Positions 1-64,000 of a stretch of 64,000 nt of DNA are shown here, piece after piece. The stretch lies in contig NZ_JASF01000005.1 of the NCBI RefSeq assembly GCF_000622405.1, positions 930,001 to 994,000 on the forward strand. Reading direction: 5' to 3'. Position numbers and translations under genes: made by a program. Source of the DNA: Sulfitobacter donghicola DSW-25 = KCTC 12864 = JCM 14565. Its GTDB lineage: Bacteria; Pseudomonadota; Alphaproteobacteria; Rhodobacterales; Rhodobacteraceae. How positions within the stretch are numbered: position 1 is the first letter of the stretch; each line of letters opens with the position of its first letter. The notes below the pieces were generated by a model. The model did not search any database. It was not told where the DNA came from and saw only the letters and a program-made list of their open reading frames with translations.

Positions 1-81
1 ATGGAAGGCCGCCTGGCGTGATGCCCAAGAGAGGGGCGTTTCATCGTTGATGAAAGGCAAAAGGGGAAAGAGCTTGGCCAT
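1..81 (-). CDS. tniQ: TniQ family protein, N-terminal fragment (gene runs off the left edge)
   Basis: Only the first 27 codons are inside the window. The minus-strand ATG at 81 opens a frame beginning MAKLFPLLPFINDETPLSW, which resembles the usual TniQ/TnsD start (a proline-rich stretch followed by an ES/ET-L-S-W motif). It follows the tnsC stop with two bases between them, in the string TGATCATG that also links tnsB to tnsC. TniQ/TnsD proteins choose the target site in Tn7-like and Tn5053-like transposons. That role is inferred from family and position, because the diagnostic zinc-binding part lies outside the window and the target type cannot be read. Confidence 0.7.
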   Translation of the reverse strand, partial: MAKLFPLLPFINDETPLSWASRQAAFH

Positions 82-83
82 GA

Positions 84-1058
84 TCAGCTTACCCGCTTTC
101 GCGTCTTGGAACGGCGCTTCACGACCAGCTCATCATCCTCATCAGCATCCGGTTTGAGAAGCCAGAACTGCTCTGCATAGAAGACGTTCTTTTGCGCGGT
201 ACAGCCCTCCTGCATGCCCCAAGCGCGTGCGAAGTGATCAATCGTAAGGTCGGCATCATCCGCAACAAGAGCCATCTCAATAGCATGCACAATAAGTTCA
301 ACGGCGCGACCGAAACGGTACCTGGCCCCATGAAACAGGCGCGCAATAAGATCGGCCTCAACTGGCGCGCCACGCCCTGCCCGGTCGCAATAATAAGTCA
401 AGATGTCCTTGAACAGTTCACCGTCGACTTCCTCCGACAACGTCGGCAGGATGATGGTCGAGAACCGGCGCTGGACCTGAGGGTCCGTCCGAATAATCTT
501 GCCGAGATCCTCCGTCCCGGAAAGAACGACAACAAGCGCGTCATCGCCCTGCATCAATGACTTGAGGGCGCGCAAGATCATGCCACGGTCAGCGCAGAAG
601 AGATCATGTGCTTCGTCGATCCAAAGTACAGCGGTTCCCATCAGGCGCAGGCGTTCCTGCAAGAGCTCCCAGAGTGCCCATGCCTCTTTGCGTTTTGAAG
701 CCTCGACGTATCCAGTCTTCTGCAGCAGCGCGAGCGTCATACTCTTGAATGTCGCAGGGCTGGGCACCGAACATTTGATGTATCGCGGCTGACCGTACTC
801 GCCCTCGGCCAAAACCGGTTGCTTGGCCAATGCACGATCCACAAGGTGCGATTTCCCGCTGCCAGGGCCACCGATCATCAGGACACCCCGGGTCTCCCCA
901 GTTTTTGTGACACGGAGAGGTTCAGGCATCAAATTGCCCAGTTCGTCCCGCTGCAGCAGCCGTTCGAGATGCTCTGTGATCTCGGCGTCACGCTCAGAAG
1001 CAATGTGGAAATTTCGTACTGTTTCGAGAGTACGGGCGATGGTTGCGTGGTCAGTCAT
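84..1058 (-). CDS. tnsC: TnsC/TniB-type AAA+ transposition regulator
   Basis: This AAA+ ATPase of about 324 residues should link target selector and transposase in a Tn7/Tn5053-like element. Visible motifs are Walker A GGPGSGKS near residues 63-70, Walker B LWIDEAHD near 145-152, a sensor-1-like SGTEDL near 180, and a QRRF arginine motif near 196-199. The length suits TniB/short TnsC rather than the longer Tn7 TnsC. I chose the ATG at 1058; it has GGAAG eight bases upstream, and an in-frame TTG lies two codons earlier. The start follows the tnsB stop within the string TGATCATG, so translation is probably coupled. The C-terminus is basic (KRRSKTRKR), perhaps a contact for TniQ or DNA. The family call is firm; partner contacts are inferred. 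Confidence 0.9.
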   Translation of the reverse strand: MTDHATIARTLETVRNFHIASERDAEITEHLERLLQRDELGNLMPEPLRVTKTGETRGVLMIGGPGSGKSHLVDRALAKQPVLAEGEYGQPRYIKCSVPSPATFKSMTLALLQKTGYVEASKRKEAWALWELLQERLRLMGTAVLWIDEAHDLFCADRGMILRALKSLMQGDDALVVVLSGTEDLGKIIRTDPQVQRRFSTIILPTLSEEVDGELFKDILTYYCDRAGRGAPVEADLIARLFHGARYRFGRAVELIVHAIEMALVADDADLTIDHFARAWGMQEGCTAQKNVFYAEQFWLLKPDADEDDELVVKRRSKTRKRVS

Positions 1059-1060
1059 GA

Positions 1061-3238
1061 TCAATCTTCCTCAACTTTGAGAGACGGTGATGTCGTCGCG
1101 GATGCGACCTTGGGTGCAGGGGCGTTCTGGGTGGCATCAGTGCGTGATGAAGGGCCAGCTGCTGGATCGGCAGACTGTGCATCAATGGCATCGGGGAGTT
1201 CACGTCCGACTTTGCCGGCGGTCTGCTTCGGGGCCTTGCGCTCAAAGAACTCAACACCTGCGATTACCCGGGCTTCGGCGCGGTCCGCAGCATCGCCAGA
1301 CCAGTCCTCAAGATTAAGGCTGGCGGCGGACATTGCCTTGGCATTTCGTGATGCAATCGCTTTGATCGCCTCACGGACGGCAACCATGTCCACACGGTTC
1401 GAAGCTGGGCTTGCTGCACGTACATGACGTACTGCGGTCAACCACGTCTGCGCAGCTACCCCTTCGAGGGATGGATCTACCGCAGGGATTTCAAACCAGT
1501 CCGGCCCCATCTTCACCGAAATTGCTCCGATGTCTTTCGGATGCCAACGGACATCCACTTTGTGCGGGTCCTTGCGACGCATCCAGGTCGCCAAAGCTTC
1601 AGATTGGTACCGCACGCCGAGAACGGTGATCCCCGTTTTCTCAAGGTTGTATTTCTGGCGCTGGCCAAAAACGAGCCGCGAATGATACATGTCCGGTGGG
1701 CTCTGAACGCCATACTTCTTGCTCAGACGGCGCCAGCACTCGATTGGTGTTTCTCCATCAAGGCTCCGGTGTGGCGTATTGTGATAGATATCAACAACCC
1801 AGCGAATGAAGGCGAAAGTGACGTCCTCCAGCTTCATTGCAGCCCGCTTCTCAGGGTCTGCATCCCCTTTTTCACGAATGTTGGAAAACGTTCGTCCCGG
1901 CATGCGTGCCGCCAAATCCGTAGCCATCGTCCCGAAGACCCGTTCAATCATTCCGCGAAGCTCTGGCGTGCCGTTGATTGCGATTTCAGCCGCAATGCCA
2001 AGGTCGGCACAGGCAAAACGGAAGCGCTCAGACTTAAAAGCAAGGCCACCATCGGTCACCAGAAGCTCTGGTGTACCATGCATGTCCCAAGAGCTCAGAG
2101 AGCCGGTAGCATCCGCCCAGAGACCCTTGTTCGACACCACCATCTGCAATGCTTGTACTGCAGCCTCTCCTCCTGGATTACGGCTCAGTACCATCGCCAG
2201 AATGCATCGAGATGTGCAGCAAATTACGGCTGTCAGCGTCCATCGAGTCTTCGAGCCATCCAAACCGAGGGATTTCTTCTCCTCTTCGGTAAGAAGCCCG
2301 TAAATCTCAGCGCTCTCCATGATGGAGATGGCATCAACCGTCCACTCATCCATCTCAACCCGCTGAAGCAGCCGCGTCAGTTCCAGTCCATTAATAACCG
2401 GACGAAACTTCTTACGAGCTGCCGCCTCACCATTTCGGGCAATTTCGACGGTAAAAGGGTCAAGGTTCCGAATTGCGCGGCGCACCGTTTCATAGCTCGG
2501 AGCTGTAAGCGGCTCCCGACCTTCGGCAACCCGTTCCTCGTTCCGATCATGAAATGCGATCAGAACATTCTCATGGGTCAACTTAATCGACGGCTTTTCA
2601 AGTGACAAATACCCGCGCACTTCTTTCATCATCAGCCCATAAGCCTCTGGCGACATAAGCTTGGTCCGGTTGCCGCGCCGTGCCATGCCGTCAATAAGCC
2701 CAGGCAACCCAAATTCAGCCTTCGCCGACAACCATCGGCGCAGGGTTCGAGGACTTGGCAACTTTGTGAAGTCTACAGATTGGTCAATTTGGTTGGAGCC
2801 GAAGCGGTTCAGGTTCTCGACATAATCGAGCGCCATCCCGCGGATCAGTTTCAAATTAACTTTGATACTTTCATCTGTCCGGTTGACCTTCCGGTCGCGC
2901 TCAAGCTCTAAAAACCCTTCGCAAAATGCATCTTTCTTGGAGACACGGGCATGCGGTCTGCCGTCGAGCCCAGAAATTAAAGTGGTGCTTCCGCGAAGCC
3001 GCCGCTTGGCCTCATCAGGAAGGAAGAAGTTACGCTCAACATGAATTCGACCGAGCCCACCAAGACGGCTGAGCTGATCATGACTGAAGGAACGCGACAA
3101 GCCTCGGCTGTCATCCAGTGTCATGACGTAGCCCTCCTCGTTGCGGGGACCTACAGTCCAAGGTGAGCCTTCAATGTGAACACGGTCGTATTTACCGAAG
3201 GCGTAGTTTGCGTTTTCGTTGCGAAATGAGAGATCCAT
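1061..3238 (-). CDS. tnsB: TnsB-like DDE transposase (Mu/Tn7 integrase family)
   Basis: This 725-residue strand-transfer transposase is the expected length for TnsB. An N-terminal DNA-binding region with a helix-turn-helix-like stretch (LPSPRTLRRWLSAK, near residue 160) precedes an RNase H-fold catalytic core. The likely triad is D297 (MDEWTVD), D396 (LLVTDGG) and E432 (GMIERVF), giving a D,D-35-E spacing. A beta-barrel/Mu C-terminal region follows, and the last roughly 100 residues are low-complexity and Ala/Pro/Ser-rich, where TnsB proteins contact TnsC. The ATG at 3238 has AAAGGA upstream. Upstream is a shortened paralogue of the same family; downstream tnsC is coupled. The catalytic residues look intact, so this is probably the active transposase. 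Confidence 0.92.
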   Translation of the reverse strand: MDLSFRNENANYAFGKYDRVHIEGSPWTVGPRNEEGYVMTLDDSRGLSRSFSHDQLSRLGGLGRIHVERNFFLPDEAKRRLRGSTTLISGLDGRPHARVSKKDAFCEGFLELERDRKVNRTDESIKVNLKLIRGMALDYVENLNRFGSNQIDQSVDFTKLPSPRTLRRWLSAKAEFGLPGLIDGMARRGNRTKLMSPEAYGLMMKEVRGYLSLEKPSIKLTHENVLIAFHDRNEERVAEGREPLTAPSYETVRRAIRNLDPFTVEIARNGEAAARKKFRPVINGLELTRLLQRVEMDEWTVDAISIMESAEIYGLLTEEEKKSLGLDGSKTRWTLTAVICCTSRCILAMVLSRNPGGEAAVQALQMVVSNKGLWADATGSLSSWDMHGTPELLVTDGGLAFKSERFRFACADLGIAAEIAINGTPELRGMIERVFGTMATDLAARMPGRTFSNIREKGDADPEKRAAMKLEDVTFAFIRWVVDIYHNTPHRSLDGETPIECWRRLSKKYGVQSPPDMYHSRLVFGQRQKYNLEKTGITVLGVRYQSEALATWMRRKDPHKVDVRWHPKDIGAISVKMGPDWFEIPAVDPSLEGVAAQTWLTAVRHVRAASPASNRVDMVAVREAIKAIASRNAKAMSAASLNLEDWSGDAADRAEARVIAGVEFFERKAPKQTAGKVGRELPDAIDAQSADPAAGPSSRTDATQNAPAPKVASATTSPSLKVEED

Positions 3239-3275
3239 GATGAATTCCTTTATGCGGGATCTGAAAAAGATGGCT

Positions 3276-3295
3276 GCGTCGGCCCATGCCGACGC
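3276..3295 (-). terminator. Hairpin between the short TnsB paralogue and tnsB (possible attenuator)
   Basis: A perfect 8-bp stem GCGTCGGC/GCCGACGC with a 4-base loop lies in the 78-bp gap between the shortened integrase gene and tnsB. On the minus strand it is followed within a few bases by a CTTTTTC run, so it could end or attenuate transcripts before tnsB. This is the only non-overlapping junction in the operon, and it may set the dose of TnsB. The hairpin is seen in the sequence; the function is inferred. Confidence 0.45.
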
Positions 3296-3316
3296 GCCGG
3301 AAGATGAAAAGACCGA

Positions 3317-4027
3317 TCAGTCTTCAGTGCTGGCCATATCGGTGACAGGATTGGTCGGTTCGAGCGGGATGCTCTCCGTTGTTGTCCACAGTTGAGAGAA
3401 GACGCGTTCGATTGTGCCTCGAATCTCAGGGGCAGCATCAATGCCAATTTTAAAATCGACCTCGAGACACTCGACGTCGCAAAACTTCCGTCGGAATTCC
3501 GAACCTGAATCAGATACAATAGTCTCTGGTGCCCCATCAAACCCGAAACCTTCAGGCACAGCCGCAACGTCATTCAGACTGGACGCTGCTCTCTTCTGGA
3601 AACCAGCGGCTGACCCGCAACGGGCAATTCGAACAGAATACGGGTCCAGATCGTGAATAATACGACGGACAACCTCGCGGCGCGGAGACGGGAGAGAACA
3701 GAAACCCTTCGCCATACGACGCAAGTTATGGGCAGCTACTTGGCGCTCGATGCCACTATAAACTGCAGAGATGGTCAGCAGGTCCGGCGACAAATACGAC
3801 GCTACGCAGTCCATCACGATTTCTACCATATCCGGATCCATCCGGTCATAGTGAATTCCGGATCTCTTTCTCTGAGCTCCATCGAGGATAATCTGCATCA
3901 GGGTTTGGACAGCATTTTCGGCAAGGTGATCTTCAAACATGGGTTCTTCTTTCGAATTTGTTGTGACTTGAGACGGCGCAGCGAAATGCTTGATGCCATT
4001 TTGTAAAGGAGCGAAAATATCATCCAT
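3317..4027 (-). CDS. Shortened TnsB-family paralogue lacking the first catalytic Asp
   Basis: This 236-residue protein is encoded between tnsA and tnsB. Residues 66-150 align with tnsB residues of about 197-280 (shared YLS..., RRxIxxLDPxxVxIARxGxAA). It then jumps to the block equivalent to tnsB 387-440 (GAPETIVSDSG and APEIRGTIERVF). The skipped stretch of about 106 residues carries the first catalytic aspartate, whereas the second Asp (D173) and the Glu (E207) remain. The frame is open and starts at ATG 4027 with a near-perfect ribosome-binding site, AGGAGGTG, embedded in the end of tnsA. It is coupled by the string TGATCATG. It cannot form a normal DDE active site. It may bind TnsB, DNA or TnsA as a regulator, or be a decaying duplicate; the retained coupling and open frame argue for the former. 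The first 60 residues are not recognised. Confidence 0.75.
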   Translation of the reverse strand: MDDIFAPLQNGIKHFAAPSQVTTNSKEEPMFEDHLAENAVQTLMQIILDGAQRKRSGIHYDRMDPDMVEIVMDCVASYLSPDLLTISAVYSGIERQVAAHNLRRMAKGFCSLPSPRREVVRRIIHDLDPYSVRIARCGSAAGFQKRAASSLNDVAAVPEGFGFDGAPETIVSDSGSEFRRKFCDVECLEVDFKIGIDAAPEIRGTIERVFSQLWTTTESIPLEPTNPVTDMASTED

Positions 4028-4029
4028 GA

Positions 4030-4707
4030 TCACACCTCCTGCGCTTTAAAGAGTTCGGTCGCATGGGTGATGCGTTCGTGCTGGACGAGCTTAAGATGCC
4101 CGGACCGGATGAGCCGGACGATGGCGCGAAACCCCATGCCATCGAGACCTGTTTCAGCAACGAGAGTTCCGATTGCGGTGACACCTGAGCACGTACTGAC
4201 AACGCGTTTCGCAATCTCATCGGCGTCAGGATCTGTCACACGAACCGAATGCAGCAGCTTTGCATTGAACAATTCTGTCGGATCGACGTCCTCTTCAGTG
4301 AAGAGGCGAAAATCTGACAGAAAGCCCTGAAGCATGGCCTGTGCTTTGATGCGGGCCAGCTTGGCGATATACTCGGCAGTCGCATATTTCGTCGGGCGAA
4401 CGGCGTATCCAACCCACTTCCCGTCGCACTGTTGCACAACCAAATCGATAAAGTGCTTATGATAGACTCCGTCATCATCGTACCATTCGAAAACAATCTG
4501 ATCGAAGATGGCCGCAGTCTCAGGTCGTGTAGAAAGGATCAACGCTCCCTTCATTTCGAGATGGCTTTCGGTACCGAGGCACCGACCAGGTCCGTCGCCG
4601 ACAATGATCTGCCCTGTGAAATGATACGATGAGCCGACTTGTGTTGAGCGGTTGCCAGAACTGGCTTCGGGAAGGCGGAAGCCGCCGGGGTGGAATGGAT
4701 ATGACAT
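4030..4707 (-). CDS. tnsA: TnsA-like endonuclease of a Tn7-type transposon, active site partly altered
   Basis: This 225-residue protein has the layout of Tn7 TnsA: a restriction-endonuclease-like N-terminal half and a winged-helix-like C-terminal half (about 140-225) that should contact TnsC. TnsA cuts the 5' ends so that the element moves by cut-and-paste. Candidate acidic residues are E48/E51 (GTESHLE) and D88 (HFIDLVV). Where the family normally has an E/QxK lysine, this protein reads YAVRPTK, so the lysine appears to be Arg (R104), with a Lys three residues later. Nicking could therefore be reduced, or K107 could substitute. I chose ATG 4707, with GAGG nine bases upstream; an in-frame TTG lies six codons earlier. 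It heads the transposition operon. Confidence 0.75.
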   Translation of the reverse strand: MSYPFHPGGFRLPEASSGNRSTQVGSSYHFTGQIIVGDGPGRCLGTESHLEMKGALILSTRPETAAIFDQIVFEWYDDDGVYHKHFIDLVVQQCDGKWVGYAVRPTKYATAEYIAKLARIKAQAMLQGFLSDFRLFTEEDVDPTELFNAKLLHSVRVTDPDADEIAKRVVSTCSGVTAIGTLVAETGLDGMGFRAIVRLIRSGHLKLVQHERITHATELFKAQEV

Positions 4708-4972
4708 AGTAATGTCCTCGTTCAATCAATGAGGCGAAAACCGGGACGTCGGATTTCGCTGTGACCTCACAAGCAACTTTCAGGCAAAGCTCCGCACCGC
4801 GGCTCAAATGAGCCGTTTTTCGTGGTTGCTGACCGAGAGAGCCAATTTCCATCAAGTCGATGGAAATGAGGTCTGTGTGAGGGAAGAGGCGTTCCTTGAA
4901 ATCGATGGCGTTAAACGCTACGATTTCAGACGAGAGCGGTGGAACTTGTTCTTCCGTGGTAGACACCTGCAT
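4520..4972 (-). CDS. Doubtful ORF overlapping the tnsA start
   Basis: An open frame of 150 codons begins 265 bases upstream of tnsA and overlaps it by nearly 190 bases in another frame. The part before tnsA reads like ordinary protein (for example AELCLKVACEVTAKSDVP), but the start has no clear ribosome-binding site and I recognise no family. It could be a small leader gene, an old frameshifted extension, or chance. The decamer ATTGATTGAA occurs both just before this ORF and just before tnsA on the minus strand. A hairpin, GGCTCA-AA-TGAGCC, lies inside it at 4801-4814. Confidence 0.2.
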   Translation of the reverse strand: MQVSTTEEQVPPLSSEIVAFNAIDFKERLFPHTDLISIDLMEIGSLGQQPRKTAHLSRGAELCLKVACEVTAKSDVPVFASLIERGHYYVISIPPRRLPPSRSQFWQPLNTSRLIVSFHRADHCRRRTWSVPRYRKPSRNEGSVDPFYTT

Positions 4973-5143
4973 CGTTGGCGCTTTGCGGGTGTCTTCTTTT
5001 CAATCAATCGTCAGGCATGTTTGTCTCCGGTGTGATTAGAAGTTCAGGTTAAAGTATCGGCGGGCTGCTTTCTCGCAATCAGATCATACGTAAATCCGGC
5101 TTGAGTCCACGTTTTTATTTATATTATTCAGATGCTTGCGGGA

Positions 5144-5307
5144 ATTTCGTTCTTGTTTCGGTTTTCGCATTAATCGACCCCATTTCTTTGTCGGTTCGTT
5201 TTTCGGCACCACCACATTTTGAGATGCAGTCTATTTCTTGTCGTTTTTTCGGCGTTGCGAAGAAGCGGTTCGCACCACTCATTTCATGTTTTTTTTGACG
5301 TTCAGCC
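5144..5307 (-). repeat. Four degenerate repeats, candidate TnsB-binding sites of the transposon right end
   Basis: Four related segments start at 5144, 5182, 5233 and 5281 on the plus strand. They share a core near ATTTCnTTGTCG followed by a T-rich run and TCGGC or a variant. Read on the minus strand toward tnsA, the best copies give GCCGAAAAAACGACAAGAAAT and similar strings, which recall the GACAAnAAAG core of Tn7 TnsB sites. Irregular spacing (38, 51 and 48 bp), position just outside tnsA and orientation pointing inward all fit the right end of a Tn7-like element. The outer boundary, a TGT/ACA terminus with a 5-bp target duplication, could not be fixed. The rest of 4708-5664 holds only the two doubtful ORFs and the inverted repeats listed separately. 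Confidence 0.5.
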
Positions 5308-5346
5308 ATTTGGGAGCTGTTGGAATCCAATCTCCAGGCGAGAGTT

Positions 5347-5445
5347 TTAAGTCTTCTTGACCATCAACGATTCGCAAATCTGAAAAGATATTTTTTCAAA
5401 TGAGCTGACCTGACCACGAGGCTGGTTCGGTTTACTATTCCGCAT
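5347..5445 (-). CDS. Possible 32-residue small protein outside the repeat array
   Basis: The ATG at 5445 is preceded by AGGAGA at good spacing and lies in the string GATTGATCATG, the same one found at the tnsC start. The product is basic and polar (begins MRNSKPNQPRGQVSS) and matches no family I know. The frame is open further upstream to a TTG at 5562. The shared initiation string suggests it belongs to the transposon operon style rather than the chromosome. The short length keeps confidence low. Confidence 0.3.
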   Translation of the reverse strand: MRNSKPNQPRGQVSSFEKISFQICESLMVKKT

Positions 5446-5546
5446 GATCAATCTCCTATCCACCAGGTTGTTTGGGCGCTGCTCTGCAGATGCAGTGTCC
5501 GTTTCTATGCTCTCAATGTACGGCGGAAAGTCACGCAAATGCCAGC

Positions 5547-5564
5547 GTTTGATACCTATCAAAC
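5547..5564. promoter_or_regulatory. Perfect 18-bp inverted repeat, candidate operator 1
   Basis: GTTTGATACCTATCAAAC is a perfect palindrome (8-bp arms around CC), 101 bp upstream of the specificity-subunit-like gene. Its TGATA/TATCA core recurs in the next inverted repeat 23 bp away centre to centre, about two helical turns. That arrangement is typical of a dimeric repressor or controller bound at two sites. The regulator is not identified. Confidence 0.5.
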
Positions 5565-5569
5565 AAACG

Positions 5570-5588
5570 TCTATCAGGTGCTGATAGA
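5570..5588. promoter_or_regulatory. Perfect 19-bp inverted repeat, candidate operator 2
   Basis: TCTATCAGGTGCTGATAGA has perfect 8-bp arms around GTG and shares the TATCA/TGATA core with operator 1. It lies 76 bp before the ATG at 5665, so it probably overlaps or sits just upstream of that gene's promoter. Confidence 0.5.
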
Positions 5589-5664
5589 TATTTTACGGAA
5601 TCATGCGTATTGCGTTTTATCAAGCCGTACGTTCATGCAATATGAAAAAGCAGGGAGACTATAA

Positions 5665-7431
5665 ATGCAGTCTACAGAGATACCTTCGGAGGTTGATATT
5701 CACAGCTATGAAGGTCTAACTCGCTTGTTCCGATTTGGCGTTAACCTCCGGAACAACGAAGCTGATCGCGCTGCTCTTGCGCTAACGGAAGGACGCTTCG
5801 GTCTACCTGCCTACATTCCAAAAGCACGTGGCGCTCTCGAAGATACGGCCAGGCACCTCGATCATCTCGGAAGCGAAGCAAAGTTCGAAAAAGTGTGCGC
5901 ACTGATTGCAACGGCAAGCACCAAAATGAATACGCTGACTGATGATCTATGCCGTGAACTATCCATACTCACTGCTTCGCAAGACATCGTCAGGTTTTCT
6001 TTTGCTCCTGCGATCTTGCCCTGCCTCTTACACGCCAAGGCTGCCAAGGCGAGCCGAAGGGTAACATACCCGATGTACGCGATAAGATACGCTGGTATCG
6101 GCCCAGACGTCCATTTAATGGCCTTTGCATCGCTGTTTTTGAACCTTCCGATATATACTGAGAAGAATCCCCCGTGGGATCCTGACACAATTTTCGACGA
6201 CGGTGTGCCAAATACAGAATTGCCAGACATTGAAATCACATTCCCACCTGCAGAATTTCGATTGCAGGATAAGCTGGACCTGGAGGAGAGTGTACGAAAG
6301 TCGAAACTACCACGAGTTGTCGATCGCGGAAAACTTGATCTTGAAAGCACTATGATCGACTACCTATGTGCGGCACACAGGTATGCGTTTGCATTCGTCT
6401 CAGAAAGTTTCGCCTCGTCCACCAAACAATCGCGCTTGAAAGCCCGTCAAAACCTTCTGAAGGAAATGCGTGTTCGTCGTGTGGCAGAGTTAACGACAAC
6501 AATGCCGCCAATGATAATGATAGAATTCGGCCGACCCGGTGAATCCGTCGAAACCGTCAAGATAGTGTCTACTGATGATGTCGAGAACTTCTGCGAGGCG
6601 GGATTTCTTGTTCGAGAGCGTCCTGGTAAATCAGGACTCGTTTCCATCGAAGAAATACAGATCTCTGGCGATAATCTGGCTCCAAAACGATATCTCGCAA
6701 AAGGGCCTGCTGGGGGGCGCAGTATTGCGGACGCATTTGCAAACATCCGGAAACCTCTAAAATACAGGCTCGCAGATCTTTTTGAGGTCATCAGGCCTAA
6801 AACAACAAAAAGCAATCCTACCGGTGAGGAGGAAATTAACGAACTACGCCCGAGCGACATCCATGAAAGCGGTGATCTTTCCGGAACATTCCGGAAAATC
6901 GCTCTGCGGGACACTGTCACAATCGGATTACAGGAACAGAGGATTAAGGCTGGCGATCTGTTATTCGCGCACCGCGGCCCCGTCGGCCGTGTTGGATACG
7001 TGACAAAACAGAACATTCAAAATAAACACTTATGGGCAGCTCAGTCTCTACTGATTATTCGACCCCGAAAACAAAAATCTGGACGGGGTCCGCGCCCACA
7101 CTGTGATCCTCGCGTCCTATTTATGTACCTTTTGTCGCCAAAAGTTCGCAACCACTGGGTCGAGCTTGCCATTGGTGATCGCAGTCCTTCCATACCGATA
7201 GGTGAGGTTGAGAGGTTCGGCTTACCAGAAAACCTGATACTACAAACAAAGCCCAAAAAGGCAGACCCCTCTCAAAAAGAAGCCCGACTCGAAAGCCATA
7301 TTGATGTGATCATAGCTGAATTTGAAGCGCGTCAGAGACACATGGCAAGTATTCAAGAACTTGAAAAGAAGATTACTTCAGGAATCAATCATGTTTGGGA
7401 AACCGCTTGGGCAAAATCGCTTGAGAAGTAG
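5665..7431 (+). CDS. Solitary type I specificity-subunit-like DNA-recognition protein
   Basis: In this 588-residue protein, roughly residues 362-520 look like one target recognition domain of a type I HsdS subunit. Features are a start RLADLFEVIRPKTT, a short ELRPSDIHESGDLS segment, then AGDLLFAHRGPVGRVGYV, and an SPSIPIGEVERFGLP motif. It ends in a helical segment (about 525-585) like the HsdS spacer helix. The N-terminal 360 residues are not recognised. No HsdM, HsdR or other methylase/nuclease gene is near, so it is not a complete restriction system. It could lend specificity to an HsdMR set elsewhere, act alone as a DNA-binding protein, or be a BREX-like or novel adaptor. The start has GGGAG seven bases upstream of the ATG. 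Upstream are two inverted repeats that may control it. Confidence 0.6.
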   Translation: MQSTEIPSEVDIHSYEGLTRLFRFGVNLRNNEADRAALALTEGRFGLPAYIPKARGALEDTARHLDHLGSEAKFEKVCALIATASTKMNTLTDDLCRELSILTASQDIVRFSFAPAILPCLLHAKAAKASRRVTYPMYAIRYAGIGPDVHLMAFASLFLNLPIYTEKNPPWDPDTIFDDGVPNTELPDIEITFPPAEFRLQDKLDLEESVRKSKLPRVVDRGKLDLESTMIDYLCAAHRYAFAFVSESFASSTKQSRLKARQNLLKEMRVRRVAELTTTMPPMIMIEFGRPGESVETVKIVSTDDVENFCEAGFLVRERPGKSGLVSIEEIQISGDNLAPKRYLAKGPAGGRSIADAFANIRKPLKYRLADLFEVIRPKTTKSNPTGEEEINELRPSDIHESGDLSGTFRKIALRDTVTIGLQEQRIKAGDLLFAHRGPVGRVGYVTKQNIQNKHLWAAQSLLIIRPRKQKSGRGPRPHCDPRVLFMYLLSPKVRNHWVELAIGDRSPSIPIGEVERFGLPENLILQTKPKKADPSQKEARLESHIDVIIAEFEARQRHMASIQELEKKITSGINHVWETAWAKSLEK

Positions 7432-7702
7432 GTTTCTGTTCGACCTTCTGTGGGTCTTGAATCTGAGGTGCCGATGACCGTAATGTGACGCGCCTCGTAT
7501 GGTGCAAGGTCAGCTTTGCGGACCAAGCCGACCTTTGCGACCTTAGAACCAATGGCCGCTTACTCTATGCTGCACTTGCAGCAAAACACAGCACGGGCGG
7601 GAAGCAGACCTTTGCAACGCTCTGCACCGAGGTCTGCTTTGCAGGGCGTGTTAGACTTATGCTCTACCTACGTAAAAATCTGGTTTTGCAATCCGTTCAG
7701 CG

Positions 7703-8269
7703 TCAGGGCTCTGAACGCTGCAAACGCCACCATCCGAAGAGTGTAAGGCTTAGAAAGACGAAAAGCAGAAATATGCTCAGTGCGCCCCATCCCTCAGCTA
7801 CGGCGCGCTCGATTGCAGCACCAAAGTAGTATCCAGCGCCCACCAGAAGCGCCGTCCACAGCAGCGCAGAGGATGCATTCAACACCGTGAACACAGGCCA
7901 TTTCATTTGTGTGAGACCTACCGGCAATGCACCGATAGTGCGCATCCCCTTGGGGTAGCGGTAGATGAAGATGTAAGCGGGCCCGTAAACGTCCAGCATC
8001 GCTTCGGCTTTGAGCATCAACGCTGACAACCGTGGGCGTGGTGCCAAGAAACCTGTGCCATACTTGCGCGCGACCGCAAAACGCAATTCATCCCCCAGAT
8101 ATCCGCCTGCAAGAGTTGCCAAAGCGACCAGTGTGACATCTAAAGCCCCCGTGTGCGCAGCGTAACCGCCAAACAATGGCAGAGAGCCACTCTTTAAGGC
8201 ACAATAGGCAAACAAGAGCAGGTAAACCAATGTGCCATATTGTGAGATCAGGGTGAGGAAGGCTTCCAA
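7703..8269 (-). CDS. DedA/SNARE-associated (VTT) family membrane protein
   Basis: A 188-residue integral membrane protein with about five hydrophobic segments. The DedA-type middle reads GGYLGDELRFAVARKYG followed by a basic, amphipathic stretch and YPKGMRTIGALPVGLTQM, matching the conserved re-entrant loop region. DedA proteins are linked to lipid-carrier (C55-P or phosphatidylethanolamine) flipping and envelope homeostasis. The start is a TTG at 8269 with GGAG eight bases upstream; no ATG fits better. It is the last gene of the minus-strand metal cluster, 160 bp after the methyltransferase-family gene, so it may be co-transcribed. Confidence 0.75.
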   Translation of the reverse strand: MEAFLTLISQYGTLVYLLLFAYCALKSGSLPLFGGYAAHTGALDVTLVALATLAGGYLGDELRFAVARKYGTGFLAPRPRLSALMLKAEAMLDVYGPAYIFIYRYPKGMRTIGALPVGLTQMKWPVFTVLNASSALLWTALLVGAGYYFGAAIERAVAEGWGALSIFLLFVFLSLTLFGWWRLQRSEP

Positions 8270-8429
8270 GTAGATTGCTCCTGTGGGGCAAGGATCTTTG
8301 ATGTTTGCGAGCGCTCTGGGTAGCAGAGATCACCGCGATGTCGCCATAGCAGATACCGATAAAATCTATGTTACGGACAAGGCTCTTTTAGCTTGTCAGG
8401 AAATGCACAGCTTAACATTAGCACCGCCG

Positions 8430-9002
8430 TTATAAGTATCGCCGCACCCTGGTTTTATATGCCCTGTAGTTTGCCCCGTAGATGTCTTCCAACCAAGGCT
8501 CTTCAGCAAATGGTGCGGCGGCAAGGACCAAGATGCCGAACGCTGCTACGCCTGCCGCCCATCCAGATGCAGACAGCATTGCCCACCCGATAAGAATGGC
8601 CATGTCAGCGACGTATTGCGGGTTGCGGGAGTAGCGATAGAGACCGTCCGTCTTCAACTCGGCGACTTCGCCGCTGGTTGCTCCGAATCCGATTTTGCGG
8701 ACTCCAATCGAGACAACAACATTTCCGATGATAATTAGCGCAAGACCAATGCCCCACCGGACAGGTGCTGGCCAACCAAAACTGTTCCAGTCCGCAATGC
8801 CCAGCACAAAGGTCGCTGCAAATATCGAGATCGTGGCAAGCCAGACCCGAAGCTTGATGCCTGTTGTGGCCTGCTTTGGGGGCCAGATACGACGTTCGGG
8901 GAATGCGATGGACCACCCAAATGCGACAAGAAGATAGCAACCGGCAATCCCGCCGACCGATATGGCAAGGACTTCGGTGTTACTGAGTATGGTCATGTCC
9001 AT
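8430..9002 (-). CDS. Isoprenylcysteine carboxyl methyltransferase-family membrane protein
   Basis: A 190-residue protein with about five membrane segments. It carries the ICMT/PEMT signature near the C-terminus: LKTDGLYRYSRNPQYVA, then a conserved AEEPWLEDIYGANYRAY. These SAM-binding motifs typify the PF04191/PF04140 group, whose bacterial substrates are mostly unknown. It overlaps the cation transporter gene by 23 bases, indicating one transcript. A second, shorter family member lies on the other side of that transporter. Association with metal transporters is common for this group; the reaction here is not known. Confidence 0.8.
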   Translation of the reverse strand: MDMTILSNTEVLAISVGGIAGCYLLVAFGWSIAFPERRIWPPKQATTGIKLRVWLATISIFAATFVLGIADWNSFGWPAPVRWGIGLALIIIGNVVVSIGVRKIGFGATSGEVAELKTDGLYRYSRNPQYVADMAILIGWAMLSASGWAAGVAAFGILVLAAAPFAEEPWLEDIYGANYRAYKTRVRRYL

Positions 9003-9663
9003 GGTTGTCCAGCGCCCCCGTGTCTTCGCCTGAACGGAGTTCCTGCCATGCTTGAACCAAAATGAGCTGAGCCGACCTCAGGAACAGGCCCGCCATGATG
9101 ATTGCGACAATGAGGTCGGGCCATGCGGAGGCGGTCACAAGCACTGCGACGCTTGCGATCATGACCGCGACATTGCCGATGGCATCATTGCGCGAACATA
9201 GCCAGACCGAGCGCACGTTTGCATCGCCATCTTTGTAGCGCATCAAAAGCAGGACACTGGCCAAGTTCGCGGCGAGTGCGAGCAGACCGATCAACCCCAT
9301 GATCTGTGCGCTGGGAACACCCAGAATGAAGATCTGATACACTGTGGAGCCGAAGACCCAGAGGCCCATCAACAGAAGGCTGAGCCCTTTGACCAGTGCG
9401 GCGGTTGAGCGGACCTTGAGGCTCATCCCAATAACCGCAAGGCTGAGGCCGTAGGTTAAGGCATCTCCGAGAAAGTCGAGTGCGTCTGCTTGCAGGGCCT
9501 GGGAGCCAGCAAGTTTGCCTGCGGACATTTCCACAAAGAACATGGCGGCGTTGATGAAAATAACGACCCACAAAACCCGCTTATAGGCAGGGTCAACGCC
9601 ATCAAACTTCGGATTGCCAGAGCACCCGCAAGCAACGTCCATTTTACTTATTGGTTCAGTCAT
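8980..9663 (-). CDS. CDF-like cation efflux transporter
   Basis: A 227-residue membrane protein of the cation diffusion facilitator superfamily with six hydrophobic segments and no large cytoplasmic domain. The usual metal-site histidines are replaced: the second-segment site reads D63FLGD67 and the fifth-segment site C156SRND160, so Cys is available at the site. There is also a CGC motif near residues 12-14 and a His-rich end (HGHDH), likely metal-handling tails. A soft divalent metal such as Cd or Pb is plausible given the upstream PbrR/CadR-type promoter, but specificity is inferred. The gene begins within the end of the upstream ICMT-like gene (ATGACTGA overlap). Confidence 0.8.
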   Translation of the reverse strand: MTEPISKMDVACGCSGNPKFDGVDPAYKRVLWVVIFINAAMFFVEMSAGKLAGSQALQADALDFLGDALTYGLSLAVIGMSLKVRSTAALVKGLSLLLMGLWVFGSTVYQIFILGVPSAQIMGLIGLLALAANLASVLLLMRYKDGDANVRSVWLCSRNDAIGNVAVMIASVAVLVTASAWPDLIVAIIMAGLFLRSAQLILVQAWQELRSGEDTGALDNHGHDHTQ

Positions 9664-10129
9664 GTGTTGTTCCTCGTGTTATGGAAATGAAAAGCCAGCG
9701 TGGGACACGCGCGGCATAGTCCTCAAAGTGTTTTCCGAATGTCTGGGTAAGGGCGGCTTCCTCACCCCTGATCTGGCCTCGATCAATCATCAGGTAGAAT
9801 GCGAGCACTGCCGAGACTGCACTGACCGCGCCAAGCCACAGGACAAAGGCCATCAAGACGATCAGCATACCAACATACATCGGGTTGCGCGTTACGCTGT
9901 AGATACCGTTGGTCACCAGTGTTGTTGCCATATCGGGCGACTGAGGGTTCACGGTAGTCTTATGGCGGATAAAGCTCAGAACTGCGGGTAGCAGAAATAG
10001 CACCCCCGCCAATGCAGTAGCGACAACCAGCCACGGAGATGCCTCGAAAAGTGCAATCGGAATGAAAGCAGCAAGCAAACCCGCGATCACGATGCAAAGG
10101 GCCAGTTGTGCGAGTGGGGGTATATTCAT
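9656..10129 (-). CDS. Short isoprenylcysteine carboxyl methyltransferase-family membrane protein
   Basis: A 157-residue protein with four likely membrane segments. The family signature is intact: LVTNGIYSVTRNPMYVGM, followed by RGEEAALTQTFGKHFEDYA and a RVPRWL end. It is the first gene of the metal cluster: the MerR-type promoter lies about 30 bp upstream, the ATG at 10129 has GGAAG upstream, and the stop overlaps the start of the cation transporter. Many genomes pair this family with heavy-metal genes, but the methyl acceptor is unknown. Confidence 0.8.
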   Translation of the reverse strand: MNIPPLAQLALCIVIAGLLAAFIPIALFEASPWLVVATALAGVLFLLPAVLSFIRHKTTVNPQSPDMATTLVTNGIYSVTRNPMYVGMLIVLMAFVLWLGAVSAVSAVLAFYLMIDRGQIRGEEAALTQTFGKHFEDYAARVPRWLFISITRGTTHD

Positions 10130-10158
10130 GAAGAAGCTTCCATATTTGATTCTTCACA

Positions 10159-10189
10159 AGTATAATTCCTCTAGTAACTAGAGGTTCAA
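10159..10189 (-). promoter_or_regulatory. MerR-type promoter with PbrR/CadR-like operator
   Basis: On the minus strand a -35 box TTGAAC (10189-10184) and a -10 box TATACT (10164-10159) are separated by exactly 19 bp, the over-long spacer that MerR-family activators correct by untwisting DNA. The spacer contains the palindrome CCTCTAGTAACTAGAGG (10168-10184), close to the operator known for PbrR/CadR regulators. It drives the ICMT/CDF cluster and probably autoregulates the divergent merR gene. Confidence 0.85.
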
Positions 10190-10201
10190 GAGGAAAATTT
10201 G

Positions 10202-10612
10202 ATGTTCTCAATCGGCCAGCTTTCCAAGCGCACGGGGGTCAAAATTCCGACTATCCGATACTACGAACAAATGGGTTTGATTGATGAGCCTGAGCGTTCA
10301 GAAGGTAACCAGCGCCGATATACAAAAGCAGGTCTGAGCCGCTTGTCCTTTATCCGTCACTCTCGTGATCTGGGGTTTTCGGTCGAGGACATCAGAGGGC
10401 TTTTGGAACTGAGCCAACACCCCGAAAAACCATGCAGTGACGCGCACAGTATTGCAGCCCAACACCTTCGAGATGTTCAGGGCAGGATTGCGAAGCTGCG
10501 ACGATTGGAACGTGAATTAAAACGCATCACAAAATGTGACGCTGGCAATGTAGCCGCCTGCGCGGTCATCGAAACACTTGCTGACCATGGGCTGTGCGAA
10601 ACGGAACACTGA
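10202..10612 (+). CDS. MerR-family heavy-metal regulator (PbrR/CadR type)
   Basis: A 136-residue regulator. An N-terminal winged helix (FSIGQLSKRTGVKIPTIRYYE) is followed by the dimerisation helix and a metal-binding tail. Counting from the ATG at 10202, cysteines fall near 78, 112 and 120, matching the three ligands of CadR/PbrR, with further CETEH residues at the end. AGGAAA precedes the ATG; a TTG lies one codon earlier. It is divergent from the transporter cluster and shares its operator. Cd(II)/Pb(II) response is inferred from the cysteine positions and operator; Zn(II) cannot be excluded. Confidence 0.88.
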   Translation: MFSIGQLSKRTGVKIPTIRYYEQMGLIDEPERSEGNQRRYTKAGLSRLSFIRHSRDLGFSVEDIRGLLELSQHPEKPCSDAHSIAAQHLRDVQGRIAKLRRLERELKRITKCDAGNVAACAVIETLADHGLCETEH

Positions 10613-11101
10613 ATAGACCTTTCACAGGTTGGCAAAATGACAATTTTTAGCGTCGTAAACTTTCGATCAAGTGCACCCAAAGCTGTCTTTTGCTGCACTA
10701 TCCATTAAAGTCCGCTTTGGGTCGGAAGTTCGGAGGTGATTTAACCAGCCACCCTAAACCCGACCTTTGTGCGCGGCGCTGCATCAGCGACTCTGGGCTC
10801 AAAGCAGCCGTTCGCTGCGGTTGCGACCGTCGCTTGTCAGAATGTCGCATGCCAATGGCGGCTATTCGACGCTGATAGTCGATGGCTTCGAAGGGTGGCA
10901 AGTAGCGCTTCTTAGAATTCGAGACCTTGAGGCAGCGCTGGAAGGGGCCTTAGATCAGGCTTGGATCCTGCCTTGGAGAGGGCCATAACGAAATGCTGAC
11001 TGGCAACTTCCCTGCCTTCACAAATTCGTTCAACTTCTTAAGAAGATGAGATCTACATAAATGGCGATTCAACCTGCCATTCAAAATAGAAGGGAATTCC
11101 C
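10613..11101 (+). other. Stretch of about 490 bp with no recognised gene
   Basis: No convincing gene is visible between merR and the 59-codon ORF. The sequence is patchy, with reiterated words such as CTTTG and GCTGC that also occur at 7500-7700 on the other side of the metal cluster. A plus-strand frame ending near 10988 looks partly protein-like and may be a gene relic. No tRNA or terminator was seen. Confidence 0.4.
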
Positions 11102-11281
11102 ATGAGACGTCCAACATTCGAAGAATTACGCGAAGAAGCTGATGCATTCATCGGGCCTCCCCAGCCGCCAAAATTTCAATCCTCAAGCACCGATTACGAA
11201 CTGTCTGACGAAGCCCTTGCAAGCCTGCCAGATCTGGCGGGCCGCTTCAGTCAAAGACAAAGCTCGAAAGGGACCAAGTAA
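11102..11281 (+). CDS. Small hypothetical protein, 59 residues
   Basis: The ATG at 11102 has AGAAGGG at a usable distance. The product is polar and acidic, without membrane segments; it begins MRRPTFEELREEADAF and contains a proline-rich PPQPPKF turn and a DEALASLPDL helix. I do not recognise the family. It precedes another small acidic orphan gene on the same strand, and both lie at the edge of the defence-gene cluster. Coding is suggested by the clean start and amino-acid composition only. Confidence 0.45.
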   Translation: MRRPTFEELREEADAFIGPPQPPKFQSSSTDYELSDEALASLPDLAGRFSQRQSSKGTK

Positions 11282-11441
11282 TCAAACGAACGCGTAGCAC
11301 CCGAATGAAAAGAAGGCCGACGTCAAGAGTATCAACTTGAGAATCGCGTGCTACCCTTTTTCCAACACCTGTTGACCTTGCACTTGAAGCGTAGAGACGT
11401 AAAACTCGCCATACCGTAACAATCTAAAAGATATACAAAAA

Positions 11442-11774
11442 ATGAACCTGATCGACTTCGCAAAGACCCTGCCAGCTGACTTCGACGAACTCGAATTCGT
11501 AACCCACCTCAAGCAGTCTGTGGATCTAAGCCAGATAAAGAGTCTGTCCGAAGCCGAAGTGAACAACCTCTTCGACGCGGCACAGTTCTTGACCGACTAC
11601 ATTTTGCTGGTACGGGAACATCAGGGGCAAGAGGTAGAAGAGGACGGACATCCATACGTCATGTACCGTGGGCCCTACATCCAGAACGTCCTCACAAATC
11701 AGACCGATGGGCCGAGTGATTTCGATCAGCTTGACACGTTTGGCGTCGGTGGTGCGGACAAATATCTGGGCTGA
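11442..11774 (+). CDS. Small acidic hypothetical protein, 110 residues
   Basis: A strongly acidic, probably soluble protein that begins MNLIDFAKTLPADFDELEF; it is helical in the first 65 residues, with a Gly-rich end (DTFGVGGADKYLG). No known domain, signal peptide or membrane segment is visible. The ribosome-binding site is weak. Acidity and position beside nuclease genes would suit a DNA mimic or immunity-type protein, but that is speculation. It has no operon partner beyond the 59-residue ORF upstream. Confidence 0.5.
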   Translation: MNLIDFAKTLPADFDELEFVTHLKQSVDLSQIKSLSEAEVNNLFDAAQFLTDYILLVREHQGQEVEEDGHPYVMYRGPYIQNVLTNQTDGPSDFDQLDTFGVGGADKYLG

Positions 11775-12072
11775 GCCACCCCCATACCACCTCGTCATAC
11801 TTGTTTCGTGTGGCGGGGCAGTACAGTCCTAGATCTAGCGTAGTATTGTTTAGAGAGATTCGGACATTGAAACGAACGCCGATTTTGAAAAAAACCAACG
11901 CCTCCTTCGAACCCACATTTCAACAACATACATCTCAGCTCCCAGATCAACTGAAACAACCTTTCTTCCCATTTCTCTCTTCGGAACCTTCGAAAAACTT
12001 TGCGTTTCTAGGATGTGAGCTCAGCGTGCGCCATTGCAGGATGTCAGTTTCCTCATCAGTCGTCAGAGGCAT

Positions 12073-13839
12073 TTATGGGCCTTCTTTACCATATAAACGG
12101 GCATCAATTACTGCCTGTAGTACATCCGCAATTCCATGCCCATGGAGATGGATACCTATCTCGTCGAGCGGCTTATCTTCGGAGGCAGTCTGAGAACCCC
12201 AATTGAAACTTGTGACGACAATGTCGTCACGGTCCCATAGGAGAGCCTTCCCGTGCAGCATAGAATCTCGGCTCTGCACTTTCCGGATGTCGATACCTTG
12301 ATTGCTCTGTTCAACTGCGGCGCGGATGTCGCGCTTTTTAACTTGGCCAGAAGGCACCGAATAAAGTGCCTGAACGCTTGCGATACGCTCTGACGCCACC
12401 TGAGCTGGATCAAAAATATTTTGAACCATTGACGACCCCATCCTGTGGGTCATCACTACGAAGCGTTCGAGAGAATCATGCGCAGCGCGCCGCAGCAAAG
12501 GCAAATGGTCTGTCGCGGCCAGTATTCGAAGCGTTACCTCGATTTCCTCAGCCTTACGCGGCATCTCTATGAGACAAGCGCGCTTTAATAGTAACTCAGC
12601 CCGCATAGCCTGCATCGAGTCCCGAGATTCACGCGCCGTTGGAACCCCTGCGGTGATGGCTCCCAATAACTCGAGGCAGCCCGCGACGGCGGGCCCATCT
12701 TGCAACTCAACTGATAGTTCGTGAGCGCGAAACGGTGATTGCAGCCAGTTGCATGATCCCAGCAGCGCACGGGCACCACCTGCCCCGTCATCGGCCATCA
12801 GAATCTTCGCGTGACTATGTACTGGGGCAAGATGGGCAGCAACAGACGCACCAGCGGTACGCAACCGGCCTTGGAGCTCGGCCATCGCCCGCATATGCTT
12901 ACCGTCTTCGTCCAGCGAAGAGCCGAAGAATAGATGGACTCGTACCCCGCGGCGAACGGCACGTTCAAATGCCGACCAAACGCGTTCTTGCCTCAAATGG
13001 GCTTTTGGATCGTCCTGCGCGGCCACGAAAGTCGAGAGTACAAAAATGTCGCTCCGCGCGGCGTCCACGACCGCTTCCAAGCAAGTGAGGTGATCGTTAC
13101 CTCCAAAAATAATCTGTTCCGGCGATAATTTGGTTTCAATTGGCGTGTCAAGGCACACCGGCCGTGATGGCTGAGCAGGCTGCGCTACCGGAAGTTTACC
13201 AGATTGAAAATGATCGCGCAGTGAAACGCGTAATGCCTCACTTGCCCCTTCAGGCAGGACACCATCTTTTGCTCGGTCAAAGTCAATCTCAATAAACCGT
13301 TTTTCGATAATTGAGCGGTTGGCTTGAACCATGGCAAATACCTCACCTGCTCGTAAGTCCGAGCTTACAAGATGGCGGACACGGCTCTCCATTGACGCAT
13401 CTGTTTCAATCTCGTCGTCTCCTGGGAAGTCGACGATCTTTGTACCCTTTCGGCGATGCTTCGGTGTTTTAAAGACTACATCGCGTTTGCGGAACACCGA
13501 GCCACCCAATTTGTCGAAGACGAGGCTGACAATCATCTCACGCCGCTGAGCGCGCTCTGGCAGTGATCGACCAGCAACCAAATGGGCACGAGCAGCTTCG
13601 GAGATCGCAAGGGCCGGCACAGGCGCAATGCGAACTTCGATTAACCCAAAGCGCATAAGCCGGCTTACCGCCGCCTCTACAACTTGATGCGCAATGCCAA
13701 GTTCTTTCGCCACAGATGCGCTTGTTCCAGGATTCTCTCTTAGAACGAGGAGAATCTCCTCCTCCACCGGGCTCCAACCCCATCGCCGCTCGATGACTAC
13801 GCGTGCACGATACCATACCACCGGAATCAAGAAGCTCAT
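12073..13839 (-). CDS. PLD-family nuclease-like protein with N-terminal winged helix
   Basis: This 588-residue protein has two HxK motifs of the phospholipase D superfamily: HSHAKILMAD near residue 341, followed by LLGSCNW, and LHGKALLWD near 533, followed by VVTSFNW. Together they form one bilobed active site, as in PLD-type nucleases such as the DISARM component DrmC. The first 80 residues contain a winged-helix-like segment (EEEILLVLRENPGTSASVAKE) suited to DNA binding. The ATG at 13839 overlaps the stop of the upstream helicase gene (TGATG) and has AAGGA before it, so the two are translationally coupled. A soluble nuclease acting with the helicase is the simplest reading; lipid hydrolysis is unlikely without a membrane signal. 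Confidence 0.8.
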   Translation of the reverse strand: MSFLIPVVWYRARVVIERRWGWSPVEEEILLVLRENPGTSASVAKELGIAHQVVEAAVSRLMRFGLIEVRIAPVPALAISEAARAHLVAGRSLPERAQRREMIVSLVFDKLGGSVFRKRDVVFKTPKHRRKGTKIVDFPGDDEIETDASMESRVRHLVSSDLRAGEVFAMVQANRSIIEKRFIEIDFDRAKDGVLPEGASEALRVSLRDHFQSGKLPVAQPAQPSRPVCLDTPIETKLSPEQIIFGGNDHLTCLEAVVDAARSDIFVLSTFVAAQDDPKAHLRQERVWSAFERAVRRGVRVHLFFGSSLDEDGKHMRAMAELQGRLRTAGASVAAHLAPVHSHAKILMADDGAGGARALLGSCNWLQSPFRAHELSVELQDGPAVAGCLELLGAITAGVPTARESRDSMQAMRAELLLKRACLIEMPRKAEEIEVTLRILAATDHLPLLRRAAHDSLERFVVMTHRMGSSMVQNIFDPAQVASERIASVQALYSVPSGQVKKRDIRAAVEQSNQGIDIRKVQSRDSMLHGKALLWDRDDIVVTSFNWGSQTASEDKPLDEIGIHLHGHGIADVLQAVIDARLYGKEGP

Positions 13840-16800
13840 CAGATTATCCTTCCATCTTCGCCGCAAACGACAATCGAAGCTTGCGGTAAGACATCTGGAA
13901 CTTTGGGCTCTGCCATCCTGTCAATCCGCCGCAGCATCCCCCCCAGAAATCCGAGATCGCTACCGGACTCTTGCTCATTCTCTGACCATTGGATCGCATT
14001 CCACAGAAATCCTGTCGAGGTGACGAGAACAAGCTTGTGTCGTGCGCGGCTCAGAAGCACATTCATTCGCCGGCGGTCTCCAAGAATGCCAAGCGCGTGG
14101 CGTCCGACCTTTTGATTATTCCGCACAGTGCTCACAATCACAACGTCGGCCTCGCCGCCCTGAAAGCTGTCAATTGTGTGAACAAACAATCCGTCGCCTT
14201 TCGGGCTGGCGAAGCCACCCAGCAATCCAGTGTGTTGGTCTGTGCGGGTCGCTACAAGAGACCTCAGGAGATTGCACTGCGCTGTATAGGGCGATAGAAT
14301 CGCAAGAGTCGGCATTTCTCCTGAGGCTGGGCCCAATATATCAAGTGCCTCAAGTACAGCAGTAGTCTCTGCCCTATTTGCTGGTGAAGTGCCTTCGAAC
14401 GTCTCAAAAGCCTCAATGCGCGATCGGCTGAGCGAAGGTAAGTCAAATATTACCAACGGGGCAGCAAGCGCCCCAGTGCTTGGAATTATCGGACAGGCAC
14501 GATTAACAATGCGCTCTGCCGTCGTCAGTCGTCCACCATAGAAAGTCTCAGAAACCAATTCGCAAATAGTCGGGTGCATCCGGCTTTGTTCAGTGAGCAT
14601 TGAGACTGGCCCGCTACGCACATTGTTTGAAGCCTCTTCCGCTGTTTCTGCGATTTCTCTAAACGGTTGCTCAAGCCGAAGAGCCGCTCCGAGTACGTCC
14701 AGGCGAAGACTGCTGTTGTCTGCCAACGCAGCAAGCGAAGCACCGACCGCCTCGGGCAGATCCGATACCGCAGCGATAATATCTACCGCGTCCTCAAGTA
14801 ACGCCTCGGCGGCGCCCGCAGAATAAAGCCGTGCCTTACGTTCGGCATCGAACGGAGCCAGTTGGCGATGATCTCCAATCAATACGCGCCGGCTACCCAA
14901 AGACAATGGCCCGATAAGCTCCGGACCACTGGCCCTTGCGGCTTCCTCCACGATCACCCAATCGAATTGCTGACTCTGCGCAGCCATCTCCTCGAGCACA
15001 GACGAGTTCGCTGTCGCTAAAGTTACGTCAGCGCTGCGCAGAATTAGATGTTCCGTGTCCCGCAGAATAGCCTCACCTTCAGAGTCAACAGCTTCATCGG
15101 ATTCTTGTACTCGAAGGAGCCGCTCAATAGCTTTACGTCGGACACGGGAGAGTGGGCTTGTCTGACTTAAAACGAAGGTATCCAGAAGGGACCGCGCACG
15201 TGCTTTTAAGCGAGTTTCCCCCGAGTTCTTTTCAGGGCGTTCCATGCGGACGACGATTGCGTCATTCCCCAGCTCAGTAAAATGCTTTCGTAGTGTGCGC
15301 TCCATTTCCGCAAGCGCCTCATGGTTCTGTGCGGCAATAAGGATACGAGCGGTTGGTCGATCTTTCAAAATACTGCCGATAAGCCTCGATATAAGGAAAG
15401 ACTTTCCCACACCCGGAGGACCAACAACGAGATTGAGGGCATGCCCGTGACAGATTATATCCCACGCTGATGATTTTGACGGATCCAATTCGGTGGGTGC
15501 GGCACCCGGAGGGGCCATAGCACGGATTGCAGGGTCCAAACCGACACTGCGTGGGTCGCCAATAGCACGAAGTAGATCAAAGTTATCGCGGGAATTGACT
15601 ATGTGGTTAAGACGGCGGCGGACCTGCGTTTCAGTCCCTTTGTCCGGACGTGGACGTAGCAGAACGTGCCCCTCAATTGGTATTCTTCCTTCATGTCGGA
15701 AAACATAAAGCCTTCGTCCATCTGCATCGACGACATCTTCAAGCGAGAGTTTTGGTGCAGAAGGCCCCAGCGTCAGCGCACCAGACGCTGTGAGCGTCCA
15801 CTCCACCGAACCGTCATCGCGCAGCATCTCGCGTTGAAGGTCAGCGGCCGCCTCATTGCGTCCGAACTTTGCACGCCAATGATCCCGCTCCGCGTCAGTT
15901 CGCGCCGCGACACGAACGAGGCCGGTTTCAGGAGTATCGACAATTTCGACAGGATAATGGTGCAGTCGTCCCTCAAGGAGGGTTGCAACCTCAATCAAGA
16001 CCAGCGCATGCCATTCGACGAGATCGCGATCACTCGCCTGTACTGCAGGATCTTTCCCGACGGAAGCCCACGCGATGGCTCCTCCCCCAGTCCGCGCAGC
16101 TCGATCCTGTGCATGGTTAATGTTTTGCGAGACGTGCATTCGAGCAGTAATCGGCAACGCATTCAGTGCACCATCGCCTGCACCCCGCATCCGACAGCTT
16201 ACAATCCGGCCAAAACGATCATCGTTCGTCATCGGGCGTACACTATAAACGGCGCGTTGGGTGAACACTGATATCATCCCATCGCCGCGGTAAGAGTCGC
16301 GCCAAGCGATTGGGGTATCCCCCGTCAAATCGTCTTGAACAAAAGAGAGTAGCGCTTCCCTATCAGTCGCTGGAATTAACCCTTGCGTCAGCACAGGTAC
16401 GTCACGCCGCAAAAGATCACGCCCCGGCAGAACGATCAATTCGTGCCGTCCACTTGACCCCACCAACTCAAGTTCTGAGCACAAAGCCTCAATCTCTGTT
16501 GCCAAGGCCTCGCCTTCGACATGCACGAACTGAGGTGGCACACGAAGGCGGTCAAGCAAGCGCTGCTCTGCTGGCAGAAGCACTGCGCTTTCTGTATCAT
16601 TTTGTAAGAGCAGACCCGCAGCAACTTTTCCAAGGTCCCGCCAGTCTTGACCGTAAGAAACAACAGAACCGGGGCTCAGTAAGGCCGCACCACCGCTACC
16701 AACGGAACCGAGATGAACGCAGCCCTCGTAGCCACCGAGCTTCAGTTCTAGAGGTTCAAGGCAAGATGTGAAAACCGTGCTTTCTGCTATGCCGCCGTGA

Positions 16801-17264
16801 ACGATGTCTGCCCCGTGGAGATAACCCACACCCCGCGCAAGTCGTGCTATTTGATACCAAATAGCGACACGTCCAGAAACCGTTCGTGCGCTCTCCTCGA
16901 TTTTGCGGCGACTTCGAGCAGACAAAGCGTCAAGCGATCCGTCAGCGCCTATTAAACGAATTCCGATCTCGTGATCGTCTTCAATAACATCTATCACATC
17001 CAGCAAAATTTCATGCACCGCCTTGCGAGCCAGAACCCCGCGTACGCGCCGCACCGTATCATTCAGAAAGCGCGCAATATCTTGATCGACCGCCGCACCA
17101 GTCTTTTTGATCAGCCATAGTATATAGGTTTCACCGTCATCCCGATCGGTAACCACCCAATGGCTCGAAGTCCGCAAATAGCGTTCGCTACTGCGTCCGC
17201 CCTCCATTTCGAACCGATCGTCGAGTGGGGTCTTTGCGTTCCCAATTCGCTGTTTTTGACGCAC
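13839..17264 (-). CDS. Pseudokinase fused to a UPF1-like SF1 helicase
   Basis: In this 1141-residue protein, residues 30-260 resemble a protein kinase (ILWLIKK lysine, then GVGYLHGADIVHGG in place of HRD, and LGGYEG in place of DFG). The catalytic Asp residues are gone, so it is a pseudokinase. After a middle region comes an SF1B helicase: Walker A VVGPPGVGKS near 615, Walker B VIVEEAARA near 771, GDHRQLAPF, EQSRMHP, DSFQGGEADVVIVS near 1036, and MNVLLSRAR. The start is a GTG at 17264; no better ATG exists upstream. It is coupled to the PLD gene. The pair resembles helicase-nuclease defence modules, but I cannot match it to a named system. The pseudokinase might sense an alarm nucleotide or a phage protein. 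Confidence 0.8.
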   Translation of the reverse strand: MRQKQRIGNAKTPLDDRFEMEGGRSSERYLRTSSHWVVTDRDDGETYILWLIKKTGAAVDQDIARFLNDTVRRVRGVLARKAVHEILLDVIDVIEDDHEIGIRLIGADGSLDALSARSRRKIEESARTVSGRVAIWYQIARLARGVGYLHGADIVHGGIAESTVFTSCLEPLELKLGGYEGCVHLGSVGSGGAALLSPGSVVSYGQDWRDLGKVAAGLLLQNDTESAVLLPAEQRLLDRLRVPPQFVHVEGEALATEIEALCSELELVGSSGRHELIVLPGRDLLRRDVPVLTQGLIPATDREALLSFVQDDLTGDTPIAWRDSYRGDGMISVFTQRAVYSVRPMTNDDRFGRIVSCRMRGAGDGALNALPITARMHVSQNINHAQDRAARTGGGAIAWASVGKDPAVQASDRDLVEWHALVLIEVATLLEGRLHHYPVEIVDTPETGLVRVAARTDAERDHWRAKFGRNEAAADLQREMLRDDGSVEWTLTASGALTLGPSAPKLSLEDVVDADGRRLYVFRHEGRIPIEGHVLLRPRPDKGTETQVRRRLNHIVNSRDNFDLLRAIGDPRSVGLDPAIRAMAPPGAAPTELDPSKSSAWDIICHGHALNLVVGPPGVGKSFLISRLIGSILKDRPTARILIAAQNHEALAEMERTLRKHFTELGNDAIVVRMERPEKNSGETRLKARARSLLDTFVLSQTSPLSRVRRKAIERLLRVQESDEAVDSEGEAILRDTEHLILRSADVTLATANSSVLEEMAAQSQQFDWVIVEEAARASGPELIGPLSLGSRRVLIGDHRQLAPFDAERKARLYSAGAAEALLEDAVDIIAAVSDLPEAVGASLAALADNSSLRLDVLGAALRLEQPFREIAETAEEASNNVRSGPVSMLTEQSRMHPTICELVSETFYGGRLTTAERIVNRACPIIPSTGALAAPLVIFDLPSLSRSRIEAFETFEGTSPANRAETTAVLEALDILGPASGEMPTLAILSPYTAQCNLLRSLVATRTDQHTGLLGGFASPKGDGLFVHTIDSFQGGEADVVIVSTVRNNQKVGRHALGILGDRRRMNVLLSRARHKLVLVTSTGFLWNAIQWSENEQESGSDLGFLGGMLRRIDRMAEPKVPDVLPQASIVVCGEDGRII

Positions 17265-17290
17265 TTGGTGACTCTCAAATCATTCTAACG

Positions 17291-17306
17291 ATACAATATA
17301 TTGTAT
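17291..17306. promoter_or_regulatory. Perfect 16-bp palindrome in a divergent promoter region
   Basis: ATACAATATATTGTAT is fully palindromic. It lies 26 bp upstream of the helicase start and 184 bp upstream of the divergent NTPase gene, inside an AT-rich patch. It is probably an operator for a dimeric regulator of the helicase/PLD unit; no regulator gene is adjacent. Confidence 0.45.
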
Positions 17307-17490
17307 GTAGTTCCGCATCGATCACAAGGGGCCTTCCGTCCGCTACATCACCGCGGAAACGCAGCGGAACTCATCATAAGGGATTGGATCAGCGTTCGAG
17401 CCTTCGCTAATCGAAGTAAATGACGTAAAGTGAGCGGCACAAAATCTTACCTTTTCATTACGTGCATGGTACATTCCAAACTGCTTACCT

Positions 17491-20400
17491 ATGTTCAAAT
17501 CAATGAGTAAAAATTTTCATATACTTCGCAGCTTGCAATCAAGCGAACGCGTTGTCGCAGAGAGTGAGCTTCTTCTGGAGCCCGGCGTAGTTATCGTTTT
17601 GGCTGAACCAGGGGCAGGAAAAACAGCTTTACTGGCGAATTTCGCTCGCAGGTTTGATACCAAAGCCACCAAAGCGAGCTGTTATTTTGAACCGAGCGCA
17701 TCATCTTGCCAAATAGTCGATGCTTTTGATGAAGTAGCTCGACTTGGAGCTCAAGATATTGGCCAAATACTATCGAAAATCCGTGCAACCGGAGCAGATC
17801 GAATTGTTCTTTCCAGCCGCTCTGGAGAATGGGAGAAATCTCAAACTCAGTTGGTCAAAGATGTGTTTGATATCGAGCCGGTAGTCGTCCAGCTTTTACC
17901 GCTTACTGAGCATGAACGACGTCAACTTTTCGCGCACGAACTACCCGATGAGAATTTCGACGACTTCATAGTGCAGGTTCAGCGCTTTGACCTTGGACTC
18001 TTGTTGGGAAATCCAGAGTTCCTCAAGTTGTTTGCTGCCGCCTACATTGAAAGTGGTAGACTCTTTAAATCGAGGAAAGCGGTGTTCGATGATGCGATCA
18101 AACATCTTGCTCACGAAGCAAACGAGGCAATATCGCAAAGAGGAGCCCCTACGAGAAATCAAAGGGTTGCTTGGGCAGAAGAAGTCTTCGCCAAGGTCTT
18201 ACTTTCAGGCGCGGTGGGGGTTTCCATCGCGGGAAGATTGCAGGACGATACGTTCCCCAACTTAGGAGATTTGGGTATAGATAGCATTCAATTGCCGTCA
18301 ATACTGGACACCAAACTCTTCAAGCCAGCAACCGGTGAAGGCTTACATGAACCTATACATAGGATAGTTGCCGAATATGGTGCAGCCAGATATTTGATCC
18401 GGCTGGTTGATGATGCCGGCCATATCTTTTCGATGCGACAGTGCTTGTCAGTTATTGCTCCAAATGGGACCACACGCGATGAACTCCGAGGTTTGCTGGG
18501 GTGGATGGCCGCATTGGGGTCACAGTCGGTACAAAATGCTGCAATAGAAGTCGATCCTTACGCCGTTCTCGGTAACGGCGATCCATCCATGCTGTCAGAA
18601 AATTCCAAGCTATATCTTCTGAAAGAATTACAGAAGCTTCAAGTACACGACCCACACTTTCGCAGGAGTGACCGATGGCGCAATTTCAGCGCTGCAGGCT
18701 TTTTCACTCCGTCAGTCATTCAAGCCGTCAGACCAATTCTACTGAAACAAAACGATGATGATGAACTTCGTATGCTGTTGCTAGAGCTGCTTGAAGGATC
18801 ACCCGCAAATGCGGAGCTGGTCCCTGAATTACAAGAATTGATATTTAATGAAGAAGTGCCAAAGCAGGTTAGAACTCGGGCGCAAATGCAATTGGGCAGT
18901 GTCACAACACACAATCACAAGCCTGACTTTGATCGCTTGGTTAAATCTGGAACTCCAGATGCACTTGAGCTTGCGGCAGAGATATGTGTCGACGCAGGTG
19001 TTGAGAATTTTGAAGCTGATCAACTGGCCTTACTGCTCAGAGCCAATGCACAAACAGTGCCTCGTGACTTCGATCGATTGTATGCTCTTAAGAAAGTTAC
19101 CCAAAGCTTAAACTTGGAGGCTACCGAACGTCTTCTGAATGAACTTACGGATAAACTCTCCTGTACCTGCAAAGCCAAAGACGCCCACGATTGCCATTGT
19201 CGGGACAGTATCAGTAAGACCGTGGGATCTCTACTGGACAGGTTTTTCACACTTGCAGCAGATACTGCTGATCCAGCGAAGGTGTGGGGTTGGATAAAAA
19301 ACCTGAACTTTCATAATCAAGCCCGTTCCAAGGATAGCGCCGCAGTTCGAGCATTGCAGGAAAATAACTGTCTTCGCCAACAAATCCAACAATCTGCATT
19401 TGCAAACGTGACGGATGAAGATGAAATATGGAAAATTTACTCAAATACCTTTGGATGGCAGGGGCACTCTGGTCTTGGGTTTCAGATGGCTGATGAACTC
19501 GCGATGGTCGAGATCGCTTTTGAAACCAACAACCTCAATCTTTGGTGCAGGTTTCTATCCGGCCACCGCTATTACAATAAACCCGAAAATCGAGGCCCCA
19601 ACCCTTTGCGGCATGTGATGCGACTTCATGCCAATGCAAATCCTGAGTTTATGACCTCTTGGGTGCAACGCAACAAAATAGCGAAGAGGCAATGGCAAGA
19701 GGGGCGGTACCGTAGAGGACGATTTGATAGCCGACGCACAAGGCGAGATCGACGAATAGCGAAGCGCAACGAGCGATCCCTGCGCGAAGACAAAGAACAG
19801 ATCGAAGCGGGAGAGTGTTGGAGGTGGCTGAGCTTTATGGCTTCTCTTTACTTATCAGCACCAGAAAGACTGAGTGAAGAGTTTGGCGGAAAGGTTGATG
19901 TCGAAAAATCATTGCTCAGCAGCTTTACTGGCCAAGCGGCTGACATCCCTTCCTTGGATCAACTGGGTCAGGGAGCCCAACATCGCTCAGTGCAAATCCT
20001 TCATGCGGCTTGCTTGTTACAATTCCGAATTTCAAATGACCTCTCAGCGATTGACCAAAAAATTCTGAAAGCAGTGAAGTTAGATATTGGAGGGTATAAA
20101 AACCTCCAGAAAACAGAGGTGGTAAGTTTCGAGGCAGAAGTAGACCGTTGCCTGTTTTGCAAGGTTGAACGCGAACAGTATCTCCGAGATTTGATCGAAC
20201 CTCAGTTGAACCAAAACCGGTTTATTGATTTGAGTTGGCTGGATCGAAAGGTTGAATTTCAGGCGTTTAGATCGACTTTACCTACGGAATGGTTGGCTCT
20301 GCATCCAACACTATCCTACCAAGTCTTAGATAAGCTGTTTGATATGGCCGCTATGTATGGAGATCGGGACACGTTAACGGGCTTGATCCGCAAGAATTGT

Positions 20401-21450
20401 AACATCCTTTTTCGACAGATTGGGCCTTTTACGAAAGTGGATCCGAGAGCATTTTGGTTTTTGCGATACTTCTATTTTGTTGACGATACCAAGCCTGAAA
20501 TTTGGAATTGGCTGACAGCCGATCCGAATAACATATTTGCTCTGCAGCAACACGCTGGTCGCAAGCGCCATGGCGAAGAAACGGGTTGGCCTGACCTGAC
20601 AGCTCGTAAAATTCAATTTGTCTTGCAGTCGTTTATAGGCTCTTGGCCAGAAGTACATCTACCAAGTAGTCACGGTACAGGAAGCCCAAAAACAGAAACT
20701 GCTTATAGATACCTGACCGAAGTCATCTGGACGATCGGCAGAGACCAGCCGGAACGTGCCCTTCCTGTTCTCGATGATCTTCGAAAAGATTCCCGGTTTA
20801 AAACACTGGATTCAACATTGAGAACCATCAGAGCTACTGTGCTGCGGACAAATGCACATCAGGATTGGGCTCCACCAAAACCTGGGGGGATTGTTGCGTT
20901 ACTGGAGCATGCCGAGATCGCCAGTGTTGAGCACATGAGAACTTTGATCCTTGAAAATCTGGAGGAATTACAGGCCGAAATTCGCGGGAGTGATCTTGAT
21001 CTTTTGGACATCTTTTACTCGGGCGACGACCATCTAATGGAAAACGCATCAACCAAGCGCATCGTGACACTTTTAAGGCCGAAGCTCCAGTCCTTGAACA
21101 TTTCGGATGTAATTGAGCATCAGATGAAGGATGCCAAGCGTTGTGATTTCACGGCCTCAAAGATGGTAGACGGCAGCCGACAAATGTTGGTAGTCGAGGT
21201 TAAAGGCCAGTGGAACCCAGAACTGTACACAGCTGCGAGCGCCCAGCTCTTCGATCGTTATGCAATTCACCAAGATGCCGGGCAACAAGGAATCTATTTG
21301 GTGCTATGGTTTGGTCCAAATGGAACGATTGCTGGGCGTAAAGATCCAGCAGTTATCTCTGCTGCTGATCTCTACGAGAAAATCAAAGAATCTGTGCCCC
21401 ATGACCTCCGCGGTCAAATTGACGTTTTCGTGCTGGATCTCGCGCGATAA
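17491..21450 (+). CDS. Large STAND/NACHT-like NTPase with C-terminal PD-(D/E)XK nuclease domain
   Basis: This 1319-residue protein has an N-terminal P-loop (VIVLAEPGAGKTALL near residue 35), an Asp-containing VDAFDEV and an SSRSGEW sensor-like motif, consistent with a NACHT/STAND ATPase. A long helical, solenoid-like region (about 350-1180) follows. It contains a CxC/CxC cluster (CTCKAKDAHDCHC) near 555 and an Arg-rich stretch (RRGRFDSRRTRRDRR) near 750. The C-terminal 110 residues read CDFTA, LVVEVKGQWNPELY, then YLVLWFG, a restriction-endonuclease-like fold often seen at the end of bacterial NACHT proteins. Avs proteins carry this effector at the N-terminus instead. It is probably an anti-phage sensor-effector in one chain. 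The start is ATG 17491; ATG 17503 is also possible. Confidence 0.75.
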   Translation: MFKSMSKNFHILRSLQSSERVVAESELLLEPGVVIVLAEPGAGKTALLANFARRFDTKATKASCYFEPSASSCQIVDAFDEVARLGAQDIGQILSKIRATGADRIVLSSRSGEWEKSQTQLVKDVFDIEPVVVQLLPLTEHERRQLFAHELPDENFDDFIVQVQRFDLGLLLGNPEFLKLFAAAYIESGRLFKSRKAVFDDAIKHLAHEANEAISQRGAPTRNQRVAWAEEVFAKVLLSGAVGVSIAGRLQDDTFPNLGDLGIDSIQLPSILDTKLFKPATGEGLHEPIHRIVAEYGAARYLIRLVDDAGHIFSMRQCLSVIAPNGTTRDELRGLLGWMAALGSQSVQNAAIEVDPYAVLGNGDPSMLSENSKLYLLKELQKLQVHDPHFRRSDRWRNFSAAGFFTPSVIQAVRPILLKQNDDDELRMLLLELLEGSPANAELVPELQELIFNEEVPKQVRTRAQMQLGSVTTHNHKPDFDRLVKSGTPDALELAAEICVDAGVENFEADQLALLLRANAQTVPRDFDRLYALKKVTQSLNLEATERLLNELTDKLSCTCKAKDAHDCHCRDSISKTVGSLLDRFFTLAADTADPAKVWGWIKNLNFHNQARSKDSAAVRALQENNCLRQQIQQSAFANVTDEDEIWKIYSNTFGWQGHSGLGFQMADELAMVEIAFETNNLNLWCRFLSGHRYYNKPENRGPNPLRHVMRLHANANPEFMTSWVQRNKIAKRQWQEGRYRRGRFDSRRTRRDRRIAKRNERSLREDKEQIEAGECWRWLSFMASLYLSAPERLSEEFGGKVDVEKSLLSSFTGQAADIPSLDQLGQGAQHRSVQILHAACLLQFRISNDLSAIDQKILKAVKLDIGGYKNLQKTEVVSFEAEVDRCLFCKVEREQYLRDLIEPQLNQNRFIDLSWLDRKVEFQAFRSTLPTEWLALHPTLSYQVLDKLFDMAAMYGDRDTLTGLIRKNCNILFRQIGPFTKVDPRAFWFLRYFYFVDDTKPEIWNWLTADPNNIFALQQHAGRKRHGEETGWPDLTARKIQFVLQSFIGSWPEVHLPSSHGTGSPKTETAYRYLTEVIWTIGRDQPERALPVLDDLRKDSRFKTLDSTLRTIRATVLRTNAHQDWAPPKPGGIVALLEHAEIASVEHMRTLILENLEELQAEIRGSDLDLLDIFYSGDDHLMENASTKRIVTLLRPKLQSLNISDVIEHQMKDAKRCDFTASKMVDGSRQMLVVEVKGQWNPELYTAASAQLFDRYAIHQDAGQQGIYLVLWFGPNGTIAGRKDPAVISAADLYEKIKESVPHDLRGQIDVFVLDLAR

Positions 21451-21543
21451 CAAGGCCCAGCTTATGCGTCGGCTTGTTGTGCCGTCACGCTGTCCTGTGG
21501 AGACAGGCCGATCAGCTCGAATTTAGAAGCATCAAAATTGTTG

Positions 21544-21625
21544 TTGGCACTTCCAGCAGATTGACCCTGCCGCTACGCTTTTAGCCTATGCTGGTGCATC
21601 GGGCTGAATAATCTGTAAGTGCCAA
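21544..21625. repeat. 82-bp sequence bounded by inverted repeats (possible MITE remnant or hairpin)
   Basis: TTGGCACTT at 21544-21552 is exactly inverted as AAGTGCCAA at 21617-21625. CAGATT and AATCTG just inside extend the match with a small gap. It lies in the gap between the convergent NTPase and OLD-like genes. It could be a miniature inverted-repeat element or a large terminator-like fold. No clear target duplication flanks it. Confidence 0.35.
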
Positions 21626-21673
21626 AGGTATCAGCTCAAAACTCCGATGATATTCAATGTCTGTTGAGCGTTC

Positions 21674-23698
21674 TCAGTCAACTGTCAGCGCAGATTCTAT
21701 GATGATCTTCAAGTCTTCGGCAACGACGAACCCCTCTGGAATCGCAAACTCATCAAGTAGCCTGTCGTTCTCACCAGCAGTTTTAACGATTTGCTTCAGT
21801 GCCTTGTGCAGTTTTTTTCCTTTCACCGTTGTGGGTGACTTTCCACCAGCAGCATCCCAAAGACCAACTGCGTCTGGAGAGCCGCCATCCGGCCAAAGTG
21901 CATAAACTATCTTTTTTCGTTTCTCAAGAAAGTGATCTCGGGCTTTTCCAATCGTAGCTGCAGCTTCGCGACGCCATTCTTCAGCATCCGCCTCGCTCAC
22001 CTTGTATAAGGCGGCCAGGTATTTCGCTGAACAAAAATACCCCTCAAGGTCAGAACCTGCCGTAACCCAAGGATATACACCTTCAGTTGAAAAACTGTCT
22101 CGCCATTTCGCGGCTTCTTCATCAGTCATAAAATCACCATCTCGATGAATAGCAGCTTTGACTTTGAGTTCACCGTCTACAAGTAGACCCTCTAGAAATT
22201 TGTCGCGAGGTAAGTTGTCTATTCCGAAGCAACGGCATACTGATACTTGCGCTGATAGACTGGGCCATTGCCTAAGAATTGCTCTAAGGGGTCTATCATC
22301 TTCATCTTCAACAAAAAACAACACAGACTTATCCAAGCCACCCCATCCGAGCAACCGGCGAATTGCTTCATCGTCATCAGTTTGAACAACCCCGTCTCTC
22401 ATCCACACAAGTTTAGAAACAAGGCTTGCTGCTCTAACGATGTTGGGGCTGTGAGTTGTAAGAATAATTTGAGTTTCCAACTCTTTCGAGGCAAGCTCTA
22501 AAGCCTCAATAAGCCGCTCCTGCTTGTCCGGATGAAGGTGTGCATCTGGTTCATCGATAAGCATCAGCCTCGGTTTGAATAGAATTAGATACGCAAAAAT
22601 CTGAACAACTTGCAAAATTCCAGTCGCAGCCGTTTCCAAAGGACGAGCGTTTCCATTCTGAATGTCCGTGATGGAGGCAGAAATGTGAAAATCTTCGCGT
22701 TCATCAAACGACACGTCGATGGAAGAGTTGGGATGAACCCTCTTAATCAATCGATTAAGCGCCTTGAGCCGAATTTGTCCCTCTCCGGGGTCAGTGTCAT
22801 CACTACTATCGGTGCTCAAATTGTATAGAATATTTCTCAACACTCCTCCGGCATCCCCACTTGATGCCTGGCGACGCAACGTAGGTTGAGCCAGAATAGT
22901 TTCCCTTTCGGAAAGACCAGCCAACCCTGGTATATATGCAGTTATAAACTGGTACCGTTGCTTGTAAGGGGTAACGGCACTTCCGCCTTCCATATAGGCG
23001 GTTATCCCACCTTTGTTTCGAGCCGCACGTATTCGTACTGTGGTCTGAATCTTTTCGTCTTGGTCCGAAACATGCTTGAAGTACACTTCAACAGCATCCG
23101 ATTTCGATCCCGTTTTAAGCTCTCCATTGTGTAAAGTTTTCAAAGGATCACTCGAAGGAATGTAGTCGAGCCTCTCAAAGGATATCATTTCCTTCTGATT
23201 TTTTGGTAATACATAGCTTGCCGCTCTGGCCGCCCAGTGTATCGCCTGTAGCACCGATGATTTGCCACTTCCGTTTGGCCCGACCAAGATCGTTACATTC
23301 CCAAGCGGTATTTCGGCTTCTTTGGCCGCCTTGAAATTTCGAACGTGTATTCCGGTTAAGGGCGTCCAACGTTTCGCCCTTGTCGAGCGAGAGTCGACAA
23401 GGCGAGCACCTGAGATTTCTTCAATTGTCGTATCAATTTCAGGTTCATCGAAATCAAGTTCATCGAATGCATTCAGGCTTACTTCCCGCGTCAATACGCC
23501 ATTTAAGAGCCCGATTTGCTTCAAGATTTCAGCGTCTGATCCCTCATCAAACCTGACAAGGAAGCCGTATACTTCCCCATCATTTCCCTCAATTTCTTCT
23601 AATTCCCAAGTGACGTCATTTAAATGGTCAGGATTCACTCCCCATTCAGCTGCAATAGCGTGAATTTGGCCGTCAGCCTCGATGTCAGATTGATCCAC
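21674..23698 (-). CDS. OLD-like ABC-type ATPase with TOPRIM nuclease domain
   Basis: In this 674-residue protein, residues 1-110 form an acidic N-terminal extension. The ABC/SMC-like ATPase follows: Walker A LVGPNGSGKSS near 141, a signature-like ETAATGILQ, Walker B LMLIDEPDAH near 381, and an H-loop LTTHSP. The C-terminal part has a TOPRIM pattern: FFVEDEDDR near 464, HRDGDF near 519, and SDLEGYF. This is the OLD-family design (as in Gabija GajA). An AAA15 plus DUF4435-type fusion, as in PARIS-like systems, is an alternative. No UvrD-like GajB partner is adjacent. The start is a GTG with no strong ribosome-binding site. Nuclease defence is the likely role. Confidence 0.75.
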   Translation of the reverse strand: MDQSDIEADGQIHAIAAEWGVNPDHLNDVTWELEEIEGNDGEVYGFLVRFDEGSDAEILKQIGLLNGVLTREVSLNAFDELDFDEPEIDTTIEEISGARLVDSRSTRAKRWTPLTGIHVRNFKAAKEAEIPLGNVTILVGPNGSGKSSVLQAIHWAARAASYVLPKNQKEMISFERLDYIPSSDPLKTLHNGELKTGSKSDAVEVYFKHVSDQDEKIQTTVRIRAARNKGGITAYMEGGSAVTPYKQRYQFITAYIPGLAGLSERETILAQPTLRRQASSGDAGGVLRNILYNLSTDSSDDTDPGEGQIRLKALNRLIKRVHPNSSIDVSFDEREDFHISASITDIQNGNARPLETAATGILQVVQIFAYLILFKPRLMLIDEPDAHLHPDKQERLIEALELASKELETQIILTTHSPNIVRAASLVSKLVWMRDGVVQTDDDEAIRRLLGWGGLDKSVLFFVEDEDDRPLRAILRQWPSLSAQVSVCRCFGIDNLPRDKFLEGLLVDGELKVKAAIHRDGDFMTDEEAAKWRDSFSTEGVYPWVTAGSDLEGYFCSAKYLAALYKVSEADAEEWRREAAATIGKARDHFLEKRKKIVYALWPDGGSPDAVGLWDAAGGKSPTTVKGKKLHKALKQIVKTAGENDRLLDEFAIPEGFVVAEDLKIIIESALTVD

Positions 23699-23955
23699 TT
23701 AATTTGTCCCAAAAATGCGCCTATATGTTGGGTACAGGAGTGGTCATTCTCTCGTAAAGCAAAAGTTTTTCAACCTAGATTTGGTATCATCAGCATTTTC
23801 AAAAATAAAGACGGCGAGAGGTTGGAAATCTACTCTTCACCATCAAACTGTTTGCCAAAGCGGAGCTTGGATAACGCAGCAACGCAAAGCCGCTTTCCGT
23901 CAGGCTCGGCACCACTTGCCTGCCCGGCATGTAGGGAAAGTCGGATCCCCATCGG

Positions 23956-25059
23956 TCAATGAAGCAAAGGCCGCGCAGTGGCAATCGCAGCCCTTTCGAT
24001 CATCCGCTTAACGGTCCTCAGGCTCGGGCCACTCATGTCTCCGTGACAAGTCCAGATGATCTCTTCGAGAGCTGTGATCACCTCATCTGGAAGTTCACTC
24101 GCCTTACCCAAGCGCTGCGCGAAACCAATCAAATGCTGCTTAGATACTTGTTGGAGTTCCAACGGCGGACAGCGGCTCAAAAGGGGCTCGGGAAGGCCAC
24201 GCAAACTATTCGCCGTCAGCACCCAACCGACCCACGAGAGATCAAATTGAACCCGGTAGTATGGGCATTGCCAAGTCTTCGCTGTCATTCTTTCCAAGAG
24301 AGGCAAAAGGCCATCGGTCAAGCTGAAACGCAGCCCTTTCTCTGAGGTCACGTCTCCCGCCTTTTCCACTTCATCAACAACAATAATCGGATTAGCACAT
24401 CTCTCTCTGATGATCGTCTCAATGACCTTACCAGGCCCGGCACTTCCCCACCCGCGCTGCGATCCAACCAGAGCAAAGCTGGCAGGCTCACCGGTAGCAT
24501 CAATGACAGTAGTCGGCACTTCAAGCAGGTTGCCCAGCCTCCGCGCCCAGTGGGATTTGCCGACACCCGGTGGGCCGAGAAGCAAAAGTGGCGCAAACTG
24601 GATGCTGGGACGGCCCTCGCGAACGGATTTCCGCATCGCGTGCCAGATGTGCTCGGTGGCAGGAGCCATCCAAGGCATCTCCTCATGCAGGGCCGCAGCA
24701 AGGACGTCGGCATCATGTTCGTTGGAAACTCTCGAGACCGTCGCACCGTTCTGTAGCCTGCGAAGGGCAGTGCGCTCCTCGGTCCTCAGGTGCTGCATCC
24801 CTGTCGCTGCTTCCTGCAGCTCAACATATCTCAAAGCGCGCCTCTCGATCTTGATCTTATCTCGAGTCGAAAGAGAGTTCGCAGAAAGTTCGAACGTTTC
24901 CGTCGGTCCATCTTCTGCAAATCTCTCAGTTTGCTCGGCGGCGCATCGCTGCTCGCGAAAGCCTCTCAGAAATCGCGAGAACCTCCGCTCAAGTTCGGCG
25001 ACCGTAGGGGTTTTGTCGAAGAAGCGAACGTTCGCGATTGGGATGTTTGATTTAAGCAT
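23956..25059 (-). CDS. Lon-like AAA+ ATPase without protease domain
   Basis: In this 367-residue protein, an N-terminal coiled, charged region (1-120) precedes an AAA+ module: Walker A LLGPPGVGKSHWARRL near 163, a Lon-like LVGSQRGWGSAGPGKV, Walker B PIIVVDEVEKA near 226, sensor-1 VLTANS, and an arginine finger region LSRCPP. A small helical lid (LRTVKRMIERA) ends the protein. Lon's catalytic Ser/Lys domain is absent, so it probably remodels or moves a partner. The ATG at 25059 has AAAGGA upstream. It is the outermost gene of the island, beside the conserved chromosome. Its function is not known. Confidence 0.7.
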   Translation of the reverse strand: MLKSNIPIANVRFFDKTPTVAELERRFSRFLRGFREQRCAAEQTERFAEDGPTETFELSANSLSTRDKIKIERRALRYVELQEAATGMQHLRTEERTALRRLQNGATVSRVSNEHDADVLAAALHEEMPWMAPATEHIWHAMRKSVREGRPSIQFAPLLLLGPPGVGKSHWARRLGNLLEVPTTVIDATGEPASFALVGSQRGWGSAGPGKVIETIIRERCANPIIVVDEVEKAGDVTSEKGLRFSLTDGLLPLLERMTAKTWQCPYYRVQFDLSWVGWVLTANSLRGLPEPLLSRCPPLELQQVSKQHLIGFAQRLGKASELPDEVITALEEIIWTCHGDMSGPSLRTVKRMIERAAIATARPLLH

Positions 25060-25278
25060 AACGGATTCCTTTCAGATCCCAGTACACAGCTTTGCCATGC
25101 ACCGGTTGCCTGACCGAGGGTCTGACATTGAGAATGATATGAAAGGCTCCGGAGCCTTGGAACGTATAAAGAACAAACCTATCGCCGCGTCAACGCTACT
25201 CACCGATACTTAAGACAAGCAGATGAGGCAGCACTCCATCTGATAGAAAAACCCCTTAAGTCACTGATACAAAAAGAA

Positions 25279-25306
25279 ACCACCGGCAACTCTTGCTGCC
25301 GGTGGT
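25279..25306 (-). terminator. Rho-independent terminator of the ribonucleotide reductase gene
   Basis: A perfect 10-bp stem ACCACCGGCA/TGCCGGTGGT with an 8-base loop is followed on the minus strand by TTCTTTTTG, 84 bp beyond the nrdJ stop. Nothing else was seen in 25060-25389. Confidence 0.85.
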
Positions 25307-25389
25307 CATTTGATCTGGGTCGAGAGGACAAAAAAACCTACATAATGGTCATTTTATGGTGTGTCTCACAACACCCTTAGACATCCCTC

Positions 25390-27678
25390 TTAGCCGCATT
25401 TGCTATGGCCACAGCTACCGCATGTCATGCAGCCTTCAACCATACGCAAATCATACTGGCCGCAGCTGGGGCAGGCTTTACCCTTTGGCTGATCCAAACC
25501 AACGATTTTCGCCTGTGGGTCAGATTTCAACCCCATGCCTTCGCCTTCGATAAATCCTGTAGCAACCATATGCTGTTCGATCACACTACCAATCGCGGCA
25601 AGGATAGACGGGATGTATTTACCCCCCATCCACGCTCCACCGCGCGGGTCGAATACGGCTTTCAGCTCTTCAACAACAAAGGACACATCGCCACCGCGAC
25701 GGAACACTGCCGAAACCATCCGCGTCAATGCGACGGTCCATGCGAAATGCTCCATGTTTTTGGAGTTAATGAACACCTCAAACGGACGACGGTGCCCCCC
25801 GACGATCAGATCGTTGACCGTGATGTAGAGCGCATGTTCGCTATCGGGCCATTTGATCTTGTAGGTTGATCCCTCCAACTCTTCTGGGCGATCCAATGGC
25901 TCGGACATATAGATGACATCGCCATGCGGTTCCTGCGGTTCCTCGCCATTGTGGCTAACGACTTCTGGCGCCTGCTTTTTATCCTCGGAAACGGAAAGAA
26001 CAGAACCGGTCACATCGTTTGGACGATAGGTTGTGCAGCCCTTACAGCCGGTGTCCCACGCCTCCATGTAGACCTCTTTGAATGTATCAAACGAGATGTC
26101 TTCCGGGCAGTTAATCGTTTTCGAAATACTGGAGTCGATCCATTTCTGCGCTGCCGCCTGCATTTTCACGTGCTCTAGTGGCGCCAGTGTCTGTGCATTG
26201 ACGAAATAGTCGGGCAGCTCACGGTCGCCGAATTTTTCACGCCACATCTGCACGGCATAATCTACAACTTCTTCTTCGGTACGGCTGCCGTCCTTTTGCA
26301 GAACCTTGCGTGTGTAGGCGTAGGCAAAGACTGGCTCGATCCCCGAAGAAACATTGCCCGCATATAGGCTGATCGTACCCGTCGGCGCGATAGAGGTCAG
26401 CAGCGCGTTGCGGATGCCGTGGGTACGGATCGCTTCGCGCACATCCTCATCCATGGCACGCATGGTGCCAGACGCCAGATATTCTTCGGCGTCAAACAGC
26501 GGGAATGCGCCTTTTTCCTTTGCCAACTCCACCGAGGCCAGATACGCGGCGCGCGCAATCGCGTGCATCCACTGCTCCGTCTGACGCGCCGCCTCGTCCG
26601 AGCCATAGCGCAGCCCCAACATCAAAAGCGCATCCGCCAGCCCCGTAACACCAAGGCCGATCCGACGTTTGTTTTTGGCTTCTTGCGCTTGGGCTTCCAA
26701 CGGGAACTGGGACACATCAACGACGTTATCCATCATGCGAACCGATGTCGCGACCAGCTCATTCAGGGCAGTTACGTCCAGCGCGGCAGCGTCCTCAAAC
26801 GGTGCACTTACAAGACGCGCCAAATTGATCGAGCCCAGCAGACAGGCGCCATAGGGTGGCAGAGGTTGCTCACCACATGGATTGGTCGCGGCGATTGTTT
26901 CGCAATAGCTCAGGTTATTTGCCTTGTTGATGCGGTCGATGAAAATCACACCTGGCTCGGCGAAATCATATGTCGCTTGCATGATCGCGTTCCACAGGTC
27001 CAGCGCCTGAACAGTCTTATAGACCTTCCCGTCAAACTTTAGATCCCACGGGCCGTTTGCCTTGACCGCTTCCATAAACGGGTCCGTAATCAGAACAGAC
27101 ATGTTGAACATGCGCAAACGTGCAGCGTCTGATTTTGCTGTGATGAAATCCTCTACATCAGGGTGGTCACAGCGCATGGTTGCCATCATAGCACCGCGGC
27201 GCGATCCCGCAGACATGATCGTGCGGCACATCGCATCCCAAACATCCATAAACGACAGCGGGCCAGATGCATCTGCCGAAACACCCAAAACGTCAGCGCC
27301 TTTGGGACGGATGGTAGAGAAATCATAGCCGATCCCGCCGCCCTGCTGCATGGTTAGGGCCGCCTCTTTCAACATGTCGAAAATGCCGGACATGCTGTCA
27401 GGCACAGTGCCCATAACAAAACAGTTAAACAGCGTTACGCGGCGCGCGGTACCTGCACCCGCTGTGATACGGCCAGCTGGCAGATATTTAAAATCTTCCA
27501 GCGCCTCGAAAAACGTTTCTTCCCAGCCTTCTTTGTCATTCTCTACCTGCGCCAGATCATGCGCGATGCGGCGCCATGTATCCTCGACGGTGACGTCGTG
27601 GGGCGTACCATCAGCCGCTTTGAAACGGTATTTCATATCCCAAATCTGTTCGGCGATTGGGGCAGCAAAGCGGGTCAT
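25390..27678 (-). CDS. nrdJ: Adenosylcobalamin-dependent (class II) ribonucleotide reductase
   Basis: This 762-residue enzyme reduces ribonucleotides to deoxyribonucleotides using a B12-derived thiyl radical. The motifs are LFNCFVM (reducible Cys), the NPCGE active-site motif followed by QPLPPYGACLLGSINL, and APTGTISLYAGNVSSGIEP. The C-terminal tail, CPSC...CMTCGSCGHSKCG, is the Cys-rich, metal-binding tail usual for this class. I use ATG 27678, with AAGGA upstream, not the longer frame. It stands alone with its own terminator, and the gene divergent to it is DUF1489. I saw no cobalamin riboswitch or obvious NrdR box in the short upstream gap. Confidence 0.95.
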   Translation of the reverse strand: MTRFAAPIAEQIWDMKYRFKAADGTPHDVTVEDTWRRIAHDLAQVENDKEGWEETFFEALEDFKYLPAGRITAGAGTARRVTLFNCFVMGTVPDSMSGIFDMLKEAALTMQQGGGIGYDFSTIRPKGADVLGVSADASGPLSFMDVWDAMCRTIMSAGSRRGAMMATMRCDHPDVEDFITAKSDAARLRMFNMSVLITDPFMEAVKANGPWDLKFDGKVYKTVQALDLWNAIMQATYDFAEPGVIFIDRINKANNLSYCETIAATNPCGEQPLPPYGACLLGSINLARLVSAPFEDAAALDVTALNELVATSVRMMDNVVDVSQFPLEAQAQEAKNKRRIGLGVTGLADALLMLGLRYGSDEAARQTEQWMHAIARAAYLASVELAKEKGAFPLFDAEEYLASGTMRAMDEDVREAIRTHGIRNALLTSIAPTGTISLYAGNVSSGIEPVFAYAYTRKVLQKDGSRTEEEVVDYAVQMWREKFGDRELPDYFVNAQTLAPLEHVKMQAAAQKWIDSSISKTINCPEDISFDTFKEVYMEAWDTGCKGCTTYRPNDVTGSVLSVSEDKKQAPEVVSHNGEEPQEPHGDVIYMSEPLDRPEELEGSTYKIKWPDSEHALYITVNDLIVGGHRRPFEVFINSKNMEHFAWTVALTRMVSAVFRRGGDVSFVVEELKAVFDPRGGAWMGGKYIPSILAAIGSVIEQHMVATGFIEGEGMGLKSDPQAKIVGLDQPKGKACPSCGQYDLRMVEGCMTCGSCGHSKCG

Positions 27679-27854
27679 GGCGATTCCTTGAATGATAGTG
27701 TGGAGGTGGCAGACCATAGCCTAAAGCACAAAAAACACCACCATTCTTTCGATGATTTTCGGTCTTGCAACCACAAGAGTTTGCATCTAGTTCCCCATGC
27801 CCTACCCTATGATGTGGCTCGGGTGAGTCTGTGGATAATTTGGTGGGTAAATCT

Positions 27855-28289
27855 ATGAGCAACAAGACCGTTAATCTTATCAAACTGTCCGTCGGCACCG
27901 AAAGTGTTGAACAACTGGCCGAATGGCAGACACTGCGCGCCCAAAAATCCGTTGATGGTTTCACGTTCCATACCACTCGCATGTGGCCCAAACGCGAGGC
28001 CGAAATACTGAATGGCGGTTCTATTTACTGGGTCATCAAGGGCGAAATCTCTGCGCGCCAGAGAATCATCCGCTTTGACGAAAAAATTGGCGAGGATGGC
28101 ATCCGCCGTTGTTCGATTGTCTTGGACAACGAAATCATCCCGACAGTATCTGCCCTCAAACGCCCCTTTCAAGGGTGGCGATACCTTACCCCTGATGACG
28201 CGCCAGCTGACCTTCCCAAAGGGCGCGATTCAGAAGAGGCATTGCCCGTCGAACTGAACCGCGCCTTGGCCGAAATCGGTGTGATCTAA
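27855..28289 (+). CDS. DUF1489 family protein
   Basis: A 144-residue soluble protein of unknown function, widely conserved in alphaproteobacteria. Family-like stretches include FHTTRMWPKR, GGSIYWVIKG, and FQGWRYL with Pro/Asp after it. The ATG at 27855 follows GGTGGG; an in-frame GTG lies eight codons earlier. The gene runs convergently into hisG, with a four-base overlap of stops and no room for a terminator. Confidence 0.85.
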   Translation: MSNKTVNLIKLSVGTESVEQLAEWQTLRAQKSVDGFTFHTTRMWPKREAEILNGGSIYWVIKGEISARQRIIRFDEKIGEDGIRRCSIVLDNEIIPTVSALKRPFQGWRYLTPDDAPADLPKGRDSEEALPVELNRALAEIGVI

Positions 28290-28975
28290 ACCAGCTTTTC
28301 CAGCAATTTATCAAGGCACGCACGTTCAGCACTGTCCATGTCAGCGACGCGTGATTGCCACAGCGTCGCCTGACTGCGCAGCATTAATCCGTCCGACAGG
28401 ATTTTCAGGTGGTTCGCCCGCAATGTTTCACCCGTTGATGTAATATCGGCAATGGCTTCGGCTGTTTCATTGGCGACGCTGCCCTCTGTTGCGCCTTGGC
28501 TGTCTACCAATGCGTAATCCGCAACCCCTGCTTCGCGCAGGAATTCACGCACCAAACGGTGATATTTCGTCGCGATGCGCATACGATATCCATGGGTCTC
28601 GCGAAAAGCTGCCGCAGCCGCGTCCAGATCATGCAGCGTATCCACATCCGTCCACCCTTGGGGCACGGCAAGGATCAAATCCGCATGCCCAAACCCCAGC
28701 TCGGCGACTGGTTCGACCGACTGATCCCACAGCGCCAGCTTTTCCTGAACCAAATCGGTTCCTGTTACGCCCAGATGAATACGACCAGCGGCCAGCTCAC
28801 GCGGGATTTCACCCGCCGAGAGCAAAACCAATGCAACGCCATCGATCCCTTCGACCACGCCCGCGTATTCCCGTTCTGACCCCGTTCGCGCCAGCTGAAT
28901 ACCGCGGACACCAAACCAGTCAAAAGTCTTTTCCATCAACCGTCCTTTGGACGGGACACCCAGCTTAATGGTCAT
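28286..28975 (-). CDS. hisG: ATP phosphoribosyltransferase, short catalytic subunit
   Basis: It catalyses the first step of histidine synthesis, joining ATP and PRPP. At 229 residues it is the short HisG form, lacking the C-terminal allosteric domain and needing HisZ. Typical motifs are KLGVPSKGRL at the start and DSQGATEGSVANETAEAIADITSTG in the PRPP/ATP region. Its start overlaps the hisZ stop (ATGA), so the two subunits are made together. Confidence 0.95.
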   Translation of the reverse strand: MTIKLGVPSKGRLMEKTFDWFGVRGIQLARTGSEREYAGVVEGIDGVALVLLSAGEIPRELAAGRIHLGVTGTDLVQEKLALWDQSVEPVAELGFGHADLILAVPQGWTDVDTLHDLDAAAAAFRETHGYRMRIATKYHRLVREFLREAGVADYALVDSQGATEGSVANETAEAIADITSTGETLRANHLKILSDGLMLRSQATLWQSRVADMDSAERACLDKLLEKLV

Positions 28976-30051
28976 TGGCTGCTCTCCAGTTCCAACATCA
29001 CACCGGGGCGCATGACACCGCCTACCGCAGGAATTTCACGCCCTTGGCCCAGACGGCGGGTTAACGCATCATACCGCCCACCTGTTGCCAGCGGTGGCAG
29101 ATCAGGGCGATCAACCGAACGGAACCCAAAGACAAAGCCGTCATAATATTCCATCGACGTGCGCCCATAGCTTCCTTCAAAAGCCAGCTTATCGACATCC
29201 ACACCACGGGATTTCAATGCATCCTTACGGGCAACCACACCTGCAACAGCAGGGATAATCACCGGCAAATCAACCGACAAATCATGCAGCTGCTCTATCG
29301 CATCAGGCAGCGAGGCTGAAATATCCAAAAGCGCTTCGATCAGATCGACATCTTTTTGAGAAATCGGCGGTGTCTTGGCGTCTTCTCTCAGGGCTGCGAT
29401 ACGGTGATCAATCTCATGCTGACGCCGCGCGCCGACCAATGGCGCCCCAGCATCCACATCCCCTGCCAGCAACGCTTCACGCGTGGGCGAAACAGGAACC
29501 CCGCCGGAAAAGCGCTCTAGCAGCGCACGGAAACGGCGCGGTCGCCAGATATGGCGCATCAGGGCCTTTTTGCGCATGTCGCTGGTATCTAGACCCTCTA
29601 CAACGGCCATCAACACACCAATATCACCCGTAACGGCCCGAACGCGGTAAGGTTCCAATGCGTTGGCGATCAGCGCGAAAACTTCCGCGTCACTCGCCGC
29701 TGGATCAGCGCGTTCAAAAACTTCGTAGCCAACCTGCACATATTCATTTGCGCGAGCGGGATCATTTTCCTGCCGCCTGAAAACTTCGCCAGCATAGGTA
29801 TAGCGGGCCGGTTCGGCGCCAATGGCCATATGCATCTGCACCACTGGAACCGTGAAATCCGGCCGCAGCATCTGCTCTCCGCGCAAAGCATCCGAGGTCA
29901 CATAAGCGCGCGCACGAATATCTTCACCGTACAAATCCAGCAAAGTATCGGCTGGTTGCAGGATAGGCGGCTCTACCGCTTGGGCGCCTTGCGCCTCAAA
30001 GCCCGCACGCAGCTGCGCGGCTTTTGCGTTTGTTTCTGCTCGTGTTGGCAT
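28972..30051 (-). CDS. hisZ: ATP phosphoribosyltransferase regulatory subunit
   Basis: A 359-residue HisRS-like regulatory subunit that completes and feedback-controls short HisG. It keeps class II synthetase-like segments (RPDFTVPVVQMH, FRRQENDPARANEYVQ, GGRYDALTRRLG) but not the full HisRS signature or anticodon-binding domain. It overlaps hisS by one base (TAATG) and hisG by four. The adjacent HisRS makes the origin by duplication plain. Confidence 0.93.
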   Translation of the reverse strand: MPTRAETNAKAAQLRAGFEAQGAQAVEPPILQPADTLLDLYGEDIRARAYVTSDALRGEQMLRPDFTVPVVQMHMAIGAEPARYTYAGEVFRRQENDPARANEYVQVGYEVFERADPAASDAEVFALIANALEPYRVRAVTGDIGVLMAVVEGLDTSDMRKKALMRHIWRPRRFRALLERFSGGVPVSPTREALLAGDVDAGAPLVGARRQHEIDHRIAALREDAKTPPISQKDVDLIEALLDISASLPDAIEQLHDLSVDLPVIIPAVAGVVARKDALKSRGVDVDKLAFEGSYGRTSMEYYDGFVFGFRSVDRPDLPPLATGGRYDALTRRLGQGREIPAVGGVMRPGVMLELESSQ

Positions 30052-31547
30052 TAGCTGTAAAGCTCCAGAATTTCGCGCACTTTCGCAACCAGATCACCGC
30101 GCGCGACTTCGTATTGGCTGGGGCGGTCACGCCATTCTTCCAATGTTGCGCCTTCGGCCATCTTTGCCCCAAGGATCAGATCCTTGATTTGGATCACGCC
30201 GCGCTCATGCTCTTCGCCGCCTTCGATCACTGCGATCGGGCTGCCGCGTTTATCGGCGTATTTCAACTGGTTGCCAAAGTTCTTGGGATTCCCAAGGTAA
30301 ACTTCCGCACGGATGCCAGCCTGCCGCAGCTCGGCCACCATTTCCTGATAATCCGCCATGCGCGCCTTATCCATCACCGTCACAACAACCGGACCCTGAG
30401 ACGTGGTATCCATCCGCCCCTTGGCATGCAAAGCGGCCAATAGACGATCAACGCCAATCGACACACCCGTTGCGGGCACTTCCTGTCCAGTGAAACGCTT
30501 CACTAGGTCATCATAACGACCACCCCCCGCAACTGAACCAAAGTTGCGCGCGCGCCCTTTGTCGTCTTTGATCTCGAATGTCAGCTCGGCCTCATAAACA
30601 GGGCCAGTGTAATACCCCAGCCCACGAACAACAGAGGGGTCAATTTCGATCCGGTCAGGTCCGTAACCGCCCGCCGCCAACAGCTCGGCGATGGTCTCCA
30701 GCTCGGACACACCTTCGATGCCTACCGCGCTGTCACCGACCAGTTCACGCAAGCGCGCACAAGTGGCAGCGCCATCGCCACGTTTGGCCTGCATAAAGCC
30801 CATGACCACATCGGCCTGAGCATCGCCAAGCCCTGCACCATCGGTAAAATCACCGCTGTCGTCTTTGCGGCCTTCCCCCAGCAGCGCACGCACGCCATCC
30901 GGCCCAAGGCGGTCCAGCTTGTCAATCGCGCGCAAGACAATGCCGCGCTCGGCCTCTTTGTCATCGCCAGACAGGCCAGCAACCTCTAGAACGCCATTCA
31001 AGACCTTTCGGTTATTCACCCGCACAACATAATCGCCGCGAGCAATGCCAACCTCTTCGAGGCAATCAGATAACATCGCGCAAATTTCTGCATCCGCAGC
31101 GACCGACCCAGCACCTACCGTATCCGCATCACATTGGTAAAACTGGCGATACCGCCCCGGACCTGGTTTTTCGTTGCGCCAAACAGGCCCCATCGCATAA
31201 CGGCGATAGGGCGTGGGCAAATCGTTGCGGTGTTGGGCATAAACCCGAGCCAGCGGCGCCGTCAGATCATAGCGCAGCGCCAGCCAATCCCCCTGCTTTT
31301 CCGATTCCGCATCTTCTTGCCATGCAAAAACACCTTCATTCGGGCGATCGACATCTGGCAAAAACTTGCCCAGCGCTTCAACCTTTTCCACTGCCGCGCT
31401 TTCCAAAGCGTCAAAACCGTATCGATGATATACGCCTGCAATCTTGGCCAGCATTTCAGCGCGCTGCGTAACTTCGGCACCGAAATAATCACGAAACCCG
31501 CGTGGCGTTTCCGCCTTTGGGCGTGGGGTCTTTTTAGGCTTAGCCAT
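30051..31547 (-). CDS. hisS: Histidyl-tRNA synthetase
   Basis: This 498-residue class II synthetase charges tRNA-His. Motif 1 begins near [10 protein letters not shown], motif 2 is [16 protein letters not shown], the HisRS-specific block is [11 protein letters not shown] with [12 protein letters not shown], and motif 3 is [10 protein letters not shown]. The C-terminal anticodon domain includes [14 protein letters not shown] basic leader ([16 protein letters not shown]) precedes the core. It heads the hisS-hisZ-hisG operon. Confidence 0.95.
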
Positions 31548-31741
31548 GACATACCTCGAAAAGGATAAAATCTCGCCTCGGCTCTAACGGATGCAGGGGC
31601 GCGGGGCAAGCAACAGCAGGGAGATCATCGTTCAGCGTGACCCTTTGCAACGGGCTCCAGAATAGCATCGCAGCCCTGCAGGGCTGTGTCCGTAGGATCA
31701 AGCCCATTGCGGAACAGCGCGAAGCGGCCTAGGTGGGCACC

Positions 31742-31936
31742 ATGGAACAGTTAGAAGAACAAATCGCTCACCTACTCCGCGCCGTTGATGATCTTTCGGA
31801 TATTGTTGCGCACCAACAGGATGAAATCGACCGCCTGAACAGGCGCGTTGAGATGTTGATGCGACGTGAAGGCGAACGAGAGGCCTCTGGCAGCGGCGGC
31901 GTTGTCGTCGGAGACGAACGCCCCCCTCACTATTAA
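31742..31936 (+). CDS. slyX: SlyX family protein
   Basis: A 64-residue coiled-coil protein; the core EQIAHLLRAVDDLSDIVAHQ continues to a QDEIDRLNRRVEMLM heptad pattern, and it ends in PPHY, the typical SlyX tail. Its function is unknown beyond a link to SlyD in enterobacteria. I chose ATG 31742; a GTG lies three codons earlier. The gene ends six bases from the convergent lipoprotein gene. Confidence 0.85.
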   Translation: MEQLEEQIAHLLRAVDDLSDIVAHQQDEIDRLNRRVEMLMRREGEREASGSGGVVVGDERPPHY

Positions 31937-31941
31937 GTCGT

Positions 31942-32904
31942 TCAGTTTACTGACTTTACCGCTGACGCAACGACCTCGCCATCGTGCACCAGAAACTCTT
32001 TCCATTTTCCATTGTGCTCGTGAAATTCATACGCGCTGACAAACGCTGCCAGACCGTCCAGCTTGTCAATCTTGACGCCACATGGCTCTTTCTTACGGGC
32101 ACGGCAGACTTTTGATTTCACTTTATCATAGGCCTCGTCGGTCTTGGCGTAGGGCAAATGTTTACCTGCAGGGCTAAAGCGAATTTGTTCATAAAATGAA
32201 GGCTTCCCAAAAAGGGCATTCGCCGCGGTAAACTGACGCGGACAATTGTCACCAAAGCCCGTTATATAAAAAGTACGCTTATCCCGCACGCTGGGATTGC
32301 TGTCATACAAGGCAAACCCGCGCCGGCCAGATCCATCCAGTTTTTTGCCTAGCGATTTGCCTTTGGCTTCGCAGACACGTGCAATCTCGCCAAATGCCAA
32401 AACGGTCCCCAGTGGAACGTCGCGTGCATCAGGGCCTGTTCGCGGCTTGTCCTTTTTGGTCGCCCCGCCAAACAATCCGATACCCCGTTTTTTTTCAGGC
32501 TCATCCACTGGCGGGGTCGCGGGTTCTGCTGGCAGAGCGGCCAATTCAATGGCCGACGCCGATTCTACTGGGGTTGTTTCAATAACCACAGGTTCAGATT
32601 GTGATGCAGCAACATCGGCGGCAACGGCTGCAGCGGCATCGCTATTTGCAACCCGTTTCACCAAGCCGCTAAAGAAACCACCCGTTTCTTTGCTCTTGGG
32701 TTCTTCAGCCACTTGCGCAGGCACATCCCCTTCTGCGGCCTCGGTGCCAAGGAATCCTTCGCGTGCAACTTCTTGCGCATCGGGCAGAGCCGCAGCAGTG
32801 GCGTCTTCGCTTACGTCAACATCCGTCAGACGGTCGACACCCGCAAGCGGATCACCACAGGCGGCAAGGGTCAATAAAACAACGGCAACTAGTAAATGGC
32901 GCAA
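31942..32904 (-). CDS. Hypothetical lipoprotein
   Basis: A 320-residue protein with a lipoprotein signal peptide (MRHLLVAVVLLTLAACGD, lipobox LAAC). Residues 30-160 are Ala/Glu/Pro-rich and probably disordered. A folded C-terminal domain (about 165-320) contains four or five cysteines (RVCEAKG, DNCPRQF, SKVCRARKKEPCG) likely in disulfides, and ends FLVHDGEVVASAVKSVN. I recognise no named domain. It lies downstream of dnaE on the same strand, with a gap of about 100 bp. Confidence 0.75.
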   Translation of the reverse strand: MRHLLVAVVLLTLAACGDPLAGVDRLTDVDVSEDATAAALPDAQEVAREGFLGTEAAEGDVPAQVAEEPKSKETGGFFSGLVKRVANSDAAAAVAADVAASQSEPVVIETTPVESASAIELAALPAEPATPPVDEPEKKRGIGLFGGATKKDKPRTGPDARDVPLGTVLAFGEIARVCEAKGKSLGKKLDGSGRRGFALYDSNPSVRDKRTFYITGFGDNCPRQFTAANALFGKPSFYEQIRFSPAGKHLPYAKTDEAYDKVKSKVCRARKKEPCGVKIDKLDGLAAFVSAYEFHEHNGKWKEFLVHDGEVVASAVKSVN

Positions 32905-33005
32905 GGCGATACTCCCAAGGATTGCGGCACTGCTTAACGAAGCTACGCAGGGCCGTCCAGCAAGTCTAGAGGTGCGGGATCAACACACCAACCATGGGTT
33001 GTGGT

Positions 33006-36000
33006 CTAGATTTCCTCGACCTCCAAAACACCACTCAGAGAACGGATCGCACCTTTTATTTTGGGGGTCACGGGGAATTCAGCCCCCAAATCCACTTCCA
33101 CCTCACCCGGCAGGGCCGGATCCATCAGACACAAGTGAACCGGTCCTTTTCCGCCTGTCCTAGCGGCCTGTTTCGCCCCTGCCAGCACTTCGGCAACCGA
33201 GGCAACGGCATTCGGGCTTTCGATAAAGATGCGCAGGCCCATCCCGCCGACATCCGCCACAGCCATTTCAATCGGCGCAACGCTGCGCCCCAATAGCTTT
33301 AGCTGGTCGCTTTCCATAGTCGCCTCAACCGTGACAACAACCTTTGATCCCGTTTCCAGATGATCGCGGCACGCTTCCAACGTATCCGAAAACAGCGTGA
33401 CCTCATACGCGCCAGCCGGATCAGACATCTGCGCAAAGGCAAACCTGTTGCCGCGCGCTGATTTACGCTCTTGCCGCCCTGCGACAACGCCCGCCAGCCG
33501 CGCATTCATTGCGCCGCGATCCGCCACCTTATCCGTCAACTCATCCAGCGTCAGGAAAGGCACCCCACGGTCGTTACCCCATTTGCGTTTGAGCGGCCCC
33601 ATGTAATCATCCAACGGGTGACCAGACAGGTAAAAGCCAACCGCCTTGAACTCTTCGGTCAGCCGCTCTGGTGCTTCCCAATCATCTACGGGTGACATGC
33701 GCGGTTCGGGCAGATCATCCCCTGCTTCACCGAAAAGGGAAACCTGATTAGACGCCTTCTGTTCGTGAATAGCCGCAGAATAGGCGACCAGCCCATCCAG
33801 CGCGCCAAACACGCGGCGGCGATTGGAATCCAGCACATCAAATGCGCCTGATCGTGCCAGCATCTCCAGCGGACGTTTACCGACACGCTTCAGGTCAACA
33901 CGCCGCGCCAAATCATAGAGTGTAGCAAAGGGTTTACCGTCCCTGCCCTCGGTGATCAGCTTCATCGCCTCTACACCAACGTTCTTAAGCGCGCCCAGCG
34001 CATAAACCAGAGCCCCATCCACAACCTTAAACGTCGCATCCGAGCGGTTCACGCAGGGCGGCACCCACGGAAGCTCAAGCCGCTTGCGGACCTCTTCGAA
34101 ATACACGGCCAGTTTGTCGGTCAGGTGAATATCGCAGTTCATCACGCCCGCCATAAATTCAACAGGGTGGTTCGCCTTGAGCCATGCCGTCTGATAGCTC
34201 ACCACCGCATAAGCGGCCGCGTGGGATTTGTTAAAGCCGTAGTTGGCGAATTTCTCCAAAAGGTCGAAAACTTCCGAGGCCTTCTTTTTATCGACGCCAT
34301 TTTCCATGGCGCCTTTTTCGAACTTCGGACGTTCCTTCGCCATTTCTTCGGCGATCTTTTTACCCATGGCGCGGCGCAACAGGTCAGCCCCGCCCAGCGA
34401 ATAACCCGCCATCACCTGAGCAATCTGCATAACCTGTTCTTGGTAAACAATAATGCCCTGAGTTTCCTCTAGGATATGGTCAATAGACGGGTGGACGGAT
34501 TCCCGTTCTTTCTGACCGTTTTTCACCTCGCAATAGGTCGGAATATTCTCCATCGGACCCGGACGGTACAGCGCCACAAGGGCAACAATATCCTCGATAC
34601 AGTTGGGCTTCATGCGCTTCAGCGCATCCATCATCCCCGAGCTTTCCACCTGAAAAACCGCAACCGTTTTGGCCGCTGCATACAGCTTGTAGGACGCCTC
34701 ATCATCCAGCGGGATGGTCGCGATATCGTCTAGCAGCCCCTCTGGCGGTTCAAATAGCTCGGTTCCGTCTGCGGAGATATGCAAATGCCGACCCGACGCT
34801 TTGATCTGGTCCACCGCGTTTTGGATCACGGTCAGGGTTTTAAGCCCCAAAAAGTCGAACTTGACCAACCCTGCTTGTTCGACCCATTTCATGTTGAACT
34901 GGGTGGCAGGCATATCAGATCGAGGATCCTGATAAAGCGGCACTAGCGCGTCTAACGGACGATCACCAATCACCACACCCGCCGCGTGTGTCGAAGCGTT
35001 GCGCAGCAAGCCTTCCACCTGCTGGCCATACTCCAACAGCCGCGCAACAACCTCTTCGGACCTCGCCTCTTCGCGCAAGCGCGGCTCATCCGCCAATGCT
35101 TTTTCGATGCTGACAGGTTTCACGCCCTCCACGGGGATCATCTTGCTTAGGCGATCTACCTGACCGTAAGGCATCTGCAAAACGCGCCCGATGTCGCGCA
35201 CGGCCGCTTTGGACAAAAGCGCACCAAAGGTGATGATCTGCCCCACCTTGTCGCGGCCATATTTCTCCTGAACATAGCGGATCACCTCTTCGCGGCGATC
35301 CATGCAAAAGTCGATATCGAAATCGGGCATGGAAACCCGTTCGGGGTTCAAAAAGCGTTCGAACAACAGCGAATAGCGCAGCGGATCAAGATCGGTAATC
35401 AGCAACGCATAGGCCACCAAACTACCCGCACCAGAACCACGCCCTGGCCCAACAGGAATGCCCTGATCCTTGGCCCATTTAATGAAATCCGCAACGATCA
35501 GAAAATAGCCGGGAAATCCCATGCCCTCAATGATGCCCAGCTCAAACTCAAGCCGCTCTTCGTACACCGAAACTTCGGCAGCATGAGGAATGATCGCCAA
35601 CCGTGCCTTTAGCCCCTCTTGGGCCTGACGGCGCAGCTCGGCGACCTCGTCATCAGCAAACTTGGGAAGGATCGGATCGCGGCGATAGGATTGAAAGGCG
35701 CAGCGCTTGGCGATCTCGACTGTGTTTTCAATCGCTTCCGGCAGGTCAGCGAATAGCGTGACCATTTCGGCCTGTGATTTGAAATAATGCTGGGGCGACA
35801 GGCGGCGGCGGCCATCCTGTTGGTCCACATAGGCGCCCTCAGAAATGCAGATCAACGCATCGTGGGCTTCATACATTGACGAGGCTGGAAAATAGACATC
35901 ATTCGTCGCAACCAGCGGGATTTCCATGGCATAGGCCATCTCGATCAATCCCCGTTCAGTTGTGCGCTCGACCTCAGGTGCGCCGTTTTCTGTGGGGTGG

Positions 36001-36530
36001 CGTTGCAGCTCGACATAAAGGCGGTCACCGAAATAGCTGTGCAGCGATTTCATCAATTCTTCGGCGGCGGGGCGCTGGCCATTTTGCAGCAGCATCCCCA
36101 CAGGCCCGTTCGGCCCGCCCGTAAGACAAATCACATCCTCGCTGTTGGCGGCCAGTTCGTCCAACGTCACCTGAGGGATCGCGCCACCATTATCGAGATA
36201 TAGGCACGAGTTCAGCTTCATCAGATGCTCATACCCCCGCTCGGTCTGGGCAAGCAGGACTAACGGCGCTGGTGGGCGCGCACGCTCACCCGGTTGGGGT
36301 TTTACAAACTCCAGATCCACCTGACACCCGATGATCGGCTGGATACCAGCCCCCGACATAGCCACCGAAAACTCCAACGCCGCAAACATGTTGTTTGTAT
36401 CCGTCAGCGCAAGCGCGGGCATCTCGGCCTGCGCGCACATCGCGGGCAGCTTTTTCAGCCGCAACGCCCCTTCCAAAAGGGAATACTCGGTGTGGGTACG
36501 CAGGTGAATGAATCGAGGGGAATTGCTCAT
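33006..36530 (-). CDS. dnaE: DNA polymerase III alpha subunit
   Basis: This 1174-residue replicative polymerase catalytic subunit has an N-terminal PHP domain (HLRTHTEYSLLEGA), a palm with catalytic acids in PDFDIDFCMDRREEVI, and further PolC-type fingers (GKKIAEEMAKERPKFEKGA; NYGFNKSHAAAYA). An OB-fold tRNA_anti-like domain follows (LAGVVAGRQERKSARGNRFAF). Length and order match DnaE1. A short acidic end (SGVLEVEEI) follows the tau-binding region. It is an essential gene, evidence that this part is chromosome. Confidence 0.96.
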   Translation of the reverse strand: MSNSPRFIHLRTHTEYSLLEGALRLKKLPAMCAQAEMPALALTDTNNMFAALEFSVAMSGAGIQPIIGCQVDLEFVKPQPGERARPPAPLVLLAQTERGYEHLMKLNSCLYLDNGGAIPQVTLDELAANSEDVICLTGGPNGPVGMLLQNGQRPAAEELMKSLHSYFGDRLYVELQRHPTENGAPEVERTTERGLIEMAYAMEIPLVATNDVYFPASSMYEAHDALICISEGAYVDQQDGRRRLSPQHYFKSQAEMVTLFADLPEAIENTVEIAKRCAFQSYRRDPILPKFADDEVAELRRQAQEGLKARLAIIPHAAEVSVYEERLEFELGIIEGMGFPGYFLIVADFIKWAKDQGIPVGPGRGSGAGSLVAYALLITDLDPLRYSLLFERFLNPERVSMPDFDIDFCMDRREEVIRYVQEKYGRDKVGQIITFGALLSKAAVRDIGRVLQMPYGQVDRLSKMIPVEGVKPVSIEKALADEPRLREEARSEEVVARLLEYGQQVEGLLRNASTHAAGVVIGDRPLDALVPLYQDPRSDMPATQFNMKWVEQAGLVKFDFLGLKTLTVIQNAVDQIKASGRHLHISADGTELFEPPEGLLDDIATIPLDDEASYKLYAAAKTVAVFQVESSGMMDALKRMKPNCIEDIVALVALYRPGPMENIPTYCEVKNGQKERESVHPSIDHILEETQGIIVYQEQVMQIAQVMAGYSLGGADLLRRAMGKKIAEEMAKERPKFEKGAMENGVDKKKASEVFDLLEKFANYGFNKSHAAAYAVVSYQTAWLKANHPVEFMAGVMNCDIHLTDKLAVYFEEVRKRLELPWVPPCVNRSDATFKVVDGALVYALGALKNVGVEAMKLITEGRDGKPFATLYDLARRVDLKRVGKRPLEMLARSGAFDVLDSNRRRVFGALDGLVAYSAAIHEQKASNQVSLFGEAGDDLPEPRMSPVDDWEAPERLTEEFKAVGFYLSGHPLDDYMGPLKRKWGNDRGVPFLTLDELTDKVADRGAMNARLAGVVAGRQERKSARGNRFAFAQMSDPAGAYEVTLFSDTLEACRDHLETGSKVVVTVEATMESDQLKLLGRSVAPIEMAVADVGGMGLRIFIESPNAVASVAEVLAGAKQAARTGGKGPVHLCLMDPALPGEVEVDLGAEFPVTPKIKGAIRSLSGVLEVEEI

Positions 36531-36793
36531 GGCATGAGTGTAATCGCAATCTCGAAGAGCCTCTATAGGGAAATGAGGGCCACGCCAGCCATCCCCTAAA
36601 TCCGCTAACCCTAGCGAAAGAACAGTGACGCAATTACAGGCAGTTAGGGCGCTGGAATTTCAATAGCGCACCCTTACTTGGCCAAAATGCTTGCCAAATC
36701 CCTGCTCCGCGCCGTAGCCTGTGTCAGGCTTGTGTTCTACGCCGCATCGAACGCATCTCGCTTAGAATTTGGTACCGCGGCAGAGTTCTTCCC

Positions 36794-38185
36794 ATGCACG
36801 TTTCGTTTTCGCTCAATGGGTCGCCTGTCACTTTGACGAACCCTTCCCCGACGATGACCCTATTGGACTGGCTGCGCGAACACCAAAACCTGAAAGGCAC
36901 CAAAGAAGGCTGCAATGAAGGGGATTGTGGGGCCTGCACAGTGATGGTCACCGATGCCGATGGCGCGCGCGCCCTCAATGCTTGCATCCTTTTTCTTCCG
37001 CAACTTTCCGGCAAACATGTCACCACCGTAGAGGGGTTGGCCGCGCCAGATGGGCAACTGCATCCGGTGCAAACCGCGATGATCGACCACCACGGCAGCC
37101 AATGCGGTTTCTGCACCCCCGGCTTTGTGATGAGCATGGCAACATCGCACGTAAACGGCGAAACCGATCATGATACCGCTTTGGCTGGCAACCTGTGCCG
37201 CTGCACCGGCTATGCCCCGATTATACGTGCGGCAAAAGCTGCCGAAGGTGCGGATATCCCGCCCCATTTGCCTCGGGCTGCGGGGTTCACGGCGCCCAGT
37301 CTGCAAGACACGGCATCTTCCACGCCGCCTTCTTTCCACCAACCCCACTCTTCTGATGAACTGGCCGAGATTTACACCTCAACCCCCGATGCGACGCTGA
37401 TCGCGGGTGCTACGGACGTGGGTTTATGGGTCACTAAACAGTTCCGCGAATTAGGGCCTGTTATCTTTTTATCAGGGTGCCAAGACCTGCGCGGCATCGA
37501 AAAAACTTCGCAGGGGTGGCGCATTGGTGCCATGACGACCATTGCCCAAGTTGAAACCACCCTTGCTAGTGATTTCCCCAGCCTCGGCGCCATGCTGCGA
37601 CGCTATGGTTCAAAACAGGTGCGCGCGGCAGCAACGATTGGGGGCAATATCGCAAACGGCTCCCCCATTGGGGACGCAAGCCCTGCTATGATCGCTTTGG
37701 GGGCCTCACTACATTTGAGGCGCGGTGCAGAGCGGCGGCAAATACCAATAGAGGATTTCTTTATCTCTTATGGCAAACAGGACCGCCAGCAGGGCGAATT
37801 CGTCGAGGCGATCACAATCCCCAAGCAAGCGGATAGCCTGTTCTGTTACAAGTTATCCAAACGCTTTGATCAGGATATTTCAGCTGTTTGTGGCTGTTTC
37901 AACCTACCCAACGACGGCAAAACATTCGGTAGCGTACGGATGGCGTTTGGCGGCATGGCTGGCACCCCGTCCCGTGCGCTTCGGGCCGAGGCCAAACTGT
38001 CTGGAAAGACCGTCACACTGCAATCCATTACAGAAGCCGCCGAAGCCATGGCCGAGGATTACACCCCCCTCACAGACATGCGCGCATCAGCCAGCTACCG
38101 TATGCAAGCGGCGCAAAATCTGTTGCGGCGGGCCTTTTTCGACATCACAGGCGCTCAAACCGATGTGCAGGGGGTTTCGCTATGA
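36794..38185 (+). CDS. xdhA: Xanthine dehydrogenase small subunit (2Fe-2S and FAD)
   Basis: This 463-residue subunit has an N-terminal ferredoxin-like cluster (CNEGDCGACTV), a second 2Fe-2S domain (CGFCTPGFVMS, then CRCTGY), and an FAD-binding domain (LIAGATDVGLWV; TIGGNIANGSPIGD). It passes electrons from the Mo site to NAD. It overlaps xdhB by four bases (ATGA). It starts the purine operon, divergent from dnaE. Confidence 0.94.
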   Translation: MHVSFSLNGSPVTLTNPSPTMTLLDWLREHQNLKGTKEGCNEGDCGACTVMVTDADGARALNACILFLPQLSGKHVTTVEGLAAPDGQLHPVQTAMIDHHGSQCGFCTPGFVMSMATSHVNGETDHDTALAGNLCRCTGYAPIIRAAKAAEGADIPPHLPRAAGFTAPSLQDTASSTPPSFHQPHSSDELAEIYTSTPDATLIAGATDVGLWVTKQFRELGPVIFLSGCQDLRGIEKTSQGWRIGAMTTIAQVETTLASDFPSLGAMLRRYGSKQVRAAATIGGNIANGSPIGDASPAMIALGASLHLRRGAERRQIPIEDFFISYGKQDRQQGEFVEAITIPKQADSLFCYKLSKRFDQDISAVCGCFNLPNDGKTFGSVRMAFGGMAGTPSRALRAEAKLSGKTVTLQSITEAAEAMAEDYTPLTDMRASASYRMQAAQNLLRRAFFDITGAQTDVQGVSL

Positions 38186-40464
38186 GCGCTTCGAAGTCTC
38201 TGCCCCATGATGCGGCGCGCCTGCATGTTACGGGTGCCGCGCGGTATATAGATGATGCACCGACGCCAAATGGCACATTACATCTGGCTTTTGGCGTCAG
38301 TACGCAGGCGTATGGTGAAATAGCCGCAATGGATCTGAGCGCTGTCAAAAACTGCGCTGGCGTCATCGCCGTATTAACCGCAGATGATCTGCCCTTTGAA
38401 AATGATGTCTCCCCCTCCAATCACGACGAGCCTCTATTGGCCATGGGTGAGGTTCACTATATCGGCCAGCCGATATTCCTAGTCATTGCAACCAGCCACC
38501 GCGCCGCCCGTTTTGCTGCGCAGCAGGGGCAAATCGACTATGATATCAAAACACCGATCCTAAGCATCGACGAGGCCCTCGCAGCCGACAGCCGATTTGA
38601 GGAAGGGCCGCGCATCTATTCCAATGGGGATGCAGCAGCTGCGCTCGCTAAGGCGACAAACCGGTTGTCGGGGCAGCTAGAAGTTGGTGGGCAGGAGCAT
38701 TTCTATCTGGAAGGCCAAGCGGCCTTTGCCCTGCCCGGTGAAGATGGCGAGATGTTCGTGCAAAGCTCGACCCAGCACCCTACCGAAATTCAGCACAAAG
38801 TCGCCGAGGCCATTGGCCTGCCCATGCATGCCGTCCGCGTTGAAACACGCCGCATGGGTGGTGGATTTGGGGGCAAGGAAAGTCAGGGGAACGCTTTGGC
38901 CGTGTCCTGCGCAATCGCGGCCCGTGCCACTGGCAAACCTTGCAAGATGCGATACGACCGCGACGATGACATGACCATCACCGGCAAGCGCCATGATTTC
39001 CGAATAGAATACGATGTCGGTTTTGACGGCGACGGTCGGGTCACGGGGATCGCGTTTACCCACTATGCGCGCTGTGGCTGGGCGATGGATCTTAGCCTGC
39101 CTGTCGCGGACCGTGCGATGCTGCATGCTGATAATGCCTATCACCTTCCAGACATCCGGATTACTTCGCATCGCTTAAGGACCAACACACAAAGCGCAAC
39201 TGCCTTTCGCGGGTTTGGCGGCCCTCAGGGGGTTGTCGGGATCGAACGGGTGATGGACCACATCGCCAGCCATCTGGATCTCGACCCGCTGGCCGTGCGG
39301 CGCAAAAATTACTACCAAGACGACGATACCGAACAAACCACGCCTTATCGGCAGCCCGTAAAAGATTGCATCATCAACAGCCTGACCAATCGGCTAAGCA
39401 CAGATGCCACCTATGCCGAACGCCGCGCCGAGATACAGAGCTGGAACGCCCAGCAGCCCGTTCTAAAACGTGGCATCGCGCTTACCCCCGTCAAATTTGG
39501 CATTTCCTTTACCCTCACACATCTCAATCAGGCGGGGGCATTGGTGCATGTCTATCAAGACGGCTCGATTCATCTAAACCACGGCGGCACCGAGATGGGC
39601 CAAGGCCTATTTCAAAAACTCGCCCAAATTGCGGCATCAGAATTTGGCGTCCCGATAGAGCTGGTCAAGATCACGGCAACCGATACGGCGAAAGTTCCCA
39701 ACACCTCTGCGACCGCCGCCAGTTCGGGCACCGATCTAAACGGGATGGCCGTTCTGGATGCCTGCACAACCATACGCAACCGAATGGCGCAGCACCTAAG
39801 CGAAAGCGCCGGATGCCCGCTCGACAGTATTTCCTTTAAAAATGGCCACGTCAGTATAGGCAACCAGACGCTCGGCTTTGCCGAGGCTGCGCAGCGTTGT
39901 TATCAATCGCGTATCAGCCTGTCTGCTACGGGTTTTTATAAAACCCCTGATATCCAATGGGATCGGATCAAAGGGGAAGGCCAACCGTTTTTCTACTTTG
40001 CATATGGCGCCGCGATCACCGAGGTCGTGATCAATACACTTACAGGCGAGAACCGCATTTTGCGCGCCGATATCCTGCATGACGCGGGGCAATCCCTTAA
40101 CCCCGCATTGGATATCGGGCAGGTTGAGGGCGGTTATGTTCAAGGGGCGGGGTGGCTTACAACCGAAGAGCTGGTTTGGGATGATCGCGGGGCCCTGAAA
40201 ACCCATGCTCCCTCGACCTATAAAATACCTGCCTGCTCGGATCGGCCAGATATCTTTAACGTCGCCCTTTGGGATCAACCAAACCCCGCGCGCACGATCT
40301 ACCGTTCTAAAGCCGTAGGCGAGCCTCCGTTTATGTTGGGCATATCCGCATGGTCCGCCCTTGCGGATGCAATTGCCAACTGTGGCCCCGCCTACCCAGA
40401 CCTGCAAACCCCAGCAACGGCAGAGGCGGTTCTGGCAGCTGTGGAACGGGCGCGCGATGGCTGA
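38182..40464 (+). CDS. xdhB: Xanthine dehydrogenase large subunit (molybdopterin)
   Basis: A 760-residue molybdenum hydroxylase subunit that oxidises hypoxanthine and xanthine toward urate. Mo-cofactor motifs include RMGGGFGGKESQ, TAFRGFGGPQG, GGTEMGQG and the end motif KAVGEPPFMLG, which holds the catalytic Glu. The N-terminal domain begins HVTGAARYIDDAP. The last eight bases overlap the start of xdhC, so all three genes are co-translated. Confidence 0.94.
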   Translation: MSASKSLPHDAARLHVTGAARYIDDAPTPNGTLHLAFGVSTQAYGEIAAMDLSAVKNCAGVIAVLTADDLPFENDVSPSNHDEPLLAMGEVHYIGQPIFLVIATSHRAARFAAQQGQIDYDIKTPILSIDEALAADSRFEEGPRIYSNGDAAAALAKATNRLSGQLEVGGQEHFYLEGQAAFALPGEDGEMFVQSSTQHPTEIQHKVAEAIGLPMHAVRVETRRMGGGFGGKESQGNALAVSCAIAARATGKPCKMRYDRDDDMTITGKRHDFRIEYDVGFDGDGRVTGIAFTHYARCGWAMDLSLPVADRAMLHADNAYHLPDIRITSHRLRTNTQSATAFRGFGGPQGVVGIERVMDHIASHLDLDPLAVRRKNYYQDDDTEQTTPYRQPVKDCIINSLTNRLSTDATYAERRAEIQSWNAQQPVLKRGIALTPVKFGISFTLTHLNQAGALVHVYQDGSIHLNHGGTEMGQGLFQKLAQIAASEFGVPIELVKITATDTAKVPNTSATAASSGTDLNGMAVLDACTTIRNRMAQHLSESAGCPLDSISFKNGHVSIGNQTLGFAEAAQRCYQSRISLSATGFYKTPDIQWDRIKGEGQPFFYFAYGAAITEVVINTLTGENRILRADILHDAGQSLNPALDIGQVEGGYVQGAGWLTTEELVWDDRGALKTHAPSTYKIPACSDRPDIFNVALWDQPNPARTIYRSKAVGEPPFMLGISAWSALADAIANCGPAYPDLQTPATAEAVLAAVERARDG

Positions 40465-41209
40465 GGCGATCTGGATTGAAATCACCAAGGTCCGCGGCTC
40501 TGCCCCTCGTGATGCGGGGACCGTGATGAAGATCACGGCGACAGACACAAATGGAACCATTGGCGGCGGCGCGTTGGAATACCGTGCCATCGCCACTGCG
40601 CGTAAAATCCTAGATGCTAACGCGCCCGAACAAACCGAGACGATCCCACTAGGCCCAAGTTTAGGCCAATGCTGCGGGGGCGTTGTTACACTAAATTACT
40701 CCTACGCCCCAAAAGGGTTCGTCGCGTTGGATCAGTTCCACGTCCACCAACTGAAACCAAACCCTTCCCATCCCAAATTTCTTTGGGTTTGGGGTGCAGG
40801 CCATGTAGGGCGCGAGGTAATTGCCCAGTCCCATCCGCAGGCATTTAACATCACATGGGTGGACAGCACCGCAGATCGTTTTCCCAAACGCAATTACAAA
40901 CACGTCACCATCACCCCAGCCGCTGACATGCCGCGCCTCGCGGCGCGCGCGCCAACCTACGCCCATCACCTCATCTTTACCTATTCACACGAGATAGACC
41001 TTGGCCTGTGCGCCGCTTTGCTAAAACGCGGGGCCGCCAGCATTGGGCTGATCGGATCAGAGACCAAATGGGCACGGTTTTCCAAGCGCCTGCGCGAAAT
41101 GGGCCTTGATCCCAGCCCGATCACCTGCCCCATTGGGGATAAATCTCTTGGCAAAGCCCCCCACGCCATTGCACAAGGCACGGTGCAATCGTTAATGGCC
41201 AGCAAATAA
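40457..41209 (+). CDS. xdhC: Xanthine dehydrogenase accessory protein
   Basis: A 250-residue XdhC/CoxF-family maturation factor that inserts the sulfurated Mo cofactor. Motifs are GSAPRDAGTVMKI, GGGALEYRAI, LGQCCGGVV with the conserved Cys pair, and a Rossmann segment VWGAGHVGREV followed by GLIGSETKWARF. The ATG at 40457 lies within the xdhB end. The stop is 16 bp from the ABC ATPase gene, so the transport genes probably share the transcript. Confidence 0.92.
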   Translation: MAEAIWIEITKVRGSAPRDAGTVMKITATDTNGTIGGGALEYRAIATARKILDANAPEQTETIPLGPSLGQCCGGVVTLNYSYAPKGFVALDQFHVHQLKPNPSHPKFLWVWGAGHVGREVIAQSHPQAFNITWVDSTADRFPKRNYKHVTITPAADMPRLAARAPTYAHHLIFTYSHEIDLGLCAALLKRGAASIGLIGSETKWARFSKRLREMGLDPSPITCPIGDKSLGKAPHAIAQGTVQSLMASK

Positions 41210-41225
41210 CGCAAGGTTTTATCAC

Positions 41226-42743
41226 ATGACCCAACCGCTGTTATCCCTTTCGTCTCTGACCAAAGCCTATCCTGGTGTGATCGCGAACGAAGACGTATCG
41301 CTAAGCATCGCCCCGGGTGAGGTGCACGCGTTGCTGGGGGAAAACGGCGCGGGGAAATCCACGCTTGTAAAGATGATCTATGGGTTGGTGAAACCCGACA
41401 GCGGCCAGATGCAGATGAATGGGGCCCCTTTTGCCCCCTCTGAACCGCGACAAGCCCGTGCGGCAGGTGTCGGGATGGTTTTTCAACATTTCTCGCTGTT
41501 CGACGCCCTAAGCGTGGCCGAAAACATCGCCCTTGGCATGGAGAACGCGCCAAAGCTAAACGCGCTGTCTGCACGGATCACCGAAGTCTCCGAGGCCTAT
41601 GGCCTCCCGCTTGCGCCTGATCGCATCGTCGGTGACCTGTCCGCAGGGGAACGCCAGCGCGTCGAGATCATTCGCTGCCTCCTTCAAGACCCCAAACTGT
41701 TGATCATGGATGAACCGACATCGGTATTGACCCCTCAGGAGGTCGACGTTCTGTTCCAAACCCTGCGCAAGCTCAGCGCTGAAGGAACGGCAATTCTCTA
41801 TATCTCTCACAAACTCGAAGAAATCCGCACCCTCTGTGACAATGCTACGATCCTGCGTTTGGGTCAGGTTGTGGGCCATTGCGCACCACGCGAAACCACC
41901 GCACGAGACATGGCCGAGATGATGGTGGGCAAGCTGCTGCAAACCCCGACACGCGCAAGCCAAAGCGCGGGAGACGTTATGTTGAAACTATCCCGCCTCA
42001 GCGCTCCGGCCCCCAATGCCTTTGGCATGGCTCTGAAGGATATTTCGCTAGAGCTTCGCGCGGGCGAGATTTTGGGCATCGGCGGTGTTGCCGGAAATGG
42101 GCAGGACGAGCTGCTGGCCGCTCTTTCGGGTGAGCGGCCCGTGGGGCGTGGCATGCTGGATTTCAAAGGCGAAGACATTGGCGCGATGGGGCCAACTGCG
42201 CGGCGAAAACGCGGGATTTTAGCCGCGCCCGAAGAACGCATGGGGCATGCGGCGGCACCAGATATGTCGCTGATCGAAAACGCGATGTTAACAGGGGCAG
42301 TGCGCGAAAACCTCGACAAAGGCGGCTTTTTGGATTGGCAAGCCGCCACGCGTTTTGCAGAAAGCATCATATCGAAATTCGATGTCCGCACACCCAGCGC
42401 CAGATCAGCAGCGCGGTCGCTTTCTGGCGGGAACTTGCAGAAATTTGTCATCGGTCGCGAGGTGCTGCAGCGCCCTGAAGTTTTGGTTGTGAACCAGCCG
42501 ACTTGGGGGGTGGATGCCTCTGCTGCTGCGTCGATCCGCCAAGCCTTATTGGACCTTGCGCAAAACGGCGCGGCCTTGATTGTGATCAGTCAGGATTTGG
42601 ACGAGCTGATGGAGATTTCCGACCGCTTTGCCGCGTTGAACGAAGGGCGGCTATCCGAACCTCGCCCCGCGCAGGGGATCACCGTCGAAGAGATTGGCCT
42701 GTTGATGGGCGGCGCGCATGGGATGGAGGTTGCCCATGGTTGA
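41226..42743 (+). CDS. ABC transporter ATPase, BMP/nucleoside type (duplicated domain)
   Basis: A 505-residue protein with two ATPase domains, as in YufO/NupA and RbsA-like importers. The first has Walker A LLGENGAGKSTLV, signature DLSAGERQRVEI and Walker B LLIMDEPTSVL. The second has a weaker Walker A (IGGVAGNGQDELL), signature SLSGGNLQKFV and VLVVNQPTWGVD, with Asn/Gln changes, so only one site may hydrolyse well. It energises the two following permeases. The context with xdhABC points to purine nucleoside or base uptake. Confidence 0.92.
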   Translation: MTQPLLSLSSLTKAYPGVIANEDVSLSIAPGEVHALLGENGAGKSTLVKMIYGLVKPDSGQMQMNGAPFAPSEPRQARAAGVGMVFQHFSLFDALSVAENIALGMENAPKLNALSARITEVSEAYGLPLAPDRIVGDLSAGERQRVEIIRCLLQDPKLLIMDEPTSVLTPQEVDVLFQTLRKLSAEGTAILYISHKLEEIRTLCDNATILRLGQVVGHCAPRETTARDMAEMMVGKLLQTPTRASQSAGDVMLKLSRLSAPAPNAFGMALKDISLELRAGEILGIGGVAGNGQDELLAALSGERPVGRGMLDFKGEDIGAMGPTARRKRGILAAPEERMGHAAAPDMSLIENAMLTGAVRENLDKGGFLDWQAATRFAESIISKFDVRTPSARSAARSLSGGNLQKFVIGREVLQRPEVLVVNQPTWGVDASAAASIRQALLDLAQNGAALIVISQDLDELMEISDRFAALNEGRLSEPRPAQGITVEEIGLLMGGAHGMEVAHG

Positions 42744-42791
42744 TTTCTTGAATGCCTCTGCACGCTCTAGAGTGAAATTGGGAGAGCACGC

Positions 42792-43877
42792 ATGATTGCC
42801 TTGGTCAAACGCCCCGAACCTAGCAAAGCCTTTTCGCTGGCGGCACCCGTGCTGGCGGTTTTAGCAACGATGCTCTTTGGTGGGCTGCTCTTTTCGCTCC
42901 TTGGCAAAGACCCCATCGAGGCGATCAAAACGATCTTTTGGGAGCCCGTTTTTGGTGAATTCGCGTTCTTCTACCGCCCCCAGCTTTTGATTAAGGGGGC
43001 ACCTTTGGTTCTCATCGCGATCGGTCTTAGCCTTGGGTTCAAGGCTGGGATTTGGAACATCGGCGCCGAAGGGCAATACATCATGGGTGCGCTATTTGGC
43101 GCGGGTGTTGGCCTTGCGTTTTACCCGCTCGAGAGCGTGTTTATCTTTCCGCTGATGGTGTTGGCGGGTGCGTTTGGCGGATGGATTTGGGCGATGATAC
43201 CCGCGATCCTCAAGGTGAAATTCGGGACAAATGAAATCCTTGTTTCGCTCATGCTTGTCTATGTCGCAGAGCAATTCCTTGCCTCTATGTCTTTGGGACT
43301 GCTTAAAAACCCCGAGGGGTTCGGCTTTCCAGGGTCGCGGAACCTTCAACAATATAGCAGTGCGCATAATGCCGATCTGATTGCAGGGTCGGGTATGCAT
43401 TGGGGCGTGGTTGTGGCCTTTATCGCCGTCATTTTCGCCTATGTCCTCCTTTCCCGCCACCGATTGGGGTTTGCCATTCGGGTCACAGGCGATGCGCCGC
43501 GCGCGGCGGCGTTTTCTGGGGTGAACCCAACGCGGCTGGTTTTGTTTTGCCTCGGCATGTCTGGCCTGCTCGCTGGGCTTGCGGGGGTTTTCGAAGTGTC
43601 AGGGCCTGCGGGTCAGGTCACCATTGATTTCAATGTCGGCTATGGCTTCACAGCTATCATCGTGGCCTTCTTGGGGCGTTTGCATCCCGTTGGTATTTTG
43701 CTGGCTGGTGCGTTGATGGCGTTGACCTATATCGGCGGGGACATTGCACAATCCAAACTCGGCCTACCTGCCGCCGCCATTCAGGTTTTCCAAGGGATGC
43801 TGTTGTTCTTCCTTTTGGCGTTTGACCTGTTCACCAACTTCCGCTTGCGCATTGGCAACAGCGAGGTGTCAGCATGA
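42792..43877 (+). CDS. ABC transporter permease, BMP/nucleoside type (first)
   Basis: A 361-residue permease of the BPD_transp_2 (RbsC/NupP-like) family with about nine membrane segments. The conserved LGFKAGIWNIGAEGQ segment and GINPTRL-type cytoplasmic loop (here AFSGVNPTRLVLF) are present. It partners the next, shorter permease, as usual for BMP-type importers. It lies 48 bp after the ATPase, with GGGAG before the ATG. Confidence 0.9.
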   Translation: MIALVKRPEPSKAFSLAAPVLAVLATMLFGGLLFSLLGKDPIEAIKTIFWEPVFGEFAFFYRPQLLIKGAPLVLIAIGLSLGFKAGIWNIGAEGQYIMGALFGAGVGLAFYPLESVFIFPLMVLAGAFGGWIWAMIPAILKVKFGTNEILVSLMLVYVAEQFLASMSLGLLKNPEGFGFPGSRNLQQYSSAHNADLIAGSGMHWGVVVAFIAVIFAYVLLSRHRLGFAIRVTGDAPRAAAFSGVNPTRLVLFCLGMSGLLAGLAGVFEVSGPAGQVTIDFNVGYGFTAIIVAFLGRLHPVGILLAGALMALTYIGGDIAQSKLGLPAAAIQVFQGMLLFFLLAFDLFTNFRLRIGNSEVSA

Positions 43878-43920
43878 CCCGTTCGCAACCGATGCCAGCC
43901 CGTCAGAACGGAGGTCTGTG

Positions 43921-44841
43921 ATGGATCTTTCAGCTATCAATCCGATCCTCTTTATCGCGGGCTTCTTTGTCGCTGCGACCCCGCTGATTTTCGCGGCCAT
44001 TGGTGAACTCGTGGTCGAAAAGACTGGTGTGCTGAACCTTGGCGTTGAGGGCATGATGATCATGGGGGCGATCTGTGGTTTTGCCACAGCCGTCGAGACT
44101 GGCTCCCCTTTGTTGGGTTTTGCAGCCGCGGCTGTTGGCGGCGCTGTGTTGAGTTTGCTATTCGCATTTTTGACCCAAGTTATGCTCGCCAATCAGGTGG
44201 CTTCTGGCCTTGCGCTCACGCTATTCGGGCTCGGGTTCTCTGCGCTGCTGGGGCAAAGCTATGTTGGGGTTAAACCGCCGCGCCTTGCTGATGTGAACTT
44301 TGGCCCATTGGCTGAAATCCCTGTTATTGGGCCGATTGCCCTTAGCCATGACACCATCGTTTACTTGGGCCTTGCTTTGGTTGTTGCTGTTTGGGCGGTT
44401 TTGAAATTCTCGCGTATCGGTTTGGTTTTGCGCGCGGTGGGTGAAAACCATGATGCGGCCCACGCACTGGGATATAAGGTTGTCCGCATTCGCACCATGG
44501 CCATCATGTTTGGAGGCGCTTGCGCGGGAGTTGGCGGTGCCTACATCAGCCTGATCCGCGTCCCACAATGGACCGAAGGCATGACTGCTGGCGTTGGCTG
44601 GATTGCACTCGCGCTGGTGGTATTTGCCAGCTGGAAGCCGTTTCGCGTGCTGCTGGGTGCATATCTTTTTGGCGGTTTGGTCCAATTGCAGCTGAATCTA
44701 CAAGGTGCAGGCGTTGCCATTCCTGTCGAATATCTGGCAATGTCGCCCTATGTTATCACCATCGTGGTTCTGGTATTTCTGTCGCGTTCAAAAAGCGCGG
44801 CACCAGGATCTCTTGGGCGGATATTCCACGCCTCGTCCTGA
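43921..44841 (+). CDS. ABC transporter permease, BMP/nucleoside type (second)
   Basis: A 306-residue permease with eight or so membrane segments. Family motifs are LTEKTGVLNLGVEGMM-like (here VVEKTGVLNLGVEGMMIMG) and HALGYKVVRIR. The ATG at 43921 has GGAGG just upstream; the longer open frame begins inside the previous gene. With the first permease it forms the heterodimeric channel. Confidence 0.9.
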   Translation: MDLSAINPILFIAGFFVAATPLIFAAIGELVVEKTGVLNLGVEGMMIMGAICGFATAVETGSPLLGFAAAAVGGAVLSLLFAFLTQVMLANQVASGLALTLFGLGFSALLGQSYVGVKPPRLADVNFGPLAEIPVIGPIALSHDTIVYLGLALVVAVWAVLKFSRIGLVLRAVGENHDAAHALGYKVVRIRTMAIMFGGACAGVGGAYISLIRVPQWTEGMTAGVGWIALALVVFASWKPFRVLLGAYLFGGLVQLQLNLQGAGVAIPVEYLAMSPYVITIVVLVFLSRSKSAAPGSLGRIFHASS

Positions 44842-44885
44842 GGTAAAACCGCATTCTGCGGATAAAAAACTGGGGAGACTATAAA

Positions 44886-45959
44886 ATGAAACTTACCAAA
44901 CTGCTGACCAGCGCTGCGCTGGTTATGGGCCTTGCAACAAGCGCCTATGCCGAAGACAAAACCAAAGTCGGTTTTGTGTTTGTTGGCCCCGTTGGTGATG
45001 GCGGCTGGACTTACGAGCACAACAAGGGCCGTTTGGCTGTTGAAGAAGAATTCGGCGAAAAAGTTGAAACCGTATTTGTTGAAAGCGTTGCCGAGGGCCC
45101 TGACTCTGAGCGTGTTATGACGCAGATGGCGCTGGATGGTGCGGACCTGATCTTTACCACCTCGTTTGGCTACATGGACCCGACGATCAGCGTTGCGGCG
45201 AAATTCCCGAATGTGAAATTCGAACACGCAACAGGCTACAAACGTGCCGATAACGTTTCCACCTACTCTGCGCGTTTCTATGAAGGTCGCGCGATTCAGG
45301 GCCACATCGCGGGCAAGATGACCAAATCCAACATCATTGGCTATATCGGCTCTTACCCGATCCCTGAAGTTATCCGCGGCATCAACTCGGCGTTCATCCA
45401 TGCGCGCAAAGTGAACCCAGACGTTCAGTTCAAAATCGTTTGGGCCTACACATGGTTTGATCCAGCTAAAGAAGCAGATGCAGCCAAGGTTCTGATCGAG
45501 CAAGGCGCTGACGTTGTTCTTCAGCACACTGACTCCACTGCACCACAGGCCGCTGCGCAGGAAGCTGGCAATGTTGTGACTTTTGGTCAGGCTTCTGACA
45601 TGGCGCAATACGGCCCGTTCCCACGCGTTTCCTCCATCATTGATGACTGGGCGCCTTACTACATCGCACGCACCAAAGCAGTCATGGACGGCACATGGAC
45701 CTCCACTGACACTTGGGATGGTATCGGCGCTGGCATGGTTGGCATCGGCGAAATCTCTGACGCGGTTCCTACGGATGTAAAAGAGGAAGCTCTGGCACTG
45801 AAAGCCTCTTTGGCAGACGGTTCCTACCACGCCTTCACCGGCCCCTTGAACAAGCAGGACGGCACGCCGTTCCTCGCCGAAGGTGAAACAGCCGACGATG
45901 GTACATTGGCTGGCATGAACTTCTATGTTGAAGGTATTGAGGGCGACATTCCGCAATAA
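44886..45959 (+). CDS. BMP-family purine/nucleoside-binding protein
   Basis: A 357-residue periplasmic binding protein (PF02608). The signal peptide is MKLTKLLTSAALVMGLATSAYA. Core motifs include VGFVFVGPVGDGGWTYEHNKG, FTTSFGYMDP, GYIGSYPIPEV, and an aromatic WAYTWFDP that lines the ligand site in related nucleobase receptors. GGGAG lies before the ATG and a terminator follows. As the last gene of the purine block, it should catch nucleosides or bases for XdhAB. Confidence 0.92.
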   Translation: MKLTKLLTSAALVMGLATSAYAEDKTKVGFVFVGPVGDGGWTYEHNKGRLAVEEEFGEKVETVFVESVAEGPDSERVMTQMALDGADLIFTTSFGYMDPTISVAAKFPNVKFEHATGYKRADNVSTYSARFYEGRAIQGHIAGKMTKSNIIGYIGSYPIPEVIRGINSAFIHARKVNPDVQFKIVWAYTWFDPAKEADAAKVLIEQGADVVLQHTDSTAPQAAAQEAGNVVTFGQASDMAQYGPFPRVSSIIDDWAPYYIARTKAVMDGTWTSTDTWDGIGAGMVGIGEISDAVPTDVKEEALALKASLADGSYHAFTGPLNKQDGTPFLAEGETADDGTLAGMNFYVEGIEGDIPQ

Positions 45960-45983
45960 GCGGCTATACCTGATAAAGTTGAA

Positions 45984-46010
45984 GGCTCCGCCATTGGCGG
46001 GGCCTTTTTC
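45984..46010 (+). terminator. Rho-independent terminator after the binding-protein gene
   Basis: A 9-bp stem GGCTCCGCC/GGCGGGGCC (one T-G wobble) with an ATT loop runs directly into TTTTTC, 24 bp past the stop. It closes the xdh-transporter unit. Confidence 0.88.
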
Positions 46011-46231
46011 GTTTGATCCGCCAAAGATTGTCAGCTGATATCGTTTCAGCTGACACAGCATCAAAATTGCCATGCGTTCCACGGCCCCTCTCCGAAAAAG
46101 AAAATTGGGAAGATTGCTCTAACCGTTCGGTAAACCTCTCCTGTAAATGTAGACCACGGGAAAATGTCCCGCTGCGTCATAGGCGCTGAGGAGCGCTTTG
46201 CAGGCCCATCAAAACACCCTAGTCTATTTGG

Positions 46232-46840
46232 ATGATCACATTACATCACCTCAACAGGTCCCGCTCGCTTAGGATTTTATGGCTCTTGGAAGAGATAGGC
46301 GCACCTTACAAAGTTGTGCTGCATGAAAGGGATCCCGAAACCAGTTTGGCACCGGCATCTTTGATGAAAGTGCACCCGCTAGGCAAGTCACCCGTGATCG
46401 AAATCGAAGGTGACATCGTCAGCGAAAGCGCCGCAATTACAGAGCTGCTGTGCCATCGCTTTGCCCCACAGATGATCCCAGCTGCGGGCACCACTGCCCA
46501 TTCCCGCCACCTAGAGGCGATGCATTTCGCCGAAGGTTCGGTGATGACCCCGATCCTGTTGAACCTCTACGTCGGCAAGTTGGGAGACGCAGGTGCGCCA
46601 CTGCAACCGCGCATTCAGGCTGAGTTGACCAACCACTTCAACTATATGGAACACATGCTGCGCCCATCGGGCCACTTTGTTCTGGATGAATTGTCAGCTG
46701 CGGACATCATGCTCAGCTTTCCTGCGCAAATTGCCATGCGCTTGGGCTTGCAAGAAACCTACCCCAAGCTGGCTGCATTTGTGGACGCGATTGAAAAACG
46801 TCCCGCCTATATTCGCGCTGTTGAGAAAGGCGGCGTGTAA
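46232..46840 (+). CDS. Glutathione S-transferase family protein
   Basis: A 202-residue protein with a thioredoxin-like N-terminal half (MITLHHLNRSRSLRILWLLEE, HPLGKSPVIEIEG, SESAAITELL, a glutathione-binding SxAI motif) and a helical C-terminal half (ELSAADIMLSFP, the N-capping box). A Ser in the SRS stretch probably activates glutathione. The substrate is unknown. It is separated by 222 bp from the previous terminator and by 48 bp from the aldo/keto reductase. Confidence 0.88.
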   Translation: MITLHHLNRSRSLRILWLLEEIGAPYKVVLHERDPETSLAPASLMKVHPLGKSPVIEIEGDIVSESAAITELLCHRFAPQMIPAAGTTAHSRHLEAMHFAEGSVMTPILLNLYVGKLGDAGAPLQPRIQAELTNHFNYMEHMLRPSGHFVLDELSAADIMLSFPAQIAMRLGLQETYPKLAAFVDAIEKRPAYIRAVEKGGV

Positions 46841-46888
46841 CCCCCCTAGCCCATTGCCAAGCGTTTCTATCGGTGGCACCAAAAGCGG

Positions 46889-47824
46889 ATGAGACAGAAC
46901 CTGACCAGCCTTGATGGCACACCCGCCAGCCGCCTTGCCTTTGGGACAATGCAATTTGGGGGGCGTGCGGATTTTGCTGCGTCTCAAGCCATGTTCGAGG
47001 CCTCACTAGAGGCAGGGATAACCCATTTTGACACCGCGCATCTTTATACAGATGGCGCGTCAGAAACTTTTTTGGGACAACTGATAAAACCCCACCGCGA
47101 GGGGCTGATCATCGCGACCAAAGCCGCCTATACAGGCGGTGCTGGTGCTGCAAATATTCGCGCTTCTGCTGAAACCTCTCGCAAACGGATGGGTATCGAC
47201 GTTATCGATGCCTTGTACCTGCATCGTTTTGATCCAGACACCGATATGCACAAAAGCTTTGAAGAGCTGGCAAAGCTGAAATCCGAAGGGGTTATTCGCG
47301 CGGTCGGCATTTCCAATTTCGCGGCTTGGCAGGCGGTCAAAGCGTGCTTTATCGCCGCAAAGTTTGATCTGGAAATCTCGCTCATTCAGCCGATGTATAG
47401 CGCCGTCAAACGGCAGGCCGAAGTCGAGATTTTGCCGATGGCCAAAGAAATGGGAATGCTCTGCGCGCCCTACTCCCCCTTAGGGGGCGGCATGTTGACG
47501 GGCAAATACGCCAAAGGCGGTGTTGGTCGTTTAACCGAAGATGACCGTTACGCAGCGCGGTACCGTTTCGGCTATATGCATGAGGCCGCCGCAAAGCTGA
47601 GTGAGATCGCCGCCCGTGAAGGGGTGCACCCTGCGACATTGGCCGTTGCATGGGCTGCAAGCCATGAAACCAACCCGACCCCGATCGTTTCGGCACGCTC
47701 TCCCGCGCAACTGGCACCGTCACTGGCTGCGATGCAGTACACGATGTCGCCAGACCTCTATTCCGAAATCGCGGGACTGGTCCCACCCCCAGCCTCCGCC
47801 ACTGACCGGGCAGAAGAACAATGA
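46889..47824 (+). CDS. Aldo/keto reductase
   Basis: A 311-residue NADPH-dependent TIM-barrel oxidoreductase. The catalytic tetrad appears as FDTAHLYTDG (Asp and Tyr) and IIATKAA (Lys). Family motifs are SEGVIRAVGISNF and YSPLGGGMLTGKY. The stop overlaps the next start (ATGA). The substrate cannot be told. Confidence 0.9.
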   Translation: MRQNLTSLDGTPASRLAFGTMQFGGRADFAASQAMFEASLEAGITHFDTAHLYTDGASETFLGQLIKPHREGLIIATKAAYTGGAGAANIRASAETSRKRMGIDVIDALYLHRFDPDTDMHKSFEELAKLKSEGVIRAVGISNFAAWQAVKACFIAAKFDLEISLIQPMYSAVKRQAEVEILPMAKEMGMLCAPYSPLGGGMLTGKYAKGGVGRLTEDDRYAARYRFGYMHEAAAKLSEIAAREGVHPATLAVAWAASHETNPTPIVSARSPAQLAPSLAAMQYTMSPDLYSEIAGLVPPPASATDRAEEQ

Positions 47825-48894
47825 ACGATGATATCCTGATCATAGGCGGCGGCATTGCTGGTCTTTCCGCAGCCGCACGCCTGTCTGCTGATGCAAAAGT
47901 GACTGTGTTAGAGATGGAAACCGCAACTGGCTATCACGCCTCGGGGCGTTCAGCCGCGTTGATCGAAGAGAACTATGGCGCGCCTTCGGTTCAGGCTCTC
48001 AATCGCGCCAGCATGGGGCATTTTAAGGACGGCGGATACCTCTCGCAACGCGGCTTGATGATCATCGCCGAGGCCCATGACGAAGCCGCTTTTCAGGCAG
48101 ATGCCGATCACATGGGCGTTTGTGCAATAACACCCGATGAGGCAATTGGGCACGTTCCGATATTGGACCCCGCAAAGGTTGCCTTTGCGGGCTATCACGC
48201 CGAAGCCTTTGACATTGATACCGACCTTTTGATGCAGGATTTCATTCGCACCATTCGCACGAACGGAGGTGAGATCATCACCGAGGCCACTGTGACCCGC
48301 ATCCAACAAGATGCGCAGGGGTGGTTGGTTTTTGCGGGTGACGAATACCGCGCCAAAACGCTGGTGAATGCGGCTGGAGCTTGGGCTGACCTCATCGCGG
48401 GAATTGCGGGTGTAACCCCCATCGGGATTATACCCCATCGCAGGTCGATGGCCCGCCTTGCAGCCCCTGGCGGCCATGACACCGCCAAATGGCCCATGTT
48501 CTTTGGCATTGGCGAAAGCTGGTACGCCAAACCCGACGCTGGTGCATTGCTGGTGTCGCCAGCAGAAGAAACTGCAACCCATCCCCATGATGCCTATGCC
48601 GATGATATGACATTGGCCGAGGGGCTAGATCGTTATCAACAGATGGTCACCGAAGAGGTCACCAAACCTTTGGCAACATGGGCAGGGCTGCGTAGTTTTG
48701 CACCAGATCGCAGCCTTGTCCTTGGGCGTGATCCCGAAGTGCCCGAATTTGTCTGGTGCGCGGGGCAAGGGGGCTATGGGTTTCAAACCTCACCAGCGGC
48801 TTCTGCTTTGCTTGCGGATCTCGTGACGGGACGGCAGCCATCGCTGGATGCAGATGCGGTTGCCGCGCTTCGCCCTGAAAGGTTCCGTACATGA
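47821..48894 (+). CDS. FAD-dependent amino-acid/amine oxidoreductase (DAO family)
   Basis: This 357-residue protein has an N-terminal Rossmann dinucleotide motif IIGGGIAGLSAAARL with VLEMETATGYHASGRSAA, and LVNAAGAWAD in the middle. The end FVWCAGQGGYGFQTSPAAS completes the FAD site. This layout is DadA/ThiO-like; the substrate is probably a D-amino acid or an N-methyl amino acid. Both ends overlap neighbours by four bases. Confidence 0.87.
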   Translation: MNDDILIIGGGIAGLSAAARLSADAKVTVLEMETATGYHASGRSAALIEENYGAPSVQALNRASMGHFKDGGYLSQRGLMIIAEAHDEAAFQADADHMGVCAITPDEAIGHVPILDPAKVAFAGYHAEAFDIDTDLLMQDFIRTIRTNGGEIITEATVTRIQQDAQGWLVFAGDEYRAKTLVNAAGAWADLIAGIAGVTPIGIIPHRRSMARLAAPGGHDTAKWPMFFGIGESWYAKPDAGALLVSPAEETATHPHDAYADDMTLAEGLDRYQQMVTEEVTKPLATWAGLRSFAPDRSLVLGRDPEVPEFVWCAGQGGYGFQTSPAASALLADLVTGRQPSLDADAVAALRPERFRT

Positions 48895-49544
48895 GTAAAC
48901 TGCCTGCGTCGGCCAGTGTTGCCGCGGATACTGGTGATGGTAAACTGGTCGCGCCGTCGGCCCTGCGCAATGTCACTGCCATTGTCGACCTCTTGCAAAA
49001 AGTCGCCCCTGAAACAGGTCGCGCGCTAGAAATCGCCTCGGGAACCGGACAGCATGCGCTTGCCTTTGCCACCGCTTTTCCAACCCTAGATTGGCACCCA
49101 ACCGAAGCGGCCCCCGATCGCCTGACCAGCATCAATATCTACGTAGAGGAAGCAAACCTATCCAATCTGCATCCTGCGACTGCGCTTGACGCTTCGATCA
49201 ACGGGTGGGGGCAGGATCAGCCGCCAGCCGATTTGATTTACCTTGGAAACTTGCTGCACCTGATCTCGGCCAAGGACGCCCAGACGGTTCTTTGTGAGGC
49301 CGCACAGGCCTTAGCCCCCCAAGGCCGCTTTGTGATCTATGGGCCGTTCAAACGGAATGGGCTGCTAACCTCTGAGGGGGATGTGCGGTTTGATGCCGAT
49401 CTGCGCGGGAGTGACCCTGATATTGGATACAAGGATGATCAATGGGTTAAACAGGTGCTGACACAGAATGGCTTGCAGGTTAGCCTTGTTCAAGAAATGC
49501 CAGCAAACAATCTGGCCATTATTTCCAAACGGGAGCCAACATGA
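48891..49544 (+). CDS. DUF938 family SAM-dependent methyltransferase-like protein
   Basis: A 217-residue protein. Motif I of a class I methyltransferase, LEIASGTGQHALAFA, is followed by WHPTEAAPDRLTSI and a post-motif FVIYGPFKRNG, all typical of DUF938. It begins SKLPASASVAADTGDG, a family-typical start. The acceptor is unknown. It overlaps the FAD enzyme and the GH25 gene by ATGA. Confidence 0.88.
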   Translation: MSKLPASASVAADTGDGKLVAPSALRNVTAIVDLLQKVAPETGRALEIASGTGQHALAFATAFPTLDWHPTEAAPDRLTSINIYVEEANLSNLHPATALDASINGWGQDQPPADLIYLGNLLHLISAKDAQTVLCEAAQALAPQGRFVIYGPFKRNGLLTSEGDVRFDADLRGSDPDIGYKDDQWVKQVLTQNGLQVSLVQEMPANNLAIISKREPT

Positions 49545-50332
49545 AGCTGCGCACGACCCTATCTGCCCTTTTGATCACTGTTCTTGCCGCCTGTGGCGGC
49601 GGCGGAAAGGGCACTGCGATCCCTGTTGGTGAAGCGATTGCCCCGAATTTTCGCGATGCGGACCCTGTCAATTTCAAAGGGCAAAAGCCGTCCCGCTATC
49701 CGGTTCACGGGATCGACGCTGCGCGGTTTCAAAAAAGCATCAACTGGGGGCAGGCCCGCCGAAACGGCGTAAATTTCGCCTTTATCAAAGCCACCGAGGG
49801 CGGTGACCTTCTTGACCCTGGTTTCAAATCACACTGGCGCGGTGCTGGGCATGCTGGGGTCGCGCGCGGTGCCTACCATTTTTATTACTTCTGCACGGCG
49901 CCAGAGGTTCAGGCGCGTTGGTTCATTCGTAACGTTCCGAAAACCAAAGGCATGTTGCCTCCGGTTCTAGACATGGAATGGAACCCGTTTTCGCCAACCT
50001 GCGCACATCGCCGCCCCGAAGCCAGCGTTGTGCAAGACGAAATGCGCCGTTGGTTGAAGATCGTCGAGGCCCACTATGGCCAGCGCCCGATCATCTATAC
50101 CACGCCGCGCTTTTACAAAGAGAACAAGCTGTCCGGCTTTAGGGGTTATGAATACTGGCTGCGCACCACCGCCAAATCTCCCCGTGAGGCCTATCCAGGT
50201 CAGGGCTGGCGGTTTTGGCAGTACTCGGCAACGGGTCTGATCGATGGTATTCAGGGTGAAGTAGACCTGAACGCCTTCTCAGGTAGCAAAGCCGAATGGA
50301 ATGCTTGGATGGCGGCGCGGGCCGCACAATAA
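49541..50332 (+). CDS. GH25 lysozyme-like lipoprotein
   Basis: A 263-residue protein with a lipoprotein signal peptide (lipobox LAAC G) and a glycosyl hydrolase family 25 domain. Motifs are GIDAARFQKSINWGQ, FAFIKATEGG, GAYHFYYF, and LDMEWNPF, whose Asp/Glu form the muramidase site, then WQYSATGLIDGIQGEVDLN. It cleaves peptidoglycan, probably from the outer-membrane inner face during wall turnover. It is the last gene of a four-gene overlapping chain, followed by a strong terminator. Confidence 0.9.
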   Translation: MKLRTTLSALLITVLAACGGGGKGTAIPVGEAIAPNFRDADPVNFKGQKPSRYPVHGIDAARFQKSINWGQARRNGVNFAFIKATEGGDLLDPGFKSHWRGAGHAGVARGAYHFYYFCTAPEVQARWFIRNVPKTKGMLPPVLDMEWNPFSPTCAHRRPEASVVQDEMRRWLKIVEAHYGQRPIIYTTPRFYKENKLSGFRGYEYWLRTTAKSPREAYPGQGWRFWQYSATGLIDGIQGEVDLNAFSGSKAEWNAWMAARAAQ

Positions 50333-50357
50333 CCGCGCTGCGCTAGCAACCATAAAA

Positions 50358-50388
50358 AATCCCCGCAACGTCCAGCGCTGCGGGGATT
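50358..50388. terminator. Bidirectional terminator between convergent genes
   Basis: A perfect 10-bp stem AATCCCCGCA/TGCGGGGATT is flanked by an A-run on the left and TTTTTG on the right. It serves both the GH25 gene and the minus-strand dehydrogenase that ends six bases away. Confidence 0.93.
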
Positions 50389-50393
50389 TTTGT

Positions 50394-52886
50394 TTAACCA
50401 TCCACGCGGATGGTTGTGTTTTTCGGATCATATGGGCTGTCCTCGACAATCTCGGCATCCCAGAGCTGGTCAAACATTTTGACCTTCAGCTTTGTGCCAA
50501 CGACCGCCACCTCTGGCGAAACATAGCCCATGCCGATGGATTTCTCGAAGGCAACAGAATAGCCCCCCGAGGTCAGACGCCCCACGCGCGTATCACCATG
50601 GTAGATGACCTCGCGGCCCCATGGGTCTGCATCATCAGGCCCATCGATTAACAGCGTCACACATTTGGCTTTGATGCCGTGCGCTTCCATCGCCTGTTTG
50701 CCGTAGAAGTCCTTTTTCAGGTCCACAAAACGCGGCAGGTCGGCCTCTAGCGGGGTTGCATCGCGGCCCAGTTCGGTCCCGAAGGCGCGATAGGATTTCT
50801 CCTGACGCAGCCAGTTTTGCGCGCGCGCGCCGACTAGCTTCATACCGTGCTTTTCGCCCGCTTTTTCCAGCAGATCAAACAGATGGTTTTGCATCTCAAT
50901 CGGGTGGTGCAGTTCCCAACCTAGCTCTCCGGTGTAGGCCACGCGAATGGCGCGCACAGGCACCATGCCCAGTTCAATGTTGCGCATGGTCAGCCACGGG
51001 AAGCGTTTGTTGCTCAGCGCCGTGTCTGGGTTTGCGTCTTTGATCACCTCGTTCAGAACATCGCGTGACTTTGGACCAGCGATGGCGAAAACACCCCATT
51101 GAGTGGTCACATCATGGCATTCGATATAGCCGAATTCGGGGGCTTTATCTTCAATCGCCTTGCGCAGATAATCGCTGTCATAAGCGGTCCAAGCACCTGC
51201 GCTGACAAGGTAATATTCATCCTGCGCAATGCGAACGATGGTATATTCCGTGCGCGTGGTGCCCGCACCGCTCAGCGCGTAGGTCAGGTTGATACGGCCC
51301 ACGCTGGGCAGTTTGTTACAGGTGAACCAATCCAGAAACGCAGTGGCGCCGGGTCCTTTGACCACATGTTTGGTGAAGGCTGTCGCATCGATCAGGCCCA
51401 CGCCTTCGCGGATGGATTTTGCTTCCTCCACCGCGTATTGCCACCATGCGCCACGGCGGAAAGAGCGGCTGTCGTGGTCGCTGAACCCTTCTGGCGCAAA
51501 GTAGTTCGGCCGTTCCCAACCGTTCACCCAGCCAAATTGCGCGCCGCGTGCGGCTTGGCGGTCATAGGCAGGCGATGTGCGCAGTGGGCGACAGGCAGGG
51601 CGTTCTTCATCAGGGTGGTGTGTGATGTAGACGTGCTCATAGGCTTCTTCGTTTTTGCGCGCTGCAAATTCGGTGGTCATCCAGTCGCCATAGCGTTTGG
51701 GATCCAGCGATGCCATGTCGATCTCGGCCTCGCCGTTCACCATCATTTGCGCAAGGTAGTAGCCCGTGCCCCCTGCTGCGGTGATCCCGAAAGAGAAACC
51801 TTCGGCCAGCCACATGTTGCGCAGGCCCGGTGCAGGGCCGACCAGCGGGTTGCCGTCAGGCGTGTAGCAGATCGGGCCGTTGAAATCATCCTTGAGACCA
51901 GACTCGGCGCAGGAGGGCACACGTTCTGTCATAGCCATATATTGTTCGGCGATACGGTCTAGATCCAGCGGGAACAGGTCGGCGCGGAAGCTGTCTGGCA
52001 CGCCGTATTCAAACCGTGCAGGGGCATCTTTTTCATAAATACCCAAAATCCAGCCGCCGCGTTCTTCGCGGGCGTAGGATTCATTATCGGCATCGCGAAT
52101 AACGGGGTGCTCTGGGTTGCCCTCGGCGCGCCATTTGACCAGCTCGGGGTCTTGGTCCATCACGATGAATGTATGCTCGACCGGGATTGCTGGCATTTTG
52201 ATGCCCAGCATCTGTGCCGTGCGCTGCGCGTGGTTGCCCGAAGCCGTCACGACGTGTTCGGCGGTGATGACGATCTGTTCGTCAGAAGGAACAAGGTTGC
52301 CGCCCTTTTCGACCATTTTGGTCACGGTGACTTCCCATGCTTCGCCGTTCCAATGGAAGGCGTCGGCCTGCCATTTACGTTCAATCACCACGCCACGTTG
52401 GCGCGCGCCTTTGGCCATCGCCATGGTCACGTCAGCGGGGTTAATATAGCCGTCCGTCTGGTGATAGATCGCGCCTTTTAGATCGTCCGTGCGGATCAGC
52501 GGCCATTTGGCTTTGATCTCATCCGGTGTCATCCATTCATAAGGCACACCACATGTTTCGGCCGTGGAAGCATAGAGCATATATTCTTCCATACGCTCGT
52601 CTGTTTGGGCCATCCGCAGGTTGCCCACAACGGCGAAACCCGCGTTCAGGCCGGTTTCTTCCTCAAGCGTTTTGTAGAACTTGATAGAATAGTCGTGGAT
52701 GTGGGTCGTCGCGTAAGACATGTTGAAATAGGGCAGCAACCCCGCCGCATGCCACGTCGAGCCAGAGGTCAGCTCGTCCCGTTCGAGCAGGACAACATCA
52801 TCCCAGCCAGCGCGCGCCAAGTGGTAGGCAATGGATGTCCCTACCGCACCACCGCCGACGACCAATGCTTTGACTTGCGTTTTCAT
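50394..52886 (-). CDS. Dimethylglycine/sarcosine dehydrogenase-like flavoenzyme with GcvT domain
   Basis: This 830-residue protein has an N-terminal FAD domain (VVGGGAVGTSIAYHLARAG, then SGSTWHAAGLLP, where the His near residue 46 is the covalent flavin site in DMGDH). A central FAO_M domain and a C-terminal folate-binding GcvT-like region follow (GELGWELHHPIEMQ; GVRRLTSGG-like VGRLTSGGYS). It oxidises an N-methyl group and passes the one-carbon unit to tetrahydrofolate. Substrate could be dimethylglycine or sarcosine from glycine betaine or choline. ATG 52886 has AAGGG upstream. Confidence 0.88.
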   Translation of the reverse strand: MKTQVKALVVGGGAVGTSIAYHLARAGWDDVVLLERDELTSGSTWHAAGLLPYFNMSYATTHIHDYSIKFYKTLEEETGLNAGFAVVGNLRMAQTDERMEEYMLYASTAETCGVPYEWMTPDEIKAKWPLIRTDDLKGAIYHQTDGYINPADVTMAMAKGARQRGVVIERKWQADAFHWNGEAWEVTVTKMVEKGGNLVPSDEQIVITAEHVVTASGNHAQRTAQMLGIKMPAIPVEHTFIVMDQDPELVKWRAEGNPEHPVIRDADNESYAREERGGWILGIYEKDAPARFEYGVPDSFRADLFPLDLDRIAEQYMAMTERVPSCAESGLKDDFNGPICYTPDGNPLVGPAPGLRNMWLAEGFSFGITAAGGTGYYLAQMMVNGEAEIDMASLDPKRYGDWMTTEFAARKNEEAYEHVYITHHPDEERPACRPLRTSPAYDRQAARGAQFGWVNGWERPNYFAPEGFSDHDSRSFRRGAWWQYAVEEAKSIREGVGLIDATAFTKHVVKGPGATAFLDWFTCNKLPSVGRINLTYALSGAGTTRTEYTIVRIAQDEYYLVSAGAWTAYDSDYLRKAIEDKAPEFGYIECHDVTTQWGVFAIAGPKSRDVLNEVIKDANPDTALSNKRFPWLTMRNIELGMVPVRAIRVAYTGELGWELHHPIEMQNHLFDLLEKAGEKHGMKLVGARAQNWLRQEKSYRAFGTELGRDATPLEADLPRFVDLKKDFYGKQAMEAHGIKAKCVTLLIDGPDDADPWGREVIYHGDTRVGRLTSGGYSVAFEKSIGMGYVSPEVAVVGTKLKVKMFDQLWDAEIVEDSPYDPKNTTIRVDG

Positions 52887-53022
52887 GTCACGATTCCCTT
52901 TTACGTAATCTCGCTCTCGTTTTAGCTGCCACATATAAAAAGCGACGCCAAGGCGCGACCGGAAAAGGCGGGAAACCGACCTAACCGATGCAGTTCAATC
53001 CCTGAATTCCACTAGGGCCAGC

Positions 53023-54423
53023 CTAGGAGAGAATTTTACCGGGGTTCAGGATGTCATCTGGATCAAGTGCCTTTTTGATCGCGGCCATGACATCCACCGC
53101 GCCGCCCAGCTCTTTCTCAAGATAGGGGCGCTTGCCCTGCCCGATACCATGTTCACCTGTACAGGTGCCGCCCAGCGCGATTGCACGTTCATTGAGCCAG
53201 CTCACAAAATTTTCTGCGCGCGCCACCTCATCTGCATCATCCATATCGACAAGGACAGAGGCGTGGAAATTCCCGTCACCCGCGTGACCAACAACAGGCG
53301 CAATGAGCCCCAGTTCATCTGCCTTTTCATTGGCCGCAACCACGGCCTCGGCAAGTTTTGAAATCGGCACACAAACGTCTGTTGCAACCGCTTTGGCCCC
53401 TTGCCGCAACGCCAGCATGGCCCAGTAGGCATCATGGCGCGCTTGCCATAGCTTTGTGCGCTCTTCAGCTGATGTTGTTGCTTGGTAACCTGTTCCGCCA
53501 AAGTCTTCGGCCAAAGCCCCAAAAATTTCGGTTTGCTCGGTTACACCTGCGTCCGTGCCGTGGAACTCTAACAACAGCAAAGGGGTTTCTGGCAGGCTTA
53601 GCTTTGAATAGCTGTTGACCGCTTTGACGACCAAAGTGTCGAGCAGTTCGATCCGTGCGACGGGCAGACCATATTGGATCACGGCCATAACTGTTTCACA
53701 GGCCGCCTCAACACTGGGAAACGAACAGCTCGCGGCCGAGGTTGCTTCGGGGATACCTTGTAGGCGCAGGGTGACTTCGGTGATGATGCCCAGCGTGCCT
53801 TCGGATCCAACCATCAATCGCGTCAGATCATATCCAGCCGAGGATTTTCGGGCGCGGCTGGAGGTGCGAATGATTTCGCCGTTAGCCATAACCGCCTGAA
53901 CGCTCAGCACGTTGTCTTTCATGGTGCCATAACGCACAGCGTTGGTGCCGGAGGCACGGGTTGCGGTCATGCCGCCGATGCTTGCATCAGCGCCCGGATC
54001 AATAGGAAAGAACAACCCCTGATCGCGCAGATAGGTATTCAACGCCATCCGCGTCACACCTGGCTGAACGCGACAGTCCAGATCGCCTGCATTCACCTCC
54101 AGCACCTTATCCATTTGGCTAAGATCAATACTGATCCCGCCAGCTGGCGCATTTACGTGCCCCTCTAGGGACGTCCCTGCACCAAAGGGAATGATCGGCA
54201 CCTGATGTGCAGCGCAGATTTTTACGATGTCAGAAACTTCCTGGGCAGAATGAGCAAAAACAACCCCGTCTGGCGGCTGGTTGATGATCCAAGTCGTGGT
54301 ATGCGCATGTTGTTCGCGGATCGCAGCACCCGTACTAAAGCGTTCGCCAAATTGCTGCTTTAGAATGCCCAGCGCGGCGCTAATGCCATCTTCATTTCGT
54401 TCCAGCGCAGTTGCCTGAACCAT
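53023..54423 (-). CDS. GlcD-like FAD-linked oxidase (D-lactate/glycolate type)
   Basis: A 466-residue protein with a PF01565 FAD-binding domain (IIPFGAGTSLEGHVNAPAGGI) and FAD-oxidase C-terminal domain (PVVGHAGDGNFHASVLVD, CTGEHGIGQGKRPYLEKE). It is close in length and motifs to D-lactate dehydrogenase (cytochrome) and glycolate oxidase GlcD. Only three bases separate it from the upstream gamma-glutamyltransferase gene, so they share a transcript. Confidence 0.88.
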   Translation of the reverse strand: MVQATALERNEDGISAALGILKQQFGERFSTGAAIREQHAHTTTWIINQPPDGVVFAHSAQEVSDIVKICAAHQVPIIPFGAGTSLEGHVNAPAGGISIDLSQMDKVLEVNAGDLDCRVQPGVTRMALNTYLRDQGLFFPIDPGADASIGGMTATRASGTNAVRYGTMKDNVLSVQAVMANGEIIRTSSRARKSSAGYDLTRLMVGSEGTLGIITEVTLRLQGIPEATSAASCSFPSVEAACETVMAVIQYGLPVARIELLDTLVVKAVNSYSKLSLPETPLLLLEFHGTDAGVTEQTEIFGALAEDFGGTGYQATTSAEERTKLWQARHDAYWAMLALRQGAKAVATDVCVPISKLAEAVVAANEKADELGLIAPVVGHAGDGNFHASVLVDMDDADEVARAENFVSWLNERAIALGGTCTGEHGIGQGKRPYLEKELGGAVDVMAAIKKALDPDDILNPGKILS

Positions 54424-54426
54424 GTC

Positions 54427-56208
54427 TTATTCCCCCAACGCGATGCCTTCACGGCGCGGATCTGCACCGCCTTGCAGGCGTTCTCCTATCTGAATCAAAT
54501 GCAGCCCCGACGTAAGGGCCCGTTCTTTGGTGTCATACCCAATTTCCCCCAGACCTTCAGCCAGTTTTTCAGCCTCTGTGCCAGCCTCCAGATCATAGGC
54601 GCCAAAGCGATTAATCGCGTGGGGAAGAGAGGCCGCCGCCTGCGCGTCAAAGCCCCAATCCAACATCGCGATAATTGCCTGAGCCGTATAGCCGATGATG
54701 CGACTGCCTCCGGGTGATCCCGCTGCGATAACCGGTTTGCCATCCTTTAGAACAATCGTCGGCGCCATAGAGGATCGCGGGCGTTTTCCCGGCTCTACCC
54801 GATTAGCGATGGGCACGCCGCCCAGCTGACTGCGAAAGGAAAAGTCGGTGAGTTCATTGTTCAAAAGAAACCCTCCAACCATCAGGCGGCTGCCAAAACC
54901 ATTTTCGATGGTTGTCGTCATCGATGCGACATTTCCCGCCGTATCTACAATCGAGATATGCGATGTTGAGGGCAGTTCGATCGCTTCATCATCAGCCCAA
55001 TTTAACGCGTGATCAAAGCTGGGGTTTCCTGCAGACACTTCAGGAAGAGCATCATCACCTGATAGTAGTTGGCCGCGCTCGGCCAGATAGCCAGCATCCA
55101 ACAGGCCCTTCACAGGGACAGGCACATAATCGCTATCCGCCACATAGCGCCCGCGATCCGCAAAGGCGAGGCGCGATGCATCACCGATCAGGCGGCGCAC
55201 GTTGATATCGTTTGGTCCGGCACTCAGATCATAGGCTTCCAACATGCCCAATGTCTGCCCCACGGCAATTGCGCCTGATGATGGCGGCCCCATGCCGCAA
55301 ACCTCATGCGCGCGGTATGTTACGCAAACAGGTGCGCGTTCTTTTACGCGATAGATCGCCAAATCGACTTCGGACAAGACACCGGGGTTTCCAGTGGCCC
55401 CTTGCACGGTGGCGACGATCTCGGACGCGAGTTCGCCCGAATAGAAGGCGCTGACGCCCTCCTTGCTCATCTGCTTCAATGTTCGGGCATAATCAGGGTT
55501 GGTGAGGGTCGCCCCACGGGCAATGGGAACACCATTCGGCAGAAAATAGGCCGCAGTTGTTTTCGAAACCGCCAGCCGTTCCGCATCTGCTGCAACCAGC
55601 TGAGCCAAACGGGGGCTCACGGCGAATCCTGCCTCGGCTAGGTTGATCGTTGGTGCCAGTAAGCTGGCCCAATCCTGTGTCCCATAGCGCTGGTGCACCT
55701 CTGCCAGCAACGCTGGCGTTCCCGGCGTACCGACAGACCGCCCGCCCACAACCGCGTTGAAAAACCTAAGGGGTTCACCTGCATCATCCAGAAACAACTT
55801 GGGCGTCGCCGCGAGAGGTGCCGTTTCACGGCCGTCCAAAGTAGTGAGCTGACCGCTCGCGGCATCATACCACACCAGAAATGCACCGCCGCCCAACCCC
55901 GAGCTTTGCGGCTCAACCAGCCCTAACATCACTTGTACGGCAACCAACGCGTCCGCTGCCGTTCCACCTGCCGCCAATACCTCGGCCCCGACCCGAACGG
56001 CATGCGGGTTGGCCGCTGCAACCATCCAGTTTTCGGCCTCAACCGGTTTTCCCGCCGCCTTGGCAGCTAGGGATTCCGAAACAGCGGGTGAGAGGCTCTC
56101 AAAACGGCCCGAGCTGGCAATTTCCGGTGCGACACTATCCGCAACATCCTGCGCAGCAGCTGCACATGCTATGGTCGCAGCAACGACCCCTATCAAAAAG
56201 ATGCGCAT
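54427..56208 (-). CDS. ggt: Gamma-glutamyltransferase
   Basis: A 593-residue periplasmic enzyme with a signal peptide (MRIFLIGVVAATIACAAAAQ). It cleaves gamma-glutamyl bonds of glutathione and related peptides. It should self-process at the Thr that starts TSHISIVDTAGN. Other motifs are SGLGGGAFLVWYD, DGRETAP, LLNNELTDFSF and GSPGGSRIIGY. Length is standard. It is first in a two-gene unit with the FAD-linked oxidase. Confidence 0.93.
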   Translation of the reverse strand: MRIFLIGVVAATIACAAAAQDVADSVAPEIASSGRFESLSPAVSESLAAKAAGKPVEAENWMVAAANPHAVRVGAEVLAAGGTAADALVAVQVMLGLVEPQSSGLGGGAFLVWYDAASGQLTTLDGRETAPLAATPKLFLDDAGEPLRFFNAVVGGRSVGTPGTPALLAEVHQRYGTQDWASLLAPTINLAEAGFAVSPRLAQLVAADAERLAVSKTTAAYFLPNGVPIARGATLTNPDYARTLKQMSKEGVSAFYSGELASEIVATVQGATGNPGVLSEVDLAIYRVKERAPVCVTYRAHEVCGMGPPSSGAIAVGQTLGMLEAYDLSAGPNDINVRRLIGDASRLAFADRGRYVADSDYVPVPVKGLLDAGYLAERGQLLSGDDALPEVSAGNPSFDHALNWADDEAIELPSTSHISIVDTAGNVASMTTTIENGFGSRLMVGGFLLNNELTDFSFRSQLGGVPIANRVEPGKRPRSSMAPTIVLKDGKPVIAAGSPGGSRIIGYTAQAIIAMLDWGFDAQAAASLPHAINRFGAYDLEAGTEAEKLAEGLGEIGYDTKERALTSGLHLIQIGERLQGGADPRREGIALGE

Positions 56209-56244
56209 TGCGTTTCTCCCCCCTTCAATTTTGCCAGTCAGCAG

Positions 56245-57231
56245 CTAAAGCATTGACGGCACGACCTGATCAGGCGGCCTGTGCCCATCATCAAAGGTCT
56301 TGATGTTAATAATCACTTTCTCGCCCATCTCGATCCGCCCTTCGACAGTGGCCGACCCCATATGTGGCAAGAGCACCACGTTATCCAATTCACGCAAACG
56401 GGGATTAATTTCTGCGCCCCGCTCGTAAACGTCTAGCGCCGCGCCTTTTATCTCGCCTGCACGCAGCATTCGCGTCAGCGCATTTTCGTCGATCACTTCC
56501 CCACGGGAGGTGTTTACGATCACAGCGTCCGGCTTCAAAAGCTTGAGCCGCCTCGCATTCATGAGATGAAAGGTCGAGGGCGTATGAGGGCAGTTGATTG
56601 ATATCACATCCATCCGCGCCACCATTTGATCCAGACTTTCCCAATAGGTCGCCTTCAACTCTTCTTCGGTTTCACCGCGCAGCCTGCGCCGATTGTGGTA
56701 ATGGACCTGCATTCCAAATGCGTTGGCACGGCGGGCAACGGCCTGCCCGATGCGCCCCATACCTAAAATCCCCAATCGACGGCCCGAAATACGCCCCCCC
56801 AATAACGCTGTAGGTGACCACCCTTCCCATTCGCTGTTCTGCATCTTGGCGATGCCTTCGGGCATGCGCCGCGTCATCGCCAACAGCAGTGCCATGGTCA
56901 TATCGGCGGTATCTTCGGTCACCACACCGGGGGTGTTTGAAACCATGATCCCTTGTTGGCGTGCTGTTTCGGTATCAATGTGGTCAACACCAGCACCATA
57001 GTTCGCTATCAGCTTTAGTCGACCGCTTGCTTGGGAAATCAAAGCGTTATCAATCTGGTCCGTGATCGTGGGCACCAGAACATCACATTCTTTGACCGCC
57101 TGCTGCAGTTCCTGACGGGTCATCGCCGTATCAGATTCGCGCAATTTTACGTCGAACAATTCGGCCAATCGCGCCTCAACCACCTCGGGCAACCGTCGCG
57201 TGACTACAACACTCAGCCGTTGTTTTGCCAT
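56245..57231 (-). CDS. D-2-hydroxyacid dehydrogenase (glyoxylate/hydroxypyruvate reductase-like)
   Basis: A 328-residue NAD(P)-dependent enzyme. It has GILGMGRIGQAVARR for the cofactor, NTSRGEVIDENAL with catalytic Arg, a YERGAEINPRL Glu region and LLPHMGSA with the catalytic His. The order and length fit GyaR/GhrB. It probably reduces glyoxylate or hydroxypyruvate. It stands alone, 37 bp upstream of ggt on the same strand, so it may be co-transcribed. Confidence 0.9.
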   Translation of the reverse strand: MAKQRLSVVVTRRLPEVVEARLAELFDVKLRESDTAMTRQELQQAVKECDVLVPTITDQIDNALISQASGRLKLIANYGAGVDHIDTETARQQGIMVSNTPGVVTEDTADMTMALLLAMTRRMPEGIAKMQNSEWEGWSPTALLGGRISGRRLGILGMGRIGQAVARRANAFGMQVHYHNRRRLRGETEEELKATYWESLDQMVARMDVISINCPHTPSTFHLMNARRLKLLKPDAVIVNTSRGEVIDENALTRMLRAGEIKGAALDVYERGAEINPRLRELDNVVLLPHMGSATVEGRIEMGEKVIINIKTFDDGHRPPDQVVPSML

Positions 57232-57359
57232 TTTTCAATCTCCGGACTTGGCGCAATGCGCTGCTTGGATGCATGGTGGCCCAAGCAGCGACGAGGCACA
57301 AGAACCACGCGCGGCCCGAGCAAGATTAAAAAACTAAAATACAGTGCAGGCAGCACACC

Positions 57360-57893
57360 ATGAACAGAAAAAAATTGCGCAGATTAGGCGCGGGGCTCCT
57401 TGGCGCATGTGCGCTGATTTTGACCACCAGCTTTGCCACCCCTGTCCTTGCAGGCGGTGAGGGTGTTGTGGGTAAGGTAACGAAACGCCCTATCCCGCGT
57501 TATGTCTCAATGAAGGCATCCGAGGGAAACGTGCGTCGCGGCCCATCGTTAACGCACCGCATTGATTGGGTCTATAAACGCCGCGATATGCCGCTGCGGA
57601 TCACGGCCGAGCACGGCCATTGGCGCCGTGTCGAAGACCGCGACGGCATCGGGGGCTGGGTTCACTATTCGCTTTTATCCGGCACGCGCACCGTTTTGGT
57701 CGAAAAAGACATGCTAACCCTTCACGCCCGCCCCGATCCAGCAGCACCCGTCATGGCCGCGCTAGAACTGGGTGTTGTGGCCCGTGTCAGCGAATGCGGA
57801 GGCGAGTGGTGCCTGCTGCGCTCAGGCGGTTTCAAAGGCTGGGCACCAAAAGCGCGCCTGTGGGGTGTTCGCAGCCAAGAAGTGTTTGATTGA
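57360..57893 (+). CDS. Exported SH3-domain protein
   Basis: A 177-residue protein with a signal peptide (LLGACALILTTSFATPVLAGG) and two bacterial SH3 units: about 50-105 (GNVRRGPSLTHRIDWVYK, GWVHYSLLSG) and 108-170 (LHARPDPAAPVMAALELG, GWAPKARLWGV). Such proteins bind peptidoglycan or cell-wall peptides. It is divergent from the hydroxyacid dehydrogenase gene. Confidence 0.85.
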   Translation: MNRKKLRRLGAGLLGACALILTTSFATPVLAGGEGVVGKVTKRPIPRYVSMKASEGNVRRGPSLTHRIDWVYKRRDMPLRITAEHGHWRRVEDRDGIGGWVHYSLLSGTRTVLVEKDMLTLHARPDPAAPVMAALELGVVARVSECGGEWCLLRSGGFKGWAPKARLWGVRSQEVFD

Positions 57894-57957
57894 TTGCACC
57901 TCACTGACCTTTGGATCATGCTAGGGCTTCCCTATCAATTCCAAAGGACCGCCCGAA

Positions 57958-58947
57958 ATGAAATCCATCTGTTATGACCGTTTCGGCAAAGCGGCCGAAG
58001 TCCTTAACCTAAAGGAATTTGACACACCCGCGCCAGCGCAGGGCGAAGTAACGGTGCGGCTTGCCTTTTCGGGTGTAAACCCCTCGGATATCAAAGCCCG
58101 CGCTGGATCGCGACCAGGTGTGTTAAAGCCCGCCTTTCCTCAAGTTATCCCGCATAGCGATGGCTCTGGTATTATCGAAGCCGTTGGTGAAGGGGTTTCC
58201 AGCGATCGTATCGGTCAACGCGTTTGGTTGTGGAACGGGCAATGGATGCGCGCATTTGGGACGGCTTCCAGCCATATCACCCTTCCCGCGGAACAGGCTG
58301 TTGCGATGCCAGACTATGTGGCGCTTGAAACAGGCGCCATTTTGGGCATCCCAGGCTTAACAGCGGCCGAAGCTGTGTTTGGCGCTGGTGATGTCACGGG
58401 CCAAACCTTGCTGGTGTCTGGCGGCGGTGGAACGGTTGGGTACCTCGCGGTTCAGCTTGCTGTTTGGGGGGGCGCAAAAGTGATCGCTACCTGCAGTGAC
58501 AGAGATATAGAACGGGTTAAGGCCGCAGGTGCGCATACTGTGCTCGACTATCGCTCAAACAGCTTGGCAGAGGAAATATTGGCAGCGAACGGCGGCGAAC
58601 CTGTTGACCGCATTCTAGAGGTCGAGTTTGGCGTAAACGTGCAGATGAACGCCGACGTGATCAAAGTGAACGGTACAATCGCCGCTTATGGATCCCAGAT
58701 TGAAATGGCTCCGACCCTGCCCTTTGGCCCGCTTTTGTTTAAAGCCGCAACAATCGATATTATTTTGATCTACCTGCTGCCCTTGGCTGAGCGCCAAGAA
58801 CGGATAGAGCGGCTACACAAGGCCCTGAAAGACGGCGCGCTTACCTGCCCTGTCGCGACGATCTATCCGCTGGAGGAATGCGCCAAGGCCCATGATGCCG
58901 TTCTGGCAGGTGCGCGCACTGGAGCCATTCTGGTGGACTGTAGCTAA
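57958..58947 (+). CDS. NADPH:quinone reductase-like zinc-free MDR dehydrogenase
   Basis: This 329-residue protein is a medium-chain dehydrogenase with an N-terminal GroES-like fold (FSGVNPSDIKARAGSRPG) and a Rossmann domain (LLVSGGGGTVGYLAVQLA). The zinc ligands of alcohol dehydrogenases are absent, as in quinone oxidoreductases. It reduces quinones or conjugated carbonyls with NADPH. The preceding gap is 64 bp; AAAGGA lies about 13 bases upstream of the ATG. Confidence 0.88.
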   Translation: MKSICYDRFGKAAEVLNLKEFDTPAPAQGEVTVRLAFSGVNPSDIKARAGSRPGVLKPAFPQVIPHSDGSGIIEAVGEGVSSDRIGQRVWLWNGQWMRAFGTASSHITLPAEQAVAMPDYVALETGAILGIPGLTAAEAVFGAGDVTGQTLLVSGGGGTVGYLAVQLAVWGGAKVIATCSDRDIERVKAAGAHTVLDYRSNSLAEEILAANGGEPVDRILEVEFGVNVQMNADVIKVNGTIAAYGSQIEMAPTLPFGPLLFKAATIDIILIYLLPLAERQERIERLHKALKDGALTCPVATIYPLEECAKAHDAVLAGARTGAILVDCS

Positions 58948-59022
58948 CTGAAGGTTTGCAAAAGCCTGTTCTCGCACATAGTCTTTGCGGATATTGTTAG
59001 ACATTTTTTGCAGAGAATTATC

Positions 59023-60345
59023 ATGCGCCTCATTGCTTTATTGCTGTGTTTGGCTTTGCCAATTGCAGTTGTTGCCCAAACTTCTGACCAACCTTCGGGC
59101 ACCATCACCATCGAAGACAACGCGGCCCAAGACGCCGCCATCGCCAATCGCATCCGCGATATACTGGCCGAACTAGACGGGTTTGATGATGTCACCGTCA
59201 CCGTGAGTTCGGGCATCGTAACCCTGCGCGGCAGCACGTTGGACACCCCCAGCGCGCAGCGGTTGAATGATCTGGTCGGTCGGGTCCAAGGTGTCGTTGC
59301 TATTGAAAACGATGTGACGGAAACCACCGATGTCGTTCAACGGCTGAACCCAGCGGTGGAACGGTTTAAGGCCCGTGGCCAGCAGCTGATCGCGTTTCTG
59401 CCGCTGGCGGGAATTGCTATTTCGTTGTTTGTGGTCATCGTATGGCTCGGCTTTGCCATAGCGCGACGGAAACAGCCGTGGAACCGTTTGGCACCCAATG
59501 CGTTCATCGCTGATATTTATCGCCAAGTCCTGCGCCTTGGCTTTGTGATCGGTGGATTGGTTGTTGCCCTTGATGTGGTCAATGCAACCGCTTTACTATC
59601 GGGCATTCTGGGCGCAGCAGGCATCGTGGGCCTCGCCATTGGTTTTGCGGTTCGCGATACCGTCGAAAACTTTATCGCCTCAATCATGCTCTCGATCCGC
59701 CAACCTTTTCGGCCCAATGATACGGTCGAGATCGAAGGCGACACAGGCAAGGTCATCCGCCTGACCTCGCGCGCGACCATCCTTCTTAGCTTTGACGGGA
59801 ATCACATCCGCATTCCGAATTCGACAGTATTCAAAAGCAGGATCGTCAACTTTTCCCGCAACGAAGAACGCCGCTTTACCTTTCAACTCAGCCTCGCACC
59901 CGAAGCCGACCTTGCCCATGGCCAAGCGCTGGCGCGCGCAACGCTAGAGGGGCTTCCTTTTGTGCTTAAAACGCCGAAATCCTCGGTCTGGATAGAATCA
60001 GTTGGCGATAGTTGGGTCACCATGGGCATCGCGGCATGGATCAACCAGAATGACACAAGCATCGTTCTGGCCCGCTCAGAGGCCATCCGATTGGTACAGG
60101 CTACGTTCGACACAGCGGGCATCGCGGCCCCTGCTCCGACCTACCGGCTTTTGCATGCCGGAGGAAACGAAACACATCAAGTAGATGATATTAAAGAGAA
60201 AATTGAATACGAAGGTCCTGACATCCCTCCACCTCCCCCACAAGATGTGGATGCGCTGGAGGATAAGCAACTCGAAGAAATCGTCGCCTTGGAACGTGCA
60301 GAAGAGCATAGCGATCTGCTTCGCGAGAATGCCGATCAGGAATAA
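59023..60345 (+). CDS. MscS-family mechanosensitive channel with periplasmic BON domain
   Basis: This 440-residue protein has a signal peptide (MRLIALLLCLALPIAVVAQ), then a BON domain of about residues 25-110 (DVTVTVSSGIVTLRGSTLD). Membrane segments follow, with the pore helix GILGAAGIVGLAIGFAVRDTVENFIASI, and the MscS beta domain has RQPFRPNDTVEIEGDTGKV. It ends in a long acidic cytoplasmic tail. The channel releases solutes on hypo-osmotic shock. The BON domain may contact lipids or the wall. ATG 59023 gives the cleanest signal peptide; an in-frame TTG lies five codons earlier. Confidence 0.88.
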   Translation: MRLIALLLCLALPIAVVAQTSDQPSGTITIEDNAAQDAAIANRIRDILAELDGFDDVTVTVSSGIVTLRGSTLDTPSAQRLNDLVGRVQGVVAIENDVTETTDVVQRLNPAVERFKARGQQLIAFLPLAGIAISLFVVIVWLGFAIARRKQPWNRLAPNAFIADIYRQVLRLGFVIGGLVVALDVVNATALLSGILGAAGIVGLAIGFAVRDTVENFIASIMLSIRQPFRPNDTVEIEGDTGKVIRLTSRATILLSFDGNHIRIPNSTVFKSRIVNFSRNEERRFTFQLSLAPEADLAHGQALARATLEGLPFVLKTPKSSVWIESVGDSWVTMGIAAWINQNDTSIVLARSEAIRLVQATFDTAGIAAPAPTYRLLHAGGNETHQVDDIKEKIEYEGPDIPPPPPQDVDALEDKQLEEIVALERAEEHSDLLRENADQE

Positions 60346-60420
60346 CTGCAAAATTCGGTGCATTTCTAGCAGATAACCACTTGCGCCCCGCGCATTACGG
60401 CCCTATCTAACAGCCCACGT

Positions 60421-60495
60421 TGGGATGTAGCCAAGTGGTAAGGCAACTGTTTTTGGTACAGTGTACCGTAGGTTCGAATCCTACCATCCCAGCCA
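60421..60495 (+). tRNA. tRNA-Gln (anticodon TTG)
   Basis: A complete 75-nt tRNA with encoded CCA. The acceptor stem TGGGATG pairs with CATCCCA, the anticodon stem ACTGT with ACAGT around the loop TTTTGGT (anticodon TTG), and the T arm carries GGTTCGAATCC. It reads CAA/CAG. Confidence 0.97.
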
Positions 60496-60568
60496 CTTTT
60501 CTTATAATTTGCCGCCCCGTGTGAATCGCACCTTATGTCAGGTCAGAACGCGACTTTGGGAATTTGCA

Positions 60569-61327
60569 TCAGCGGCTTTCTTGATCAGCCCAACCTGCGA
60601 ATGTTCGTTCCAGCAAGATCACTGCATAATACAGAAAAATCCCAAGCACTGCCAAAGCGATCAGAACCGCGAACATCAACGGGTAATCTCCGTTTGTCTC
60701 GCCCGATTTGAACAACGCACCCAGACCGCGCCCATGCGGGCTTACGATCTCAACAAGGTTAGTTCCGATAAAGGCCAAGGTGGCAGACACCTTAAGTGCG
60801 CCAAAAAACTCAGGTAAAGTCTTGGGGAGAGCAATTTTTCGAAAAATCGTAAACCGAGATGCGCCTAATGCGCGAAGAATATCACGGTATTCCGGCTCCA
60901 AAGTGGACAGACCGATGCCAACGGAAACCGCGATCGGAAAGAACGAGATCATAAAGGCCATGATGATTGTGTTGAAATCGTGCTGACCAATAAAGATGAG
61001 AGAAATGACAGGAACCAAAGTTGCTTTTGGGATCGCGTTGAACCCGACCAAAAGCGGGTAAAGTGCGTCGCGCGCAAGTTTTGAAAACCCGATTATCATG
61101 CCAATCAATGTGCCAACAACAACAGCCAACAGCAGCCCGACGACCGTACGCCACAGCGTCTGCCAGCCCATGACCACGAACAATTCTTTGTATTTCCAAA
61201 ACGCTGGGGGGAGGTCGGACGGCGATGCCATTTTGTAATTTGGCCAACCATTAGCCCAGACCAACAGCTCCCAAAGACCTAGAAAGATCAGGATAGCGAG
61301 AACGGGTGTGGCAATCTTTTGCAGCAT
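60569..61327 (-). CDS. ABC transporter permease, NitT/TauT (Ssu/Thi-like) type
   Basis: A 252-residue BPD_transp_1 permease with five or six membrane segments. The EAA loop reads LRALGASRFTIFRKIALPKTLPEFFGALK. The ATG at 61327 shares its first base with the stop of the ATPase gene (TAATG), so I reject the longer frame inside the ATPase gene. It works with the ATPase and binding protein upstream. Confidence 0.9.
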   Translation of the reverse strand: MLQKIATPVLAILIFLGLWELLVWANGWPNYKMASPSDLPPAFWKYKELFVVMGWQTLWRTVVGLLLAVVVGTLIGMIIGFSKLARDALYPLLVGFNAIPKATLVPVISLIFIGQHDFNTIIMAFMISFFPIAVSVGIGLSTLEPEYRDILRALGASRFTIFRKIALPKTLPEFFGALKVSATLAFIGTNLVEIVSPHGRGLGALFKSGETNGDYPLMFAVLIALAVLGIFLYYAVILLERTFAGWADQESR

Positions 61328-62118
61328 TAGACGCCACCTTCTTCGGCGCGGCCTTGGGCGATCTTGATTTGGTCGCGCAGGATGTGCAGCATATCGGCCG
61401 CAGCAGGCGTGAACAGCACGTCGAGCGTGCGATCCGCTGGCAAGTCGACATCCATAACGTATTGCGTGCGCGCGGGGCGGCCTGACAGCACGATCACTTG
61501 ATCGCCCAGAAAGACACTCTCGCGCAGATCGTGGGTGATGAGAACGGCCGTAAACGGCTCGGCGGCACGTAGGTCGCGCATGGTTTGCCACAGGTCTTCA
61601 CGGGTAAAGGCATCCAGCGCACCGAAGGGCTCATCCAGGATCAGAACCTCGGGCTTGTGCACAATCGAGCGACACAGAGAGGCCCGTTGGCGCATACCAC
61701 CGGATAACTCAGAGGGACGCTTGTTTTCAAATCCTGCCAGCCCCACCATTTCAAGCAGCTCCATGGCGCGGTCTATCCGGTCTTTGGTGGCCATCTTTGG
61801 GGCAACGATTTCCAGTGGCAGGATGACATTATCCAGAATGCTGCGCCATTCCAGCAGCACGGGGTTCTGGAAGGCCATGCCGACCGTTTTACGCGGGGCT
61901 GTCACGCGTTCGCCGTGCAGCCAGACCTCTCCTTCGTCAGGTTTCATGAGGCCAGCGACCAATTTGGTCAGCGTGGATTTACCACAGCCAGAAGGCCCGA
62001 CGACAGCGGCAAAGGTGCCAGCAGGCACAGCCACATTAAGGCCGTCAAGCACAGGCAAAGGCCCACTTGCCGTCTGGTAAGCGTGCCGCGCATTTTTTAT
62101 TTCAATGAGATTTTCGAT
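61327..62118 (-). CDS. ABC transporter ATPase, NitT/TauT type, with probable non-standard start codon
   Basis: Walker A VVGPSGCGKSTLT, signature ELSGGMRQRASL and Walker B VLILDEPFGALDA are all present. The first ATG/GTG/TTG-type codon in frame is TTG at 62058, which would cut off the first beta strand. The same frame continues upstream as ENLIEIKNARHAYQTASGPL, the normal family start. It is preceded by AAAGG seven bases before an ATC codon at 62118. Initiation at ATC is therefore likely, unless an ATG has been lost by mutation or read error. With the permease and NMT1/THI5-like binding protein it forms an importer; the substrate is unknown. Confidence 0.85.
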   Translation of the reverse strand: MENLIEIKNARHAYQTASGPLPVLDGLNVAVPAGTFAAVVGPSGCGKSTLTKLVAGLMKPDEGEVWLHGERVTAPRKTVGMAFQNPVLLEWRSILDNVILPLEIVAPKMATKDRIDRAMELLEMVGLAGFENKRPSELSGGMRQRASLCRSIVHKPEVLILDEPFGALDAFTREDLWQTMRDLRAAEPFTAVLITHDLRESVFLGDQVIVLSGRPARTQYVMDVDLPADRTLDVLFTPAAADMLHILRDQIKIAQGRAEEGGV

Positions 62119-62167
62119 GAGAATACCTTTGGGTACGGGGCCACCAATGCGGCGACCCCGCTGGTTT

Positions 62168-63178
62168 TTATTGTAACGTCAAACTGCCATCGGTCGGCAG
62201 ATAGCTTGGGTCAAAATACAGCGCTGGGTCTGGCTCGTTGACGAACTCATAAACCGATTTGGTTTGTTCGATCGCGCTGGCCATACGGTCAGCGTCGATG
62301 CCGCCCATGCCCTTTTCGATTACGTATTCCGTCAAGACGTTTGCATCGATGGCCATTTGAAGACGCTCGGTTTCAAGCGCGGCGTCAGCTGCTGGGTTAC
62401 GGCCCATCAACGCCTTGATCGCCGCGTCAGGTGCCGCAATCGCATCTTTCCACCCCATCGCAACCGCCCCAAGAAACGATGTAACTGCCTGTGGGTTCGC
62501 CTCTGCAAAATCGGTATTCACGATGATCGCGTTGCCATAAAGATCGACGCCATAATCGGCCATCAACAGCACTGAAATATCATCTTCCTCAATGCCCAAA
62601 CGTTTGAGGTTTAGGGTCGAAGAGAAAGAGAAACCTGTGATTGCGGCGACGTTGCCTTCGGCCAACATGGGCTCTCGCGTCGGAAAGCCAACAGGCTCGA
62701 CTGTGATCTTCTCGACATCAATACCGGTTTCAGCGGCAAAGATCGGGAACTGCGCCCAAGCACCGTCAGGGGGAGGCGCGCCCAGTACTTTACCTTCGAG
62801 GTCTGATGGTTCGCTCACACCCAAAGACGGGCGACCAACGACAGCAAAAGGCGGTTTATCATAAACCATCATGACAGCGGTGACAGGTGCGTCAGGGTTT
62901 TGATCAAGGAAACGCATCAAGGAATTGATATCGGCAAAGCCAATCGGAAACGCGCCAGTTGCCACCTTTGGAATAGCGTCCAATGAACCGGCACCTTCGC
63001 TAATTGTCACTGTCAGGTCGGCATCAGCGAAGTAGCCCGCATCCAATGCATGAAAATAAGGCGCTGAAGGTCCTTCAAATTTCCAATCAAGCGCAAACGG
63101 CATTTTTGTCTCAGCCGCTGCGGGGCTGGCGAGTGCGACGGCAAAAGCCGCAATCATTGCTTTATCAAATCTCATCAT
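62168..63178 (-). CDS. NMT1/THI5-type ABC substrate-binding protein
   Basis: A 336-residue periplasmic protein with a signal peptide (MIAAFAVALASPAAAE). It shows the family pattern ALDWKFEGPSAPYFHALDAGYFADADL, GAGSLDAI and GIDVEKITVEPVGFPTREP. Relatives bind thiamin precursors, riboflavin, taurine or nitrate. There is no thiamin riboswitch in the upstream sequence, so a pyrimidine substrate is not supported. It is the first gene of the operon, with AAGGA upstream of the start. Confidence 0.88.
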   Translation of the reverse strand: MMRFDKAMIAAFAVALASPAAAETKMPFALDWKFEGPSAPYFHALDAGYFADADLTVTISEGAGSLDAIPKVATGAFPIGFADINSLMRFLDQNPDAPVTAVMMVYDKPPFAVVGRPSLGVSEPSDLEGKVLGAPPPDGAWAQFPIFAAETGIDVEKITVEPVGFPTREPMLAEGNVAAITGFSFSSTLNLKRLGIEEDDISVLLMADYGVDLYGNAIIVNTDFAEANPQAVTSFLGAVAMGWKDAIAAPDAAIKALMGRNPAADAALETERLQMAIDANVLTEYVIEKGMGGIDADRMASAIEQTKSVYEFVNEPDPALYFDPSYLPTDGSLTLQ

Positions 63179-63497
63179 TTGTCCTTATAATTCGATATAT
63201 TGGCTTCATGAACAACCTGTACAAAGGCGTTGGCCAGTTCCAAATAAGGCTACCCTCAAAAGAGAAAGACGAGCAAGAAAACACTCTCGCTGAGTATTTT
63301 TTGTGCATAAGTCTAATTTTTAGACGATTCCCAAAACCTCCTCCTAAACGTTGGCAAAGCTCAGCTCAGCCTACCCTTCTGGGCGAAAAAGCTGGCACAT
63401 CCTTTTTGCTGCCCTTTACTGCAAGCGTGAAAACATGGGGCCAGCTATTGGATGCCAAGACGGGGCCGCTAACCTCACAAGGCAACCAATCCTATGG
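63179..63497 (-). other. Upstream region of the ABC operon, no gene recognised
   Basis: This 319-bp gap probably contains the operon promoter. A small perfect inverted repeat GTCTAATTTTTAGAC lies near 63309-63323. I looked for a THI box and found none. No small gene is convincing. Confidence 0.4.
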
Positions 63498-64000
63498 TTA
63501 GTGCGGCTTTGCTCTCCAGGCCTCAAAGGTTGGACGTAACTGCGCCCCATCAAGAAGGATACTTGGTTTATGAGAAGCCCCTTTGGGGCGGATCAGTTTG
63601 TGCTCGGGGATCGCCCATTTTAGCCAGTTCTGCGGATGATTTGGATCCAGTTTGCCTTGGGCTGTAAGCGGCCCGAAATGATAATTGGTTTGGAACGAAC
63701 GACTGCGGAACCCGATCCCGTTTGCGCGCTGCGATATGATCTCGAACGCTTCAAACATCATGCGGTCGTGCTTACCGAAATCTGCCTCAGGCTTTCTGTC
63801 GATCCAATAATCCTGATAACCACTGGCACAAAAGCTGTGCAGGATTTCCAATGCCGATGCCCAATCACAAAGCGGATGCCGCGCGATGGCCAGCATGAAG
63901 GGCGCGGAATAGATGTCTTGTCCATGTGACACCTCATGTAAATCGTCGGCTGAAAAACCCGCGAACGCCGCTTCGATCTTTTCGATCGGATCACTGTCCC
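63498..64000 (-). CDS. Hypothetical protein, C-terminal part (gene runs off the right edge)
   Basis: The frame is open from the window edge to the stop at 63498. The GTG at 63932 is probably internal, since the residues before it (DSDPIEKIEAAFAGFSADDLHE) read as coherent protein. Visible stretches are LCDWASALEILHSFCASGYQDYW, which recalls DUF4274-type proteins, and KWAIPEHKLIRPKGASHKPS. It is soluble, with no signal peptide visible. Function unknown. Confidence 0.6.
   Translation of the reverse strand, partial: DSDPIEKIEAAFAGFSADDLHEVSHGQDIYSAPFMLAIARHPLCDWASALEILHSFCASGYQDYWIDRKPEADFGKHDRMMFEAFEIISQRANGIGFRSRSFQTNYHFGPLTAQGKLDPNHPQNWLKWAIPEHKLIRPKGASHKPSILLDGAQLRPTFEAWRAKPH

Follow-up and report, generated by a model that had tools for sequence, protein, structure and literature searches.

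The gene pair mkoA and mkoB of Sulfitobacter donghicola is almost certainly a Mokosh type I system, belongs to a lineage with a pseudokinase in place of an active kinase, and is carried as cargo by a Tn7-like transposon. The window, by which we mean the whole 64,000-nucleotide stretch of DNA that was analyzed, contains both open reading frames on the minus strand. mkoA (13839..17264) begins with GTG and encodes a protein of 1141 aa that joins a pseudokinase to a UPF1-like SF1 helicase, and mkoB (12073..13839) begins with ATG and encodes 588 aa comprising a probable winged helix and a PLD nuclease. The TGA stop codon of mkoA (13841-13839) shares one base with the ATG of mkoB (13839-13837), read as TGATG. 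The ORF listing includes a 597-aa version of mkoB that begins at a TTG farther upstream, but the overlap of the TGATG with the mkoA stop led us to take the 588-aa form as the MkoB protein.

Both proteins were compared with the PADLOC models, and each matched its Mokosh type I counterpart from end to end. MkoA matched PDLC03920 with an E value of 4.4e-184 and a score of 613 bits (profile positions 5-1100 of 1112), and MkoB matched PDLC03922 with an E value of 3.2e-73 (positions 8-600 of 610). On the basis of these full-length matches, we assign the pair to Mokosh type I, and an undescribed system was ruled out. Partial and weaker PADLOC matches were obtained for MkoA (a second MkoA model, MkoC, PDC-S37, DpdJ, mad8, and Hhe) and for MkoB (MkoC and DrmC, the latter with E 6.4e-12), and the Pfam models AAA_12 and AAA_11 matched MkoA. 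The window MkoA shares approximately 40% identity with its closest plasmid copies, and its PDLC03920 score is below those of 11 of the 12 other MkoA proteins scanned, only the Escherichia coli protein (435 bits) being lower. Whole-length homologues were found down to 24% identity and were paired in every locus examined, a degree of conservation that excludes chance.

Mokosh was reportedly first described by Millman et al. in 2022. In the accessible text of PMC11672841, type I Mokosh has a kinase domain on top of the helicase and PLD nuclease, and the catalytic residues of that domain are not given there as defining. A 2024 paper (PMC11291487), in the portion available, attributes to Mokosh the degradation of foreign viral transcripts, and a 2026 review gives its mechanism as unknown in the part of its text consulted (PMC12926258). 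The window contains a UPF1/COG1112-type SF1 helicase that matches the MkoA model along its length, next to it a PLD-family nuclease encoded by a gene of its own, and a kinase (STK) domain fused to the helicase, but the catalytic residues of that domain are replaced by W50, G158, and L176. The missing residues were not taken to exclude Mokosh type I because their loss is lineage wide and the same catalogue model covers the lineage. The initial annotation had guessed at a helicase-nuclease defense system, correctly, and had further put the pair forward as the likeliest case in the window of an anti-phage system not yet described, with a pseudokinase sensor outside any system that could be named. 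That proposal falls with the PADLOC result, a strong match between the pair and any catalogued system being the refuting outcome that had been named at the outset, and the kinase domain is itself part of the type I description. The part of the novelty claim left standing is the pseudokinase state of this domain, both here and across its lineage.

The helicase core of MkoA (residues 411-1141; 13842..16034, minus strand) is of the SF1B UPF1/IGHMBP2-like type in the structure model, and its motifs are intact: Walker A (GPPGVGKS, 615-622), EE (773-774), GDHxQL, EQSRMH, FQGGEAD, and NVLLSRA. Among the 75 distinct MkoA proteins of the pseudokinase branch, K621, EE, GDH, Q801, Q893, R895, M896, FQG, E1038, D1040, N1068, and SR are each kept in 74 to 75 members; E892 is present in 59 of the 75, and position 622 is S or T. 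These 75 sequences are the window protein, L002, seven proteins from plasmid loci, and 66 from genome-contig loci. The last group derives from 78 loci after removal of L109 (mkoA found in part), of ORFs shorter than 1080 aa (L041, L064, L065, L068, and L116), and of duplicates (L058, L060, L074, L085, and L099, identical to L057, and L079, identical to L002).

MkoB contains two complete HxK motifs of the PLD family, located in an alignment of 33 sequences. The first (SHAKILMADD..GSCN, residues 342-364; 343-364 at 12748..12813, minus strand) includes the invariant residues H343, K345, D350, S362, and N364, and the second (LHGKALLWD..SFNW, residues 528-547; 529-549 at 12193..12255, minus strand) includes the invariant H529, K531, N546, and S549. 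The nearest structures to the MkoB model in a Foldseek search were PLD3/PLD4 and other two-motif PLDs; several PDB titles among the near structures mention 5' exonuclease action or ssDNA, and lipid PLDs were likewise near. A winged helix at the N terminus is probable on slight signs, namely a MarR_2 match at E 0.02 for the window protein and at E 1.4e-4 for a relative, together with helices at the N terminus of the model. Much of the initial reading of the two genes thus stands: both ORFs lie where it had placed them, on the minus strand; they are coupled by the TGATG overlap; the helicase is complete and UPF1-like by fold model and full motif set; the kinase-like domain has neither the HRD nor the DFG aspartate; and both HxK motifs are present and invariant in all 33 sequences. 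Its winged helix is the one element that received little backing.

The N-terminal domain of MkoA (residues 9-264; 16473..17240, minus strand) is predicted by the structure model to adopt a protein-kinase fold that is catalytically degenerate, and Pfam kinase models gave no match to the window protein at E 0.1. W50 stands in place of the VAIK (beta-3) lysine, G158 in place of the HRD aspartate, and L176 in place of the DFG aspartate. Across the pseudokinase branch, the DFG aspartate is found in none of the 75 proteins, the HRD aspartate in two (L097 and L098), the beta-3 lysine in 37, and the asparagine of HRDxxxxN in two, with T163 at that position in the window. In a set of 34 MkoA proteins, none of the three catalytic residues was present where the position was filled (30-32 rows per position). 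Structural positions of the kinase fold are kept: H156 and D207 in 75/75 and W208 in 72/75.

The absence of all three catalytic residues from the window protein could mean that this is a decayed Mokosh, its kinase domain rotted and its operon nonfunctional. Such decay is very improbable, as the frames are open with no stops, the helicase and PLD residues are intact, and the degenerate motif runs through all 75 members alongside the retained H156 and D207; we rejected it on this conservation. The shared degenerate motif, taken with the kept structural positions and helicase motifs, instead indicates that the domain is, as judged by its residues, a conserved pseudokinase and a trait of the lineage. 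It is very probably incapable of phosphorylation. By analogy with pseudokinases that retain unusual ATP binding, as reported in the available text of PMC12599244, the MkoA domain may bind ATP or have unusual transfer activity.

In a scan of genome contigs, each of the 78 loci retained (the best of 304 relatives) had mkoB immediately after mkoA. The pairing was established by ORF search for 71 of these and by tblastn for seven, among which two loci end at a contig edge and one has mkoA found in part. Among 145 genomes of relatives, whole-length MkoA was found in its own genome only. A family search of 385 genomes gave a match in 281, mostly to other helicases and kinases, and its control gave a signal in 13 of 14 cases; the search was therefore not used as a frequency of Mokosh. 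The whole-length proteins among the matches listed were those of its own genome and of G260.

The pair lies within a transposon of approximately 27.08 kb that has the genes and ends of the Tn7/Tn5053-like group. Within the window are genes for TniB (84..1064, minus strand; Pfam TniB, E 1.8e-18) and a TniA/TnsB-type transposase (1061..3238, minus strand; PADLOC TnsB_0_V-K, E 3.2e-21; Mu-transpos_C, E 6.9e-6), and TniQ is encoded just beyond its left edge (L123:18531-19967, E 5.3e-13). The right terminal inverted repeat (25346..25370), which ends in ACA, pairs with a left end located ∼1.7 kb to the left of the window (L123:18293-18317). The two ends begin with TGT, are complementary at 21 of 25 bases, and are flanked on both sides by a perfect 5-bp target duplication, ACACC (25371-25375 on the right, next to the inverted repeat); no such combination of inverted ends and duplication appeared in 20 base shuffles. 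When the two flanks were joined, they matched a congener (G418) as one piece (positions 1-357 of 369, 80%), which represents the uninterrupted site, and a second congener (G407) also matched across the junction (118-369, 70%); the remaining congeners listed matched on one flank only. mkoAB is cargo of this Tn7-like transposon, and such elements are known carriers of defense genes, according to the consulted portion of PMC8649781. As a separate observation, other Mokosh loci adjoin Tni genes (L121) or a TnsD-family gene (L037), these being examples of an association that was not counted.

The resemblance of the helicase core to UPF1, IGHMBP2, and DNA2 would also suit housekeeping RNA or DNA metabolism, in which a helicase works with a processing nuclease and has no part in defense. 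We regard this as very improbable. A housekeeping pair is at odds with the search of 144 other genomes, which found partial helicase matches in 12 and whole-length MkoA in none, with its carriage as mobile-element cargo, and with its membership of a catalogued defense family. It is also at odds with the defense neighbors of some Mokosh relatives, which adjoin CBASS genes in some cases and SIR2 and DUF262 genes in others (examples from 22 plasmid regions, viewed without a control).

Mokosh also includes MkoA proteins with a kinase-type domain. Twelve were collected by plasmid searches with the window MkoA and one kinase-type MkoA and by reading annotated regions, so they represent a small sample selected through plasmid matches. 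All 12 have an HRD or HGD aspartate; DFG or DYG is present in 11, and DIP takes its place in the E. coli protein. In a maximum likelihood tree of 87 rows, a single branch with SH-aLRT support of 100 parts the 75 pseudokinase proteins from the 12 kinase-type proteins; this was a quick LG+G4 tree with long branches flagged and a midpoint root only, and L037 was trimmed to the part after residue 550. PDLC03920 scored nine kinase-type proteins at 703-923 bits and three from the pseudokinase branch at 613, 834, and 894 bits, the scan having covered every member of the kinase-type branch except L120 and L141. The E. coli plasmid MkoA (1650 aa) contains a NERD domain, keeps HGD, and matches PDLC03921 with 2170 bits.

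The partner proteins of the two branches differ as well. All 12 kinase-type partners matched the PADLOC MkoB model at E 1.7e-37 or better, but they are 458-530 aa in length versus 579-624 aa in the pseudokinase lineage. By one simple pattern, at least two HxK motifs were found in 33/33 pseudokinase-lineage MkoB proteins, whereas a single PLD-like HxK motif was found in six of the 12 kinase-type proteins (Nostoc, Pseudanabaena, Arthrobacter, Oscillatoria, Streptomyces, and Anabaena). No PLD-like HxK motif was detected in the other six (five Hyphomicrobiales and E. coli) with a narrow pattern that degenerate motifs may escape; the E. coli MkoB has one match to the HxK pattern that is unlike the PLD motif, and it gave no Pfam match. 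At the five Hyphomicrobiales loci among the 12 of kinase type (Agrobacterium twice, Sinorhizobium, Microvirga, and Aminobacter), mkoB overlaps at its end with a gene for a PP2C phosphatase, and no PP2C is annotated at the other seven (Nostoc, Pseudanabaena, Arthrobacter, Oscillatoria, Streptomyces, Anabaena, and E. coli). A tblastn search with the five PP2C proteins returned only their own five loci and no match at pseudokinase loci, which rules out a PP2C in the pseudokinase lineage to the reach of these queries, a limit that a divergent phosphatase would escape.

The pairing of a kinase with its phosphatase in one branch, and of a dead kinase with a nuclease complete in both motifs in the other, is the pattern to be expected if noncatalytic gating replaced phospho-switching, a suggestion drawn from a small plasmid-derived sample. 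We tentatively propose, as a possible reading that falls somewhat short of probable, that type I Mokosh comprises two machines: one run by a working kinase, whose PLD partner has one motif or is degenerate and which is joined by a PP2C in Hyphomicrobiales, and the other a large Pseudomonadota lineage with a complete two-HxK nuclease and a conserved, nonphosphorylating pseudokinase that would gate the helicase-nuclease by binding a ligand or phage protein. If this is true, the pseudokinase is a bacterial immune sensor and its lineage a separate Mokosh subtype. A stronger division would make the pseudokinase branch a functionally distinct defense system, sharing ancestry with kinase-type Mokosh, responding to a different trigger, and deserving a type of its own. 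The fully supported branch, the loss of the DFG aspartate in all 75 proteins, the difference in nuclease motifs, and the failure of tblastn to find PP2C beside the pseudokinase versions are consistent with such a division. We regard it as unlikely, however, as members of both branches match PDLC03920 and PDLC03922, one model for each protein, the gene order is the same in both, and the separation depends on a quick tree with long branches and few, plasmid-derived kinase-type sequences.

For the window pair, read as Mokosh type I, we infer the following course of action in defense of its host. The MkoA helicase would load on phage-derived single-stranded nucleic acid, either RNA or RNA/DNA and replication intermediates, and translocate along it. 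MkoB, as a PLD-type nuclease, would cut what MkoA exposes, and co-translation would couple it to MkoA, probably in one complex. The pseudokinase may act as a scaffold or allosteric gate that restrains the helicase or nuclease until a ligand or phage-triggered change occurs. In the sister lineage, gating would proceed through phosphorylation by the kinase, which appears active there (and is accompanied by PP2C in Hyphomicrobiales).

Several known systems share features with this pair. DISARM has a PLD-family nuclease, DrmC, to which MkoB has a match, but the helicase here is a UPF1-like SF1 enzyme, and no DrmA or DrmB (DUF1998) was among the PADLOC matches listed for 19 window proteins (the best 25 of 160 for the protein at 21674-23698). 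Hachiman (HamAB) is likewise a helicase-nuclease pair, in which the helicase is reported to restrain the nuclease; it is a plausible analogue, and neither protein had a PADLOC match to HamA or HamB at E 0.001. Neither of these two systems, with which comparison had been suggested initially, fits the pair. The DLHK pseudokinases, as described in the accessible part of PMC12599244, are also proteobacterial and in many cases carry a DEAD-like or DNA2 helicase domain in the same protein, but they keep the HRD aspartate and asparagine, where the window protein has G158 and T163, and their Pseudomonas aeruginosa example has a different operon. Because DLHK proteins keep the HRD aspartate, the MkoA domain does not fit their description in that text. 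UPF1, IGHMBP2, DNA2, and senataxin share the fold and motifs of the helicase core, whereas MkoA is bacterial, fused to a kinase-fold domain, and paired with a PLD nuclease.

The closest comparisons are within Mokosh itself. Type II has related helicase and PLD domains, as reflected in the partial MkoC matches, but MkoC is one fused gene, whereas the window has two ORFs and a kinase-fold domain. Type I shares with the window pair its two full-length proteins, their order and overlap, the kinase fold on the helicase, and the separate PLD gene; its E. coli plasmid version is longer, with the NERD domain. The window pair differs from the 12 kinase-type examples in the loss of the kinase residues and in the two HxK motifs of MkoB. 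In the literature searched on Mokosh and bacterial pseudokinase-helicases, which was mostly open rather than subscription text and was available in part, we found no description of the Mokosh kinase as a pseudokinase. The system is already known, and the pseudokinase/two-HxK branch is a refinement for which we found no record in print. As a system, the pair is ordinary, being a catalogued and mechanistically unsolved defense pair on a transposon. The comparison of its two sister lineages could nevertheless matter. One has a working kinase and the other has kept a dead one beside a different nuclease, so that the contribution of the kinase domain to Mokosh can be put to a direct test: should the pseudokinase version protect equally, the core of the mechanism would not be phosphorylation, and the domain would serve as a sensor or scaffold.

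The mkoAB pair is carried by a complete Tn7/Tn5053-like transposon of ~27 kb, which extends from position -1707 to position 25370 of the window, with its left end located in L123, the sequence record that holds the DNA to the left of the window. A target duplication is present, the site is uninterrupted in a congener, and a 13-base repeat, ATAAAATGACCAT, which may be a transposase site, was found near each end of the element. Like mkoAB, two minus-strand ATPase genes are cargo of this transposon: one (21674-23698) encodes a 674-aa protein of the OLD/AAA_21 type, the other (23956-25059) a 367-aa AAA ATPase; they possibly constitute another defence unit. On the plus strand, a 588-aa protein (5665-7431) weakly matched the type I restriction specificity domain (E values of 2e-7 with PADLOC and 0.055 with Pfam), and neither HsdR nor HsdM was among the matches listed for the 19 window proteins scanned.

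Transcribed divergently from mkoA is the gene for a 1319-aa protein (17491-21450, plus strand), for which a weak NACHT/nSTAND NTPase signal was obtained (E about 1e-3) and whose C-terminal VVEVKG stretch resembles, as judged by eye, a PD-(D/E)xK nuclease. The PADLOC search of this protein gave no match. Among 7989 candidates scored, 1097 were homologues at E 1e-3, and those among the matches listed mostly lacked a functional name. We consider this protein a candidate uncharacterised defence NTPase-nuclease.

In the kinase-type Mokosh loci of Hyphomicrobiales (L119, L120, L141, L142, and L143), a PP2C phosphatase is encoded by a third, overlapping gene. A pattern search for HxK, the PLD nuclease motif, identified no such motif in the MkoB proteins of these five loci, which PADLOC nevertheless classed as MkoB.
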